64,000 nucleotides of DNA from Lunularia cruciata (lineage: Eukaryota; Streptophyta; Marchantiopsida; Lunulariales; Lunulariaceae), in the NCBI GenBank assembly GCA_948567375.1, contig OX419755.1:54020291-54084290 (forward strand). The letters are read 5' to 3'. Shown here in pieces: positions 1 through 64,000 of the stretch. Below the pieces are notes generated by a model, which saw only the letters and a list, made by a program, of their open reading frames with translations, did not search any database and was not told the DNA's origin. The position numbers and the translations under genes are program-made. Position 1 is the first letter of the stretch, and each line of letters opens with the position of its first letter.

Positions 1-533
1 TAGTCAAGACCAAGTTATGGCAACCAAGGAATCAAACGGCTCAGCTAATTACATGGCTTCTTCTATATGTTTGGGCTTTCACATAGTTATTTCCAATTTG
101 GTGCATGATTTCAAGCCTCTCACAAACCAATCCAATGTTTCACTTTCCAATATTTTTGGAATCCACATTACTTTTTGATTTTGGAATTGAGTGATGTAGC
201 TCCTCATATAACCAATCCACTTTTGTTGTTTGTGTATTATTTCATCACTTGGAATCTCTCAATTATTGCACTATTGAATTCTTCTCATGTCAAGATTGGA
301 GTAGCAATTTACCATTGAGTGTTCTCCACTTAGAATTGCCACCATACTTTTGCCACTTAACTAATCTGCTTAAAGCTAAGAGAATTCATCTAAAAATTTT
401 GTAGATTTAAAATAACATTTTCACTTGAACACAAAATTCTCTACTGCACTTGGTACATTCTTGCATTCAAATACCTTTAGCTTTAAAAGTCAAATTCAAT
501 TGTCTCCTTCTCAAAATGCTACTCTCTCTACTT
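1..533 (-). pseudogene. Family A chromovirus gag, partial, cut by window edge
   Basis: This stretch is a decayed minus-strand copy of the gag found at 14021-15070. Shared blocks include the segment around 6-60 matching 14545-14600 and the segment around 280-300 matching 14845-14865. Gag would package element RNA in virus-like particles. No open frame survives; stops and indels are frequent. The protease and pol part would lie left of the window. It joins directly to a degenerate LTR A near 535, which is nested in the leader of this same element. Assignment is by similarity to the other A copies in the window, not to a named family. Confidence 0.6.
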
Positions 534-534
534 T

Positions 535-1805
535 CTACAAGACCAAGGAGAGAAATAACTGAATAGAAGATTGGAGTGAAATATCACATTGGGATTCTTG
601 AATGAGTGAAACCTTGAATGCCTAGCATGAGCTTGGGCTGTGGTATTTATAGGGAACATACAAGGGTCTTGGGGAGTTCTCAAGAAGCTTCATAAAATTT
701 ATCTTCTTAGAATGCAAGCTAAGCTAATCGCGAAGCTTCTCAAGAACCTTCCCGATTAGCTTCTCAAGAAACTTTAGAAGGAAGCTTCTGAAGAAGTTTT
801 CTTCTAAAAGATGCATACATGGAAAGTAAGCTAAGTGTAATACTCCAAAGACAAGAGAAGAGAGAAAACACAGATTGCACACTCAAACATTTGATGCCCC
901 AAGGGAGCACCTTCTCTTTATTATATAGACAAAGAGGATCTCCCCCAAGGAAGCTCCACCATAGAATTAGGGACACAGATAGGTGACATGTCAGCAAGCT
1001 CCACCCTTGGATTACTTACTTGGATGGGTGACATATCTGGTCTAGGTCCTATCTAGTTGGTCAAACAAGCTTTGACAGGAGGGAATCTTTTAGGGAATCT
1101 TCTTGTAGGAATCTTAGAATCACGTGAGTAAGGTACCGTTGGAAAGCTCTCAATGAGACAAAGTAGGGAGGAGGAAGGCCAATCTTTACTCCATTGGGGG
1201 AAACTGACACATTTTTTAGGCCTAATTCATCCGTTTAGGCCTCCGAAATTGCCTTCAAAGATTTCAAGCATATTTTGGTTCCTACTCTATTAGTAGAAGT
1301 CCCCTTTTGGTGATACCTCTTTCTGATCTGTTTAGTCCATCATGTGGAACATCCTTCCAGATGTTACCAAACAACTCTCACATTTAAATCATATGTCTAG
1401 CTATCGGTTCTAAGGTTCTCAAGTATATTTCGGTTTCTGCCCTATTAGTAGAAGTACTCTTTTGGTGATACTTCTATCTGATCTATTTTGACCATCCTGT
1501 ATAACATCATTCTAGATGTTACCAAACAGAATTTCACATCTAGATCATATGGTATTACACTAAGCTAGTTGGGAAGCTTCCTTCTATAAGCCATCTACTT
1601 GGGATGCAAGCTCAACTAACCAAGAAACTTCCCGATAAACTTGTTCCTAGAAGTTGCCTATTTGGCATACACATTACTTAATACTTGGAATCTACCAAGA
1701 AGATTCCTAGATATTTATATAATTCTTGTAATTCTAGGCTAATTTGGCCTACTTGCTACTCTTTTTAGTCTTGGCTAGCTCATCTAGAAACTCCATATTG
1801 TTACA
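535..1805 (-). mobile_element. Solo LTR of family A, nested in the leader of another A element
   Basis: Segments 535-835 and 1560-1805 together match LTR A at 15467-15889: a start like 'caagaccaaggagag', the inverted TATA region near 645 and the end 'ctccatattgttaca'. The copy is flanked by acttt (530-534) and acttg (1806-1810), a probable 5-bp target duplication with one difference. The sequence on either side is continuous leader when compared with 15060-15460. It is interrupted by a solo LTR B at 836-1559. Confidence 0.65.
836..1559 (-). mobile_element. Solo LTR of family B with target-site duplication CTAAG
   Basis: The 724-bp block begins TGTAATACTCC and ends GGTATTACA. It is flanked by perfect 5-bp repeats, ctaag at 831-835 and 1560-1564. 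A near-identical block lies at 17735-18476. Minus orientation is inferred from the related LTR at 40532-41133, whose primer site lies on its left, and from a minus-strand TATA-like motif (CTATATAATA) near 920. No internal region is present, so this is a solo LTR left by LTR-LTR recombination. It sits inside an LTR A and is therefore younger than it. Confidence 0.85.
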
Positions 1806-2147
1806 ACTTGCTCTTATGGTTGATTATCACATTCTTTCTTTTAACATTCAAGCAACATGCTCAATCTTTTACTGCATAGGCCTAATAACTTAGGGTAATA
1901 ACACTATGATGACTAATCTACCAAGATATCTACTTGCAATTATGTTAGTGAACACGTCTACCTCTCTCCATAGGTTACAATCTGAAGGATCAATGATTAA
2001 TTGGATAAGGTGATTGCATTTGGAAAATTTTACTCACAATATAAGATGATACTTTGCTACTACATATACACAACAATCCAATGGTTTGGGGAAAATACAT
2101 TTGGTGATCTATAGATTTCATCCATCCCATTCTTGCTTTGATGCCAA
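1806..2147 (-). other. 5' leader and primer-binding site of the family A element
   Basis: Untranslated leader matching 15110-15466 of the complete A element, including the stretch around 2080-2130. Positions 2136-2147 (ctttgatgccaa) are the complement of a degenerate initiator tRNA-Met primer site, immediately left of the LTR as expected for a minus-strand element. Confidence 0.7.
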
Positions 2148-2547
2148 TGTAAACGACCAAGGAGAGAAATAGGAATATAAAATATCAGAGTGTAAGATCA
2201 CATTAGAACTCTCCAGAGAGGTAAACTCCATATGCCTAGCTTGAACTTGGGCTTTGGTGGTAGTAGGCAACCTATGTACAAGGTTCCCTAGAAGCTTGCA
2301 AGGAAGTTCCTTCTAAAAGCTTCATTACTTGGACTGCAAGCTAAGCTAGCCATTTACTTTACATGCAAAGTAAGCTATCATTTATGTGGCATGCAAGCTA
2401 AAATAAATATCAACTTAGCATACATGTTACTCAACCCTAGAGGAAAGTTCTTGGAAGCTTCTCACCAAGATGCTTTATGGATGTTGTTAGAACATTCTTA
2501 AATGTGCTTGGCTATATTTAGCTTCTTCTAACTCCATATTTATTACA
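2148..2547 (-). mobile_element. 5' LTR of the leftmost family A element
   Basis: This 400-bp LTR begins TGTAAACGACC on the plus strand and ends at tattaca. It resembles 15467-15889 throughout, including the aagctt-rich middle. The adjacent primer site shows it is a 5' LTR of a minus-strand element whose gag begins at the window edge. Confidence 0.75.
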
Positions 2548-2988
2548 AATATGCATCATAATCATTACAGTTTGGACTTTGGGTTTAATTCAAGATAAGG
2601 GTGTTTAGAGATCAAGTTTTCATCATTTATTTACATTATTGAAACATAAAAAATCATCAATACAAAGTCATAATTTCAAATTTCAAATTATTGCTTTGTA
2701 AGACATGATAAATTTACAAGGTTATTGTAAAGTCTTTTGGTCAACTTTGGATTGTCATTAAGTTGAAGAGTCAGATACAAGTATTGTTAGATCTTTCTTA
2801 ATGCCGAACTCATCTTTAGCAAATATTTTATTAAATTTTAAATTTTAAAATGTTAAATTATTACTACTCTAATTGTACCTTATTTCCCCTAATAAGACAT
2901 GTACGCTTGTCTAGGTGGTATGTATATACCCATGTATCTGTATATATAATTCATTGTCACACAAGATTAATGAAAGCTCTATATGTGA

Positions 2989-3395
2989 TTTCTTTCATGT
3001 AAATAGCTTTTATAATAATGATAAATACCCAAAATGTTTCATTTAATATTATTGCAACATTTTGGGATTCAATTTAAAGTTTGGTAATGATTCTGAATAA
3101 ATGAAAATACTAGTGGTTTTAAAAACTTGACATATATTTGTATTCTCATGTACATTGTCTAATTTCATGATGTTTCTCATTTGTTTTGTGGATAGATGAT
3201 ATATTAAAAAAATAATAACACAAAATTAATGTCACAAAATTAATATATGAAATATGAAATTTCTTTCATGTACATAGCTTTTATCATAATACTAATTACC
3301 CTAGATATTTCATTTACTATTGCTGCAAAATTTTGGATTCAAGTTATAGTTTGGTAATGATTTTGAATAAATGAAAACACTAGTGGCTTTTTTAG
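2989..3395. repeat. Direct duplication of about 140 bp
   Basis: Segments about 2989-3128 and 3255-3395 are diverged direct copies. Both run from 'tttctttcatgta' through 'tttggtaatgatt' to 'aataaatgaaaa...actagtgg'. The period is about 267 bp. Confidence 0.7.
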
Positions 3396-5145
3396 TATTT
3401 GATAATGTAGATCTTTTCATGGACCTAAATATGAATTGATGGACTTAATTAAATTATGATTTCATATAGATTCAATAGCAAATAAATAAGTCTAGATATT
3501 TCTCTCATGCAATATTAATAATACATCTATGTCATAATTTCTTAATATGTTTGATTAAATAGAATTTTATTGGTCCTTCTTTTTCTCTGTATAAGATACT
3601 TGTTCTATACTTGTCTTCCAAGCCATACCATGATATTGAGGATTAATCATGTATGTTTAGATAAGTAAATAATATTATAGACCTCTTGTATGGTGAAAAG
3701 CATATTATCACATATTTTAAATGTTTTAATATACATGTGCTTTACATTTTAAGTTGTTCACCTTTCTTTTTCAATATACAAGTTTTATAATCTTACTCAA
3801 TATTGAAAGTACTACTTGAATTACTTAGTACAAATAGAAGTCCAATATTATGTACAACTTTATTCATGTGCATTAAGTACATTCTTCATTCTATCATTTA
3901 TGATCTACACTTAAGACAAATTTTGACTTTTGTTTATTGATATTTGAAGTACTCTCTCTAGGTTTCTAGGTTGATGCTTCTTGCATGAAGATATTAAGAG
4001 ATGTTAAATTATAAAGGTTATCAAGTATGAATTGATTTGATGAGTTTACATATTTTATTTATTTGACTTACATCCATCCATTACAATCTAGCTTTTAAAA
4101 CTAACTTTCAAAAATAAAATTTCTTCTACAAAAACCACTCATAATAAGCAAAAACCCACTCTATATTTATATTTGTAAAACATTCCTTTCTATGATTGTA
4201 TTTTCATTTGTCTTTAATAAAGAAAAAAACTTATAATTTTGTAAAACCTCAAATATATACATCAAGACCAAAATTCTATCTATTATATAATAATTTGTGG
4301 ATAAAAAAATAGAATATGCAAAGGTAAAAGCCATTCATGTACTTGTATCCATATTAGCAAGCACAAATTGCTTTAAAACTCAATAATTTTTTTGAGAAAT
4401 AAGTTTTATATATACATAAAAATTATATAATGAATTAAAAATATATAAAATTCTTGATCTATTTAAGCATTTAACACCTTGTCGGTCTCTTGACTGATTT
4501 CTCCTTGTAGGCAATTTAAATGAGAGCCTCTTTGAAATTAATGTTATTTTAATATCTCTCAAATCTCCAAAAAAAGGTATTATCCCCATCTTAGAAGCTA
4601 CTCCTTCTCAATAATCTAATGATGCATATCTTTAGTGTGCTGTCCATCTGTTGTGTTCTACTCTAAAATTTCAATTAAAATCTTTAACTGGTTCACACGA
4701 GATACAAAGCATACAATCATAAACCTTAGTTTTTAATAAATTAAGCAAGTTTAGGTGGTGTGTGCTTAAGGTAGCTTCACATAAATTTAGGCAATTTGAA
4801 GTAAATTTAGACAAAAGAATGGATTGAGGGATGCAGCATAAGAAAATCAAGAATTTTCAAGTAGAATTAGGAAAATATGGAAAATTTCAAGGAATAGATA
4901 TAAAGCAATTTAGATTCAAGTAGGTATAAGCAATTTAAGGAATGCTTGCGTACATATATGTAGATGCATAGATATGTGCATTAATGTAGTCTTAAGCATA
5001 TCAAAACCTCTATACAAGAAGATTTGGCAATTTTAAGCAATTTTAAGCAATTTTCTACATATTGAGGTATGCATTAACATGAGAAATAAAGAAAACTCAT
5101 TTTTTTCATGGTCTTATCAAAAGTGTAAATTAAAATGCAAGATCC

Positions 5146-5228
5146 TAATGGTTCCACACCTAATGGTTCAATCCTAATGGTTCCACACCTAATGGTTATG
5201 CAATGTTCCTAATGGTTCCACACCACAC
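5146..5228. repeat. Short tandem repeat of 'cctaatggttccacac'
   Basis: The phrase cctaatggttccacac or close variants recurs four to five times within about 80 bp. Confidence 0.7.
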
Positions 5229-6009
5229 ACACTTAGTAGACAAGTGCACTATACAAAGTGGAATACAATTTGCTCTTGAATAGAAATGTGCAGCACAACC
5301 ATAGGTGTCATATCATTATCAAATATCTAAAAATTATAATTTTTTCATAGAGTGTCATCTATTAATTAGCTTTACCTTAAAAAAATATTTTATTCTTAGA
5401 TAAACCATCATATCTATACCTCACCAATCAGTATGTGTTGCAATTTTTTTTTATAAAATAGTAGATATCAAAGCAATTTTAAGAGGATCAAGTTCTTTGC
5501 ATTCTTTGCATCATAGAAAGTGAATCCTAAAAAATTAATGAACATATTTATGATCATATTTATATTATATTCATTAAGATTTATGAATGTAAACCATTTT
5601 GAGAAGGTTCAAAATAGATGATCTTCTATGAAGTATATGCATCAAAATATGGCTTTTAAGCACATTTTGGACTTGTTTGTGAAAGAAATACCATTTTGAA
5701 GATGTAAATTAGACACCCATAATTGAGTGGAAATATTTTTAATAAATATATTATAGTTGAATTGGAATAGTGAAAATTAGTAGGAATAAAAAATAATTCC
5801 AAATTTATCTTGTTCATCCCCCCACAAAATTCTCTTTCAGTTAACAAATATATGTGAAACCTTTTCCTCAATAAAAAAATTTGCAACCTAACAACTCAAT
5901 ATGAGAATGTAAAATTTGGTCTATTTTTGAGAATGTAAAATTTTCAAAAATACATCGAAGTTGTTAAAAAATGAGAATGGTTCATGGAAGGTAATTCAAC
6001 TATTAGTCA

Positions 6010-6144
6010 GTTGTTAATATGAGTAGCTATTTTATTTAATCTAATTATGAGAGAGTTGTTAATGTGAGTAGCTATTTTATTTAATCTAATTATAAGACAG
6101 TTGTTAATGTGAGTAGCTTCTTTACTTAATCTAATTATGCTCAT
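6010..6144. repeat. Three tandem copies of a 45-bp unit
   Basis: Units start with gttgttaat at 6010, 6055 and 6100 and include gtgagtagct and ttaatctaatta. Spacing is exactly 45 bp, with few differences between copies. Confidence 0.8.
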
Positions 6145-6279
6145 AATTAGTATAAATTATTACAATAATAAATACTACAAATTTATCCTAACTTGTATTT
6201 TTATATGGATCATCTTGAAAGAAGTAGAACTAAGAGTAAAAGACTAAAATTAATTATATCCCAAAGAAGTAGTATATGT

Positions 6280-7083
6280 CACAAAGAAAGATTAAGGACT
6301 TTGATTCTATATTGACTACTTATGGTCTCAATAAACAAACTATGAAGAATGTGTATCTTTTTTCCTCAAATTGATGACTTGTTGGATCAATTGAGTGGAG
6401 CTCAATACTTCTCGATTTGGATCTTTGAAGCAACTTTTTGCATATTCCAATTGATGGAGAAGATGTGTAGAAGACTACTTTTTGTACAAGGTATGGGCAT
6501 TTTGAATGGATGCTTTTACGTTTTTTGCTCACTAATGCTCAAGTGTTCTTCATGGATCAAATGCATTGAGTATTAGTTGTGCTATTGGATCAATAAGTGG
6601 TAGTGTCCTTGGATGAAATTTTTATTATAGTAAAATGGAGGTAAAACATAAGAACCACATCCAAGAAGTCTTGAGAAGACTATGACAATGAAGTTCTACT
6701 ACAAGAAGTCCAAGTGCACCTTTTGGCAAAAGGAATTTACCTTCTTGGGCCATAAGGTTTCAGTGAAGAGGATCAAAATAGAGGAGGAGAAAATCAAGGC
6801 CATTACTGATTGGTCTACTCCTAAGGATTCCATAAAAGTTCAAGGATTCAATGGATTGCCACAAATTTTACTAATGGTTCATCAATTATTTTGCTCATGT
6901 TTACACCATTAACTAACCTCTTGGAGAGAACAATCAACTTCAAATGGAATACCAAGCAAAAAGATGCATTCAAGAAGCTTTAAGATATGGTGTCTTCACA
7001 ACACATCCTCTCATCATATGATCCTTAACTACTTTATGTGGTTGATTTTGATACTTCTAATCTTGTAGTTGGATTTTTGTTGT
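6280..7083 (+). pseudogene. Chromovirus G reverse transcriptase, 5' part of a split pol
   Basis: Plus-strand pieces read as Ty3 reverse transcriptase: a GLNKQTMKN-like block near 6330, PFPxIDDLLDQLSGAQYFS near 6357-6415, and the thumb/connection region (KSKCTFWQKEFTFLGHKVS) at 6700-6760. The start of RNase H (VDFDTSNLVVGFLLLQ) runs to 7083. The frame is broken many times and no catalytic YxDD was found intact. The copy stops at the inserted A element (7084-15889) and resumes at 15890, within RNase H. Flanking gttgt (7079-7083) and gttgc (15890-15894) are the target duplication, which proves the two halves belong together. Confidence 0.75.
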
Positions 7084-7434
7084 TGCAAAAGACCTAGACC
7101 AAGGAGAGAAATAGGAGAGTGGAATCTCACATTGGGACACTTATGTGTGGGAAAACTCCAAATGCCTAGCATGAGCTTCAGCTTTGGTATTTATAGGTAG
7201 CATACAAGGCCCGTGAGAAGCTTCTCAAGAAGCTTGCTTCTAGAAGCTGTCTACTTGGCGTGCAAGCTAAGCTAGTTGGAAGCTTCTAGAAGCTACCGGC
7301 TTGGGGTGCAAGTTAAGAGTCAGGAAGCTTCCCAAGAAGCTTCCCAGATGCTTCTAGAATATTTTGGGCTAACTTGGCTTATTCTCTACTTTGTTAGCCT
7401 TACTAATTACGCCGCTAAACTCCATATTGTTACA
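7084..7434 (-). mobile_element. 3' LTR of the family A element
   Basis: Plus-strand start TGCAAAAGACC and end CTCCATATTGTTACA, so the element-sense LTR begins TGTAACAATATGGAG. At 351 bp it is shorter than its partner at 15467-15889, which holds extra aagctt-rich sequence. An element-sense TATA-like motif lies near 7188-7197. Confidence 0.85.
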
Positions 7435-7447
7435 TATTCCCCCACTG
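7435..7447 (-). other. Polypurine tract of the family A element
   Basis: Read on the minus strand this is AGTGGGGGAATA, directly before the LTR start. This is the expected plus-strand DNA primer for a Ty3-type element. Confidence 0.7.
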
Positions 7448-7454
7448 CTAGTTG

Positions 7455-9235
7455 GTGACATCCTTGTTGCCATTGAAGCTTCAAACTCCTGGATGGTTGT
7501 TTGCACATTTTGGAGGTGAGAAAGAGGTTCCCATGTGGCATCATGAAGGGGATATCTTTCCAAAAGACCTTGTACTTCGTATGTTGTTGATGTCCTTGTT
7601 GAATGTGGCGACGTGCAAGGATACAATCAACTTTGTACTCCTCATGATCATTGATAGGGATGGGAAGAGGAGGAGGTTGGACACAAGAGAAACAAGAAGA
7701 TGGGTTAGGAACAAAGGGTTTTAACTTGGAAATGTGAAAGACAAGGTGGATGCGCATATGACAAGGTAAGGCAAGTGGATAAGCAACAAGAGAGATGATT
7801 TGGGTGACATCAAAGGATCCTATCCAATTAAGGGCAAGTTTAAGAACTTGGGTATCAAGTGGGAAGGGTAGGTTACTAGAGGATAACATGACTTTATCAC
7901 TGACTTCAAAGGTGAGATCACGATGATGGTGGTCCGCATATTATTTTTGATGATTCTAAGCAACAAGGAGATGAAATTTTGCTTGTTGGAGAGGTTGGGA
8001 TATGGTGGTCAAGAAGGTTGAAGTATGAGGGACCTGAGATGGATGAGGAGCAAGAAGAGAATCTAGAACAAACAGATCTTGGCCAAAATTGAGAAAGAAA
8101 GGAGAAAATCTGGTGCTTGCCTATTTGGAATTACTATAGGTAAATTTTGCAATTGCAATACATTCATCCCAATTGATATGATGGACATTGATGAGTGCAT
8201 ACAACATATACTCCAAGGTATGATTTGCACATTTGGTTTGTCCATCAGTTTGAGGATGATAGGCCATAAACAAAGCAAGCTTGGTGCCAAGTATCTGGAA
8301 GAGTGCTTGCCAAAACTTCTCGGTGAATCAAAGATCACGGTTGGCGATGAGTACATGTGGCATCCTATGATGCTTGAAGACATTGTCAAAGTAGATTTGC
8401 GCTAAGGTTGGAGCATCCAAAATATCAAAGGTTGGTGCCAAGTGGATTTTCTTACTAAGCTTATCCACAAACACCATGATTGTTGTGTGTCCTTGCTTTG
8501 TCTTGAGCAAGGATGTGATGAGATCCAAGTTCACATCTTCCCATTGAGCGGATGGAATGGGGAGTGGTTAAAGGAGTCCACTCGGCTTTTGGTTGTTGGT
8601 CTTGTTATATTGGTAGTTCTTGCACAATTGAACAAACTCTCAAATATCTTGTGTCATGTTGGGCCACCACTATCGGCATTGTACTCATGGATCTTGTCCA
8701 TACCATGTGACCAACTATTTGTAAATCATGGGCTTCTTGAAGGCGCACAAGTCGGAGATCACCTTTGGTTGGAACATAAATCTGGTCCTCATGGAATAGA
8801 AGGCCTTCCTTAAAGGAGAAGGTGTTGTACTCCTTGTTGCATGTTGTAAGACAACCATGTACTATTTGGAAGAAGGGATCTTATTGTAAAGTTGATCAAA
8901 ACTCATGTTGGGGTCAATTGCACCATTGTAATTGCTGCCGTGATGAGAGGAAGAGACTTCAAATCAGGTCATCATGATGTAGCATTAAGGATGACATGGA
9001 ACCAACTTGGTTTGGACTCAAGTTTGATGTCGAACAATTGGAGTTGTTCCTCCCATCGATGATGTTAACTCTTCATGTGTTCCAAGTGTAAGATCTGCAA
9101 CAATGGTTTGTGATCAATTTGCATGATCACTTGTTTCTCCAAGAGATAATGCCTCTTTACCTTGGTGGCATATACCATTGCAAGTTGTTCTTGATCCCAA
9201 GTAGAGTAGTTTCTTTCAGCCATTGTCGTTGGGAA
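7455..9235 (-). pseudogene. Family A pol 3' part: RNase H end, integrase, chromodomain
   Basis: Read leftward from 9235: RNase H motifs (AERNYSTWDQEQLAMVYA; DHKPL) at about 9235-9060, then integrase pieces. The catalytic core block TTIMVFVDKLSKKIHLAP lies near 8430-8480, and YHPQTDGQ-like coding near 8230-8260. A C-terminal region follows (7690-7890, with MRIHLVFHISKLKPFVPNP) and then a chromodomain-like segment (EYKVDCILARRHIQ...KYKVFWKDIP) near 7520-7660. The chromodomain would direct integration to modified chromatin, as known for chromoviruses. Several frames are needed, so the gene is dead. Confidence 0.8.
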
Positions 9236-9910
9236 AATAGCCCATGCATACTATGGATAACATTTGGTGTGAAGGTTTTGTTTTCTTGTGTAGCAATGAC
9301 TTTGGGTATTTTTTAGTTATTGTGTCTTGGCAATATTCTTCATGCTACTATGAGGTCGGAAGTTTTGTTAATTTTTTTTGAGCTTGAAAGCTCAAAGTGA
9401 GGCATAAACTCAAGATTATTTATTAGTTTGCATGAAAATGGGAGTTCTTTTGGAGTTACACATTCTGTGGGCTTAGATTTATGCTGCACAAGCTCAAGAC
9501 TATTTTTTTAAGGATACTAGGGTCTTAAAAGCAATTTTTTATCATTTCAGGAAATGCTTCAAGATATCTTGCATAAAAATAGTGCCATTGGAAGAAGTGA
9601 CAAAGAAGGAAGAGTTTAAGAAGAAGGGTTTTGACGGAATACTTTTGGCTGATATTGCTGATGACAAGGGAGTTAATAAGGTAGAGAAAAATATTTTGGG
9701 AGATCTTGTGAAGGGAAGCAAAGGAATTTTTTTTCTGAAGGAAAGGGCCAATGAAGGAGCTGACAGGGAACTTTCTTGAGAGAGTTGCACTTTGAGAGGG
9801 ACAGGAAGGAGTGAGCTCTGGAGGGAGGTAACAAGAAATGAAAGGATCAAAAGGGAAGGATAGTGAAGAGAGAGGGAGAACAATGGAGAGTTAGGCAAGA
9901 ATACTCTTCG

Positions 9911-10033
9911 TGAAGTGGCAAAGAAGGAATTGACATGGAGGAATACTTCAGGAAATGGCAGAGAAGGAATTGATAGGCAAGTTTACTCTTTAGAAAGTGG
10001 CAGAGAAGGAATTGACAGGGAGGTATCTTCAAG
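9911..10033 (+). repeat. Three copies of a 41-42-bp purine-rich unit
   Basis: Units contain gtggcaaagaaggaattgac or close variants at about 9911, 9952 and 9994, inside the unidentified insertion. Confidence 0.65.
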
Positions 10034-10910
10034 AAGTGATAGGAAAGATCAAAGGGAAGTAATAGGGAGGGAATAGTCAGGAATGATCAAAAGGTGGGGA
10101 CAATGAAGAAAATAAAAGAGCCAAGAATAGTGAGGAATCAAGGATTAAAGGAGAAGATAAGGACAAAGAGAATCAAAATGTGTTGGGAGAAACAAGGGAT
10201 AGAGGGTTCCATTTTTCTTATTTGGTGCATAATCAGGCTGTGGATTTATCTGAGAGGTGTAGGAGGAGGGAGATCTTTCAAAGGAAGTGACAGGGTAGGA
10301 CAGGGAACAAGAGACTTCAAAGGAGAGTGCAAGAGAGGAACGGTGTGACAAGACTATGAGAGTGATTCTAAAGGAGAAAGAAGAAATGTTTTTTTTGAAA
10401 GGAATAGTGTAGGCCTGGGGAACAGGAAAAGAAGAGGAGAAAGAAAAGAACTCAAGAGAAGAAAAGGGCTACACAGGGGCTGAAGAATTTCCTGAGGAAC
10501 AGCTCATGACCTTGAGAATCCAGATAGGGAGAGGAAAGAGCATTTTTAAGAAGGGAGTCACAAGACAGAATGGCAGAAGAAACCTTTGAGAGAAAGAGGG
10601 GTTTTGGAGAATCAAGAAGAGATCAAGAAATTAAGGGTCTGGATAGGAGAATCCTTTGAGGGGAAGGTCTAGACTGAGAAAGGAATCTCAAAAATGTTTG
10701 ACATGATAGGAATTGAGGGTGATCAGTAGAAGAGAAGGGGTTTAGATGTGCAGGAACCTTGAGAGTCTAGGCAGAGAGATTGCACAGAGGAAACTAGAAT
10801 GTGAAGGCTGAACCATAGGCTGAACCAAGAATCCATAGGAGAGAAGGTGTCTCAAAGGAAGGATTAAGGCTATGCAAAATCCTTGAAAATCTTGACAAAG
10901 TAGGGTACAA

Positions 10911-11082
10911 TTTTTTGAGGGAAATTGGTAGTGTGAGGTCTGAAGTGTTTGGCTGTAGGGTAAAATTTTTTGAGTGAAATTGGCAATGCTAAGGTCTGAA
11001 GTGTATGGCTGTAGGAGGGAGTAGTTTTTAGGAAAAATTGGCAATGCTAAAGTTCAGAAGTGTCTGGCTGCAGAGAAAACCT
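10911..11082 (+). repeat. Three copies of a unit of about 60 bp
   Basis: The pattern 'tttttgag.gaaattgg', then 'gtctgaagtgt', then 'tggctgtagg' repeats with start points near 10911, 10965 and 11025. Copies are diverged. Confidence 0.65.
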
Positions 11083-12712
11083 TCCAAGAGAAAATACGAA
11101 TAGAAAGAGCCTGTGAAGGATATGGCAAGAAAGGAGAATTTTGAATGTGAAAGGTTGTGCAGGCTGCAAGACTTATTGACCAAGGTAGACTATGCTAAGG
11201 GCAGTAAAGGCCTATTACAAGGCCAGAGATGAAGCGGTGATAGAATAGGAAAATTTTGCAAGGAGAAGATCTCTTGAAAGTAGGGTCTGGATAGGGAAAC
11301 CTTCCAAGGAAAGGTCTGAACTGAGCGGGAGGTTGAAAGAGATGAATTTATTGAAAGAGAAAAGCTTTGGCTGTAGTAAGGAAGGAATTATCAAAGAGGA
11401 ATGAATTGGATGCACAGGGTTTTGAAGTGAGAGGCTTGGGCAGGAGGGAAAGACATTCAAGAGAAAGAGAGACTTGGTGCTTGTGCCAAAGAAATAATTT
11501 CAAAGGAGGGAGTCAGTCAGGACGGAGGGAAAGAGAAGAGTTTAGACCTTTGAAGAGTTGTTTAAAAAAGAAAAGAAATTGAGACAATTTTTTTTTGAGA
11601 GGAAAAGCGCCTATTGTGCAAGGGAGAGAGAGAATTTGAGAGAAGAGAAAGAAGAGAGAGAAGAGAGTAGTTGCTATGCATGCAAAATCAAGAAGGATTT
11701 AACATCACACAGGGGTTTGGAGACAGTGCTCTAGCTGGAGGAACTTTCAAAGTGGTAAGAAAGTGTTTGGCAAGGAGGGAGAAACATAAAATTTGAGGTG
11801 GTTGGCTGCAACATTGGAGGAAGAGAAGACAACTTGGAGTTGAATTTGCCTGGATAGAGAGGTAAGAGGAGGAGAAAACCCCCAAAGCTGGTTTGGTCTG
11901 GTCTGAGCAGAGATGAATCTGGGTACTTTAGTAGCTTGGACCTTGTTGTGACAAAAGCTTATGCATTGCCTCTGACCGGAGCTTTAGACATTGACTGCGA
12001 CAGGACCTTAGACTTGATGTAGCAGAGGAAGAGAGAACTTTTTCACAGTTGGACTGCTCTAAACTAGATATGCAAGTGAGAGAGAACATGTTGGAGACCA
12101 AGTTTGAATTTGGCTGTTATTGTTCGTTCCCTTTGCTTGTTTGACAACTATAGAAGCTTAGGATAATTCAATGTGTTAGCCTAGAACTGTATGTTTTCCC
12201 AGAGTGGCTTATAAAAATCCGATACAAGGGTGTGTTGATAAAATTGTGTGGGTCGTGGATGAACATATCTATTGTGAACTATAAATAGTGTTAGGAAGAA
12301 TGACTCCATTCTTGGAGCTTCTAGTCTAATATGTGTAGACAGATCAAGTGGTTGGTTTTCTTGCTCTGAATAAGTCTAGCCTTAGCTCGTGTATTGCTAG
12401 TGCAACCCACTTGATACATAACACCAAACCTAAAAAGTAATAGAACATGAACATGCCTTAGTGGCACATGAGGTCCAATGCCAACCCAAGAAACTCAACA
12501 CAACAGCCCTCAAAAGAGCCTATAGAAAGGAACAATTGCAAACAAGTTGCTCCATAAAAAGGAGGAGATTGAAATTGGATGAAACATTAGAACCTATGGT
12601 AGACTACAAGATAACTCACAATTCATAAAAAAGAAGACAACCTAAGCACAAGCAGCCAAGTGCCCAGTGCACTCTTGAGACCATCCAATGCCCTCGACAC
12701 CGTATTTAGTCA

Positions 12713-14020
12713 GTGAGACAAAAAGGCAACGGGATGTAGTCCATTTGGGAATTCCTATTGCAACATGGCTCCAATTGCAAAGTTAGAAGCATCAAAATCA
12801 ACCACATAGGGTAGTTGAGGATCATATGGTTGAAGAATGGGTCTTGAAGACACCATATGTTTTGACTTCTAGAATGCTTCTTTGTGCTTGGTGGTCCATT
12901 GGAAGCTCAAGTTCTTCCCTAGAGGTCAATCAATGGATGAACTATCGATAAAAACTAACTAATCCATTAAATGCCCGTACTTCTATAGCATTCTTTCGAG
13001 TAGACCAATTAGTAATGGCCTTGATTTTTTCCTCTCCCATAGTGATCCCCTCCAATGAGATCTTGTGACCCAAGAAGGTAACTTCCTTCTATCAAAAGGC
13101 ACACTTTGACTTCTTATAGTAAAATTTCCATTTTTGTAGTCGTCTTAGGACCTCTCACACATGATTCACGTGGTCTGCCTCTATCTTGCTATAGATTAAG
13201 ATATCATCCAAGAACACCACCACGTATGGATCCAATAGTCCATTCAGCACCTAGTGCATCTGATCCATGAAGACTATTGGAGCATTAGTGAGCCCGAAAG
13301 GTAGAACTCTCTACTCAAAATGCCCATACCTTGTAGGAAAAGCAATCTTTTGCACATCCTCCCTATTTGCAAAAGCCGCTGCAAAGATCCAACTTGGAAA
13401 AGTATCATGCTCCACTCAATTGATCAAGAAAGTCATTGATTCAAGGCAGGGGATATGCATTCTTCACTGTTTTCTTATTGAGCCCACGGTAATCAATATA
13501 GAAACAAAGTCCTCCATCCATTGGAGCAAATAGTACTAGTGTGCTCCAAGGAGAGGTGCTATGTTGTATGAAGTCTTTCTCCAACAACTCCATAAGTGTT
13601 GTTGCAACTCCTCCAACTCCTTTGGTGAGAGCCGATAGATTGGTCTACTCACTAGAGTACTCTATGATAACAACTCAATCCTGAAGGGCATACCACAATC
13701 TGAGTGTAATCCCTTTGGTAGATCATCCAGAAACATGTCTGTAAACTCTTGAACTATCTGATCAACCATTGCTTGATGAGGCTCTTGGCCCTCCTCAGAT
13801 TGTCCTTGTGAAATCGGCTTGATCCACACTACAAAAACAAACTTATCTTCCTCCAAAGCTTGCTCTATTGCTACTTCACTAACAAACTTCCCATCTAAGG
13901 ACTCATCTTTCTTCAAAGCTTGCTCCATGGCTACTTTCCTAGTAAACTTCCCATCTTGGGACTCATCCCCCTTCAAGGCTTGCTCTATGGCTACCTTCTT
14001 GACAAACTTCCCATCTTAGG
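12713..14020 (-). pseudogene. Family A reverse transcriptase with repeat-bearing spacer
   Basis: Read leftward. A spacer with tandem peptide repeats (14017-13850) leads to an RT start block (VQEFTDMFLDDLPKGL...MPFRIELLS, about 13770-13665). Palm and finger segments follow at about 13550-13200, then the connection region and the RNase H start (DFDASNFAIGAMLQ) at about 12800-12750. The copied peptide blocks match element G on the other strand. Stops and frame changes are frequent. The RNase H is interrupted at about 12713 by the purine-rich insertion. Confidence 0.75.
13850..14017 (-). repeat. Three tandem 60-bp units encoding a 20-residue peptide repeat
   Basis: On the minus strand the unit reads about ESxDGKFxxKVAMEQALKxD. 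It recurs at exact 60-bp spacing, so the coding frame is kept. It lies between the protease region and the RT of element A. Confidence 0.8.
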
Positions 14021-15070
14021 ACTAACTATTTTAGGTGTCTTACTAAGAGATGCCAGACAACCTAATTGGAAATTCCTACCTTGGTGTTGTACTTGAATTT
14101 GTTGTCAGGTCCAATCAAATTGAACCTTATGATGTTCAAGCCAAGGTAGTCTTAGAATGACATTGTAGTGTAGAGGTGTCACTACAAACCTCATACACTC
14201 CAAATACTACTTCCCAATCTTGAAGGTAACAAGATGCAAGGTACAAATTGCAAAACCCTTTCTACTATTTGCCATGATCAATCTACTAAAAATCTCCTAC
14301 TAGAATTCCTTGTTTTCTTGATCATTTTGCTCCACAAACTCCATCTGAGTAACTTGTTGAGGTCGCCCATTCTTGAATGGACATTCAGCGATGTGATGTC
14401 CCAATGGGCAAAAATAAAAACAACCACCATTTTGTCATAGTTTCTCTCTATCTACAATGCCAAGTGATCTCCATTGAATGGCATCAATCTCCATTGGTAT
14501 TGGCTCTTCCTTGCGTGTGTAGTGTATCAATAGGTTCTCTGCAGGTTGAGGTCGAGACCAAGTTGTTACAACCAAGGAATCAAAACATTTGGCTAACCGT
14601 ATGGCTTCCTCCAAGTGTTGTGGCTCTTGCATGGTTACCTCTAATTTGGTTCTTGACTTCAAGCTCCTCACAAATCAATCCAGAGCTTCACCTTCTAGTA
14701 TATCTAGAATTTGCATGATGGTGTTCTAGAATTGCGTGATATAACTTCTTAGTGAACCAATCTGTTTCAACTTTGCCAACCTATCCCATTTAGCTCATGT
14801 GTCATTTATAGCTTGGAACCGACTAGTTATTGTACTCTTGAATTCTACACATGTCAAGATTGGTGCAAAATTTTTTTGTTCAGCTCGCTCCACTCGAAAC
14901 CTCCACCGTACCTTTGCTACTCCATCCAATTGGCTAGAAGCCAAGAGAATCTATTTTTGCTCATCTTGCAGATTGGTAGCTTCAAAATAACATTCACAGT
15001 CAAACAAAAAAATTCTCCATTGCACCCAAGAGATTCTTACCTTCAAATACCTTGGGTTTAAGGAATTGGA
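14021..15070 (-). pseudogene. Family A gag with CCHC zinc knuckle
   Basis: Minus-strand coding pieces include a retrotransposon gag segment at 14671-14435 (EAIRLAKCFDSLVVTTWSRP). A zinc knuckle of the form C-x3-C-x4-H-x4-C (CFYFCPLGHHIAEC) lies at about 14388-14432. The N-terminal half lies at about 15060-14700. Gag would form the particle and the knuckle would bind RNA. The same gag recurs on the plus strand at 49680-50398 and at the left edge of the window. Frames are broken by stops and small indels. Confidence 0.75.
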
Positions 15071-15453
15071 TTTGATCTTCTCCTTCTCAAATTAGTATCC
15101 TCTCTACATGTTATTGTCGTCAAAGATCTCATCTATCCAACAACCAAGTAAGGTGCTCAATTTGTTACTTCATAGGAAGGATAACATCTGGCATTGCTAC
15201 CATGGTTACTACTCTATCATGCCATCCCTAATCTATTAACACATAGAAGCAACACGTCCACCGGTTCTCCGTAAGTTACAACCAGATGCATCAAGGGTTT
15301 CTCAGATATGGTGATCATATGCAAAAAATCTTGTCTAAAGTGTGAGGTGATGAATTGTGTGAAATGATGCTTGGGTAGTACTTGGACACAAAAATCCTAA
15401 TGGTTTGGTGGAAATGGATTTGGTGGTCCATAAATTCCATCCATCTCATTCCT

Positions 15454-15466
15454 ACTCTGATACAAA
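15454..15466 (-). other. Primer-binding site (initiator tRNA-Met) of the family A element
   Basis: Plus-strand actctgatacaaa is the complement of TTTGTATCAGAGT. It matches the plant initiator tRNA-Met site TGGTATCAGAG with one change and directly abuts the LTR at 15467. Positions 15071-15453 are untranslated leader. Confidence 0.8.
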
Positions 15467-15889
15467 TGTAAAAGACCAAGACCAAGGAGAGAAATAAGAG
15501 AATGGAAACTCACATTGGGACAATTGAATGTGGGAAAACTCCAAATGCCTAGCATGAGCTTTGGCTTTGGTATTTATAGGTAGCATACAAGGCCCGTGAG
15601 AAGCTTCTCAAGAATAGTCCTTGAGCCATTTTCTTAGAGTGCAAGCAAATTTAACCAAGAAGCTTCTCAAGAAGCTTCCTTCTAGAAGCCGTCTACTTGG
15701 CATGCAAGCTAAGCTAGTTAGAAGCTTCTAAAAGCTTCCTTTGAGAAGCTACCTGCTTGGGGTGCAAGTTAAGAGTCGAGAAGCTTCCCAAGAAGCTTCC
15801 TAGATGCTTCTAGAATATTTTGTGCTAATTTGGCTTATTCTCTACTTATTAGCCTTACCAAGTATGTCGCTAAACTCCATATTGTTATA
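15467..15889 (-). mobile_element. 5' LTR of the family A element
   Basis: This 423-bp LTR runs from TGTAAAAGACC to ATATTGTTATA (plus strand). The element-sense TATA motif (CCTATAAATA) is at 15571-15580. The aagctt-rich middle contains many short palindromes (agaagcttct). Its left neighbour is the primer site. Confidence 0.85.
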
Positions 15890-17708
15890 GTTGCAATAAG
15901 CATTCTCAAATGAATTTCATTCCATAGCCTTTGTATCTCAACAACTAAATGCAACAAAAAGGGATTACTTTGCTCAAGATCAAGAAAGATTGACAAAAGT
16001 GTGTGCAAAAAGAGTGTTGCAACATTATCTTTTAGGGAAATATGTGATAATAAGGACCAATCATAAACCCTTGTTGTAAACTCTACACTTCAAGCACATG
16101 AAGATTCAACATCATTGATAGAAGGAGTGGTTACAATTTTTTGACATCAAGCTTGAATACAAATTAAGAAAGTTCCATGTTATTCTCAATGCCTTATTAC
16201 AATGACCCAATTTGAAAGCTCTTCTTGAATCTCATATAATAATAGCAATCCCCACAATATTGATTGATGCAAAGGTCTACATTGAGTTTAGGATTGCCTT
16301 ACAACAAGACACCTTCTTTCAATTGATGCAAAGTTGTCTTGCAACACACAATAAGGAATACAACACTTTTTCCCTCAAGAAGAGCCTTTTATTCTATGAG
16401 AATCAGATTTATATTCCAAATTTGGATGATCCACAAATTGTGCAACTTAAAGAGGCCCATGACTTACCAATCACCAATTACATAGATGTAAGCAAAACCC
16501 TAAGTACCCTACAACATCAATGGTGGTAGTTAAACATAGCACAAGAAGTTCAAGAGTTTGTCCAATCTTGTGAGAGTTGCCAATGTAACAAGATAGGAAA
16601 CCAAAAACTAGGAGGACTATTGAAACCACTACTTATTCCATCTACTCAATTGGAATATGTGAGCTTAGACCTCATCATATCCTTGTCAAAGACAAACCAA
16701 TGCCAAACAACAATTATGGTGCTTGTTAGTAAGCTCAACAAGCAAATTCATATGACACTTATCATAGATATAGTAGATGCTTGGACCTTGGCCTAGATCT
16801 ACTTTGATACAATCTTCAAACACCATGGGATGTGAAAGGTTTTCATATTTGATAATAATCTCCAATTTATTGGAAAATTTGGAGAAGCTACTTGGCACTA
16901 AGCTTGCTTTATTTACAACCGATTATCATTGAATTGATAGGTAGACCAAATGAGCCAAATTTCACCCTAGAAGACATGCTATATGCCTTTTTTAACATTC
17001 ATCATACCAATTAGGATACTTGTCTTGTGGTTGCCAAATTTGCCTATAATACTTCCAAGAAAGCAAGTATAGGATTCTCTCCTTTCTTTCTCAATTATGG
17101 ACAATATCTACTTGTTTTCAATTCTCTTCTTACTCCACCTCCATCTCATGTCCCTCATACTTCCACCTTCTTGCTAAGATATCAACATCTTTACACCAAG
17201 CCTAGTCTCATGTTTTTGTTGCACAAAATCATAAAAAGCAATAAGATGATAGAAATTGTTGGGATATCACCTCTCAAGTAGGTAATAAGGTCATGCTTTC
17301 CTCTAATAATCTTCCTCTCCCTCTTGACACTCAAGTTAGTAAACTTGATCCCAATTAGATAGGTCCATTTGCTTTTACTGAAATCATTTCTCTTGTTACC
17401 TATAGACTTGCATTTTCTAGTCATATGAGGATCCATCCTATCTTCCATGTTTCCAAGTTAAAACACTTTGTTCCCAATCCATCTTCCCTTCCTACTTGTG
17501 TCCAAATCCCTCCTTTTCTAGTTCCTATCAATGATTGTGAAGAATACAAAGTTGAGCATATATTTGCATGTCATCACATCCAACATGGCCACCACTAATA
17601 AGATCCTTTGGAAAAAGGTATCCTCTTTACAATGTCACATGGGAACTCCTTTCTCATCTTCACAATGCACAAAAGTGGTTATGCAAGAATTTGAAGATTC
17701 CATAGCCA
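15890..17708 (+). pseudogene. Chromovirus G pol, 3' part: RNase H, integrase, chromodomain
   Basis: This continues the RT half at 6280-7083. RNase H (YFAQDQERLTKVCAKRVLQHYLLG, then NHKPLL) spans about 15970-16080. The integrase zinc-binding region ends in CESCQCNK near 16575. The catalytic core has TTIMVLVSKLNKQIHM near 16710-16755. The C-terminal part MRIHPIFHVSKLKHFVPNP lies near 17425-17480. A chromodomain remnant (EEYKVEHIFACHHIQHGH) lies near 17540-17600. The coding is close to that of element A, so G is an older member of the same lineage. Coding ends near 17708, where element D-like sequence begins. Confidence 0.8.
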
Positions 17709-19850
17709 TAAGTTTTGTCATTTTAGTGACTAATTGTAATACTCCGAGGACAAGAGAAGAGAGAAAACACAGATTGCACACTCCAACATTCGATGCCCCA
17801 AGGGAGCACCTTCTCTTTATTATATAGACAAAGAGGATCTCCTCCAAGGAAGCTCCACCATAGGATTAGGGACATAGATAGGTGACATGTCAGCAGGCTC
17901 CACCCTTGGATTACTTACTTGGATGGGTGACTTGTCTGGTCTAGGTCCTATCTGGTTGGTCAAACAAGCTTTGACCGGAGGGAATCTTTTAGGGAATCTT
18001 CCTATAGGAATCTTAGAATCACGTGAGTAAGGTACCATTGGAAAGCTCTCAATGAGACAAAGCATGGGGGATGGAAAGGCCAGCCTTTCCTCCATTGGGG
18101 GGGGGGAATCTGCACATTTTCAAGGCCTAATCCATCCGTTTAGGCCTCCAAAATTGCCTTCAAAGATTTCAGGCATATTTCGGTTCCTACTCTATTAGTA
18201 GAAGTCCCCTTTTGGTGATACCTCTTTCTGATCTGTTTAGTACATCATGTGTAACATCCTTCCAGATGTTACCAAACCAATTCTCACCTATAAATCATAT
18301 GTCTAGCTATTGGTTTTAAGGTTCTCAAGTCTATTTTGGTTTCTGCACTATTAGTAGAAGTACTCTTTTCGTGATACTTCTATCTAATCTATTTTGACCA
18401 TCATGTATAACATCATTCTAGATGTTACCAAACCAAATTTCACATCTAGATCATATGGCTAACCCTTGGTATTACACTAATGCTTTGACCTATACCTATA
18501 GTTATACATAATAGGGATTATATGAAAAGAAGTAAATTAGAAATGGGTCAAGGAAGTCACTAGTGCTAGAGGACACATACTTGATAGAGGCAAATTACTT
18601 GCTCTAGCTTTTGATACAAGCATAAATATTTGGATTAAGCAACTTGAGCAAAGATTGACTGGTATGATTTTGGCTTAGAGAAGATTGAATTGGGGTGTTA
18701 AGTTTACACATCTTATATTAGTAGTAAGGATATCAACATATCAACATATCAACATAAGTGGATGCATTATCTTTAGTAACTAAGAGTAAAATATATGTTT
18801 TTAAACCTAAGAGAGCTACGTTAAGTTAGAACCCAATTGAAGAGAGGTTTTCAAAGAAGTCAAAATCTTTCAAACTTATAGAAATACTCAAGACCTTACC
18901 CATGGTTCCTAAATATCTCAGTGCATATTTGTTAGATAGAGATAGAGTGCATGAGGACCAATAATGGTCAACAATCTTTTTCTACCAAGACCTTGTGTTG
19001 CATGATGTTTGGATTAGTCTATTATTATTTGTCCTTTATTGACATGCTAATACCAAGAGTTAACTCAACTCTAGTGTTTTGATTGGTTGCTACATTATGA
19101 GACTAGAGATGGTTTGGTTGCTACTTCTTTTATGGAGGTGGTTGATAATGAGGCCAACCTAGAGTAGAAGTCGGAGATTCATTTTTTCTCATATGGCTCT
19201 TACTAGCATCTAGGAAGCATTAATTGCTAGGTTAGAGGAGTTACCTAATAGACTTATTTTGAACAAGCTAGTTTTTTGCTTGGGGTTCCTCATTCAACAC
19301 TTAATAGGATCTCTAGTTTGGTTGAACTTTTGGGAAAGGGATATAAATCATAGGGAATTCTCATTAGACTCTTTATATATACTTCTTATGTTATGGAAGG
19401 TTGTTTTTCTTGATCTTTCAATGCAAAAGACCCATATTGAGAGATGTCTATTTTGAATTTTTTCATCTCCTGGAAGGAGTTCCACTGAGTATATCATTCA
19501 TGAAAAGATCATTATATAAATGCAACTTTCTCATCAGATTCATAGCTTTGTGATAAGAGATAATGTCATTGTAATGGTAGTTGAGTCCAATCATATATTG
19601 GTTGGTGGACTTGTGTTTTACCCATGGGATTTAGTGTTTCCTTTTAGGAGAAGATATGTTTCTAGAGGCCAAGTTGGGAGTAGGATGAAGGATAAGTATA
19701 TTGCTTACTTACATAATTTATTAGTTACAATTCAACAAACTATAGTCATCAACAACAATGGTATCAATATCTCATTTAATGGTTTTGTAACTTATCCTTA
19801 CAAGTTACTAGAGTAGAATATCCATAAAGATTATACTTCAAGATACAATA
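17708..19850 (+). pseudogene. Second, decayed copy of element D: gag end to protease
   Basis: Colinear with 55310-57420 of element D. The second zinc-knuckle/gag tail (ttttgacctacacc block) matches at 17712-17734 plus 18482-18510. 'atttggattaagcaacttgagcaaag' near 18630 matches the WIEQLEQR segment at 56190. RLEELP near 19225 matches 56812. The protease region VFLDLSMQ near 19405 matches VLLDSGVQ. The block ILVGGLVFYPWDLVF at 19590-19640 matches LVGGAVLYPMGFSI. It is full of stops and ends before the methyltransferase. It lacks the solo LTR C found in D, which shows that LTR is an insertion there. A solo LTR B interrupts this copy. Confidence 0.75.
17735..18476 (-). mobile_element. Solo LTR of family B with target duplication CTAAT
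   Basis: 742 bp, TGTAATACTCC...GGTATTACA, near-identical to 836-1559. Perfect 5-bp repeats ctaat flank it at 17730-17734 and 18477-18481. It lies in gag-derived sequence of the second D copy. No internal region is present. Confidence 0.9.
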
Positions 19851-20085
19851 GGGTGTTTCAAAAATAAATTTACAAAGCTTTGTATTTTTTCTAAATATTT
19901 TTATGAAGTTTGTGAAAGTCTTTAAGGGGCTGCTCAAAAGCACATTTTGGTAGATTATGGAGTTCCATTTATCCATTATTGAATTTTGTCCTAAATGGTT
20001 TGGGAAGGAATCCATGTGAAGGAATTCAATGAAAGGCTTGTATTATTCTTTTTCACAAAACTCTAAGCTGGTTGAGCTCTTGATT

Positions 20086-20128
20086 TCTTGATTTCTTGAT
20101 TTCTCTTCTCTTCTCTTCTCTTCTCAAG
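20086..20128 (+). repeat. Microsatellite: (ttgatttc)n then (ttctc)n
   Basis: Three units of ttgatttc are followed by four to five units of ttctc. Confidence 0.8.
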
Positions 20129-20174
20129 CGCTCTTGATTTCTCTTCCCTATTGTTTAGTGTTTCTTTGAGGTGA

Positions 20175-20394
20175 TTGAGCTCTTGATTTCTGTTATCAAG
20201 GGTACCCTATAGAGTATGGTGGTGATATTTCAATTTTCCCAAGAGCACCTCATGAAGCATGAGAGCTTTATATCAACTTGCAACTTGAGCTCTTGATTTC
20301 TCCTCTTGAGAGTACCCTATGGAATGTGGAGGTGCCATTCTAATTTGACAAGAGCACCTTATCAAGCATAGGAGCTTCATATTATCTTGAAATT
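20175..20394 (+). repeat. Tandem duplication of 110 bp
   Basis: Copies start with ttgagctcttgatttct at 20175 and 20285. Both contain 'agtaccctat'-type and 'aagagcacct' blocks, and the copies are diverged. Confidence 0.75.
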
Positions 20395-20797
20395 TTTCAT
20401 AATTATAGGGTATAGATATGATTATTTGCAAGTAGAACATGTTACACAATAGTATGCACCAAGAACTCACAAGAAACATAAGAAAATGTTTGGACGGAGT
20501 ATATAAATAGATTTAGAAACATGTGAATTTTTATGGATAGTGAAAATATAGACGGAGATTATGATATGTTGGACCTATTGCTTATGTGGTGGGAGTATGC
20601 ACATTTGCATAGGTACTTAGAATCTAGAGTTACCTATCTTTGTAGTAGGAAATTTGAAATTCAATATTTCAAAGACCTAGATATAGGCAACTTACTAGAA
20701 TGGATTTTGAGTCATTTTTGACATTAGTGTATCTTATAAATGGTCATGAATTTTTTAATAAGAACTATAGGTGGGAGCAAACATCTATGTGGATCTA

Positions 20798-21492
20798 TGA
20801 GCAAGCTTGTCTCTCATTTAGGATGAACCTTTGATAGCTATTATTGTAGCACAATATGGACTAAGAAGGCAAGTAATCCCAACTCCACCATACTCTTCCA
20901 AGGCTAACACTACAAGACTCAAACCATTGCTCTCTAGAGAACTCAATGAGAGAGAGAGATAGTTGCAAATGAAAGGATGATGAGTACCTCCTCACTCCCC
21001 ATTTATATAGTTGTGAAATAATTAAACACCAAAGTAACTAATTATTGGAGTAACTCAAGTTACTAGGTTAAAATTCAAATAAAAGAAAAATTCTAGAGGA
21101 ATATCCATATTCATATTCATGGGAATATTCTCCAAACCATGTGGTCTTATCTTGACTCAAACAATAAGTCAAGGATTCCTTCATATGGGCTATCCTTGGA
21201 CTATAGAAGAATCAAAAGCAAAAAGGCTTGTGGATCCAAGAGTTCTCAACTCTTTCCTCAAAGCCGAACACCTAGAAATAATACCAAGTCAATACACTAG
21301 AATCCAAAATAGTAGTACTTGTCTTTTCTACTTCCTCTAAAGTAAGGTCCACTCTATCTTAGCTATGGATAACTTTAGCTAATCATGATCAATGAAGAAT
21401 AATCCTTTATCTCTTTATAAATAATATCTCTCAAGTACTTGCAATACCAAACTAAATATCATGATAGCCCATGCATGCAAAAATGTGTTACA
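20798..21492 (-). mobile_element. 3' LTR of element C
   Basis: 695 bp. On the minus strand it runs from TGTAACACATTT to CTTGCTCA. It matches the plus-strand LTR at 55462-56151 along its whole length, including a TATA motif (CTATATAAAT, minus strand, near 21000-21010). To its right is TTTGGGGATAGA on the minus strand, a good polypurine tract. Integrase C-terminal coding follows, so it is read as the 3' LTR of a minus-strand element. Confidence 0.75.
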
Positions 21493-22628
21493 TCTATCCC
21501 CAAACTAAGATTTCACTTTGTTCTTAGAGTGAAAGTCTCTCTACCTTCTATGACATATCTTCAACTTATCATAGGTAATCTTATCAAAGTGTCTTCCTCT
21601 CGACTCCTTGAGATCATAGGTGTAATTGCTCCACACTTTCTCCATTATGAAAGGTCCAAAGTCCCTAGACAAAAACTTCCTTTGCACTCTCTTGAATCAA
21701 ATGGAATCAAATAACATTACCCTATCACCTTCTTTGAAGAGCTCCACCTTCTTCTTGCCTTGCCTCTTGTCATAGCTCTCCTTTGTTTCCTTTAGGCTTG
21801 CTCCACTCAAACCATAACAATTGCTCTTGCTTCACCAATTCCATAAATTGATATTTCCTTGCTTTCTTTGCATCACATCCTTGTGCTTTCTTCAATCTCT
21901 TATGAATGCTTTGAAAGATAGGAATATCAAAGTGAATAAGTAAGGTAAACTCAATATCATATACCAAATGAGATGGAGAACATCCATTGGAAGTCTTCAT
22001 GGTTGTCCCATATTCTCACAAAATTGCATGAATCCTCTTGTCCCAATGATGTTTAGCCCCCTCCATTTATGCATCTTTGGCCAACATCATGCACAAGATC
22101 TGATTGGTTCTCCCTGCCAATCCATTGGAGTTTGGCTTATAGGATGTAGTTACTCCTTGCGTGATAGAGAAATATTGTAGTATGGCTATAGTGTTGCTTC
22201 TTATAAACTCTCCTCCTCTATCAAAAGCCAACTTCAAAGTGCACCCAAACCTAGTGATAATGAATTCATAAAGAAATCTACCAACTTCACCTTCATTCTT
22301 GTCCCTCAATGGTCTAGCCTCAACCCACTTGGTAAGATAATCAATAACTACCACAATGTACCAATTGTTTCGTAGGGTTATATTAAGAGGACCTACAAAG
22401 CCAATTCCTCACTCCTCAAAAGGTCTTAGCAATGAAAGTGATCTAAGAGGTAGAGTGGAAGTAGACTTTCTAGCAAAAGCTTAAAAAAATTACAAGTTTT
22501 GCAATAATCAAGATAATCCTTGAAAACCCCCTCCAATGGTAACTTATACCTAGAATTTTGAAAGCAATCACCTTTCTTGCAAATTGTCCTCACGCACTAA
22601 ACCTTCATGAAACTCCTTCATGAGTAGG
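21493..22628 (-). pseudogene. Element C integrase (3' end of pol), interrupted by element B
   Basis: Minus-strand frames show an integrase core (MVVIDYLTKWVEARPLRD..., DRGGEF, then NGLAGRTN where the catalytic Glu is replaced) at 22354-22067. A C-terminal domain (TSNGCSPSHLVYDIE...) follows at 21990-21770, then a decayed tail (ELFKEGDRVMLFDS) near 21740. The zinc-binding region lies at about 22620-22470 and continues at 41139-41247 across element B. No chromodomain was seen. Element C is distinct from A, B and E. Confidence 0.75.
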
Positions 22629-23153
22629 TGTAATATCTTAAGGATAGGAGAACCCCCAAGAGAATACCCAAAAGAAGAAACACAAAGCTTCACACTCAAA
22701 ACTCCAATGCTCCAAAGGAGACCTTGTCTTTATTATATAGCAAAGAGGATTCCTTCAAAGGAAGTGCCACCCTTGGATCAGATACACAGATTGGTGACAT
22801 GTCAAAAAATGCTACCTTTAGATTAGTTGCATGCATGGGTGACATGTTGGTTCTGGTCCAATCTAGTTGGTCAAACAAGCTTTGATAAAAAAGAATCTGT
22901 AGGGAATCTTCCTATAGGAATCTCAAAATTGCATGGATGAGGTACCATTGGAAATCTCTTTTCAAGATAAACAAGGGGGAGGGAAAGCCAGCCATCACTT
23001 CTCTCAAGAGGGGAATCTGCACATTTTGAGGCCTAATTCATTTGTTTAGGCCTCCAAAAACTAATCTACTTAGTCCATTATATATAACATCCTTCCAAAT
23101 ATTACCAAGCTAATTTTCACCTCTATGTAATATGTCTAGTTGTTGGTATTACA
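22629..23153 (-). mobile_element. 3' LTR of element B
   Basis: 525 bp, TGTAATATCTTAAGG...GGTATTACA on the plus strand. It is related to the solo LTRs of family B and to 40532-41133. Minus-strand TTAAAAGGGGAGATGTT at 23154-23170 is the polypurine tract. Confidence 0.8.
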
Positions 23154-23174
23154 AACATCTCCCCTTTTAAGATG

Positions 23175-26170
23175 CAATGTCCTCATTGTAAATATGTTGC
23201 TCAAAAGATTTCACTAACACCGGTGCTTGGATCAAGTTGGCTATTGGATCCCATGTCGCCTCATATATTGGGTACCATTTCCACTATACAAGAAATTCCA
23301 CACATAAATAACAAGTACTATGGGTGTATTTTTGGGGAATGCATTTGACTTCATATTCCTCCATACAATTAGTGAGTGTTGGACAAGGTCTAATGTCTTG
23401 GATAGAAGGAAAGTGAGGTGGTCGGGAGTATATCTACATAGTAAGGGAACATTGAATACTAGATGGATCTTCATGTGTGGTGGTAGCTCAAGGTGATAGG
23501 CCATTATCCCAATTCAATGAAGAAGGGGAAAAGGCCCAATAAAATGAGGTTTGAGCTTACAAGGGCCAACTAATGTGAGGTTGGTTGTTGACAAACTGAC
23601 TTGACCCCCAACATTGAACTCCATGTGCCAATGGTGTGCATTTGCATATTATTCTTTTGTTAATTTTGAGCAATCTGCAACCTATGCTTAGCATTATCCA
23701 CCACATGTTGGATTCTAGAAACAAAAGTGTTGATAGCGTCAACCTTGGTAGCCAACAGACGGATATTCATCAAGCTTGAAGGTGTGAAAGGATGCTCTCT
23801 TTACATGAGGAAGAATGGTGTGACCTATGTAGATGAATTCACTGAAGTATTGATAGCAAATTCCACCAATGGAAGTAAGGTATCCCACCTCTCTTGCACA
23901 TCTAAGGTGAAACCTTGGAGCATATCTTCAGAAGTGCAATTAGCCCACTCTATCTGTCCATCGGTCTGTGGATGGTAAGCTATGGGGATGGCCAATTTAG
24001 TTTTGAAGAAACCAAAGAGTGTTCTCCAAAACAAACTAGTGAAATGAGTGCTTCTATCAATGATGAGTACTCAAGACAAGCCATGGTGAGAAAAGATTGC
24101 ATCTAAGTACAATTGAGCTAGTTGTGGAGAAGTCAAGTCCTTGGTGGTAGGACACACATGAATCATTTTGTTAAGCCAATCAACAAAGACTACTATGGAG
24201 TCAAAGGTTCATCCTTGTGTGCTAGTGATGCCTTTGGATTATTCAGCTCCTACAATATGTGGATCAAGTTTTGTAGCAGCAAGCATCCTTGGCCAAAATT
24301 CAATATTTATCTTGACCTCTACCACTAGATTTTTTGCCATTGGCATTTGGGTGAATGCATCTATAAGTTGCTTCTTGCCTTCCACATATGTGATTGTCAA
24401 AGTTGAACATTATTTCCACTCTACCTACCAAATCTATTGATGAGATAGATCTTTATGTGTCTTGAGATAGACTAGAGGTTTCTGATCTATCTCCACTATA
24501 AATGCCTTTTTACCAAGACAGTAATTCCAATGCTTGGTTGCAAGAACAATGGCCAACTCTTCTTGTTTGGTGATATGATAATTATATTTTGTAGGTAACA
24601 ACTTGTAAGAGAAATATGCAATTGAGTGCCATCTATCATGCCACTCTTGTTGTAGAACTACTCATATTGTTATGCTTGATGCATTTGTAGCCAACTTGAT
24701 TGGACATTTAGGGTCATACAATTTCAAGAGTGGTACATGTAGTAATGCACTTTTCAACTCTAGAAAGTCTAATCATCAATTTTTTCCCCTTGCCCAATAA
24801 TGCTATTAAAGGCTATGAAAAATTGGAGAAGTCCTTGACAAATCAATGATAGAACCCCGTCAATCCTAAGAAGCTCTTGAGTTGAGTTTAATCATTTGGA
24901 GCACTCCATTTCTAAATAACCTCTATTTTATCTGTTAACACTTAGATTCCTTATGTACTTACTTTATGCTCCAAGTAGTCTACTTCCGACTTGCCAAACT
25001 CACACTTCAAGATTTTGTTAAACAATTAATTTTGTCACAAAATCTGGAAGACTTCTCACAAATGTTGTTTGTGTTCCATCATCATCCTACTATAGACTAA
25101 GATGTCATCTAGGAAGATAATAACAGATTTATGCAAGTATGGAAAAAATATATCATTCATCAAACTCATGAAAGTGGCTGGTGTTGGTGAGGCCAAACGG
25201 CATCACCAAATACTCAGTGGCCATACCTTGTTTGAAAAGTAATTTTATACATGTTTTCCTCCACAATTTGGATTTGGTTGTAATCAATCCACAAATCAAG
25301 TTTGGTGAGTGTTTTGCCCTATTAGGTTGATCAAACATGTTATCCATGCAAGGTAAGCAGTATTTTTTCTTCATTGTTTGTTGATTTAGGCCACAATTGT
25401 CAATTCACATGCGCCTTGTATTGTCCTTCTTCTTCACAAACAAGATAAGAGCCCCATATGGTGATAACCAAGGTTTGATAAACCCTTTTTGCAGCATACC
25501 CTTGATTTGAGCCTTACACTTCTCCACCTCGAACAAGATAAGTGCTTCATATGGTGATAAAAAGGGTTTGATAAACCCTTTTTGCAACATATCCTTGATT
25601 TAAGCCTTGCACTTCTCCACTTCATGAGGTGATAAAGGATATGGGGCCTTACAAGAAGGTGTATTCTAAAAAAATATCTCAATTTTATGATCTATTCTCC
25701 TTTTTGGTGGTAATCTTGAGGGTAGATCATCTGAGAAGACAAACTCATTAACCACACTTTTCAATTTCTCAAGAATTTTTCCATCAAGTTGTGATCTTTG
25801 GACTTCTCTTATTAGACCCATGAAACATCTATTTATCTTATAAATAATTTTTATCCCTATGACATAGAGAGGCAATTCTTGCATGCGTGATCTTTCTTTA
25901 ACCCTAATGATCTTCCATTTGTCAATTCTCACTACTTTATCCCTCCAATCAACCAAAGTGTTGTAATGCTCCATCTATGGCATGCCTAAGATTGCATAAT
26001 GAGCTAACCATATCACTTATTACTCAATTGCTTCTTGATATTCCCCTACAATTCAATCCTCTCTATCTGTCCATTAGGTAGCTCTACTTCTACATTCTCA
26101 TCCTTCTCTAGATCCATCTCCCATCTTATTGCAACAATGCAAGATAAGAAATGCTCTATTTCTCTAGGGT
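23175..26170 (-). pseudogene. Element B protease-RT-RNase H-integrase
   Basis: Reading leftward: a gag/protease junction piece (EIEHFLSC...WEMDLEKDE) at 26165-26046, protease/linker at 25974-25666 (ends in SDDLPSRLPPKRRIDHKIE), then RT at about 25660-24950. RT includes KGFIKPxLSPYGALILFVKKKD and [14 protein letters not shown]; the catalytic motif is broken. RNase H lies at about 24800-24400, and integrase at about 24350-23500 with YHPQTDGQIEWAN near 23950. A C-terminal piece with ELPPHMKIHLVFNV lies near 23500. Integration and reverse transcription are the expected roles. Many stops and frame changes make it non-functional. Confidence 0.75.
25472..25657 (-). repeat. In-frame 93-bp tandem duplication in the RT of element B
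   Basis: 'gtttgataaaccctttttgc' occurs at 25472 and again at 25565. The repeated peptide is about EVEKCKAQIKGMLQKGFIKP followed by LSPYxALILF, 31 codons per copy. The duplication keeps frame. Confidence 0.8.
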
Positions 26171-26553
26171 TGTGGTGCCCACATTTTTTGTTTTTTTCAA
26201 AAATAAAGGACAAGAAGTGTATAGAGAAGTCAGATTGCGCCTGTATGACCAAAGAAGTCAAAGAAAAGAGTCTTTGGGATGAAACCCGAAGTAAAGTGAC
26301 TTCGGGTCATAAGGCAAAGTACTCGGAAATGCCCTGTCAGCATACAACCCGAAGTAAATTGTCTTTGTATTGGGGGGAGCTCAACCGGAGGCGACGACAG
26401 TCTAACAACCTTTCATCGGGGCAAGAAATTCAAGAAGGGGCCATTTAAAAACTGGCAGCCCATATGCGCGAAGGTTTATTGATAGTGATAGGTGCATGCC
26501 GGAGGTGTGATTTCTCGGTAGAAACTCGAAGTGACAAAGACAAAGAAGTGCAA

Positions 26554-26564
26554 CTCTATAAAAA
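26554..26564 (+). promoter_or_regulatory. Conserved TATA box ahead of the LTR-encoded frame
   Basis: CTCTATAAAAA is kept in the four near-identical E LTR copies (26554, about 36504, about 44543, and inverted near 48910-48920). It lies about 25 bp before a shared ATG (26584) and 135 bp before the ATG at 26689. Its position in U3, far from the usual LTR promoter, suggests a separate transcript for the LTR frame. This is inference from sequence only. Confidence 0.5.
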
Positions 26565-26583
26565 TCAAACTTGCAACGACAAA

Positions 26584-29154
26584 ATGTTGAGTAATTTTCC
26601 TTTGCCGTTGAGAAGTCGTCTTGCAGGTGATCAGGGGAAGGGAAATAGAGTTGGGATCGTGTTAGTGCACAAGGGATAAGTCGCAAGAGTGAAATTGAGA
26701 GAGAGGGAGAAAGTAGAAGAGATGGGAGGAGGAAAGAAGAAATCCGAATTTGCAATGAGAAATCATGCAATTTGGAGGTTAGACGTAATAGCAAGGATCG
26801 AAGTCTTGAGCCGACTTTGGATCACATTACTGGCATGGAACTGGAATATAAGCTTTCCAAGATTCATGACAGAAATCATCGAGAGTAAGTGTCTTGATGG
26901 ACCCGAGGAAGAAGGGAAGAGAGGAAATCCGGCTTGCTGGACAGAGTTGGATTGGAGACTTGTACTCAAGAAGGAGGCAGGCTCGGAGCAGGGAGCCACA
27001 TTCTTGGGGAAAGGAGAGATAGCTCAGGAGACTCAGGAGGTGAGAGATGCTTTCTCTTTGAAGAGAACAAAGAATGGGTATAAGGTTGAGAGTTACAAGG
27101 ATCCAATGAAGAGAGGGATCATGAGTGCTCTCATGGAAACCTTGAAGCCGGAGAGAACAACTTATGTGATGAAGCACCAAGCGGTCTTCTTCCATAAGTT
27201 TTTTGCAGGAGAACCTATAAATTGGACAAGATGCTTCCATGGGAGGACGAGACAGATGGTGTGGAATTTGCGGGATAAGTCGCCACCACACTACATTGTG
27301 CCATTTGCAGCACATTTTTACCTCGGGTTGAATTTGCTCAATTTGGCGGAGCAAAGCAAAATGGTGTCTCACTTCCATCCCGACTTGAGAAGAGAAGTTG
27401 ACGTGGAGGAACAGCAGTACATTCCCCAAATCCGAAGCACGGATGAGTACTACCTAAGGACGGGTAAGAGCGTGGAGACAGAAGCGAGCACTCCATAATC
27501 GAAGAAGAGGAGTTGGCAAGGGGAAGCCAAAGACATCAAGAAACCTCGGAAGGTGCAGAGAAGTAACCCGAGGCGAGGTATGATGGTAATTGAGTCGGAG
27601 GATGAAGACTCAGAAGGAGATGCCAAGCTCAAAACTGAAGACTCAAAACACAAGGAGGAGCTTGAGCTAACGCTGTAGAGCGGAGATACAAGCAGTGATA
27701 GTGATGAAGGGGGAGAGATGACATCGGCGCCAATGGCTGAAGAAGAAGAAGAAGAAGTGCAAGCTGAGATGGAAGCCGAAGACAACACATAGTTGGAAGA
27801 CGAAGTAACTGTGCCCGAAGAAAAGAAGATCGCAGTACAACAAAGAGTTTGCTCGAGACGTAAGGTGAAGTGTGAAGCGGGGCCAAGTAAAGTGAAGGAA
27901 GAGGTAGGAGAAAGCTCGGGAAGTGAGGCATCGATTTTGATACAAAGACTACAGAGAAGAAGGCAAGTATCGGATGAACACGAAGTACGAAGAGAAGTGG
28001 CCACACGCAAAGAAGTAACCACAAGCAATGGAGTGGAGTACCTGCGGGAAGTATTGTGTCCGTTGTTGGTGAAGTTAGAACATAAGAAGAAGGAAATGCA
28101 TTCGACATGTCTAGAGGTAAAGACTGTGTTGCAGGTATTGACCAGATTAGAAGAAGAGAACTTGGAGTTGAGGAAGAGTATAACCCGAGGTGAGGAGGAA
28201 AGAGAAGCATTGCGAGTGGAGGCAGTAGAGAGAAGTCAGGTAATTGAAGACCTGAAGAGAGAAGTAAATTATCGAGAGGATCTTGTGAAGAAGAGTGACA
28301 TAGCAAGGGAGAGACAAGTAGCAGAGTACAAGATTTTGAAGCAGCAGTTTGCTGATTCAAGAGTAGAAGTAATCCATGCTATGGCGAGGGTAGCAGCAAA
28401 GGACAAGGAGCTCGATAGAGTGATGGAGAGTGTCAAGGAGAAGAAGCAACTCTGGCAAAGAGAGTTGGCGGTACGATACCAAGAAGAAGAACTACTACAA
28501 GAGTTACTTCGTAATCAAGAAGAGAAGGTTGTATAGAAAGAGAAGGAGACGGTGAAAGCCGAATTCAAAGCCGAGTTGGCGATGTATAGAGAGGACTGGC
28601 TTGCAGATCGAGAGCGAGAAAGAAAGATGCAATTGGAGCCATTGAAGGAGATTGTCCTCAGGATGAACGCAATGTTGAGTATAGAGGCAAGCGTTCAAAT
28701 TGAAGAAACAAGACTGCACAAGTTGAAGTTGTTGGTGTAGGAGACGAGGCAAAGATAGGCAAGAGACACCGATATGAACGCTTTGCTGATCAAGTTAAGA
28801 ACTCATGTAGACAGGAAGATTTTAGAGGTAGAAGATAACATCTCAATTAGATTAGACTTAGTGAAAATAGAGATAGAAAAACTTTGGAAGGATGTTAGAG
28901 CGAAACCCGAAGTAGATAACATAGGAGTACAAATGTCTTTGGAGTTACCATTGGAGACATTAGAGAAGAGTGGGTCGGGAGATAAGGAGTTAGATAGATT
29001 ACCTGATAGTGGAATTTCAGATCAGGAAAGAGAATTGTTAGAATTAGTGGAAGGTGTAGAAGATATGAAACCCGAGGACAGAGTAGTAGGAAGTAAAATT
29101 ACTTTGGGTTCAGGTTTGAAAGCCGAGGAAGAAGTAGACATCGGACCGGAGTAG
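26584..29154 (+). pseudogene. LTR-encoded protein frame of element E (5' LTR copy)
   Basis: One frame runs from 26584 or 26689 to 29154, about 820 codons, broken only by isolated stops (at about 26677, 27496, 27676, 27790, 28534, 28738 and 28756). The N-terminal 270 residues look globular (contains GNPACWTELDWRLVLKKE, YVMKHQAVFFHKFF, YIVPFAAHFYLGLNLLNL). A low-complexity acidic/serine region follows (SDSDEGGEM, EEEEEE), then a long charged helical or coiled-coil half (LEHKKKEM, RLEEENLELRKSITRGEEER, WLADRERERKM). The 3' LTR copy keeps the same frame, with in-frame indels. I do not recognise the family. A distant link to the extra ORFs of Athila-type elements is possible but unproven. Confidence 0.7.
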
Positions 29155-29265
29155 TAATAGTTTTGAGATTTGAAGGGGCAGATATGAAGAAGTGCATTGT
29201 CATTTTGGATTTGCAGGTTAGAAGAGTTGTTGTAGAATGGTATAGTTGTTAGACCTGTCAATTTG

Positions 29266-29280
29266 TTCACTATTTAAGAG
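29266..29280 (+). promoter_or_regulatory. Probable main LTR promoter TATA of element E
   Basis: CTATTTAAGAG lies about 680 bp before the LTR end and downstream of the LTR frame. It is also present near 47257-47270 in the solo LTR. Location and motif fit the U3/R promoter that drives gag-pol. No transcription start can be proved from sequence. Confidence 0.4.
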
Positions 29281-29955
29281 TGGTATTCCCAGAGAAATGT
29301 TGTTCAGTGCTCATTATTTCTGAGAATAGATAAAGCAAAGTGCTGTGAAGCAATGCTCGTTGCTTGAGCTTGATTCCGAGTATCAACTTTGCAATTGTGT
29401 TTGTGAGTGTTTGAAGAAATTTGAAGTGCAAGTCAGTGTGGTTGTTGGATGTTGGATTCCACAGCCTTGATCTTCATTCTGTGTGTTTGATCTTGAGTGA
29501 AGTGCAATCAGAGCAATGCCTTGACAGATCTGAGAGGAATTGTAGTGTCGGTAGTATTTTGCATTTGTGAGTGCAGTGCGAGGTTGATGTGAAGCAATTT
29601 CAATTGAGGAAGTTGTGCCTTCAGTGGAAGGGTGGAACACAATTCGAAAGTGAAGTTGTTTTGCAGTGAAGTGCTGTTTTTGGGAGAGCTTGAATCATCA
29701 TAATCAAGATTGTTTGGAAAGAATTGAAGGAGTTGTGATTATGGAGTGTTAATTTGTGACAAGACTACGGATCAGTGCTTGTTACTCTCTTCTGGGTGTG
29801 GTTTCTACCTAAGAGACTAAAGAAGAACTCAAGAAGAACTACATTGTTACTTTTTGCTTTGTATTTGACCAATTCTGACTTGTATCTCTGTGGGAACAAA
29901 CTTCACTTACCCGATTATTGCAAAAGTGATGTTTGCCGAGTTGTCACATGATTTT

Positions 29956-29973
29956 TGGTGCCGCTGCTGGGGA
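29956..29973 (+). other. Primer-binding site of element E
   Basis: TGGTGCCGCTGCTGGGGA begins seven bases after the LTR. It differs by a few bases from the tRNA-Asp-type site typical of plant Athila/Tat elements. Confidence 0.65.
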
Positions 29974-30036
29974 TACAAATCTTGAAAGTGGAAGAATATG
30001 AAGCCAAATTCAAAACTGAGTATCAACGCAATATGA

Positions 30037-33000
30037 ATGTCTGCATCGAGAGAACAACGGGAAGAGAGAGCTCAAAGACGAGCACTTCAGCGTGAAGAAG
30101 ATGAACGTCTAAACATCCCATCCACTGTGGATGAAACCCAACGAGAGGTGTTGGACTTTCAACTCCTTCACGAAGTGCAAGAAGCCCTGGGAGAAATTGA
30201 CCACAAGAAACGCGAAGGCGGTTGGTAAGGCTACTTTGCATCTCCCTCTTCGACCAAGAAGAAGAAAGACTCGAGCGGCCAAACATATGCATTGCGGCCC
30301 AGTACACCAACTTCCCCTAGAGCTGTAAAGGAAGTCACGTCCTTGAAGAACTTTGTTTGAGAAAAGATAGCACAAACACTTACGGAAGAAGAGTGTCAAC
30401 ATCTTCTTTGAACGATTCCTTGGTTGTCCTGAAGGAATTTTGAAGAACAAATAGAAGGTGTTGATCCTAAATCTTCCACTCGGGTTGAAGTCAACACCCT
30501 CATAGCAAGAAATTGTCAAAGAAGACCCACCTTGAATTTGACAAATTGGAACCCCTGGGCTGACACCACGACGTCAATACCAGCCAATCCTTTGGTTCCG
30601 TCAAGTTCCACACTACGTCAGCCAATCCCAGTGCATCGAATGATGACTTTGCTGCCTGTCACCCGACATGCCTATTAGAAGTACAAGGGGACAGAACAAG
30701 ACAAAGACCTCGATGAATTCATTGAAGAATTCGAAGTCATCTCCTTTGCTAACAAGGAGCATGACTTGGCGGATCGCTTGAGAATTTTCCCAAGTCTACT
30801 TCAAAAGAAAGCTCGGAGCTGGTACACCCATGTGACCCAGAAGGGGTTCGTACCAACGGCGGGGCAAATTTGAGAAACAACTTCTTGGAACGATTCTAGG
30901 AGGTTGATTACGACACGAGTGTCTTCACGACACTCAACGATTTGGACCGAGGCAAGAAGGAGAAGTTGAGAGACTACTCTGAGCGGTTCATGGCACTATT
31001 GAACCGAGTTCCCAAACAATGGGGGGTGGTAGGTTACTCCGATGCCCAAGCCATTACCTGGTTCCTCGGGGGACTGTCACCAGAGATACAAATCTTTGCA
31101 AGGGAGAGGAATGTAACTTCCCTTGACAAGGTACTCAAACATGTTGCTCGTTACGAGGCGGCCTACTCTCACTCTGCCGGCAACCAGAGAAATTGGGAGA
31201 AGAAAGGCAAGAAGCCCAGAAGGAGAGCTTCACGCAGTACATCCTCTTCTTCGGACAAATCCTCCACGTCTTCAAGCTCTTCTTTGGAATCCAAAGAAGA
31301 GTCAAAGCCAAGACAAGTCAGAAGACGTGGAGGCAAGAAACCAGTGACTCCTCCAGCAAAGAGTGTAAATAAAGCTGATACCAAGCTAGATGCCCTCATC
31401 AAGGAGTTTTTGGATTTCAAGATCCAGATGATTGGGGCTAAGGACAGAAGAAAAGCCCCAGCATTTGGAAGATCAAATGTATGGTGCACTGCATGTGGCA
31501 AATCAGGCCACGCCAATATAGAATGCAATACTCGTAATGCATTCCCGGTGCAGCAAATTGATTGGGTTTTGGGATGGAACCAAGACGAGGACGAAGAGGC
31601 TGTGTACCAAACTCAAGAAGTACAGCCTCAAGCGAGCACATCGTATGAAGGTCTGAGGTTTGGACCCAGGGAGTATAACCCCAATGCTCCTTCACAAAGA
31701 CCACCAATGAGCAACCAAAATTGCCCTCAGAATGTTGCACCCAAAGCCTATTATAATTGTGGCTCGATGGGACATTGGTCTCCAAACTGTCCCGAGCCAA
31801 GAAGGCAAATTGGGTACGTTCCCCTGTGCGGAAATTGTAAAGGATCAGGGCATACTGGCAACCAATGTACTTACCCACCAAACCCGAAGCCGCCTGTAAA
31901 GTATGTACAGACCCCCGCTGAGCGTGCCGCACTTCAGCCAAAGGGGGATACTAATGTAAATTGCATTACTCTTGATGAAGAAAGACCTCAAGAAGGGAGT
32001 CTGGCCTTGGAAGGAGAATGGCCGGACCTTGAAATTTTGAAAGTTGAGACACGCTCCAACAAGAAGAAGCGTGATCCCGAAGAACTGAGTACTACCTTGT
32101 CGTCTTCCAGAAAGGCAAAGAGACTACGCCCAAAGGCAATTCTTTCTGCCAAGGAGGAAAAGATCCTCGCAAAAGCCAAAGCTAAAGCCTTGCAGAAAGA
32201 ACTAAAGGAGGCACTACTCAGGACTCGGGAACTGAGTTTGGAAGAGGAGACGAAGACAAAGTCTCCAGTTTTTCCGGCGGATATCCGATCCAAAGTAAAG
32301 GGTCTGATCCAAGCCAAAGTGGGCCAACCCAAGGAACCTCGGGTTAAGGCCATCAGCAAGCCCGTCACCATTTTGAAGCGTCCCGAAGTCAAGAGGGAAC
32401 ATAGAGAGACTTTGGACCTAAAGCCGAAGGCAAAGACGGTCAAATTGGGAGGAGTTCCCCAATACGATATTGTAGCCAATCTGGTAGCCACAAATGCCAA
32501 CATTACATTCAAGCAATTGTGGGAGGATAACAAGCTGTACAAGAGGCAGCTGAATTTGGCACTCAAGAAGGTGAGGTCGATGTCAAAGAAGGACCTGCAT
32601 GCTATCTATCATATTGAGCAAGAAGATTTGGGATCTCTTGAGGTAGACGCGGAGATTGCCGGGTGCATGATCACATTGATACCCATTGACTTTGGGTCCG
32701 GTGTGAATGTCATGACCGAGGATACTGCAAATCGACTCGGGTATCACATGTTTGAACCAACACCCCGAGTGTTGAAATTTGCAGACCTAACCAGGAGACG
32801 GCCATTGGGCATGCTGTTGAACATTACTACAATCATTGGAGGAGTGCCCTTCAAGTTGAATTACATCATGTTGCAACCAGTGACAAAGACTGGTTACCCT
32901 CTGTTGATCGGCAGACCTTGGTTGTACAGTGCCCAAGTTGTGGTGGATTGGCATCAGCAGAAGTTAAGATTCAAGGACATTTCATCCGAAGATCAAAAGC

Positions 33001-33422
33001 TGGTGATTGTGAGTTGGACGAAGGTTCTCCATCTTGGGGAAACAAGTTCGTTGGAAGAGGAGGACAAATCCGAAGACTCATCGTCTTTGTCCTCAGACGA
33101 ATCCGAAGACAAAGTCCAAGTTAATTACTTGGAATGCTACGAGGTGGATGTTGAAGACAAAGATCCATATGACCTCACCTCGGGTGAACCGGACTTGGAG
33201 GAAGGGGGTTTGATGGCATCTCACCTCAGGTTAAGCCGAGTAAGCCACGTTGAAGGAGTCATCAAACCCGATGACTGTCAAGATGTTTTATTAATTGAAG
33301 GAAAAATTTTAAAAATTTCAAAGATAGTTACTTTAGAGGAGTTGGCAGGATACACTGCCCTGTTTATAGAATTCCATGATGTATTCGCCTGGTCGATTGA
33401 TCAAATGCCAGGTATTCCATGA
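30037..33422 (+). pseudogene. Element E gag and protease
   Basis: The start ATGTCTGCATCGAGA at 30037 opens a charged N-terminus (MSASREQREERAQRRALQRE). A capsid region follows at 30690-31150 (DLDEFIEEFEVISF, LADRLRIFPSLLQKKARSWY). After small frame changes near 30230 and 30870 the main frame is open from 30942 to 33422 (826 codons). It shows a Ser/Lys-rich linker and zinc knuckles CTACGKSGHANIEC and CGNCKGSGHTGNQC. A third, YNCGSMGHWSPNC, has its first Cys replaced by Tyr. The protease site is at 32685-32703 (IDFGSGVNVM, catalytic Asp 32688-32690, where DTGS is usual). The frame ends at a TGA that looks like a decayed CGA, then continues into RT. Confidence 0.85.
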
Positions 33423-36107
33423 GAATTTGGAGAAAACCGGATTGATTTGGTTGAAGGTGCAGTTCCGGTTCGGCAACGGCAATACCGCTTGAACCCAAAG
33501 TACTCGCTGTTGGTGAAAGATGAAATAGATAAGTACTTAGGGGCCGGAATCACCTTCCTTGTCTTAAGCAGTGAATGGGTCTCCCCTATTGTCATTGTTC
33601 CAAAGAAGAAAACAAGGAAGATCCAAGTGTGCCAAGACTTCCGGAAGTTGAACGCAGTCACAAGGAAAGATCATCATCCCTTGCCTTTTACCGATACAAT
33701 TTTAGATCAGGTAGCGGGGCATCCTTGCTATAGTTTTCTAGATGGATTTTCAGGGTACAATCAAGTATCCATTCAAGAAGAAGACAAGGATAAAACTACA
33801 TTCACGACCGATTGGGGCACTTTTGCTTACAATCAAATGCCCTTTGGGTTGTGTAATGCTCCCGCTACTTTCCAGCGGATGATGAATTCAATATTCAAAG
33901 ATTTCCTGTGCAAATTTGTGGAAGTTTTCATTGATGACTTTTGTGTGTTTGGACGAAGAGATGTACATTTAGATTAGCTTTGCCAAACATTTGAAAGGTG
34001 TCATTTTGCCGGCTTGTCATTACACCCAGAGAAATGCTTCTTTGCAATGAAGGAGGGAATTCTTTTGGGGCACCGGGTGTCAAGCCAAGGTATTGAAGTC
34101 GATGTTGAGAAGGTCAAGATAATTGTAGCTTTGGAATCCCCGAAGAACATCCGGGAGCTAAGAGCCTTCTTGGGACATGTCGGATACTACAGACGCTTTG
34201 TGTCAAACTATGCAGTGCTTGCTGCACCACTTACAAAGCTTCTGAAGAAATCCAAAGACTATCTGTGGGAAGCAAATCAAGAAGAAGCTTTCCAGGTGTT
34301 GAAGAAGAAGCTGGTTGAAGCACCAGTTATGAGGGCCCCAAATTGGGATGTCCCTTTTCATGTATATGTGGACACTTTGTCCATGGCCATCGGAGTCTTC
34401 TTAAGTTAGAAGGACAAAAAGAAGAAGGACTACCCGGTGTATTATGCCAGCCGACAACTTTCAGTTTCTGAAAAGAACTATTCAACGACTGAAAGAGAAG
34501 CACTCGGAATGGTATATGCTTGCAAGAAATTTTGCCATTATCTGTTGGGATACAAGTTTGTCTTCTATGTTGACCATTACGCCTTGCAACATTTTGTCAA
34601 GAAGGCAGATTTATCTGGGTGAATTGCAAGATGGATCTTGTTGTTACAAGAGTTCACATATACTATACAAGTAAGGAAGGGAGCTTTGCATTCAAATGCG
34701 GACTTCCTGTCCAGGTTAGAAACTCAAGACCAGGAGTGGAAAATTGACAATTGGTTCCCTGATGAAGAGTTGTATCACTTATCAGCAATGCAAAGTACGA
34801 GGTATGCAGCTGAATATCATTATCTGAATACTCTCCATTGTCCTGAGGGGATGGACCTAGAACAGCGGGCAGTCTTTCTCAAGAAAATAGGGCCGTACCA
34901 GCTTAAACACAACATTTTATTTAAGATGGGCAAAGACAAAGTACTTCGGCGATGCTTGGAGACATACAAAGTAGGCGGAGTGATTGAATCTTTGCACTCC
35001 AAAGCATCGAGAGGACACTATGCTCTAAAGAATACTGTAAAGAAAATTCTTTTGGTAGGGTATTGGTGGCCTACAATGTACAAAGATGTACATGCTCATA
35101 TCCAAAGCTGTGATGCTTGTCAAAGAACAGGGAAACAGACGGCTACTTCTCAATGGCCTTTGAGACCAATTTTGCCTTTGGCCCCATTTGAGAAATGGGA
35201 GATTGATTTTGTGGGTCCTATTCAACCAGTGACCCGAGTAACAAGAAAGCGATACATTTTGGTTTGCACTGACTATGCTACCAAGATGGTCAGCGCTGAA
35301 GCAACTTGTAGAGATGATGCTGAAATGGTGGCAGAATTTTTCTTTCAAAACATCATCTCCCGATATGGGTGTCCTCTAGAATTGGTCAGTGACCGAGGAA
35401 CACATTTTTTGAACTTTGTAATAGAGGCGTTAACCAAGTACTTTCAGATTAAACATCGGAAGATGACTCCTTATAACCCAAAAGCAAATGGCTTAACGGA
35501 AAAAGCAAATGGGTTACTTTGTAAAATTTTGAATAAGGTGATTGTCAATTACGCCTATGATTGGGATACAAAATTACCAGCCGCGTTGTGGGCATATCAA
35601 ATGACTGAAAAGATTACAACCAAACAAACTCCATACTTCTTGACATATGGCTTGCATCCCATACTGCCAATTGAATTTGAAGTTCCGACATATTGGGTTC
35701 TTTGCAAAGAACAAATGTCGGAAGAAGACAGTCAAGATCTTTAGATTCATCAACTGATGTGGTTAGAAGAGAAAAGAGATGATGCAATGCAAACCACGAA
35801 AGAAGTCCAAGCATAGAGGAAAGCCAGGCACGATAAGAGAATCAAGCCTGTGGCTATACGTGAAGGAGATTTAGTTTTGTTATATGACAATCGCCAAATA
35901 TTTTTTCCAGGCAAGTTGCATTTGAGATGGATGGGTCCCTATCGAGTTCTTCATCTTTACAAAAATGGGTTCATGCAGCTTGTAGACTTGGAAGGTAATC
36001 CTTTTGCCACTCGAGTAAACGGGTGGAGAGTTCGGAGATATTGGACCATAGACTCGGAAGTTTCTAAAACACCCAAGGTCTATGTTTGCGGGGACGCTCA
36101 TATTTGA
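33423..36107 (+). pseudogene. Element E reverse transcriptase, RNase H, integrase
   Basis: Same frame as gag, interrupted by five stops (33975, 34407, 34620, 35742, 35814). RT runs from about 33460 to 34250, with YSFLDGFSGYNQV, MPFGLCNAPATFQRMM and catalytic FIDD at 33927-33938. RNase H (YVDTLSMAIGVFLS, TTEREALGMVYA, VDHYALQ) runs 34360-34610. The integrase zinc region ends CDACQRTGK near 35120. The core has WEIDFVGP (about 35200), SDRGTHF (about 35390) and NGLTEKAN (about 35490), so the D,D,E triad is present. The C-terminus has WMGPYRV and VNGWRVRRYW and ends 36107. There is no chromodomain. The element would be autonomous but for the stops. Confidence 0.9.
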
Positions 36108-36118
36108 GAGAGGGGGTA
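36105..36118 (+). other. Polypurine tract of element E
   Basis: GAGAGAGGGGGTA directly precedes the LTR start TGTGGTGCCC at 36119. Confidence 0.8.
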
Positions 36119-39058
36119 TGTGGTGCCCACATTTTTTGTTTTTTTCAAAATAAAGGAGAAGAAGTGTATAGAGAAGTTGGATTGCGCCTGTATGGCCAAA
36201 GAAGGTGAAGAAAAGAGTCTTCGGGATGAAACCTGAAGTAAAGTGACTTCGGGTCATAAGACGAAGTACTCAGAAATGCCCTATCAGCATACAACCCAAA
36301 GTAAATTGTCTTCATATTGGGGGGAGCTCAACTCGAGGTGAAGATAGTCTAACAACCTTTCATCGGGGTGAGAAATTCAAGAAGGGGCCGTTTAAAAACT
36401 GGCGGCCCATATGCGCAAAGGTTTATTGATAGTGACAGGTGCATGCCGGAGGTGTGATTTCTCGGTAGAAACTTGAAGTGACAAAAGACGAAGAAGTGAA
36501 ACTCTATAAAAATCAAACTTGCAACGACAAAATGTCAAGTAATTTTCCATCACCGTTGAGAAGTCGTCTTGTAGGTGATAAGGGGAAGGGAAATAGAGTT
36601 GGGATCGTGTCAGTGTGCAAGGGAGAAGTCACGAGAGTGAAATCAAGAGAGGGGGAGAAAGTAGGAGAGATGGGAGGAGGAAAGATGAACTCCAAATTCG
36701 CAATGAGAAATCATGCAATTCGGAGGTTAGACGTAATAGCAAGGATCGAAGTCTTGAGCCGACTTTGGATCACATTTTTGGCATGGAACTGGAATGTAAG
36801 CTTTCCAGGATTCATGACAGAAATCATCAAGAGTAAGTGTCTCGATGGACCCGAGGAAGAAGGGAAGAGAGGAAATCCGGCTTGCTGGAGAGAGTCGGAT
36901 TGGAGACTCGTACTCGGGAAGGAGGCAGGCTCAGAGCAGGGAGCCACGTTCTTGGGGAAAGGAGAGATAGCTCAGGAGACTCAGGAGGTGAGAGATGCTT
37001 TCTCTTTGAAGAGAACGAAGAATGGGTATAAGGTTGAGAGTTACAAGGATCCAGTGAAGAGAGGGATCGTGAGTGCTCTCATGGCAATCTTGAAGCCGGA
37101 GAGAACAACTTATGTGATGAAGCACCAAGCGGTGTTCTTCCATAAGTTGTTTGCAGGAGAACCTATAAATTGGGCAAGATGCTTCCATGGGAGGATGAGA
37201 CAGATGGTGTGGAATTTGCAGGATAAGTTGCCACCACACTACATCGTGCCATTTGCAGCACATTTTTACCTCGGGTTGAATTTGCTCAATTTGGCGGAGT
37301 GAAGCAGAATGGTGTCTCACTTCCATCTCGACTTGAGAAGAGAAGTCGACATGGAGGAACAGCAGTACATTCTCCAAATCCAAAGCACGGATGAGTACTA
37401 CCTGAAGATGGGTAAGATTGTGGAGATAGAAGCGAGCACTCCAAAATCAAAGAAGAGGAGTCGGCAAGGGGAAGCCGAAGACATCAAGAAACCTCGGAAG
37501 GTGCAGAGAAGTAACCCGAGGCGAGGTATGATGGTAATTGAGTCGGAAGATGAAGACTCAGAAGGAGATGCCGAGCTCAAAACTGAAGACTCGGAACATG
37601 AGGAGGAGCCTGAGCTAACGCTGTAGAGCGGATATACAAGCAGTGATAGTGATGAAGGGAGAGAGATGACATCGGCGCTAGCGGCTGAAGAAGAAGAAGA
37701 AGAAGTGCAAGCTAAGATGGAAGCCGAAGACAACACACAGTTGGAAGACGAAGTAACTGTGCCCAAAGAAAAGAAGATTGCAGTACAGCGAGGAGTTCGC
37801 TCAAGACATAAGGCAAAGTGTGAAGCGGGGCCAAGTAAAGTGAAGGAAGAGGTAGGAGAAAGCTCGGGAAGTGAGGCGTCGATTCCGATACAAAGACTGC
37901 AGAGAAGAAGGCAAGTATCGGATGAACACAAAGTACAAAGAGAAGTGATCACACGCAAAGAAGTAACCACGAGCGATGGAGTGGAGTACTTGCGGGAAGT
38001 AGTGTGTCCGTTGTTGGTGAAGTTAGAACATAAGAAGAAGGAAATGCAGTCAACATGTCTAGAGGTAAAGACTGTGTTGCAGGTATTGACCAGATTAGAA
38101 GAAGAGAACTCGGAGTTGAGGAAGAGTATAACCCGAGGTGAGGAGGAAAGAGAAGCACTGCAAGCGGAGGCAGTAGAGAGAAGTCAAGTAATTGAAGACC
38201 TGAAGAGAGAAGTAAATTATCAAGAGGATCTTGTGAAGAAGAGTGACATAGCAAGGGAGAGACAAGTAGCAGAGTACAAGATTTTGAAGCATTAGTTTGC
38301 TGATTCAAGAGTAGAAGTAATCCATGCTATGGCGAGGGTAGCAGCTAAGGACAAGGAGCTCAATAGAGTGATGGAGAGTGTCGAGGAGAAGAAGCAACTC
38401 TGGCCAAGAGAGTTGGCGGCACGATACCGAGAAGAAGAACGACTACGAGAGTTACTTCGTAATCAAGAAGAGAAGGTTGTACAGAAAGAGAAGGAGAAGG
38501 AGACAGTGAAAGCCGAATTCAAAGCCAAGTTGGCAATGTACAGAGGGGATTGGCTTGCAGATCGAGAGCGAGAAAGAAAGTTGTGATTGGAGCCATTGAA
38601 GGAGATTGTCCTCAGGATGAACGCAATGTTGAGTACAGAGGCCAGCGTTCGAATTGAAGAAACAAGACTGCACGAGTTGAAGTTGTTGGTGCAAGAGACG
38701 AGGCAAAGATAGGCAAAAGACACGGATATGAACGCTTTGTTGATCAAGTTAAGAACTCATGTAGACAAGAAGATTTTAGAGGTTGAAGATAACATCTCAA
38801 TTAGATCAGACTTAGTGAAAATAGAGATAGAAAAACTTTGGAAGGATGTTAGAGCAAAACCTGAAGTAGATAACATAGGAGTACAAATTTCTTTGGAGTT
38901 ACCATTGGAGACATTAGAGAAGAGTGGGTCGGGAGATAAGGAGTTAGATAGATTACCTGATAGTGGAATTTCAGATCAGGAAAGAGAATTGTTAGAATTA
39001 GTGGAAGGTGTAGAAGATATGAAACCCGAGGACAGAGTAGTAGGAAGTAAAATTACTT
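36119..39058 (+). mobile_element. 3' LTR of element E, truncated, with its copy of the LTR frame
   Basis: It matches 26171-29103 closely and stops at 'aaaattactt'. The final 0.84 kb of the LTR is missing and element B gag follows. The LTR-encoded frame is kept in one phase from 36478 to the truncation. It has its own set of stops (at about 37300, 37624, 38293, 38584 and 38710), only some shared with the 5' LTR (27676 with 37624; 28756 with 38710). Shared stops imply the element was already carrying a damaged frame when it inserted. Confidence 0.85.
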
Positions 39059-40519
39059 CTTGGAGGGATCATGCTCTTGGGTTTTGAAACTGAATGTTGC
39101 CCAATTCCATTGGAAATGGTCCACCAAAATGATGTGTTTCTGCCCAATAACATTGAGTCAGGACTACTCCTTCACCCTCTCTAAGTGCCCTTGCTATTCT
39201 TTGAGCAAAAGCAATGGCTTCAAAAATAGTGCAAGGATTTTGTACCATTACTTCTTGGAAAATATGCTCTTTTAACCTTTGTTTGAAATTGTCCAGAACT
39301 TTTGTTGGACTCCTGTTGGTGTTGGACTCATGTTGGTTATTGTGATTTGTAGATCAGGAAATGCTTCCACATACTCTTGTATGATGTTCTTCTTCTTCAA
39401 CCTTCATAGTTGAGTTCAGGCCATCTACACAAAATCATTGTATTGGAAGTTCTTTAGTAGCCCTTCCTACATCACCGTCCAAGTGACCTCTCTTCCTTCT
39501 AACAACATTGTTTGTTCCCAAGCATCATACCATGTGAAGGCTTTATTAATCAAGTAACCACATGCAAATATGTATTCATAATGATGGTTATCTATGTTGT
39601 GAATAATAAGAAGTATTAATTTATTCTTCAAATCTAGTTCTCTTATAAAATATTATCTCTTGTAAGGCTTGATATTGCATGTCTTCTTCATCCTTAACAG
39701 CATGTGGATTCATTATTGATCGGGGTCAATTGTCATTGGCATGAATGGCTCTCCAAGTACTTCAACCATTGGTATTGGATTTTGAGACAATTCCTCTTCT
39801 TGCATTGCCTGATCATTCTTGAAGGTACAAACTTGACTTTGCAATGCTTCCATGGTCATCTTGATCTCTTGAAACTTGTTCAACATCCCATGTATTCCTT
39901 GCATCAAATCTTGTAACTATGGTTCCATGAATACTTCACATAGCAATGCTCAAACATTACTTCTTACTACATATAGAGTTAATATGATGACTCAAGAGGG
40001 GACAAAGACTATTGGGATTACCATTGAGACTTTAGAGGCTATCACTTGTTGATAATATTCCTTGCCAAAATTGCAAACTATGAAATCCCTAAATACCACT
40101 TTCAATCTAACCATATAACAAATTTATACTTGAGTGTTGAAAGGAAGAAGAACTGGTATATTTAGATCCATCAAAATAGAATATAGATTATCAAATCCCA
40201 CACTCTATTGTAGATCACTACAAATAGATCATCATGTTTGGTGAATTAATCATTATATCCATGAACTCTACTCCAAAATGGCAAATGAGATATACTCTTA
40301 CTTGCTCTTGTTGGATATACATAACCTTGATGTAGAATATATTCAAGAACAAAATGCAAGTTGCATGAAATTGTCCTCCAAGAGCCTCCATCCTATCCTC
40401 CTTCTAAAACACTCCTAATCTATCAATTTTGCTATGGTTTCTTTCCTCCAAATTACTCAATCTCAATAAGCCATGTTCCTCCAAGAGGAGTGATTCACTA
40501 TCTTGGATTGAAACACCTA
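39059..40519 (-). pseudogene. Element B gag and leader
   Basis: Minus-strand gag remnant. A coiled-coil-like N-terminal piece (MMQGIHGMLNKFQEIKMTME...) lies at 39907-39713, and capsid-like coding lies leftward from 39500 to 39060 with many stops. It is separated from the element B protease by element E. About 40050-40519 is leader. Part of the gag C-terminus appears lost at the E junction, because the protease-side piece ends at 26170 without an obvious zinc knuckle. Confidence 0.6.
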
Positions 40520-40531
40520 CTCTGATACCAT
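40520..40531 (-). other. Primer-binding site (initiator tRNA-Met) of element B
   Basis: Plus-strand ctctgataccat is the complement of TGGTATCAGAG, an exact 11-base match to the plant initiator tRNA-Met site, adjoining the LTR. Confidence 0.85.
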
Positions 40532-41133
40532 TGTAATGTTTTAAGGATAGGAGAACTTCCAACAAAAAACCTAAAAGATAAAACACAAAGCTTCACACTC
40601 AAAACTACAATGCCCAAAAGGAGCACTTTGTCTTTATTATATAACAAAGAGGATTCCCTCAAAGGAAGTTCCATCCTTGGATCATATACATGGATTGGTG
40701 ATATTTCAATGAGCTCTACCTTTAGATTGGTTGTATGCATGGGTGGCATGTTGGTTTTGGACCTATTTGGTTGGTCAAACAAGCTTTGATTGGAGGGAAT
40801 ATTTAGAGAATCTTCTTATAGGAATCTTAGAATCACATGGATGAGGTATAGTTAGAAAGCTCTTGTTGAGATAAACAAGGGAGGGGAGGGGAGCCAACCT
40901 TTTATCCTCCCAAGAGCAAGATCTTCACATTTTTGAGGCCTAATTCATCCATGTAGGCCTCCAAAATTGGCTTTGAAGTTTTCAGGCCATTTTTGGCTTC
41001 TACCCTATTAGTAGAAGTACTCTTTTGGTGATACCTCTATATGATATACTTAGTCCATCATATATAACATCCTTCTAGATGTTACCAAGCCAATTTTCAC
41101 CTTTAGGTAATGTATCTAGCTATTGGTAGTATA
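40532..41133 (-). mobile_element. 5' LTR of element B
   Basis: 602 bp, TGTAATGTTTTAAGG...GGTAGTATA on the plus strand. It is similar to 22629-23153 and, more distantly, to the solo LTRs of family B. It is followed by target duplication gtagg. Confidence 0.85.
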
Positions 41134-41138
41134 GTAGG

Positions 41139-41247
41139 ATAGACTCCTCCTTACCCACTATTCCTCAAAGTAAACTATCTGCTCCTTGGTGAAAAAAAAT
41201 ATCCTCCACCATTAAGTAAGGTTTAGATCTTACTGTAAGGGCCTTCT
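41139..41247 (-). pseudogene. Element C integrase, upstream fragment
   Basis: The minus strand continues the zinc-binding region of element C integrase, cut by element B (YYLMVEDIFFTKEQIVYF-like coding). It ends where the plus-strand LTR A begins. Confidence 0.55.
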
Positions 41248-44158
41248 TGTAACAATATGGAGTTTACTGACAAGTTAGTCAAGATTAACAAAGGAGCAAA
41301 CAAGCCAAATTAGCGTAGAATATTATAGAAGCATCTAGGAGGGTACATGGTACCTTCCGAGTATTGGATAACATGCATGCCAAGTGGTGACTTATAGGAG
41401 GAAGTTTCTCAAGAAGCTTCTTGGCTTTCTTAGCTTCCATGTCAATTAGGTGGTTTTTAGAAGGAAGCTTCTTGGCAAGCTTTGCTTGTAGACCAAATAG
41501 GCGGCTTCTAGAAAAAGGCATCTTGATTAGCTTGACTTGCACTCTTAGAAAGTGGCTTCTTGAGAAGCTTCTCAAGAGCCTTGCATGCTTCCCTACAAAT
41601 ACCAAAGCCCAAGCTCATACTAAACATTTGAAGTTTCACTCATTCAAGAGTCCCAATGTGATCTTTCACTTTGATATTCCATTCTCCTATTTCTCTCCTT
41701 AGTCTCATGTGATAACTTGGCAAATATCACTTTTGTGGTAATTGAGTAAGTAAAGTTTGTTCCCGCAGAGATACGAGTCAGAATTGGTCAAATACAAAGC
41801 ATTGTAATAATTGTAGTTCTTCTTGGTTGCGTCTTTAGTCTTTAAGGTAGAAACTACACCCAAAAGAGAGTAACAAGCACTGGCTTGCAGTCTTGTCACA
41901 AATTAACACTCCTTAATCACAACTCCATCAAATCTTTCCAAACAATTGTGATTGTGATGATTCAGGCTCTCCCAAAAATGACACTTCACTGCAAAATGAC
42001 TTTACCTCAGAATTGTGTTCCACCCTTCCATTGAAGGCACAACTTCCTTGATTGAAATTGCTTCACATCAACCTCGCACTGCACTCACAAATGTAGAATA
42101 CTACCAACACTACAGTTCCTCTCAGATCTGTCAAGGCATTGCTTCAATTGCACTTCACTCAGGATCAAACACACAGAATGAAGATCAAGGCTGTGGAATC
42201 CAACATCCAACAAGCACACTGACTTGCACTTTGAATTTCTCCAAACACTCACAAACACAAACAAAAAGTTGACACTTGGAATCAAGCTTAAGCAACAAGC
42301 ACTGCTTCACAACACTTTGCTTTATCTATTCTCAGAATTATGAGCATTAAATAACATGATACTACGAATGCCATTCTTAAATAATGAAGCAATTGATACT
42401 TATCTTCCTAATGCACCTCTTCCTAATGCCTCTACAAACCTGTAGATCTGAAATGACAATGCATCTCTTCATATCTGCCTATTCAAATCTCAAATTGGTT
42501 ACTAATCCAATCCGATGTCTACTTCTTCTTTGGCTTTCAAACCCGATCCCGAAGTAACTATACTTCCTAATACTTTGTCCTCGGGTTTCACAACTCCTAC
42601 ATCTTCTACCAGATCTAACAATTCTCTTTCTTGATCTGACATTTCACTAGTGGGTAATCTATCTAACCCCTTATTTGTTGACCCACTCTTCTCTAATGTC
42701 TCCAATGGTAACTCTGAAGACATCTACACTCCTACTTCATCTACTTTGGGTTTTGCTCTAACATCTTTCCGAAGTTTATCTATCTCTAACTTCACTAGAT
42801 CTAATCTAATCATAATATTGTCTTTGACTTCCAATATCTTCCTATCTACCCAAGTTTTGAGACTAGTTAACAGAGCATTCAAATCTGTATCCTTCGCATG
42901 TCTCCTCCTTGTCTCCTGCACCAACAACTTCAACTTGTGCAGCCTCGTCTCTTCAATACAAACACTGGCCTCTATACTCAGCATCACATTCATCTTGATT
43001 ACGATCTCCTTCAATGGCTCCAATCTCATCTTCCTGTCACGCTCCCGATCTGCAAGCCAATCTTCCTTGTACATTGCAAACTCTACCTCAAACTCGGCTT
43101 TCACAGTTTCCTTCTCCTTCTCCTTTTGCACAATCTTCTCCTCCTAATTACGAAGTAACTCTCGTAATCATTCTTCTTCCCTATACCTCACTATCAACTC
43201 CCATTGCTACAGTTGCTTCTTCTCTTCTACACTCTCCATCACTCTATTGAGTTCTTGTTCCTTCTCTGCTACCCTTGCTATAACATGGATAAGTTCTAGT
43301 CTTGAATCATCAAACTGCTACTTCAAGATTTTATACTCTTCTACTTGTCTCTCCCTTGCTATGTCACTCTTCTTCACAAGTTCCTCTCAATACCTCGCTT
43401 CTCTCTTCAAGTTCTCAATAACTTGACACTGCACAAATGCATCTCCTTGCAGTACTTCCCTTTCCTCCTCGCCTTGGGTTATACTCTTCTTCAACTCCGA
43501 GTTCTCTTCTTCTAGTCTTGCTAATACCTGCAACACAGTCTTCACCTCCGGACACTTTGCAACACAGTCTTCACCTCCAGACACTTTGACTGCATCTCCT
43601 TCTTTTGGTGCTCTAACTTCACTAACAATGGGCACACAATTTCTTGCAAGTACTCCACTCCATCACTCGAAAATAATTCCACCTACGGAGTGATCTCCTT
43701 CTTTACCTCTTCTTCTCCCAATACTCACCTTCTTCTTTGTAGTCGTTGTATTGGAATAGATGCTTCACTTCCCGAACTAGCATTCTCTTCCTCCCTTGCC
43801 TTGCTCGGACCCGCTTCACACTTTGCCTTGCGTCTCGACCAAACTCCCCTCTGAATCGTAATCTTCTTCTTCTTCGGCTCGGGTTTCTCGTCCTCCAACT
43901 TTGCATTATTTTCTTCCTTGAGCTCTACCCAAACTTCTTCTTCTTCTATAGTAGGTACTGACGTCATCTCCCCACCTTCATCACTATCGCTACTCGTATC
44001 CCCACTTTGTAGCATAAGCTCAAGTTCTTCCTTGTGTTCCACGTCTTCAGACTTGCACTCGGGTTTGCCTTCCGAGTCTTCTTCTAATGACGCAATCACC
44101 ACCATCCCTTTCCTTGGGTTTCCTCTCTTGGTCTTCCAAGGTCCTGTCTTCTCTATGT

Positions 44159-47100
44159 TGTGGTACCCACATTTTTTGTTTTTTTTGAAGTAAAGAAGAA
44201 GAAGTGTATAGAGAAGTCGGATTGCATCTGTATGGCCAAAGAAGGCAAAGAAAAGAGTCTTTGGGATGAAACCTGAGGTAAAGTGGCTTTGGGTCATAAG
44301 GCAAAGTACTTGGATTTGCCTTGTCAGCATACAACCCAAAGTAAGGAGTCTTCATATGGGAGGGAGCTCAACTCGAGGCAAAGACAATGTAACAACCTTT
44401 CTTCGGGGCAAGAAATTCAAGAAGGGACCGTTCAAAACCAGTGCCCATACGCGTGAAGTACAATTGATAATGACAAGCACATGCAAGAGGTGTGATTTCT
44501 TGGTAGAAACTTGAATTGAAGAGAGACAAAGAAGGTGCGACTCTATAAAAATTGGGCTAACGACGAAGCAATGTTGAGCAATTTTCCTTTGCCATTGAGG
44601 AGTCGTCCTATAGGTGATCATGGGAAGGGAAGTAGAGTTGAAGACGCGCTAGTGTGTAGAGGAGAATTCAAGAGAGTGGAACCAAGAGACAGTGAGAAAG
44701 CAGGAGAGATGGGAGGAGGAAAGAAGAACTCCAAATTCACAGTGCAAAATCATGTGATTTAGAGGTTAGATGTGATCACGAGAATCAAAGTCTTGAGCCG
44801 ACTTTGGATCACATTCTTGGCATGGAACTGGAATGTAAGTTTTCCAAGTTTTTTGACCAAGATAATCAAGAGTAAGTGTCTCGATGGCCCCAAGGAAGAG
44901 GGGAAGAGAGGAAATTTGGCTTGCTGGATAGAGTCAGATTGGAGATTAGTGCTCGAGAGAGAGGTAGGCGCGGAGCAAAGTGCCAGATTCTTGGGGAAGG
45001 GAGAAGTAGCAGAAGAAACCCAAGAAGTGAGGGATGCTTTCTCTTCAAAGAGAACAAAGAATGGGTATAAGGTCAAGAGTTACAAAGATCCAGTGAAGAG
45101 AGGGATTGTGAGTGCTCTCATGGCAATCCTGAAGCTGGAGAGAACGACTTATGTGATGAAACACCAAGCGGTGTTCTTCCATAAGATGTTTGCAAGAGAA
45201 CCTATCAACTAGGCAAGGTGCTTCCATGGGAAGACAAGACAAATGGTGTGGAATTTGTGGGATAAGTTGCCTCCAAACTACATCATGCCGTTTGCAACAC
45301 ATTTCTACCTCGGGTTGAATTTGCTCAATTTGGCGGAGCATAATAGAATGGTGTCTCACTTCCATCCCGACTTGAGAAGAGAAGTCGACGCGGAGGAGCA
45401 ACAATACATTCTTCAAATCCGAAGCATGGATGAGTACTATGCAAAGATGGGCAAGAGCATGGAGATAGAAGTAAGTATTCCGAAGTCAAAGAAGAGGAGT
45501 CGAGAAGGAGAAGGCAAAGATGTAGAAAAGACAAGGCCTTGGAAGACCAGGAGAGGAAACCCAAGGAAAGGCATAGTGGTGATCGCATCATCAGAGGAAG
45601 ACTCGGAAGGCAAAGCCGAGTGCAAGTCCAAAGACTCAGAACACAAGGAAGAACCAGAGCTCATGCTGAAAAGTGGAGATATGAGTAGTGATAGTGATGA
45701 AGGTGGGGAGATGATGTCAGTGCTTGCTGCTGAAGAAGAAGAAGAAGAATTTCAGGTGGAGCTCAAGGAAGGAAATAATGAGAAGTTAGAAGATGAAGTA
45801 CTCGAGCTAGAGGAGAAGAAGTTTACTATTCAAAGAGGAGTTTGGTCAAGATGCAAGGTGAAGTGTGAAGTGGGTCTGAGTAAGGCAAGGGAAGAAGTGA
45901 ATGCTAGCTCGGGAAGTGAAGCGTCTATTTCGATACAACAATTGCAGAGAAGAAGGCAAGTATCGAGAGAAGAAGAGGTAAAGAAGGAGATTTCTAAGCA
46001 GGAGGAAGTAGTTGCGAGTGATGGAGTGGAGTACCTGCAAGAAATCATGTGCCCATTGTTGGTGAAGTTGGAGCACAAGAAGAAGGAGATGCAGTTGACA
46101 TGTCCAGAGGTGAAGACTGTGTTGCAGGTATTGGCGAGATTGGAAGAAGAGAACTTAGAGTTGAAGAAGAGTATAACCCGAGGCAAGGAGGAAAGGGAAA
46201 TACTACAAGGGGATGCAGTAGTACAGAGTCAAGTTATTGAGGACTTGAAGAGAGAAGCAAGGTATCAAGAAGAACTTGTGAAAAAGAGTGACATAGCAAG
46301 GGAAAGACAAGTAGCAGAGTACGAAATCTTGAAGCAGTAGTTTGCTGATTCTAGACTAGAAATTATCCATGCTATGGCAAGGGTAGCAAAGAAGGAACAA
46401 GAACTCAATAGAGTGATGGAGAGTGTAGAAGAGAAGAAGCAACTGTGGCAGCGAGAGTATAAGATATAGGGAAGAAGAGCGATTACAAGAGTTACTTCGT
46501 AATCAAGAGGAGAAGATTGTGTAGAAGGAGAAAGAAACTATGAAAGCCAAGTTCAAGGCAGAGTTGGTAATGTACAGGGAAGATTGGCTTGCAGATCGGG
46601 AGTGTGAAAGGAAGATGAGATTGGAGCCATTGAAGGAGATCATAATCAGAATGAATGCGATGTTGAGTACAGAAGCCAGTATTTGTATTGAAGAGACAAG
46701 GTTGCACGAGCTGAAGTTGTTGGTGCAGGAGACAAGGAGGAGACATGCAAAGGATACAAATTTGAATTCTCTATTAATTAGTCTCAGAACGCGAGTAGAT
46801 AGGAAGATATTGGAAGTCAAAGACAATATCACAATTAGATTAGATCTAGTGAAGTTAGAGATAGATAAACTTTGGAAAGATGTTTAAGCAAAACCTGAAG
46901 TAGATGAAGTAGGAGTGAAGATAGTCTTTGGAGTTGCCATTGGAGACATTAGAGAAGAATGGGTCAGCAGATAAGGAATTAGATAGATTAATCACTAGTG
47001 AAATTTTAGATCAGGAAAGAGAATTGTTAGATCTGGTAGAAGATGTAGGAGTTATGAAACCCAAGGATACAGTAGTAGGAAGTAAAGTTACTTCAAGATC

Positions 47101-47937
47101 GGGTTTGAAAGCCGAAGAGGAAGTAGACATCGGATCGGATTAATAACCAATTTGAGATTTGAATAGGCAGATATGAAGAGGTGCATTGTCATTTTGGATC
47201 TATAGGTTTGTAGAGTCATTATGAAGAGGTACATTAGGAAGATAACTGTCGATTGTTTCACTATTTAAGAGTCGGATTCTTAGTCAAATGTTGTTCAGTG
47301 CTCATTATTTTTGAGAATAGATAAAGCAAAGTGTTGTGAAGCAGTGCTCGTCGCTTGAGCTTGATTCCAAGTATCAACTTTGTGCTTATGTTTGTGAGTG
47401 TTTGGAGAAATTCAAAGTGCAATTTAGTGTGCTTGTTGGATGTTGGATTCCGTAGCCTTGATCTTCATTCTATGTGTTTGATCCTGAGTGAAGTGCAATT
47501 GGAGCAATGCCTTGATAAATCTGAGAGGAATTGTAGTGTTGGTAGTATTCTACATTTGTGAGTGCAGTGTGAAGTTGATGTGAAGCAATTTTGATCAAGG
47601 AAGTTGTGCCTTCAGTGGAGGGGTGGAACACAATTCTGAGGTGAAGTCGTTTTGCAGTGAAGTGCCATTTTCGAGAGAGCCTGAATCATCACAATCAAGA
47701 TTGTTTGGAAAGATTTGATGGAGTTGTGATTACGGAGTGTGAATTTGTGACAAACTATGAGTCAGTGCTTGTTACTCTCTTTTGGGTGTGGTCTCTACCT
47801 GAGAGATTAAAGACACAACCAAGAAGAACTGCAATTGTTACTTTGCTTTGTATTTGGAAATTTTTGACTCATATGTCTGCGGGAATGAACTTTACCATCC
47901 CGATTACTGCAAAAGTGATATTTGCCGGGTTGTCACA
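44159..47937 (+). mobile_element. Solo LTR of element E, plus strand (3779 bp)
   Basis: TGTGGTACCCACATTTTTTG...GGTTGTCACA, flanked by tatgt (44154-44158) and tacgt (47938-47942), a 5-bp target duplication with one C/T change. No gag-pol is present. The insertion target is an older inverted copy of the same LTR. Confidence 0.92.
44535..47143 (+). pseudogene. LTR-encoded frame of element E, plus-strand solo LTR copy
   Basis: The frame is continuous from 44535 to 46340 apart from stops near 44760 and 45210; 365 codons are open at 45243-46340. It then shifts phase at about 46450 and 46900. The same order is seen: globular part, acidic segment (SSDSDEGGEMMS, AAEEEEEEF), basic patch (IQRGVWSRCKVKCE) and coiled coil (RLEEENLELKKSITRGKEER). 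The TATA box lies at about 44543. The conserved final segment (LPLETLEKNGSADKELDRL) lies near 46930-46990. Confidence 0.7.
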
Positions 47938-49315
47938 TACGTCTTCACCTCCTCCTTGTTGACTCCGCTTCTTTGACTTTGGAGTACTCACTTCTACCTC
48001 CGCACTCTTCCCTGTCTATGCGTAGTACTCATTAGTGCTTTGGATTTGAAGAATGTATTGTTGCTCCTCCGTGTTGACTTTTCTTCTCAAGTCGGGATGA
48101 AAGTGAGACACCATTTTGCTATGCTCCGCCAAATTGAGCAAATTCAACCCGATGTAGAAATGTGCTACAAACGGCATGATGTAGTGTGGAGGCAACTTAT
48201 CTCACAAATTCCACACCATCTGCCTCATCCTCCCATGGAAGCACCTCACCCAGTTGATAGGTTCTCCTGCAAACATCTTATGGAAGAACACCGCTTGGTG
48301 TTTCATCACATAAGTTGCCCTCTCCGGCTTCAGGATTGCAATGAGAGCACTCACGATCCCTCTCTTCACCGGATCTTTGTAACTCTTGACCTTATACCCA
48401 TTCTTTGTTCTCTTCGAAGAGAAGGCATGCTTCATTTCTTGGGTTTCTTTGGCTACTTCTCCCTTCCCCAAGAACATGGCACCTTGCTCCGTGCCTACCT
48501 CTCTTTTGAGCACCAATCTCCAATCCGACTTTGTCCAGCAAGCCGGATTTCCTCTCTTCCCCTCTTCCTCGGGGCCATTGAGACAATTACTCTTGATTAT
48601 CTCGGTCATGAAACCTGGAAAACTTGCATTCTAGTTCCACGCCAAGAATGTGATCCAAAGTTGGCTGAAGACTTTGATTCTTGTGATCACATCTAACCTC
48701 CAAATCGCATGATTTCTCATTGTGAATTCGGAGTTCTTCTTTCCTCCCATCTTTCATGCTTCCTCACTATCTCTCAATTTAACTCTCTCAAATTCTCCTC
48801 TACACACTAGCGCGTCTTCAACTCTACTTCCCTTCTCACGATCTCCTACAAGATGACTCCTCAACGGCAAAGGAAAATTGCTCAACATTGCTTTGTCGTT
48901 AGCCCAATTTTTATAGAGTCATGCCTTCTTCATCTCTCTTCAATTTAAATTCTTTGAGAAATCACACCTCTTGCATGCACTTGTCACTATCAATTGTACT
49001 TCACGCGTATGGCCGCTGGTTTTTGAATGGTCCCTTCTTGAATTTCTTGCCCCAAAGAAAGGTTGTTACACTCTCTTCACCTTGGGTTGAGCTCCCCCCA
49101 ATACAAAGACTTCTTACTTTGGGTTGTATGCTGACAGGGCAAGTCCAAGTACTTTGCCTTATGACCCAAAGCCACATTACCTCGGGTTTCATCCCAAAGA
49201 CTCTTTTCTTCACCTTCTTTGGCCATACAGGCGCAATCCAACTTCTCTATACACTTCTTCTTTTCTATTTCGAAAAAAAACAAAAAATGTGGGTACCACA
49301 TCTCGGTCTTTTACA

Positions 49316-50398
49316 TTGGTATTAGAGTAGGAATAGGACGGATAGAATTTATGGACCACCAAATCCATTTCCACCACACCATTGGGATTTTTGTGTCAAT
49401 GTATTATCCAAGCATCATTTTACTCAGTTCATCATCTCACGCTTTGGGCTAATTTTTTGGAATGCAATCACCTTGTATGATGAACCCTTGGTACTTCTGA
49501 TTGTAACTTATGGAGAAAGGTGGATTTTTTTGTCAACATATTACCCAAGCATCATTTTACTCAATTCATCATCCATGCTTTGGGCCAATTTTTTGAATGC
49601 AATCACCTTGTTTGATGAACCCTTGGTACTTCCAATTGTAAATTTTGGAGAATGGTGGATGTGTTGCATGTATGTGTTAACTTAGATCAACTATAGGTAG
49701 TTTGATAGAGTAGTAGTCATGGTGGCAATGCCCAAGGTTATCATTGTCATGTAGTAACAAATTGAGTACCTTACTTGATTGTTGCAAGAACAAGATCATC
49801 AAGGACAAGAGCATGAGGAGAGAGCACCATTTTGAGAAAGAGAAGAGCAAGTCTGATTTCCAAAGCCCAAGGTATTTGAAAGCAAGAATCTCTTGAGTGT
49901 AGTGGAGAGTTTTATATTTGATTTTGAATGTTATTTTGAAGCTACAAATCTTCAAGATGAATGGAAATAGATTCCCTTGGCTTCTAGCCAACTGGATGGA
50001 CTAGCAAAGCTATGGTGACAGTTCTAAGTGGTGCAAACTAAACAGAATTTTTTTGCACCAATCTTGACATGGGTAGAATTCAAAGGTGCAATAATTGGTT
50101 GATTCTAAGCCATAAATGACATACAAGCTGCACAAGATAGGTTGGCAAAATTCAAACAATTTGGCTCTATAAGAAGCTCCATCACGTTATTTCAAAATGC
50201 CATCATACAAATTCCATATCATTGGAAGGTGAAGCTCTAGATCAATTTGTGAAGGGCTTGAAATCACAAACCTAACTAGAGGTGACTATGCAAGAGCTAA
50301 ACACTTAGAGAAAGCCACGCAATTGGCTGAATGATTTGATTCCTTGGTTGCAACAACTTGATCTCAACCTCGATCTCCACATAATCTACCAATACACT
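49316..50398 (+). pseudogene. Family A leader and gag, plus strand, truncated
   Basis: The primer site at 49316-49328 (ttggtattagagt) is followed by a leader of about 350 bp containing a tandem duplication. Gag-like sequence then runs to 50398. The tail (50270-50390) is the plus-strand counterpart of 14545-14680 (EATQLAxxFDSLVATT-like coding). Coding is heavily broken. The copy ends abruptly where an E-type LTR start (TGTGGTACCC) begins. Confidence 0.65.
49396..49669 (+). repeat. Tandem duplication of 137 bp in the family A leader
   Basis: Copies begin 'tcaatgtattatccaagcatc'-like at 49396 and 'tcaacatattacccaagcatc'-like at 49533. Both contain 'gatgaacccttggtacttc'. Other A leaders in the window have it once. 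Confidence 0.8.
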
Positions 50399-51390
50399 TG
50401 TGGTACCCATATTTTTGGTTTTGATGAATTCTAAAGAAGAAATGAATTGTTGAAGCTGAATTGAAGCTTAAGGAAGAAGAAAGGAGAAATTGTATGTTCA
50501 ACATCAACCTAAAGAAGTTGACCTCAAGTTAGAGTCAAAAGGAGTCGGGTCAGACTTATGGAAGTATGGACCCAATGTAAGGAGACTTTGCATTGGAATA
50601 CGTAACCTGATCAGAAGAACATGTAACAAATTTTCCTTGGGTCTAGCCAATCAAGAAATCATGTGTGAAGAAAATGACTACCTTGGGGTCAAGGTGATAT
50701 TAAGAGTGACCAAAAATAGACATGCAAAATTTGCATGTCAATTGAAGATAGACTAAAGAATGACCACGCAACAAGAAACTATAAGATTGAGACTTCATCA
50801 AGGGAGTTTTGAAACATCATGACTATATCCCATGCCTCTCAATAGTTGTCCCGAAGGAGTTAGGATCTTGGATTTTGGGGAAGGTTTGATCTTTCAAAGA
50901 TTGAGAGTGAGTAAGCACACAATGGTGGATAGCTATAGGGACCCAATATAAAAGGGGTATAGTCAACATGATGATGGTTATGTTTAAGCTAGAGAAAACC
51001 ACCTATGTAGCAACGTAACAGGTTGTGTTTTTCCACCAGATGTTTGCAAAAGGAGTAGTGAATTGGGCAAAGTGTTTACACCAACAAGTAGGTAAGATAA
51101 TTAAAAATTGGAGAATGGACTTGCTTCCCCATTATTTTGTACCTTTTGCAGAACATTTCTACTTTGGACTTAACCTTCTAAACTTAGAGGAGAGAGGAAG
51201 GATGGTGTCACACTTCACCCCAACTTATGATGAGTTGTAGATGAAAATGAGCAATACTACATTAGGCAAGTTTGTGAAGGCAATGATCACTACATCAAGA
51301 ACGAGAAGGAGAAGATAGTGTTGGAGGATATCCCAAGGCCAAGGGAGAGAAGTAAACCCAAAGAGAGTGTATTGTTGTTGTTGTGAAAAC
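50399..51390 (+). pseudogene. Divergent E-type LTR fragment with LTR-encoded frame
   Basis: Begins TGTGGTACCCATATTTTTGG, like an E LTR. The frame at 51025-51240 (MFFHQMFAKGVVNWAKCLHQ..., YFVPFAEHFYFGLNLLNLEE) is clearly related to FFHKMFAGEPINWxRCFHGR...YIVPFAAHFYLGLNLLNLAE of element E, yet the DNA is far more diverged. It is a relative from a different subfamily. The acidic and coiled-coil half is absent or unrecognisable, and no LTR end is seen. Confidence 0.65.
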
Positions 51391-52282
51391 AATCTATATG
51401 TTACATTAGTGTTATTTAATATGGTAGGTAAACTAGTAGAAAATCATTTAGATTTAGTAAAAATGCTAGTTATAGACAATAACTTTTGAATTTGATAGTG
51501 AACTTTAGTATTTATGGAAATTAGGGTTTTTTTCACATAAAATAATGTGTTTTTCTAAAGTAAAAAGTACTTTCTAGGTAGTAACTTAGATAGTTGCCAA
51601 AACAAGGGGCTGCTATATATTATGGGCAGTCGTGGGTAGAGAGAAAGAGTTTTTGGAAGGAATCTATGAGAAGGGAGGTTTGGAAGGAAGAGAGAAGAAA
51701 GGAAGACAAGAAACAAAGAAGGAGGTTTTTTGAGGGAATCAAACAACGAGAAAGGAAGACAAGAAATGAAGAAGGAGGTTTTTGAGGGAATCAAATAAAG
51801 AGAAAGGAAGATATGAAACAAAGGAGGAGGTTTTTAAGGGGATCAAACAGAGAAGAAAGGAAGACAAGAAATGAAGGAGGAGGTTTTTGAGGGAATCAAA
51901 TAGAGAAGAAAGGAAGACAAGAAATGAAGGAGGAGGTTTAAAGGAATCTACTAGAAGAATCAAGAGATAGAAAGGCAAAGAGGGAGAGACAGGAAATAAA
52001 GAGGAGGATATCAAAAGGAAGAGAGAGAGAGAGAAGACAAAAACAAAGGAAAGTAGGAAACCATCAGAAGGCAAAGAGAGGAATCAAAGATATGAAATTA
52101 GAGAGAGGAATCAAGAAGATAGAAAAGTAGGAGAATGGAATCAAAAGGCAAAGAGAGGAAATGAAGATAGAAACAAAGGAGAAAGGAAATCATAGAAAGG
52201 TAGAGAGAGAGAAACAAAACAAAGGAGAAAGGAAACAATTGAAAGGCATAGAGAGGAAACAAAGATATGAAGCAAGGAGAAT
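51391..52282. other. Unassigned, purine-rich stretch before element D
   Basis: No domain recognised. The part 51640-52280 is rich in gaaagga-type sequence, including a degenerate minisatellite. A motif ctatatattatggg occurs near 51612. Confidence 0.5.
51712..51960 (+). repeat. Minisatellite of about 55-60-bp units
   Basis: Four to five units built from 'gaaggaggtttttgaggg', 'aatcaaa', 'gagaaaggaagacaagaaat' recur between 51712 and 51960. Unit length varies slightly. Confidence 0.75.
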
Positions 52283-52731
52283 TGTCACGCCATTTGTAGT
52301 GCCGCGTCTAGATGCTCGGACACTGGAGTTCCAGTGATAGTAGTTAGAGTTTTTCTAGAAGTTTCTCAGAGACTACTTTCCGATGGTTAGATTTTGTGTT
52401 TAGGGTACTGACTTCACAGTGGGGCCCACGTCACTTTGCACCGTTTGCACCATTGAGTGTGCCGTCAGCGGGACCGTTAGGGTTTCAAAGCTAGCTCGAG
52501 TCCAGGGGGTATAGTTTTGAAGTGAGCTCTAGAGAGCTCACTTCTCTGATGTTGAGCCTTCGAGTTCCTAGCTATGGTGGACAGAGGCCGGCGAGCATCA
52601 CCTGGATTCTCTATGCTTGAGTGGGTGTGGCTTGACTATAATCAGTGCCCAATTGTTGGCAGTTTATAGAGTGATAGATCAAGTACTGATCTGAGTTGAG
52701 TTGAGTTGAGAGTGGTAAGCAATCTGATTAT
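52283..52731 (+). mobile_element. 5' LTR of element D
   Basis: 449 bp beginning TGTCACGCCATTTG and ending AATCTGATTA. It matches 62320-62769 over its full length with scattered differences. It holds gagttgagttgagttgag near 52692-52710. Confidence 0.82.
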
Positions 52732-52740
52732 ATCAGAGAA
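52731..52740 (+). other. Degenerate initiator tRNA-Met primer site of element D
   Basis: TTATATCAGAG directly follows the LTR and matches TGGTATCAGAG in nine of eleven positions. The leader then runs 52741-54176, with no convincing frame. A 115-codon frame at 53054 is probably chance. Confidence 0.6.
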
Positions 52741-53439
52741 GTCAAGTCAGGGGAAATCGGGTGCAGGAACTTTGAGTGTTGGTGGTATCTCCAAGCTCGG
52801 TGGATCGTGGTAGCTCGATTCAAGTTCAGTGTTTCCCTAGTGTGCAGAAGCTCGTTCAAGTGATGTAGATTTGGTAGTAAGGCGGACGGTGTACGGAAGT
52901 GTTGGTCAAATTTTGAGCAAAGAAGGAGCAATTTTCGAGCAGTGGTTGTGATTTTGAGCTCAAGAGGTGAAGGCATGACCAATTTGCTACGAGTTTGGCT
53001 TAGAAAGTCAAATTGAAGGTGGAGTTGGGAAGCTCTTCTCATGAAATTGTGATTTGGAAAAACCTGTGTTGTCAATTTGGCTGGAGTGGAAAGTTAGCGG
53101 GGGATTTGGTGGACAGCCATCTTTAGGGTTTACGTCAGATTTTACATCAGATTTTGGTTGGGATTTATGTCAGATTTTGGCCAGATTTGGAGGAGTTTTG
53201 CTAGTTTGGAGGAGTTTCGCAAATTTGGAGAAGTTTCACCAATTTTGGAGGAGGTTTGAAGTGGCAACAAGAAAGGTCTCATTGAGGCACTTTCTTGTTT
53301 TGAGGCTTCGAGGCATAGGGTTGTGGGCTATGAGAGGCTACAAAGGCCTAGAAGGGCCAGCAAGCCAGCTTGTTGGCATGAGGCTAGCTAGTTTAGAGTA
53401 GATCTTGGTCATTGGTTGGCAAAATCTGCCTTTCTTGCT

Positions 53440-53512
53440 AGATTGTGTGCAACAGGGTTTGACCCTTAGATCTCTTGTTCCTAGATTGGTGCCCTAGCCA
53501 ACTGGTCCACCC
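53440..53512 (-). repeat. Possible tRNA-like (SINE head) segment in the leader
   Basis: On the minus strand, AGTTGGCTAGGGC (53490-53503) resembles a pol III A box. GGGTCAAACCC (53455-53465) resembles a B box, at plausible spacing. No cloverleaf was verified, and SINE tail and target repeats were not identified. Confidence 0.3.
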
Positions 53513-54176
53513 TCACTTGTTGTCCTAGTGACTGTGCCACTATTATCTATACACATGTAGTTTTGGCTAGGAGAGGCAGTTTGATCCCATTCTTGGTGAT
53601 CCTGGTAGCTTAGGACTTAGATACAAACTTCTCTTATGTCAAATGCCAAATGGTGGCAGAGTCAGTCCCGTGTTGTGTTATAAGATGGAGGGTTTTTGTT
53701 TAGATTTCTTGTGATTGGATCCCCTCCATTCTCTACTTCTTGTTTGTACACCACATTTGTGTGAGGTGCCTTGACTTTTGAGTGTTGGTGCTCTGGTGTG
53801 CTCTCGGTGGTGAGGCTGGAGTAATGACCAGTCAAACTACCTTTGTTTCTCTCTGGTGAAGCAGGAAGTGATGACCTGCAGACCGTGAGAGTGCGTGTTA
53901 TGATGGCAGGTTACAGGTTGCACTTTCCCTAGTGTAGTTATCTCGGTTAGAGTTACATTAGTGGGTGGTGCTTAGTTAGTATTGGCACGTGGTGGTGTTG
54001 GCACTTGGTGGGGCACTTGTGGTTGCAACTTGCAGTTGCAGTTGGTGGTTTGGGTTTGCTGTTGTGGTTACTTTGTCACAACAGAGTTCTTTGGAGATTC
54101 TAGAGGAGTCAGCCTTGCAGTACGCAGTGGGTTTACTTGGAGTGGTGCTCGGTATTAGCCTGTATCTCAGGTCCTA

Positions 54177-55460
54177 ATGAGGGAGGAGATTGACTCTGAG
54201 TTGGAGTTCGACACAGGAGCTCATTCAATTGAGAGTGCACTTGGTGTGTCCGCACCATTGTTGTGGGACATGGACAAGATTTATGGGGCCTCCAAAGGCC
54301 CTAGGCGTTACTCTGGTACAATGGGTACCATTGAGTTGGATGACTTCATCCAGGAGTTCGATAGTTGGTATGATCTATAGTAGATGCGGAACCCGACTTT
54401 GTTCACACCCTTCATGGCATGGAAGGGGTTGTTTCAGCATGTGGAGGGTCCACCAATGGACGACTACCATGGGTTCAGGAGAGCTCATTTGGAGGAGATT
54501 GAGTTATGGAGACAGTATTGGTCTCCACACTATGTCTCCATCACTTCAGGCTCGGTGGCCAGGAGTAGATCAGCTATACCTACGAGTTCTAGCTTGAGTA
54601 GTGTGGGTGGAGCTAGTGGAGGTGCACTAGCTGGAGATAGTGCTACTACGAGTGGAAGCACCGCTGCAGGAGGTGGTGTGGTACCGAGGTTTAACTCCAT
54701 GGTGGAGTTCTTCCTGTGTTTAAGGCAGAACTACCAGGGAGTGCGGACTGACAAGCTGAGGAGCCTGCAAGAGTTCCAGCGAAAGGCTGGAGAGAGCCTA
54801 CGTGAGGCATACACTTGCATGAGGCAGCTGATCAGTTTCACTCAGGGAGTTACTGAGGCCCAAGTAGTCCAATTTTGGTATGGGATACTAGACAAGGAGT
54901 TGCAACGTAGAGTTCGTGATGCTACGTTGTTGCAGGCTACTTTGCCCACTTTGGCAGTAGTCTTTGGTTTGGCTGAGCGTATTGAGCTCAATATGGTGGA
55001 GGAGAGAGTGGTGACATCTGGATTTGGTAGGGAGACCTCATCCACGACTATGACTTCTTCTAGAGTGCAGCAGAGTGCACCATGCCCAGTTGGTTTTTGA
55101 GGACAGGGTGGACAGCCCAGATCCTATGGAGCGAGTGGAGGGCCTAGTGGAGTTAGACCCTTACCCTCATTTTTGGGTCAGTAGTAGCCAATGAGTGATG
55201 GTGTTGCTTGTTGGACTTGTGGTGGACTTCACCATAGGAGAGAGTGTACTCAGGGCAGTGGACCTGATACCTCTAGTGCATCACAACCAACATAGAGGTA
55301 GTGTGAGCACTGCCATAGATTTGGTCACACTAGTGACCGGTGTTTTGACCTACACCCGGAGTTACAGAGTGGTAGGGCTGCTATGGCAGGTAGTAGAGGA
55401 GCTCCAATTCATGGAGGACGAGGTGGTGGTAGAGGATCTACACCTAGTAGGGATGCAGTA
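54177..55460 (+). pseudogene. Element D gag with two CCHC zinc knuckles
   Basis: Frame from ATG 54177. A capsid region includes MGTIELDDFIQEFDSWYDL, then VEFFLCLRQNYQGVRTDKLR and SLREAYTCMRQLISF, typical of Ty3 gag (about 54320-55010). Zinc knuckles are CWTCGGLHHRREC near 55209-55247 and CEHCHRFGHTSDRC near 55305-55346. A Gly/Arg-rich tail follows (GGRGGGRGS). In-frame stops (pair at 54378, 55098, pair near 55183, two near 55295-55303) are mostly TAG. A Ser/Gly-rich linker lies inside the capsid part. The frame is cut by solo LTR C at 55461 and resumes in the same phase at 56157. Confidence 0.82.
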
Positions 55461-55461
55461 T

Positions 55462-56151
55462 TGTAACACCCATTTGTGCATGTGTGTGGTATTGTGATAT
55501 TTAGCTTGGTATTACAAGTACTTAAGAGATATTATTTATATAGAGATAAAGGATGGTTCTATATTAGTGATGGTTAGCTAAAGTTAGTCATAGCTAAGAT
55601 AGATGGGACCTTACTTTAGAGGAAGTAGAAAAGATGAGCACCACTATTTTGGATTTTAGTGTGTTGACTTGGTATTATTCCTAGGTGTTTGGCTTTGAGG
55701 AAAGAGTTGAGAACTCTTGGGCCCGCAAGCCTTTTTGTTTTGGATTCTTCTTTAGTCCAAGGATAGCCCATGTGAAGGAATCCTTGACTTAGTGGTTGGG
55801 TCAAGATAAGACCACATGCTTAGGGGAATATGCCCATGTGAATGGATATTCCTTTCTACTTTTTGACTTGACTTGACTTTTAGTCTAGTAACTTGAGTTA
55901 CTCCGATAATTAGTAACTTTGGTACGTAACTATTTCACAAGTATATAAACAAGGGGTGAGGAGGTACTCATCATCTTTTCATTTGCAACTATTTCTCTCT
56001 CATTGAGTTCTCTAGTGAGCAATGTCTTGAGTCTTGAAGTGTTAGCCTTGGAGGAGTATGATGGAGTTCGGGTTCTTTGCCTTCTTAGTCCATGGTGCGC
56101 TACCATAATAGCCATCAGAGGTTCATCCTGAGTGAGAGACAGGCCGGCTCA
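55462..56151 (+). mobile_element. Solo LTR C inserted in gag-pol of element D (target duplication CAGTA)
   Basis: 690 bp from TGTAACACCC to GGCCGGCTCA, flanked by cagta at 55456-55460 and 56152-56156. One extra t precedes the LTR. It matches the minus-strand LTR at 20798-21492. The second D copy (18482-18640) runs across this point without the LTR, confirming an insertion. A TATA box (GTATATAAAC) is at 55941-55950. Confidence 0.9.
55941..55950 (+). promoter_or_regulatory. TATA box of solo LTR C
   Basis: GTATATAAAC is conserved in the other LTR C (minus strand, near 21003). It lies about 200 bp before the LTR end. Its presence inside element D could have altered transcription of the downstream methyltransferase region. 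That is inference. Confidence 0.5.
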
Positions 56152-56156
56152 CAGTA

Positions 56157-57656
56157 CCTGCCCTTACTTCTGACACAACTATGGCTACTTGGATTGAGCA
56201 GTTGGAGCAGAGATTGGCTAGTATGGCTATTGCTCAGAGGAGATCAGATTCGGGTGCTGAGGCTTCCACCTCATATGTTGGTGATAGAGATGCTTTGGAC
56301 TTCATGTGCGGAGCAGCACAGGTGGATGCATCTGCAGCAATGACTAGGAGTGCAATACATGCTCCAGAGCCTAGAGGAGCATCAGTGGAGTTGGACCCAT
56401 AGAGAGGAGAGGTTGGGAGACAGGTCAGACTTCCCCAGTCTTTCACGCTATTTGAGGCATTGCAAACGACATCCATGGTTCCTAGATGTCCTAGTGTAGG
56501 TGTGGTAGGTGGTGATGGAGTACTTGATGGACTACCTGCTAGTCAGCCACCTGCTACTACACAGACTGAGTCTAGCATGATGTTGGGGGCGGCTTAGCTG
56601 ATTATGCGGCATCTTTTGTTTTTGGCCAGTGATATGTTTACATTGGAAGTTGACCCAGCCCCAGTATTCCGGTTGGCTGCCACGTTGTGTGAGAGTAGGG
56701 ATGGTGCAGTTCCTACTACTAGAGCAGAGGGGGTTGGTAGTGGAGTTGACTTGGTTGAGGAGCATGGGATCCGTTCAGTGACCAATGGTTTATGGCAGGC
56801 AATAGTGGCTAGACTGGAGGAGTTGCTAGTTAGACCAGCCTTTGAGAGAGCACGGTTTACACCTGGTGTTGTCCTATTGGATAACATGAGGGGGATTTTT
56901 CATTTGGTAGGACCTTCAAGGAAGGTCTATACACCACAGAGAGTCTTGTTAGACTCTGGTGTGCAGCCTCTTATGTTGGAGAAGGCTGAAGTTGTCGGTC
57001 TGGAGTTACGGAAGACCGATGTGGAGAGGTATCCATTTCAGATCCAGACATCTCTAGGTGGTGGTTCAACATAGTACATCACACATGGAGAGCTTGTTGT
57101 CCAGGTTCAGCCTGGTCATCCAATTGATAGCTTGGTGGTGAGAGCTCAGGCTATTGCAACGATAGCTGAGTCATATGATGTGCTAGTTGGGGGAGCAGTG
57201 TTATACCCTATGGGTTTCAGCATTGACTATTGGGAGGAGACAACCTCTTATAAACCTGGTTGGCAGTCTAGTGAGGGACGGGTATGTTGCCTACCAGTAC
57301 GCTTCAGTAGTGGCAGTCTTGGCTCACTACAGGCCGGGACCATAACAACATCAGTTTTAGCTTTCAGTGGTGCAGTTACTTGGCCTGGTGACTTGTTGGA
57401 GGGGAATGCTCATGCAGAGGATACTCCAGTACCAAAGGAGATCACTCGGCTATGGAGTACGAGTGGGATTGTTCCATCCACCTTAGATGTTCCATTGTGG
57501 AGTTCAGAGGAGGCATTGCAGCAGCATGCAGATCAGTTGGTGCAGAAGGCTTGGAGTGGAGCCTTTGTACCATCAGGAGATGAGTGTGAGGATGAGCCTC
57601 CAGAGGCAATTGCTTTGACACCTCTCAATACCACACTCATTGCTTGGCAATATCCA
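56157..57656 (+). pseudogene. Element D gag-protease segment
   Basis: Continues gag in the same frame. A short coiled-coil-like start (MATWIEQLEQRLASMAIAQR at 56181) and a linker come first. A helical segment follows (LWQAIVARLEELLVRPAFER near 56790-56850). The aspartic protease has LLDSGVQPLMLEKAEVVGL, with catalytic Asp codon 56952-56954, and its C-terminal part ESYDVLVGGAVLYPMGFSID lies near 57165-57230. A linker leads to the methyltransferase. In-frame TAG stops lie at 56400, near 56596 and at 57072. The same blocks occur in the decayed copy at 18600-19820. Confidence 0.8.
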
Positions 57657-58752
57657 ATGAAGGGGATATGCCTATTGGAGTTGTTTGGTGGGATCAGCAC
57701 CAGACTAGCTACGGTGTTACAGGCGGGTATCCGAGCACAGAGGTACTTGTATGTAGAGAGAGATGAGACTGCTAGGCGAGTCTCTCTACATCATGTGGCA
57801 CACTTGGCCTATTGATATCCGGAGTTATTACCAATGTCAATAGTCAGAGGTTACCAAAAGGCCTTACCAGGAGACATTTCCTTACTGGGGGCGCATGACC
57901 TAGAGAGACATGGGCCTATTCACTTGGTGATTTCTGGATGGCCATGTCAGGGACATACACGTGCAGGCCGCGGTTTGGGTCTTTAAGATCCTTGTTCTGG
58001 TGTGTTTTGGGAGATGTTACGGATACTACAACATCTCCAGGTTCATCAGTATGTTTCTCTAACTTACCTTTTGGAGAATGTTCCTTTGATGGGTGATTCT
58101 TGCACTAGAGTGGTGGTGAGTACACATCAAGTCCATTCTTGGATGAGACTTGCTGTATTGTTAGATGCAGCCAGAGTGGGATCACGAGCTCATCATCTTC
58201 GTCTTTGGTGGACAAACCTCTTACCTAGAGAGGTTCTACAACGCGCTTATGATGGGATTCAGCGACTTGACCACATCCTTGTTGATGATATCTTGGATGT
58301 TGGGCGTTAGTCTCAGACAGTGGTATGGCTGATAGGTCACCTATGGCAGTGGTGAACCTAGTTGGACAGCCTAGAGCTGCATTTCCCACACTCATGAGTT
58401 TCCCAGGCTCTCATGCTTTTTGAGAGGGAGGACCTGGACTTGTTTGGGACTCACAGTTACAGCAATTGGTGGAGCCCAATGCTGATGAGAGAGAGAGTGG
58501 GTGATGGGTTTTTGTACTGATATTACCGCTGTTCCAGTAGTGTCAGAGGCATCCAAGCATCAAGTGTTAGGTCAGGCTATAGACCTAAACTGTTTGACCT
58601 GGATTATGAGCCTTGGCTTGGCAGAGCAACGTAGGAGGAGTGGCTTGTCACCACTCGGACACTTGCGAGCCCTGTGCCTATCAAGACGATTTAGGGACAT
58701 GCTAGGGGTGATGGACCGAGCGGACATGGTATTCTTGGGACACATCCAGTAG
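57657..58752 (+). pseudogene. Retrotransposon-borne cytosine-5 DNA methyltransferase
   Basis: Motifs in canonical order. Motif I is LLELFGGISTRLATVLQAGI (about 57672). The second-strand acidic block is YVERDETAR (about 57750). Motif IV is VISGWPCQGHTRAGRGLGL with catalytic PCQ at 57942-57950. Motif VI is YLLENVP with ENV at 58074-58082. A motif VIII-like DAARVGSRAHHLRLWWTNLLP block is near 58166-58230. Motif IX region is AAFPTLMSFPGSHAF (about 58370-58415). Motif X-like HQVLGQAIDLNCLTW is near 58560-58600. Such enzymes flip out cytosine and methylate C5 using S-adenosylmethionine. The order excludes the rearranged DRM class; the motif VIII block recalls DNMT3. Two in-frame stops (57813, near 57985) and two frameshifts (near 58310, and in a GA run near 58490) disable this copy. 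It lies in frame with protease and before RT, so it belongs to element D. Confidence 0.9.
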
Positions 58753-60569
58753 CTACTAGGGAGAGTGGTCTACTTGGAGTCCATCCAGGTGAGCGTGAGC
58801 TACTTGGATTACATCCTTGGTCCACATGGGATGCAACCAGAGGACATGTGGAGCTTGCAGCCAGAGTGGAGGGAGTTTTTCACATAAAGGTTGGGACTTC
58901 TAGTGGTAAGGAGCATGGCACTATTGCTCCCAAGGGCCCAATGTAGCAGTCAGTCAGTACGTCTTCCACTCCTACTACAGTTATAGAGGATACTTGGGAG
59001 CCAAATCTTGGACCCAAGCTTATTGGAGAGGAAAGACGGAGGGTCTGGAGGTTCTTGAGGAGTCACACGAGTTGTTTTGCCTTCAGTATGAAGGATTTGG
59101 GTGCTCTAAAGGGACCTGGTATATGGATTGAGTTGACTAGCGACACACCAGTTTTCCGACGTCCTTATCAATATAGTGATATGGAGAGGACATTGATTTA
59201 GAGCCGGAGTAGTGACCTTTTTGAGGCTGGTTTGGTGGAGATTTCACATGGAGAGTATGCATCAGCGACAGTGATGCCAGCCAAGAAGGATATGCATGGC
59301 AACTATACAAATAGGCGGTTGTGTGGAGATTACCATCCTATCAACCAATAGACCAGGGCTGATCGGTATGCCATGCCTACACCAAAGGAGATTTTTGATG
59401 CAATTGGGCATGCAAAGGTCTTTAGTACTTTGGATCTTTGAGCGGGATATCATCAATTGCCGATCAGGGAGGAAGATAAGTCCAAGACAACATTCTGGGC
59501 TATTGATCCTCACGGCAAGGATGTGTTATATCAATGGAGGTTCTTACCATTTGGGTTGAAGAATGCTCTTGCTGAGTTCCAGAGGGTCATGGATAGGATC
59601 CTAGCTGGATTGGATTTTGCTCGGTGCTATATTGATGACATTCTGGTTTATAGCACTACCGTGGAGGAGCATGAGAGACAATTGTTGGAGGTGTTTGAGA
59701 GGTTGAGATCTCATGGACTCAAATTACATCTTGGGAAGTGTAGGTTCTTCCACGAGCAGGTTGAGTATTTGGGTCACATTGTCTACCCCGGAGGACTTGG
59801 TGTTCAGCAGACCAAGGTGGAGGCTATTGCACGTATTCCTCGGCCTACGGATGTGAGCAAAGTGCGAGCATTCTTTGGGTTGGCGAACTTCTATCACCGC
59901 TATGTTAGAGGATTTAGTGCCATTGCCAAGGCCTTGACAAAGCTGACCAAGCTTACACAGGAGTGGTGTTGGGGAGATGAGCAGGAGAGAGCTTTTGTAG
60001 AGCTCAAGGAGAGGTTGACATCTGCTCCTATTTTGAGGAGACCGATCAGGGGACGACCATTTCAGGTTCACACTGATTGGAGTATGTTGGGGCTTGGAGC
60101 GGTGCTCACCCAACATGATGATGAGGGTAAGGAGTTTGTGGTGGCCTATGCTAGTCACTCCAACAATTCAGCGGAGGTGAAGTATAGTTCATATGAGGGA
60201 GAGTGCTTGGCAGCAGTTTGGGCAGTAGCACATTTCCGATGTTACCTATTTGGTATTCCCTTCACTCTCATCATTGATCATCAGCCGCTGAAGTGGTTGA
60301 TGGAGTCCGACAAGCTTTCAGGGAAGCTTGCACGATGGGCTCTGATTTTACAGGAGTATGATTTCACGGTTGTTCATAAACCTGGAGTGGTGAACCATGA
60401 TGTAGATGCGTTGAGTAGAAACCCATGTCACAGCCAGCAGGATCAGACCGGAGCATGTTGGCATGGTGAGACAGATGAGGAGGTGGTGCCAGGTTGGCAT
60501 GCATCGGCCTTTCTATGTATATTTGCAGAGGCTTTGGTGGTATCTCTCTCATATAGGAGGAGTTATTGA
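58753..60569 (+). pseudogene. Element D reverse transcriptase and RNase H
   Basis: A linker (58753-58960) leads to RT. N-terminal blocks are FSMKDLGALKGPG and FRRPYQYSDMER (59090-59190), then SATVMPAKKD, RLCGDYHPIN and STLDLxAGYHQLPI (59270-59465). From 59457 the frame is open to 60569. It holds RFLPFGLKNALAEFQRVMDR and YIDD at 59628-59639, the thumb LGHIVYPGG, and connection VRAFFGLANFYHRYV. RNase H motifs are VHTDWSMLGLGAVL, YEGECLAAVWAV, IIDHQPLKWL and VDALSRNP. Stops remain near 59200, 59350 and 59438. The polymerase active site and RNase H acidic residues are intact in this copy. Confidence 0.9.
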
Positions 60570-61893
60570 GGTCATAGATCCAAAGATTGAAGATATTGGT
60601 ACAATTCAGCGAGACATTCATGATGATGTCTTAGTGATGGACTATCTTTGTATTGGTGTTGTGGGTGGCACAGTTGGGGCCAAGGAGAGAAACCGTGTTC
60701 TTCAGCGAGCCAGACGGTTCAGATTGGAGGGTAGACATGTTTTGCATGTATGGGAGGATGGTAAAGTGCGAGTAGTACCACTTCCATCACAAAGACCACA
60801 GTTGGTCCATCATGCTCATGAGGAGCTAGGACATTTTGGAGTAAAACGTACATATAGCTTACTCCAGAGTCATTATTGGTAGCGTAGTATGCAGACCAAG
60901 GTACAATAGTTTGTTGCCAGATGTCTGGTTTGTGACTGAGTTAGAGCATCATTCAATGCTCATACGCCACAATTACACCCATTACCTATCATATGATTGG
61001 GTTACCGTTGGAGTTTGGACTTCGCCGGACCTTTACCGCTGACTGTGAGACATCATCGGTATGTTTTGGTGATGGTGGAGCACTTCTCCAAGTGGATTGA
61101 GTTGGTGGCACTTCTTGACAAGTCTAGTGAAGGGACAACTTACTCGTTCTTGGATCAAGTTCTTAGTCATTTTGGTGCACCAGTTGAGGTTTTGACTGAG
61201 TTCTTGGAGGAGTTTCAGGTCTTGTGTGACAAGGCTTTGATTGATCATCATACTACATCCTGAGATCACCCTGAGGCAGATGGCTTAGCAGAGAGAGTGG
61301 TTCAAACGATGAAGAGAGGATTGCAAAAGTATGGTTTGCAGAGAGGCCACTTGGGAGATTGGGATCTCCAATTACCTTGGTTGGCCATGGGCTATCAGTT
61401 CAGCCGGCAAGCCTCCTTAGCATCCTTCTCTCCATACTTTCTACTCTATGGACGAGAACCAGATTTACTTGTAGCCATTCGTTGAGATGCTACTGTAGTT
61501 TTGGACTTGGATGACCCCAATGTATGGATGAGCGCATGTTCTCAATGGGCAGAGATCTTTTGGAGAGTGATGTCGATGGCCTTTGAGAACTTGGCAATTG
61601 CTCAGCATAGAGATACTTTACGCTATGCTACCATTTGAGGAGGAGGTTATAGACCCTCAATCCGTCGATTTCATCCAGGCAACTATGTATATCTACAGCA
61701 GACAGCACCGACGACACTTGATGTTTCTACATGCCACACTATCTTGAGAGTGTGCGAGGTTTTGCCATCTGGAGTCCTTGTGTTAGAAGGACATGATGGT
61801 GTTGTTTGGAAGGATCATGTGCGCAATTGTGCGCCATGCCACCTTCCAAACATTGATGGTACTATGGACCCAAGCTTGGCACTTGTACGTGCA
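60570..61893 (+). pseudogene. Element D integrase
   Basis: One base-phase away from RT. An N-terminal linker (60463-60780) leads to the zinc-binding HHCC region (HHAHEELGHFGVKRTYSLLQ...CLVCD) near 60808-60940. The core begins WSLDFAGPLPLTVRHHRYV (first Asp, near 61020). The usual second Asp block after VEVLT is shortened at about 61185-61205 (VLTEFLEEFQ), so the second catalytic Asp is missing. The Glu helix is present (PEADGLAERVVQTMKRGL, near 61270-61325). The C-terminal part (SFSPYFLLYGREPDL and RRFHPGNYVYLQQ, then VLVLEGHDGVVWKDHVRNC) leads into the PHD finger. Several stops are present. Confidence 0.85.
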
Positions 61894-62043
61894 GGCTTGA
61901 GGTGTATGTTATGTGGCTCTTCTGGTGGAGCTGCTACTATGTTAGTGTGTGATAGCTATTTGAGAGGATGGCATATGGCATGCATGACTCCTCCCCTCAC
62001 GGTGGTTCCTCAGGGACAGTGGTTATGTCCTAGATGTACTTGA
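61894..62043 (+). pseudogene. C-terminal PHD finger of element D pol
   Basis: In frame with the integrase tail. The pattern is C-x2-C (CMLC, from 61903), then VCDSY, GWHMAC, and WLCPRC before the TGA at 62041. This matches a C4HC3 PHD finger, including the Trp before the last Cys pair. The fourth Cys position reads Tyr, a single-codon decay. PHD fingers read histone H3 tails; here it stands where chromoviruses carry a chromodomain, so a role in choosing chromatin targets for integration is a reasonable inference. Confidence 0.82.
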
Positions 62044-62212
62044 CCTATAGCTAGTTCATTCTTTATATGGTATAGATTGCAGACAGGCGACTAACGATGG
62101 AGCTCCATAGCACCCGGCCTCCTGATCTTTGCCCATTAGAGGGTATACCATATACTTAGAGTAGATGGCTATCTGGAGTTAGAGGGACCTAACCGCCAGC
62201 TAGGGGTGCGAT

Positions 62213-62317
62213 TGTGGCACTTTAGAGTCTATGTATGACTTATGTGTGAGTTGTGTTTCTATAGTGTATGATGTTGACAATGATGTATGTTGTGTAGCAA
62301 TGTATATACGCACAACA
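62213..62317 (+). repeat. 105-bp repeat X, copy 1, before the 3' LTR of element D
   Basis: TGTGGCACTTTAGAG...CACAACA. It is preceded by GCTAGGGGTGCGAT, which looks like a polypurine tract. Copy 2 lies at 62770-62874, directly after the LTR. Confidence 0.85.
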
Positions 62318-62319
62318 AC

Positions 62320-62769
62320 TATCATGCCATTTGTAGTGCCGTGTCTAGATGCTCGGACACTAGAGTTCCATTGATAGTAGTTAGAGTTATTCTAGTAGTT
62401 TCTCAAAGACTACTTTCCGACGATTAGATTTTGTGTTCGAGGTCCTGACTTTACGGTGGGGCCCACCGTCACTTTGCACTGTTTGCACCGTCGAGTGTGC
62501 CGTCAACGGGACCGTTAGGGTTTCAGAGCAAGCTTGAGTCCAGGGGGTATAGTTTCAAAGTGAGCTCCAGAGAGCTCACTTCTCTGATGTTGAGCCTTCG
62601 AGTTCTTGGCTATGGTGGATAGAGGCCGGCGAGCGTCACCTGGATTCTCTATGCTTGAGTGGGTGTGGCTTGACTATAATCAGTGCTCAATTGTTGGCAG
62701 TTTATAGAGTGACAGATCAAGTACTGATCTGAGTTGAGTTGAGTTGAGAGTGGTAAACAATCTGATTAT
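62320..62769 (+). mobile_element. 3' LTR of element D
   Basis: 450 bp starting TATCATGCCATTTG (TGTCACGCC in the 5' copy) and ending AATCTGATTAT. Differences from the 5' LTR are scattered and mostly transitions. Confidence 0.85.
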
Positions 62770-62874
62770 TGTGGCACTTTAGAGTTTATGTATGACTTAT
62801 GTGTGAGTTGTGTTTCTATAGCATATGATGTTGACAACGATGTATGTTGTGTAGCGATGTATATACGTACGACA
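62770..62874 (+). repeat. 105-bp repeat X, copy 2, after the 3' LTR of element D
   Basis: TGTGGCACTTTAGAG...CGTACGACA, the same as 62213-62317 with a few changes. It abuts the LTR with no gap. Its end GACA mirrors the TGTC with which the 5' LTR begins. Confidence 0.85.
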
Positions 62875-63134
62875 TAATTTTGGTGGTAGTGGTAATATGG
62901 TCATCAAGGATTTGAGGTGGTGACTTGGGAATAAAACATCCAAGGTTATTTGAAAACACAACATTGTTTTTCATGACAAAGGGCAAAAAGATTGTAAACA
63001 ACCTTGTGTTCTTGGTGTAGAATTTGGTGGTGGGTTTCTTTGTTGGCGTGCGTGCTTGTTGTGGAATGCTTAGCATTGCATTAGGTTAGGGCAAGTGGTG
63101 AAAAGTACTTGTTCATCAGACTCAGAGCGCCATC

Positions 63135-63605
63135 CTAGCTGCAATTGCTACTTTCACTAACCATAGGGTCATGATCAAAGGAAGTACTTAGGGGTTTATG
63201 GTGAAGCTTGAAGTTGAAAGATAGGCTCATTTCTCTATGTTGTCCTTTTGGAGCTATAGATTGTTGCTGCTCTACTTCCTTATTTATTGTTGTGTCTTGC
63301 GCTTTTGGAATGGCATTCTCTTCCTCTCCTTTTTTGCCTAGCATCAAGCCTCTACAACCTTCATGAATTTGCTTGGGATTGTTCTCTATAGCCTCCAACT
63401 TTAGGATTCTTTGCATATTTAGGTTATTAGTTTCTTCGGAGTCCTTTTGGTACCTTGCACCTAATTGCAATTCACCTTTGGAAAGAATTTTGGCAATGTT
63501 GACTCCAATACAAGCTTCAGGTTCTCCAAACTCCTCCAAAACCATCAGCCAACTCTGAGCATTTAGTTCTTTATGATCCCAAAGTGAATGACTCTTGGGA
63601 CTCAA
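63135..63605 (-). CDS. Unrecognised 156-codon frame
   Basis: Open from ATG 63605 to 63135 on the minus strand. Begins MSPKSHSLWDHKELNAQSWL and contains EEFGEPEACIGVNIAKIL. It is hydrophilic overall, with no membrane segment or motif I can name. It could be a fragment of a host gene, of a LINE ORF1 or of an unlisted element; a chance frame is also possible. Upstream, on the right, is purine-rich DNA. Confidence 0.25.
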   Translation of the reverse strand: MSPKSHSLWDHKELNAQSWLMVLEEFGEPEACIGVNIAKILSKGELQLGARYQKDSEETNNLNMQRILKLEAIENNPKQIHEGCRGLMLGKKGEEENAIPKAQDTTINKEVEQQQSIAPKGQHREMSLSFNFKLHHKPLSTSFDHDPMVSESSNCS

Positions 63606-63944
63606 GGATTCATCCTTGTGGATCTTATCTTAGAATGAAAGGAAATTGGTAAGGAGGAAAGAAAATCAAAGTAGCAAGAAAGGAAGAGAAAAGTCAAGAA
63701 GGAGAAGAGATCAAAGAACAAGAGAAAAGAAGGAAAAGGTAGGAGAGAGATCAAAGAACAACAAAAAAGAAGGAAAGGGTTCAAGAGATGAACGGTGATT
63801 GAATTTCTTGTCAAAGCCAGGTGGTCTTAGGGTTGTTTCTTGTGAGGTGCACAGGACATGTTAGAAGGGACTTTCCCAATGGTTTGGTCCACAATGATTG
63901 TGGGATGTTAGGGTACATAACCGCTTAATGTTCAACAAAGCCTC

Positions 63945-64000
63945 TATGCAATAATTGTAAGAAACTGGAGCACATTGTAGCAATTGTTGTAGCTAAGAAG
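63945..64000 (+). pseudogene. Zinc-knuckle-like gag fragment at the window edge
   Basis: The plus-strand reading CNNCKKLEHIVAIVVAKK matches C-x2-C-x4-H with the last Cys lost. It resembles a retroelement gag knuckle. The window ends here, so the parent element cannot be judged. Confidence 0.3.

What the first reader, a model, noticed from the sequence alone, without database searches (positions are those of the whole stretch)
57657..58752. A Ty3/gypsy retrotransposon carrying a cytosine-5 DNA methyltransferase
Seen: methyltransferase motifs I, IV (PCQ), VI (ENV), VIII-like, IX and X in order, between an aspartic protease and an RT, in the protease frame up to about 58310. Known: retrotransposon-encoded DNMTs have been described in dinoflagellates and a charophyte alga, and work on those suggests self-methylation of newly made DNA. 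Inference: this element used its own enzyme to place or mimic host methylation. If the host is a land plant, this extends the phenomenon to a lineage where I know of no such report.
Basis: partly seen in the sequence, partly recalled or inferred. Interest (0 to 1): 0.95.

Follow-up and report, generated by a model that had tools for sequence, protein, structure and literature searches.

The report
Jumping gene carrying a DNA methyltransferase
A high-copy plant jumping gene carries its own DNA-methylating enzyme and a histone-reading-type finger, and its repeated ends suggest that it inserts from a DNA circle, which makes two open questions about such elements testable.

Summary
Confirmed and extended. 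Between protease and reverse transcriptase the window element encodes a decayed cytosine-5 methyltransferase (PF00145, 25.4 bits, cut-off 22) of DNMT3 type. It is not a one-off: the window's genome (566 Mb) has 123 scored PF00145 matches, and 24 of the 28 examined belong to this family. Relatives are labelled Marchantia, Calypogeia, Sphagnum, Riccia and Closterium. Catalytic PC and EN survive in 51 of 53 domains covering all key columns; substitutions shared between copies indicate purifying selection. A PHD finger ends the polyprotein in most relatives examined. And the ends are not ordinary LTRs: copies read A-coding-B-A-B, in 15 of 20 fetched copies plus the window, with exact 4-bp target duplications in 13 of 17. 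That layout was reported for the algal KnitGypsy-Dnmt3 without a mechanism. The junctions fit a cDNA B-A-coding-B-A closed into a circle and reopened by a DDE integrase at a palindrome inside the repeat. The host is inferred to be a land plant, probably a liverwort. Methylation by this enzyme was not shown.

The parts
52283..52729 (+). terminal repeat A1; starts TGTCACG, the left end of the integrated element
   Evidence: 92.6% to 62322-62769; same end with exact 4-bp duplications in 13 of 17 elements, not in this one
52730..52745 (+). primer-binding-like site directly after A1 (ATCAGAG; resembles the tRNA-iMet acceptor complement, recalled; weak)
   Evidence: printed at the same place in 16 of 17 elements; no complement to CCA seen
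54177..55460 (+). gag-like region, 5' part, with zinc-knuckle-like motifs
   Evidence: tblastn of L003 ORF1 54306-54902, 25% identity, 1e-10; knuckles read by eye
55461..56151 (+). secondary 691-bp insertion in gag, 5-bp duplication CAGTA (probably a solo LTR of another element)
   Evidence: absent from the 3 of 3 copies compared
56604..57074 (+). aspartic-protease-like segment (LLDSGVQPLML)
   Evidence: tblastn of L003 ORF1 over 56421-58322; PF13650 20.5 bits in L003, below its cut-off 24.3; no Pfam hit in the window piece
57657..58640 (+). DNMT3-type cytosine-5 methyltransferase, decayed (stops, frameshift near 58310-58500)
   Evidence: PF00145 25.4 bits; 71 homologues; DNMT3A best in PDB for a relative and for the family profile
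58989..60527 (+). reverse transcriptase and RNase H
   Evidence: 63% identity to L003 ORF2; PF00078, PF17917, PF17919
60592..61485 (+). DDE integrase (H2C2 zinc-binding and rve core), decayed
   Evidence: PF17921 31.8 bits; PF00665 29.2 bits, below its cut-off 32.6 in this copy, 51.7 in L003
61903..62037 (+). PHD finger at the polyprotein C-terminus; one zinc cysteine changed to Tyr in this copy
   Evidence: PF00628 37.2 bits; C4HC3 spacing in 9 of 10 copies c1-c10, one of the nine with a stop inside
62199..62210 (+). polypurine-tract-like GCTAGGGGTGCG before B1
   Evidence: GGGGGG at this place in 13 of the 16 other elements; L003 CTAGGGGGGG
62211..62317 (+). terminal repeat B1
   Evidence: 93.5% to 62768-62874
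62318..62319 (+). 2-nt spacer of the B1-A2 palindrome (decayed here)
   Evidence: (G/A)ACA-NN-T(G/A)TCA in 15 of 17 elements, exact GACAGCTGTC in 11 of 17; L003 GACAGCTGTC
62320..62767 (+). terminal repeat A2
62768..62874 (+). terminal repeat B2; ends CGACA, the right end of the element

Best explanation
The window holds one decayed copy of a high-copy Ty3/gypsy-type family that encodes gag, protease, DNMT3-type cytosine methyltransferase, RT-RNaseH, DDE integrase and a PHD finger. Shown: architecture, a lower bound of copy number, conservation, a purifying-selection signal on the DNMT, A-coding-B-A-B ends and 4-bp target duplications. Inferred: reverse transcription, bounded by the purine tract before B and the primer site after A, makes linear B-A-coding-B-A. 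Its two ends are joined into a circle, and integrase cuts the palindrome at the B|A junction inside the repeat and inserts A-coding-B-A-B. Inferred more weakly: the DNMT methylates the new, unchromatinised DNA (linear or circular), so that it enters the nucleus or chromatin already marked, and the PHD finger steers integrase by reading the histone H3 tail.
For: PF00145; DNMT3A first among PDB chains. 123 PF00145 matches scored in the own genome, listed as over cut-off. PC and EN kept in 51 of 53 domains that cover all 14 key columns, 27 of 27 of those in ORFs of 1100 aa or more. Single-change codons shared by at least two of 15 genomic copies: DNMT 30 nonsynonymous to 34 synonymous (omega 0.29, p 1e-6 against neutrality), singletons 78 to 37 (0.69, p 0.04), Fisher p 0.007. 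PHD over cut-off in L003, P0183, P0190 and P0035; C4HC3 spacing in 9 of 10 genomic copies, one with a stop. A-coding-B-A-B in 15 of 20 fetched copies plus the window. Exact 4-bp duplication 13 of 17, cross-pair control 0 of 272. Palindrome-type B1-A2 junction in 15 of 17 and in the distant L003. A2-B2 junction: one standard form in 13 of the 15 readable; c4 keeps primer-site letters and c5 a letter from the purine-tract side, as joined cDNA ends would. Precedent: foamy virus integrase cleaves the palindrome of 2-LTR circles (PMC1180852, abstract).
Against: No enzyme activity, circle or transcript was observed. 4 of 17 elements lack an exact target duplication (c1, c4, c17, window). The primer site does not match a tRNA CCA end. 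Integrase shows no significant constraint in this test (shared 10:5, omega 0.60, p 0.25, 11 copies). The expected one-repeat-circle product (A-coding-B) was not demonstrated: c15 ends in B alone but its left end was not found. The 15 copies also hold 24 stop codons in the DNMT stretch. Closterium P0186 lacks a PHD hit, and P0193's PHD is below cut-off. The CG and CHG deamination footprint shows the copies methylated like silenced transposons, so the DNMT gives no visible escape. Nothing tests the DNMT step directly.
Confidence: 0.72

Rival explanations
1. The split repeats arise during reverse transcription itself, and integrase acts on an ordinary linear cDNA whose ends are already A start and B end; no circle is involved.
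For: The 4-bp duplications need only linear ends TGTC and GACA, and no circle was observed.
Against: Purine tract before B1 and primer site after A1 place the cDNA ends at B start and A end; the letters retained in c4 and c5 at A2-B2 look like joined ends.
Confidence: 0.22
2. It is a DIRS-type element that integrates by tyrosine recombinase.
For: Same A-coding-B-A-B layout as reported for SymbioDIRS-Dnmt3.
Against: Pfam finds a DDE integrase core and no tyrosine recombinase in the relatives L003, P0183 and P0193; 4-bp target duplications in 13 of 17.
Confidence: 0.02
3. The DNMT is a passenger: a chance capture or an insertion into this one copy.
For: The window copy is broken.
Against: 123 scored genomic PF00145 matches, intact catalytic residues in distant families, purifying-selection signal; of 3 neighbouring copies not chosen by DNMT, 2 hold it (one broken) and 1 was uninformative.
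Confidence: 0.02
4. The DNMT-like domain acts on RNA, or damps the element's own transposition to spare the host, rather than pre-marking cDNA.
For: de Mendoza 2018 discusses RNA methylation (for the LINE family) and host-benefit roles, and saw no activity of the KnitGypsy-Dnmt3 domain in yeast, which they call inconclusive (PMC5890265 sections 10 and 11).
Against: The class is DNMT3 (DNA), not DNMT2-type tRNA enzymes: 69.6 against 30.3 bits.
Confidence: 0.25

Closest known systems
KnitGypsy-Dnmt3 (Klebsormidium nitens; de Mendoza et al. 2018, PMC5890265)
   Same: Gypsy domain composition, DNMT3-class domain in the Pol ORF, A-coding-B-A-B repeats, purifying selection on the DNMT (passages and sections 10 and 11)
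   Different: Here in a land-plant-like genome with 123 scored PF00145 matches; a PHD finger (the word PHD does not occur in that paper's main text); target duplications and junctions described. No Klebsormidium name appeared among the listed hits, so common descent was not tested
SymbioDIRS-Dnmt3 (dinoflagellates, same paper)
   Same: DNMT3 domain with RT, same repeat layout
   Different: Tyrosine recombinase there, DDE integrase with 4-bp duplications here
Chromoviruses (plant Ty3/gypsy with integrase chromodomain; features recalled)
   Same: Ty3-type pol with a chromatin-reader-type module after the integrase
   Different: PHD finger instead of chromodomain; extra DNMT; split repeats
Foamy virus 2-LTR circle cleavage by integrase (PMC1180852, abstract)
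   Same: Integrase cutting a palindrome formed by joined ends
   Different: There the palindrome is the LTR-LTR junction; here it lies inside the repeat unit and the joined ends would remain as A2-B2

Membership tests
Ty3/gypsy LTR retrotransposon | RT-RNaseH followed by DDE integrase | tested here: met
Ty3/gypsy LTR retrotransposon | identical full LTRs at both ends | tested here: not met
   A at the left, B-A-B at the right
Ty3/gypsy LTR retrotransposon | short target-site duplication | tested here: met
   4 bp in 13 of 17 elements, 0 of 272 cross-pairs
KnitGypsy-Dnmt3-type element | DNMT3-class domain in Pol of a Gypsy-type element | tested here: met
KnitGypsy-Dnmt3-type element | A-coding-B-A-B repeats | tested here: met
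   15 of 20 fetched copies plus the window
KnitGypsy-Dnmt3-type element | monophyly with the Klebsormidium sequences | tested here: inconclusive
   no Klebsormidium-named row among those listed; one search listed 120 of 345
DIRS order | tyrosine recombinase | tested here: not met
   none in Pfam scans of L003, P0183, P0186, P0193
DIRS order | split or inverted terminal repeats | tested here: met
Chromovirus | chromodomain after the integrase | tested here: not met
   PHD, no chromodomain, in L003 and P0183
DNMT3 class | closer to DNMT3 than to DNMT1, DNMT2 or bacterial enzymes | tested here: met
   profile: DNMT3A 69.6, chain 4onj (a plant DRM, recalled) 43.2, DRM2 32.8, tRNA-C38 enzyme 30.3, HaeIII 29.3 bits; no DNMT1 or CMT chain among the 51 at E <= 1e-3
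DNMT3 class | methylates DNA | not testable with these tools
   needs enzyme assay

The most novel reading that the evidence does not exclude
A class of Ty3-type retrotransposons in bryophytes, and perhaps other streptophytes, integrates from a covalent DNA circle. A DDE integrase cuts a palindrome inside the repeat unit, in the manner of circle-forming bacterial insertion sequences (recalled analogy), and the captured DNMT3 exists to methylate that circle before chromatin assembles on it. This would explain why the three DNMT3-bearing retrotransposon types whose ends I have seen described (SymbioDIRS, KnitGypsy, this one) share the same circle-type repeat layout.
Probability: 0.3. Interest if true: 0.92.

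Novelty: new variant of a known kind. Interest (0 to 1): 0.82.

Why it matters
DNMT-carrying retrotransposons were reported from dinoflagellates and a charophyte alga, with no known role. Here the phenomenon reaches land plants (Marchantia, Calypogeia, Sphagnum, Riccia by source labels) and is a high-copy family with recent copies in one genome, so its role can be tested in tractable bryophytes. The target duplications and junctions turn the unexplained A-coding-B-A-B layout of Gypsy-type elements into a specific, checkable integration pathway. The pairing of a DNA-methylating writer with a PHD reader-type module in one element is also unusual.

Tried and rejected
Viral-contig relatives L001 and L002 carry what look like ordinary phage-type C5 methylases (by eye); not used. 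A DIRS reading was rejected (no tyrosine recombinase, duplications present). Rfam gave 0 gathering-level hits in the window. A one-repeat-circle product was sought in c15 and not established. CpG loss as a sign of the element's own enzyme was not supported: window element 0.324, rest of window 0.325, other copies 0.40 to 0.50. Copy counting independent of the DNMT, by repeat DNA or PHD protein, did not complete. The Lunularia guess rests on genome size alone (580 Mb and Gypsy bursts, PMC9985172, passages; G000 565.8 Mb). Blasia was dropped on size (377 and 390 Mb, PMC13182070, passages).

Full report
OBSERVATION. The stretch 57657-58752 reads, with stops, as a cytosine-5 methyltransferase. Four stop-free pieces scanned apart gave no PF00145 hit at E <= 0.1. 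The frame read with X at stops over 57633-58307 gave PF00145 at 1.2e-5, 25.4 bits, cut-off 22; the later part in three frames gave none. A profile search gave 345, best 120 listed, adding Marchantia paleacea and one labelled as a bacterial MAG. A search with long proteins as candidates gave 46, adding Closterium and Sphagnum fallax.

DNMT CLASS AND STATE. Against PDB sequences the relative P0007 matches DNMT3A best (48.4 bits), then DNMT3B and 3C, chain 4onj (37.6; named only DNA methyltransferase, a plant DRM by recall), DRM2 (23.9), HaeIII (22.8) and HhaI (19.4). The family profile gives DNMT3A 69.6, 4onj 43.2, DRM2 32.8, a tRNA-C38 (DNMT2-type) enzyme 30.3 and HaeIII 29.3. Of 133 DNMT domains with at least 180 of 323 model positions, 53 cover all 14 key columns; PC and EN are intact in 51 of these 53 (exceptions P0080, P0185), and in 27 of the 27 that lie in ORFs of 1100 aa or more. 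Over all 133, the motif IV proline is P in 108, E in 4, Q in 1, gap in 20. The three Closterium rows have E there and are gapped, so they are outside the 53 and may be dead. The window copy is decayed.

THE WHOLE ELEMENT. Pfam finds RT and RNase H, integrase H2C2, a sub-threshold integrase core and a PHD finger in the window copy. The contig L003, labelled a Synechococcales MAG, has identical 127-nt ends (circular assembly path, inferred) and two intact ORFs: gag-protease-DNMT (1346 aa across the contig start) and RT-RNaseH-integrase-PHD (1043 aa). Pfam confirms the domains except gag and a sub-threshold protease. It matches the window in a gag-like part (25%), protease-DNMT (33%, then 62 and 55%) and RT to PHD (63 and 60%). 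P0183, one 1991-aa ORF, has the order RT-RNaseH-DNMT-integrase-PHD. P0193 starts with a DNMT-like part that the family profile finds but Pfam does not, and its PHD is below cut-off; Closterium P0186 has DNMT, RT and H2C2 but no PHD or rve hit. RT (11 rows) and DNMT (48 rows) trees are quick trees with long branches and some open forks. In each, Marchantia and the window fall together, with L003, P0183, Closterium and P0193 outside. I take this as compatible with an old association, not as proof. The best PDB matches of the L003 PHD region are PHF12, a protein labelled Cph2, CHD4, UHRF1 and KDM5-type fingers; that several of these read the unmodified H3 tail is recalled.

COPIES IN THE GENOME. 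The window lies in a 565,766,749-base, 74-contig assembly. PF00145 had 2161 first-look candidates, of which 123 were scored, listed as over the cut-off. Of 28 examined, 24 are this family: c1-c10 by DNMT and ends, c11-c20 by ends (c15 by repeat B alone), L008-L011 by the family profile. L004 is a host DNMT3-type exon (intron inferred; PDB DNMT3C and 3A 60.8 and 57.8 bits), L005 is DRM-like by eye, L007 is a weak match, and L006 has none. The 20 copies were chosen from the list mainly for long open frames, so intactness is biased upward. Three neighbouring family copies not chosen by DNMT: two contain it (one broken), one stretch missed the place.

ENDS. In the window A1 52285-52731 equals A2 (92.6%) and B1 62211-62317 equals B2 (93.5%). 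In the first ten copies the layout A-coding-B-A-B is clean in seven; c1 has a tandem B-A-B pair, c3 lacks B2, c8 lacks A1. In the second ten it is seen in eight; in c16 the left A, and in c15 both A copies and B2, were not found in the stretches taken. So 15 of 20, plus the window. Ends are TGTCACG and CGACA (CAACA in c5, TGACA in c17). A 4-bp duplication is exact in 13 of 17 elements with both ends (misses: c1, c4, c17, window), 5-bp in 0 of 17, and 4-bp in 0 of 272 cross-pairs. The internal B1-A2 junction fits (G/A)ACA-NN-T(G/A)TCA in 15 of 17 elements, as the exact palindrome GACAGCTGTC in 11. L003, 50% identical in the DNMT, has the same palindrome at the end of its B-like stretch.

MECHANISM. 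A purine tract precedes B1 (GGGGGG in 13 of the 16 elements other than the window), and a primer-like ATCAGAG follows A1. By standard retroviral rules (recalled) these bound the cDNA as B-A-coding-B-A. The integrated form is that molecule circularly permuted, cut at B|A. Joining the cDNA ends would create exactly the A2-B2 junction. Of 15 readable junctions 13 have one standard form, while c4 keeps letters of the primer site and c5 a letter from the purine-tract side, as end-joined cDNA would. Integrase cutting both strands of the palindrome and losing the two-letter spacer would give the observed termini and 4-bp duplications. Foamy virus integrase is reported to cut the 2-LTR palindrome (PMC1180852, abstract only). 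The circle is inferred, not seen.

SELECTION AND METHYLATION. For DNMT, protease and RT 15 copies were used (c1-c10, L008-L011 and the window, some only in part); for integrase and PHD 11. Single-change codons shared by at least two copies, then singletons: DNMT 30:34 (omega 0.29) and 78:37 (0.69); RT-RNaseH 22:26 (0.24) and 67:38 (0.50); protease 16:16 (0.34) and 36:13 (0.93); PHD 2:4 (0.16) and 13:5 (0.81); integrase 10:5 (0.60) and 32:15 (0.64). Stop codons were left out: 24 in DNMT, 29 in RT-RNaseH. Shared changes against neutrality: p 1e-6 for DNMT and RT, 0.002 protease, 0.03 PHD, 0.25 integrase; DNMT singletons 0.04; Fisher shared against singleton 0.007 for DNMT, 0.05 for RT. Sites are not fully independent. 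Pooled pairwise dN/dS without the window: DNMT 0.43, RT-RNaseH 0.32, PHD 0.33, protease 0.63, integrase 0.63. A1-A2 identity over 15 copies and the window is 88.2-99.8%, median about 97.9 (values listed; c14 over 297 nt only). In seven copies A1-A2 differences are 56 transitions to 8 transversions, with C-T-type rates, direction not known, of 0.10 at CG, 0.058 at CHG and 0.011 at CHH. This points to methylation at CG and CHG after insertion, as in a silenced plant transposon, and does not tell the element's enzyme from the host's.

HOST. Not named by any tool. Plant-like Ty3 content, named relatives that are bryophytes or Closterium (apart from two contigs binned as bacterial MAGs), a host DNMT3-type exon and assembly size point to a bryophyte, probably a liverwort; Lunularia cruciata is a guess from size only.

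LITERATURE. de Mendoza 2018 (PMC5890265: abstract, passages, the first third of Results, sections 10 and 11) is the precedent. I saw no title or abstract start reporting a DNMT retrotransposon in a land plant in the listings (14 of 14; 13 of 13; 10 of 10; 20 of 56), nor a PHD finger in a Ty3 element (20 of 129), nor a Gypsy element with split repeats (20 of 102). These are listings, not full readings. [quoted passage not shown] The main text of the plant LTR survey PMC6317226 does not contain methyltransferase, PHD, Marchantia or Klebsormidium, nor that of PMC9985172 methyltransferase. Only open-licence full texts were searched.

Noticed in passing
55461-56151: 691-bp insertion in gag of this copy with 5-bp duplication CAGTA, absent in the three copies compared; looks like a solo LTR of another element.
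   Followed up: partly
30942-35744: Another Ty3-type element with an 826-aa gag-to-protease-like ORF; no DNMT noticed between it and its RT (not searched for); RT 36% identical to the L003 RT.
   Followed up: no
62085-62120: Noncoding block downstream of the PHD finger, 86% identical over 37 nt to L003; role unknown.
   Followed up: no
L003 1-9285: Contig filed under a cyanobacterial MAG holds a complete set of element ORFs on a circular assembly path; P0091, filed under an Obscuribacterales MAG, is a relative. Both are probably eukaryotic contamination.
   Followed up: partly
P0186, P0188, P0191 (Closterium): DNMT motif IV reads ECQ instead of PCQ and the domain is gapped, although RT is kept in P0186 and P0188; possible catalytic loss.
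   Followed up: partly
P0183 residues 802-1129: DNMT lies between RNase H and integrase instead of between protease and RT; relocation or a separate capture.
   Followed up: no
L013 4161-5661: Copy c1 carries a tandem duplication of the purine-tract-B-A-B end.
   Followed up: no
51674-52271: Purine-rich repeat, about 71% alike, directly left of the element.
   Followed up: no
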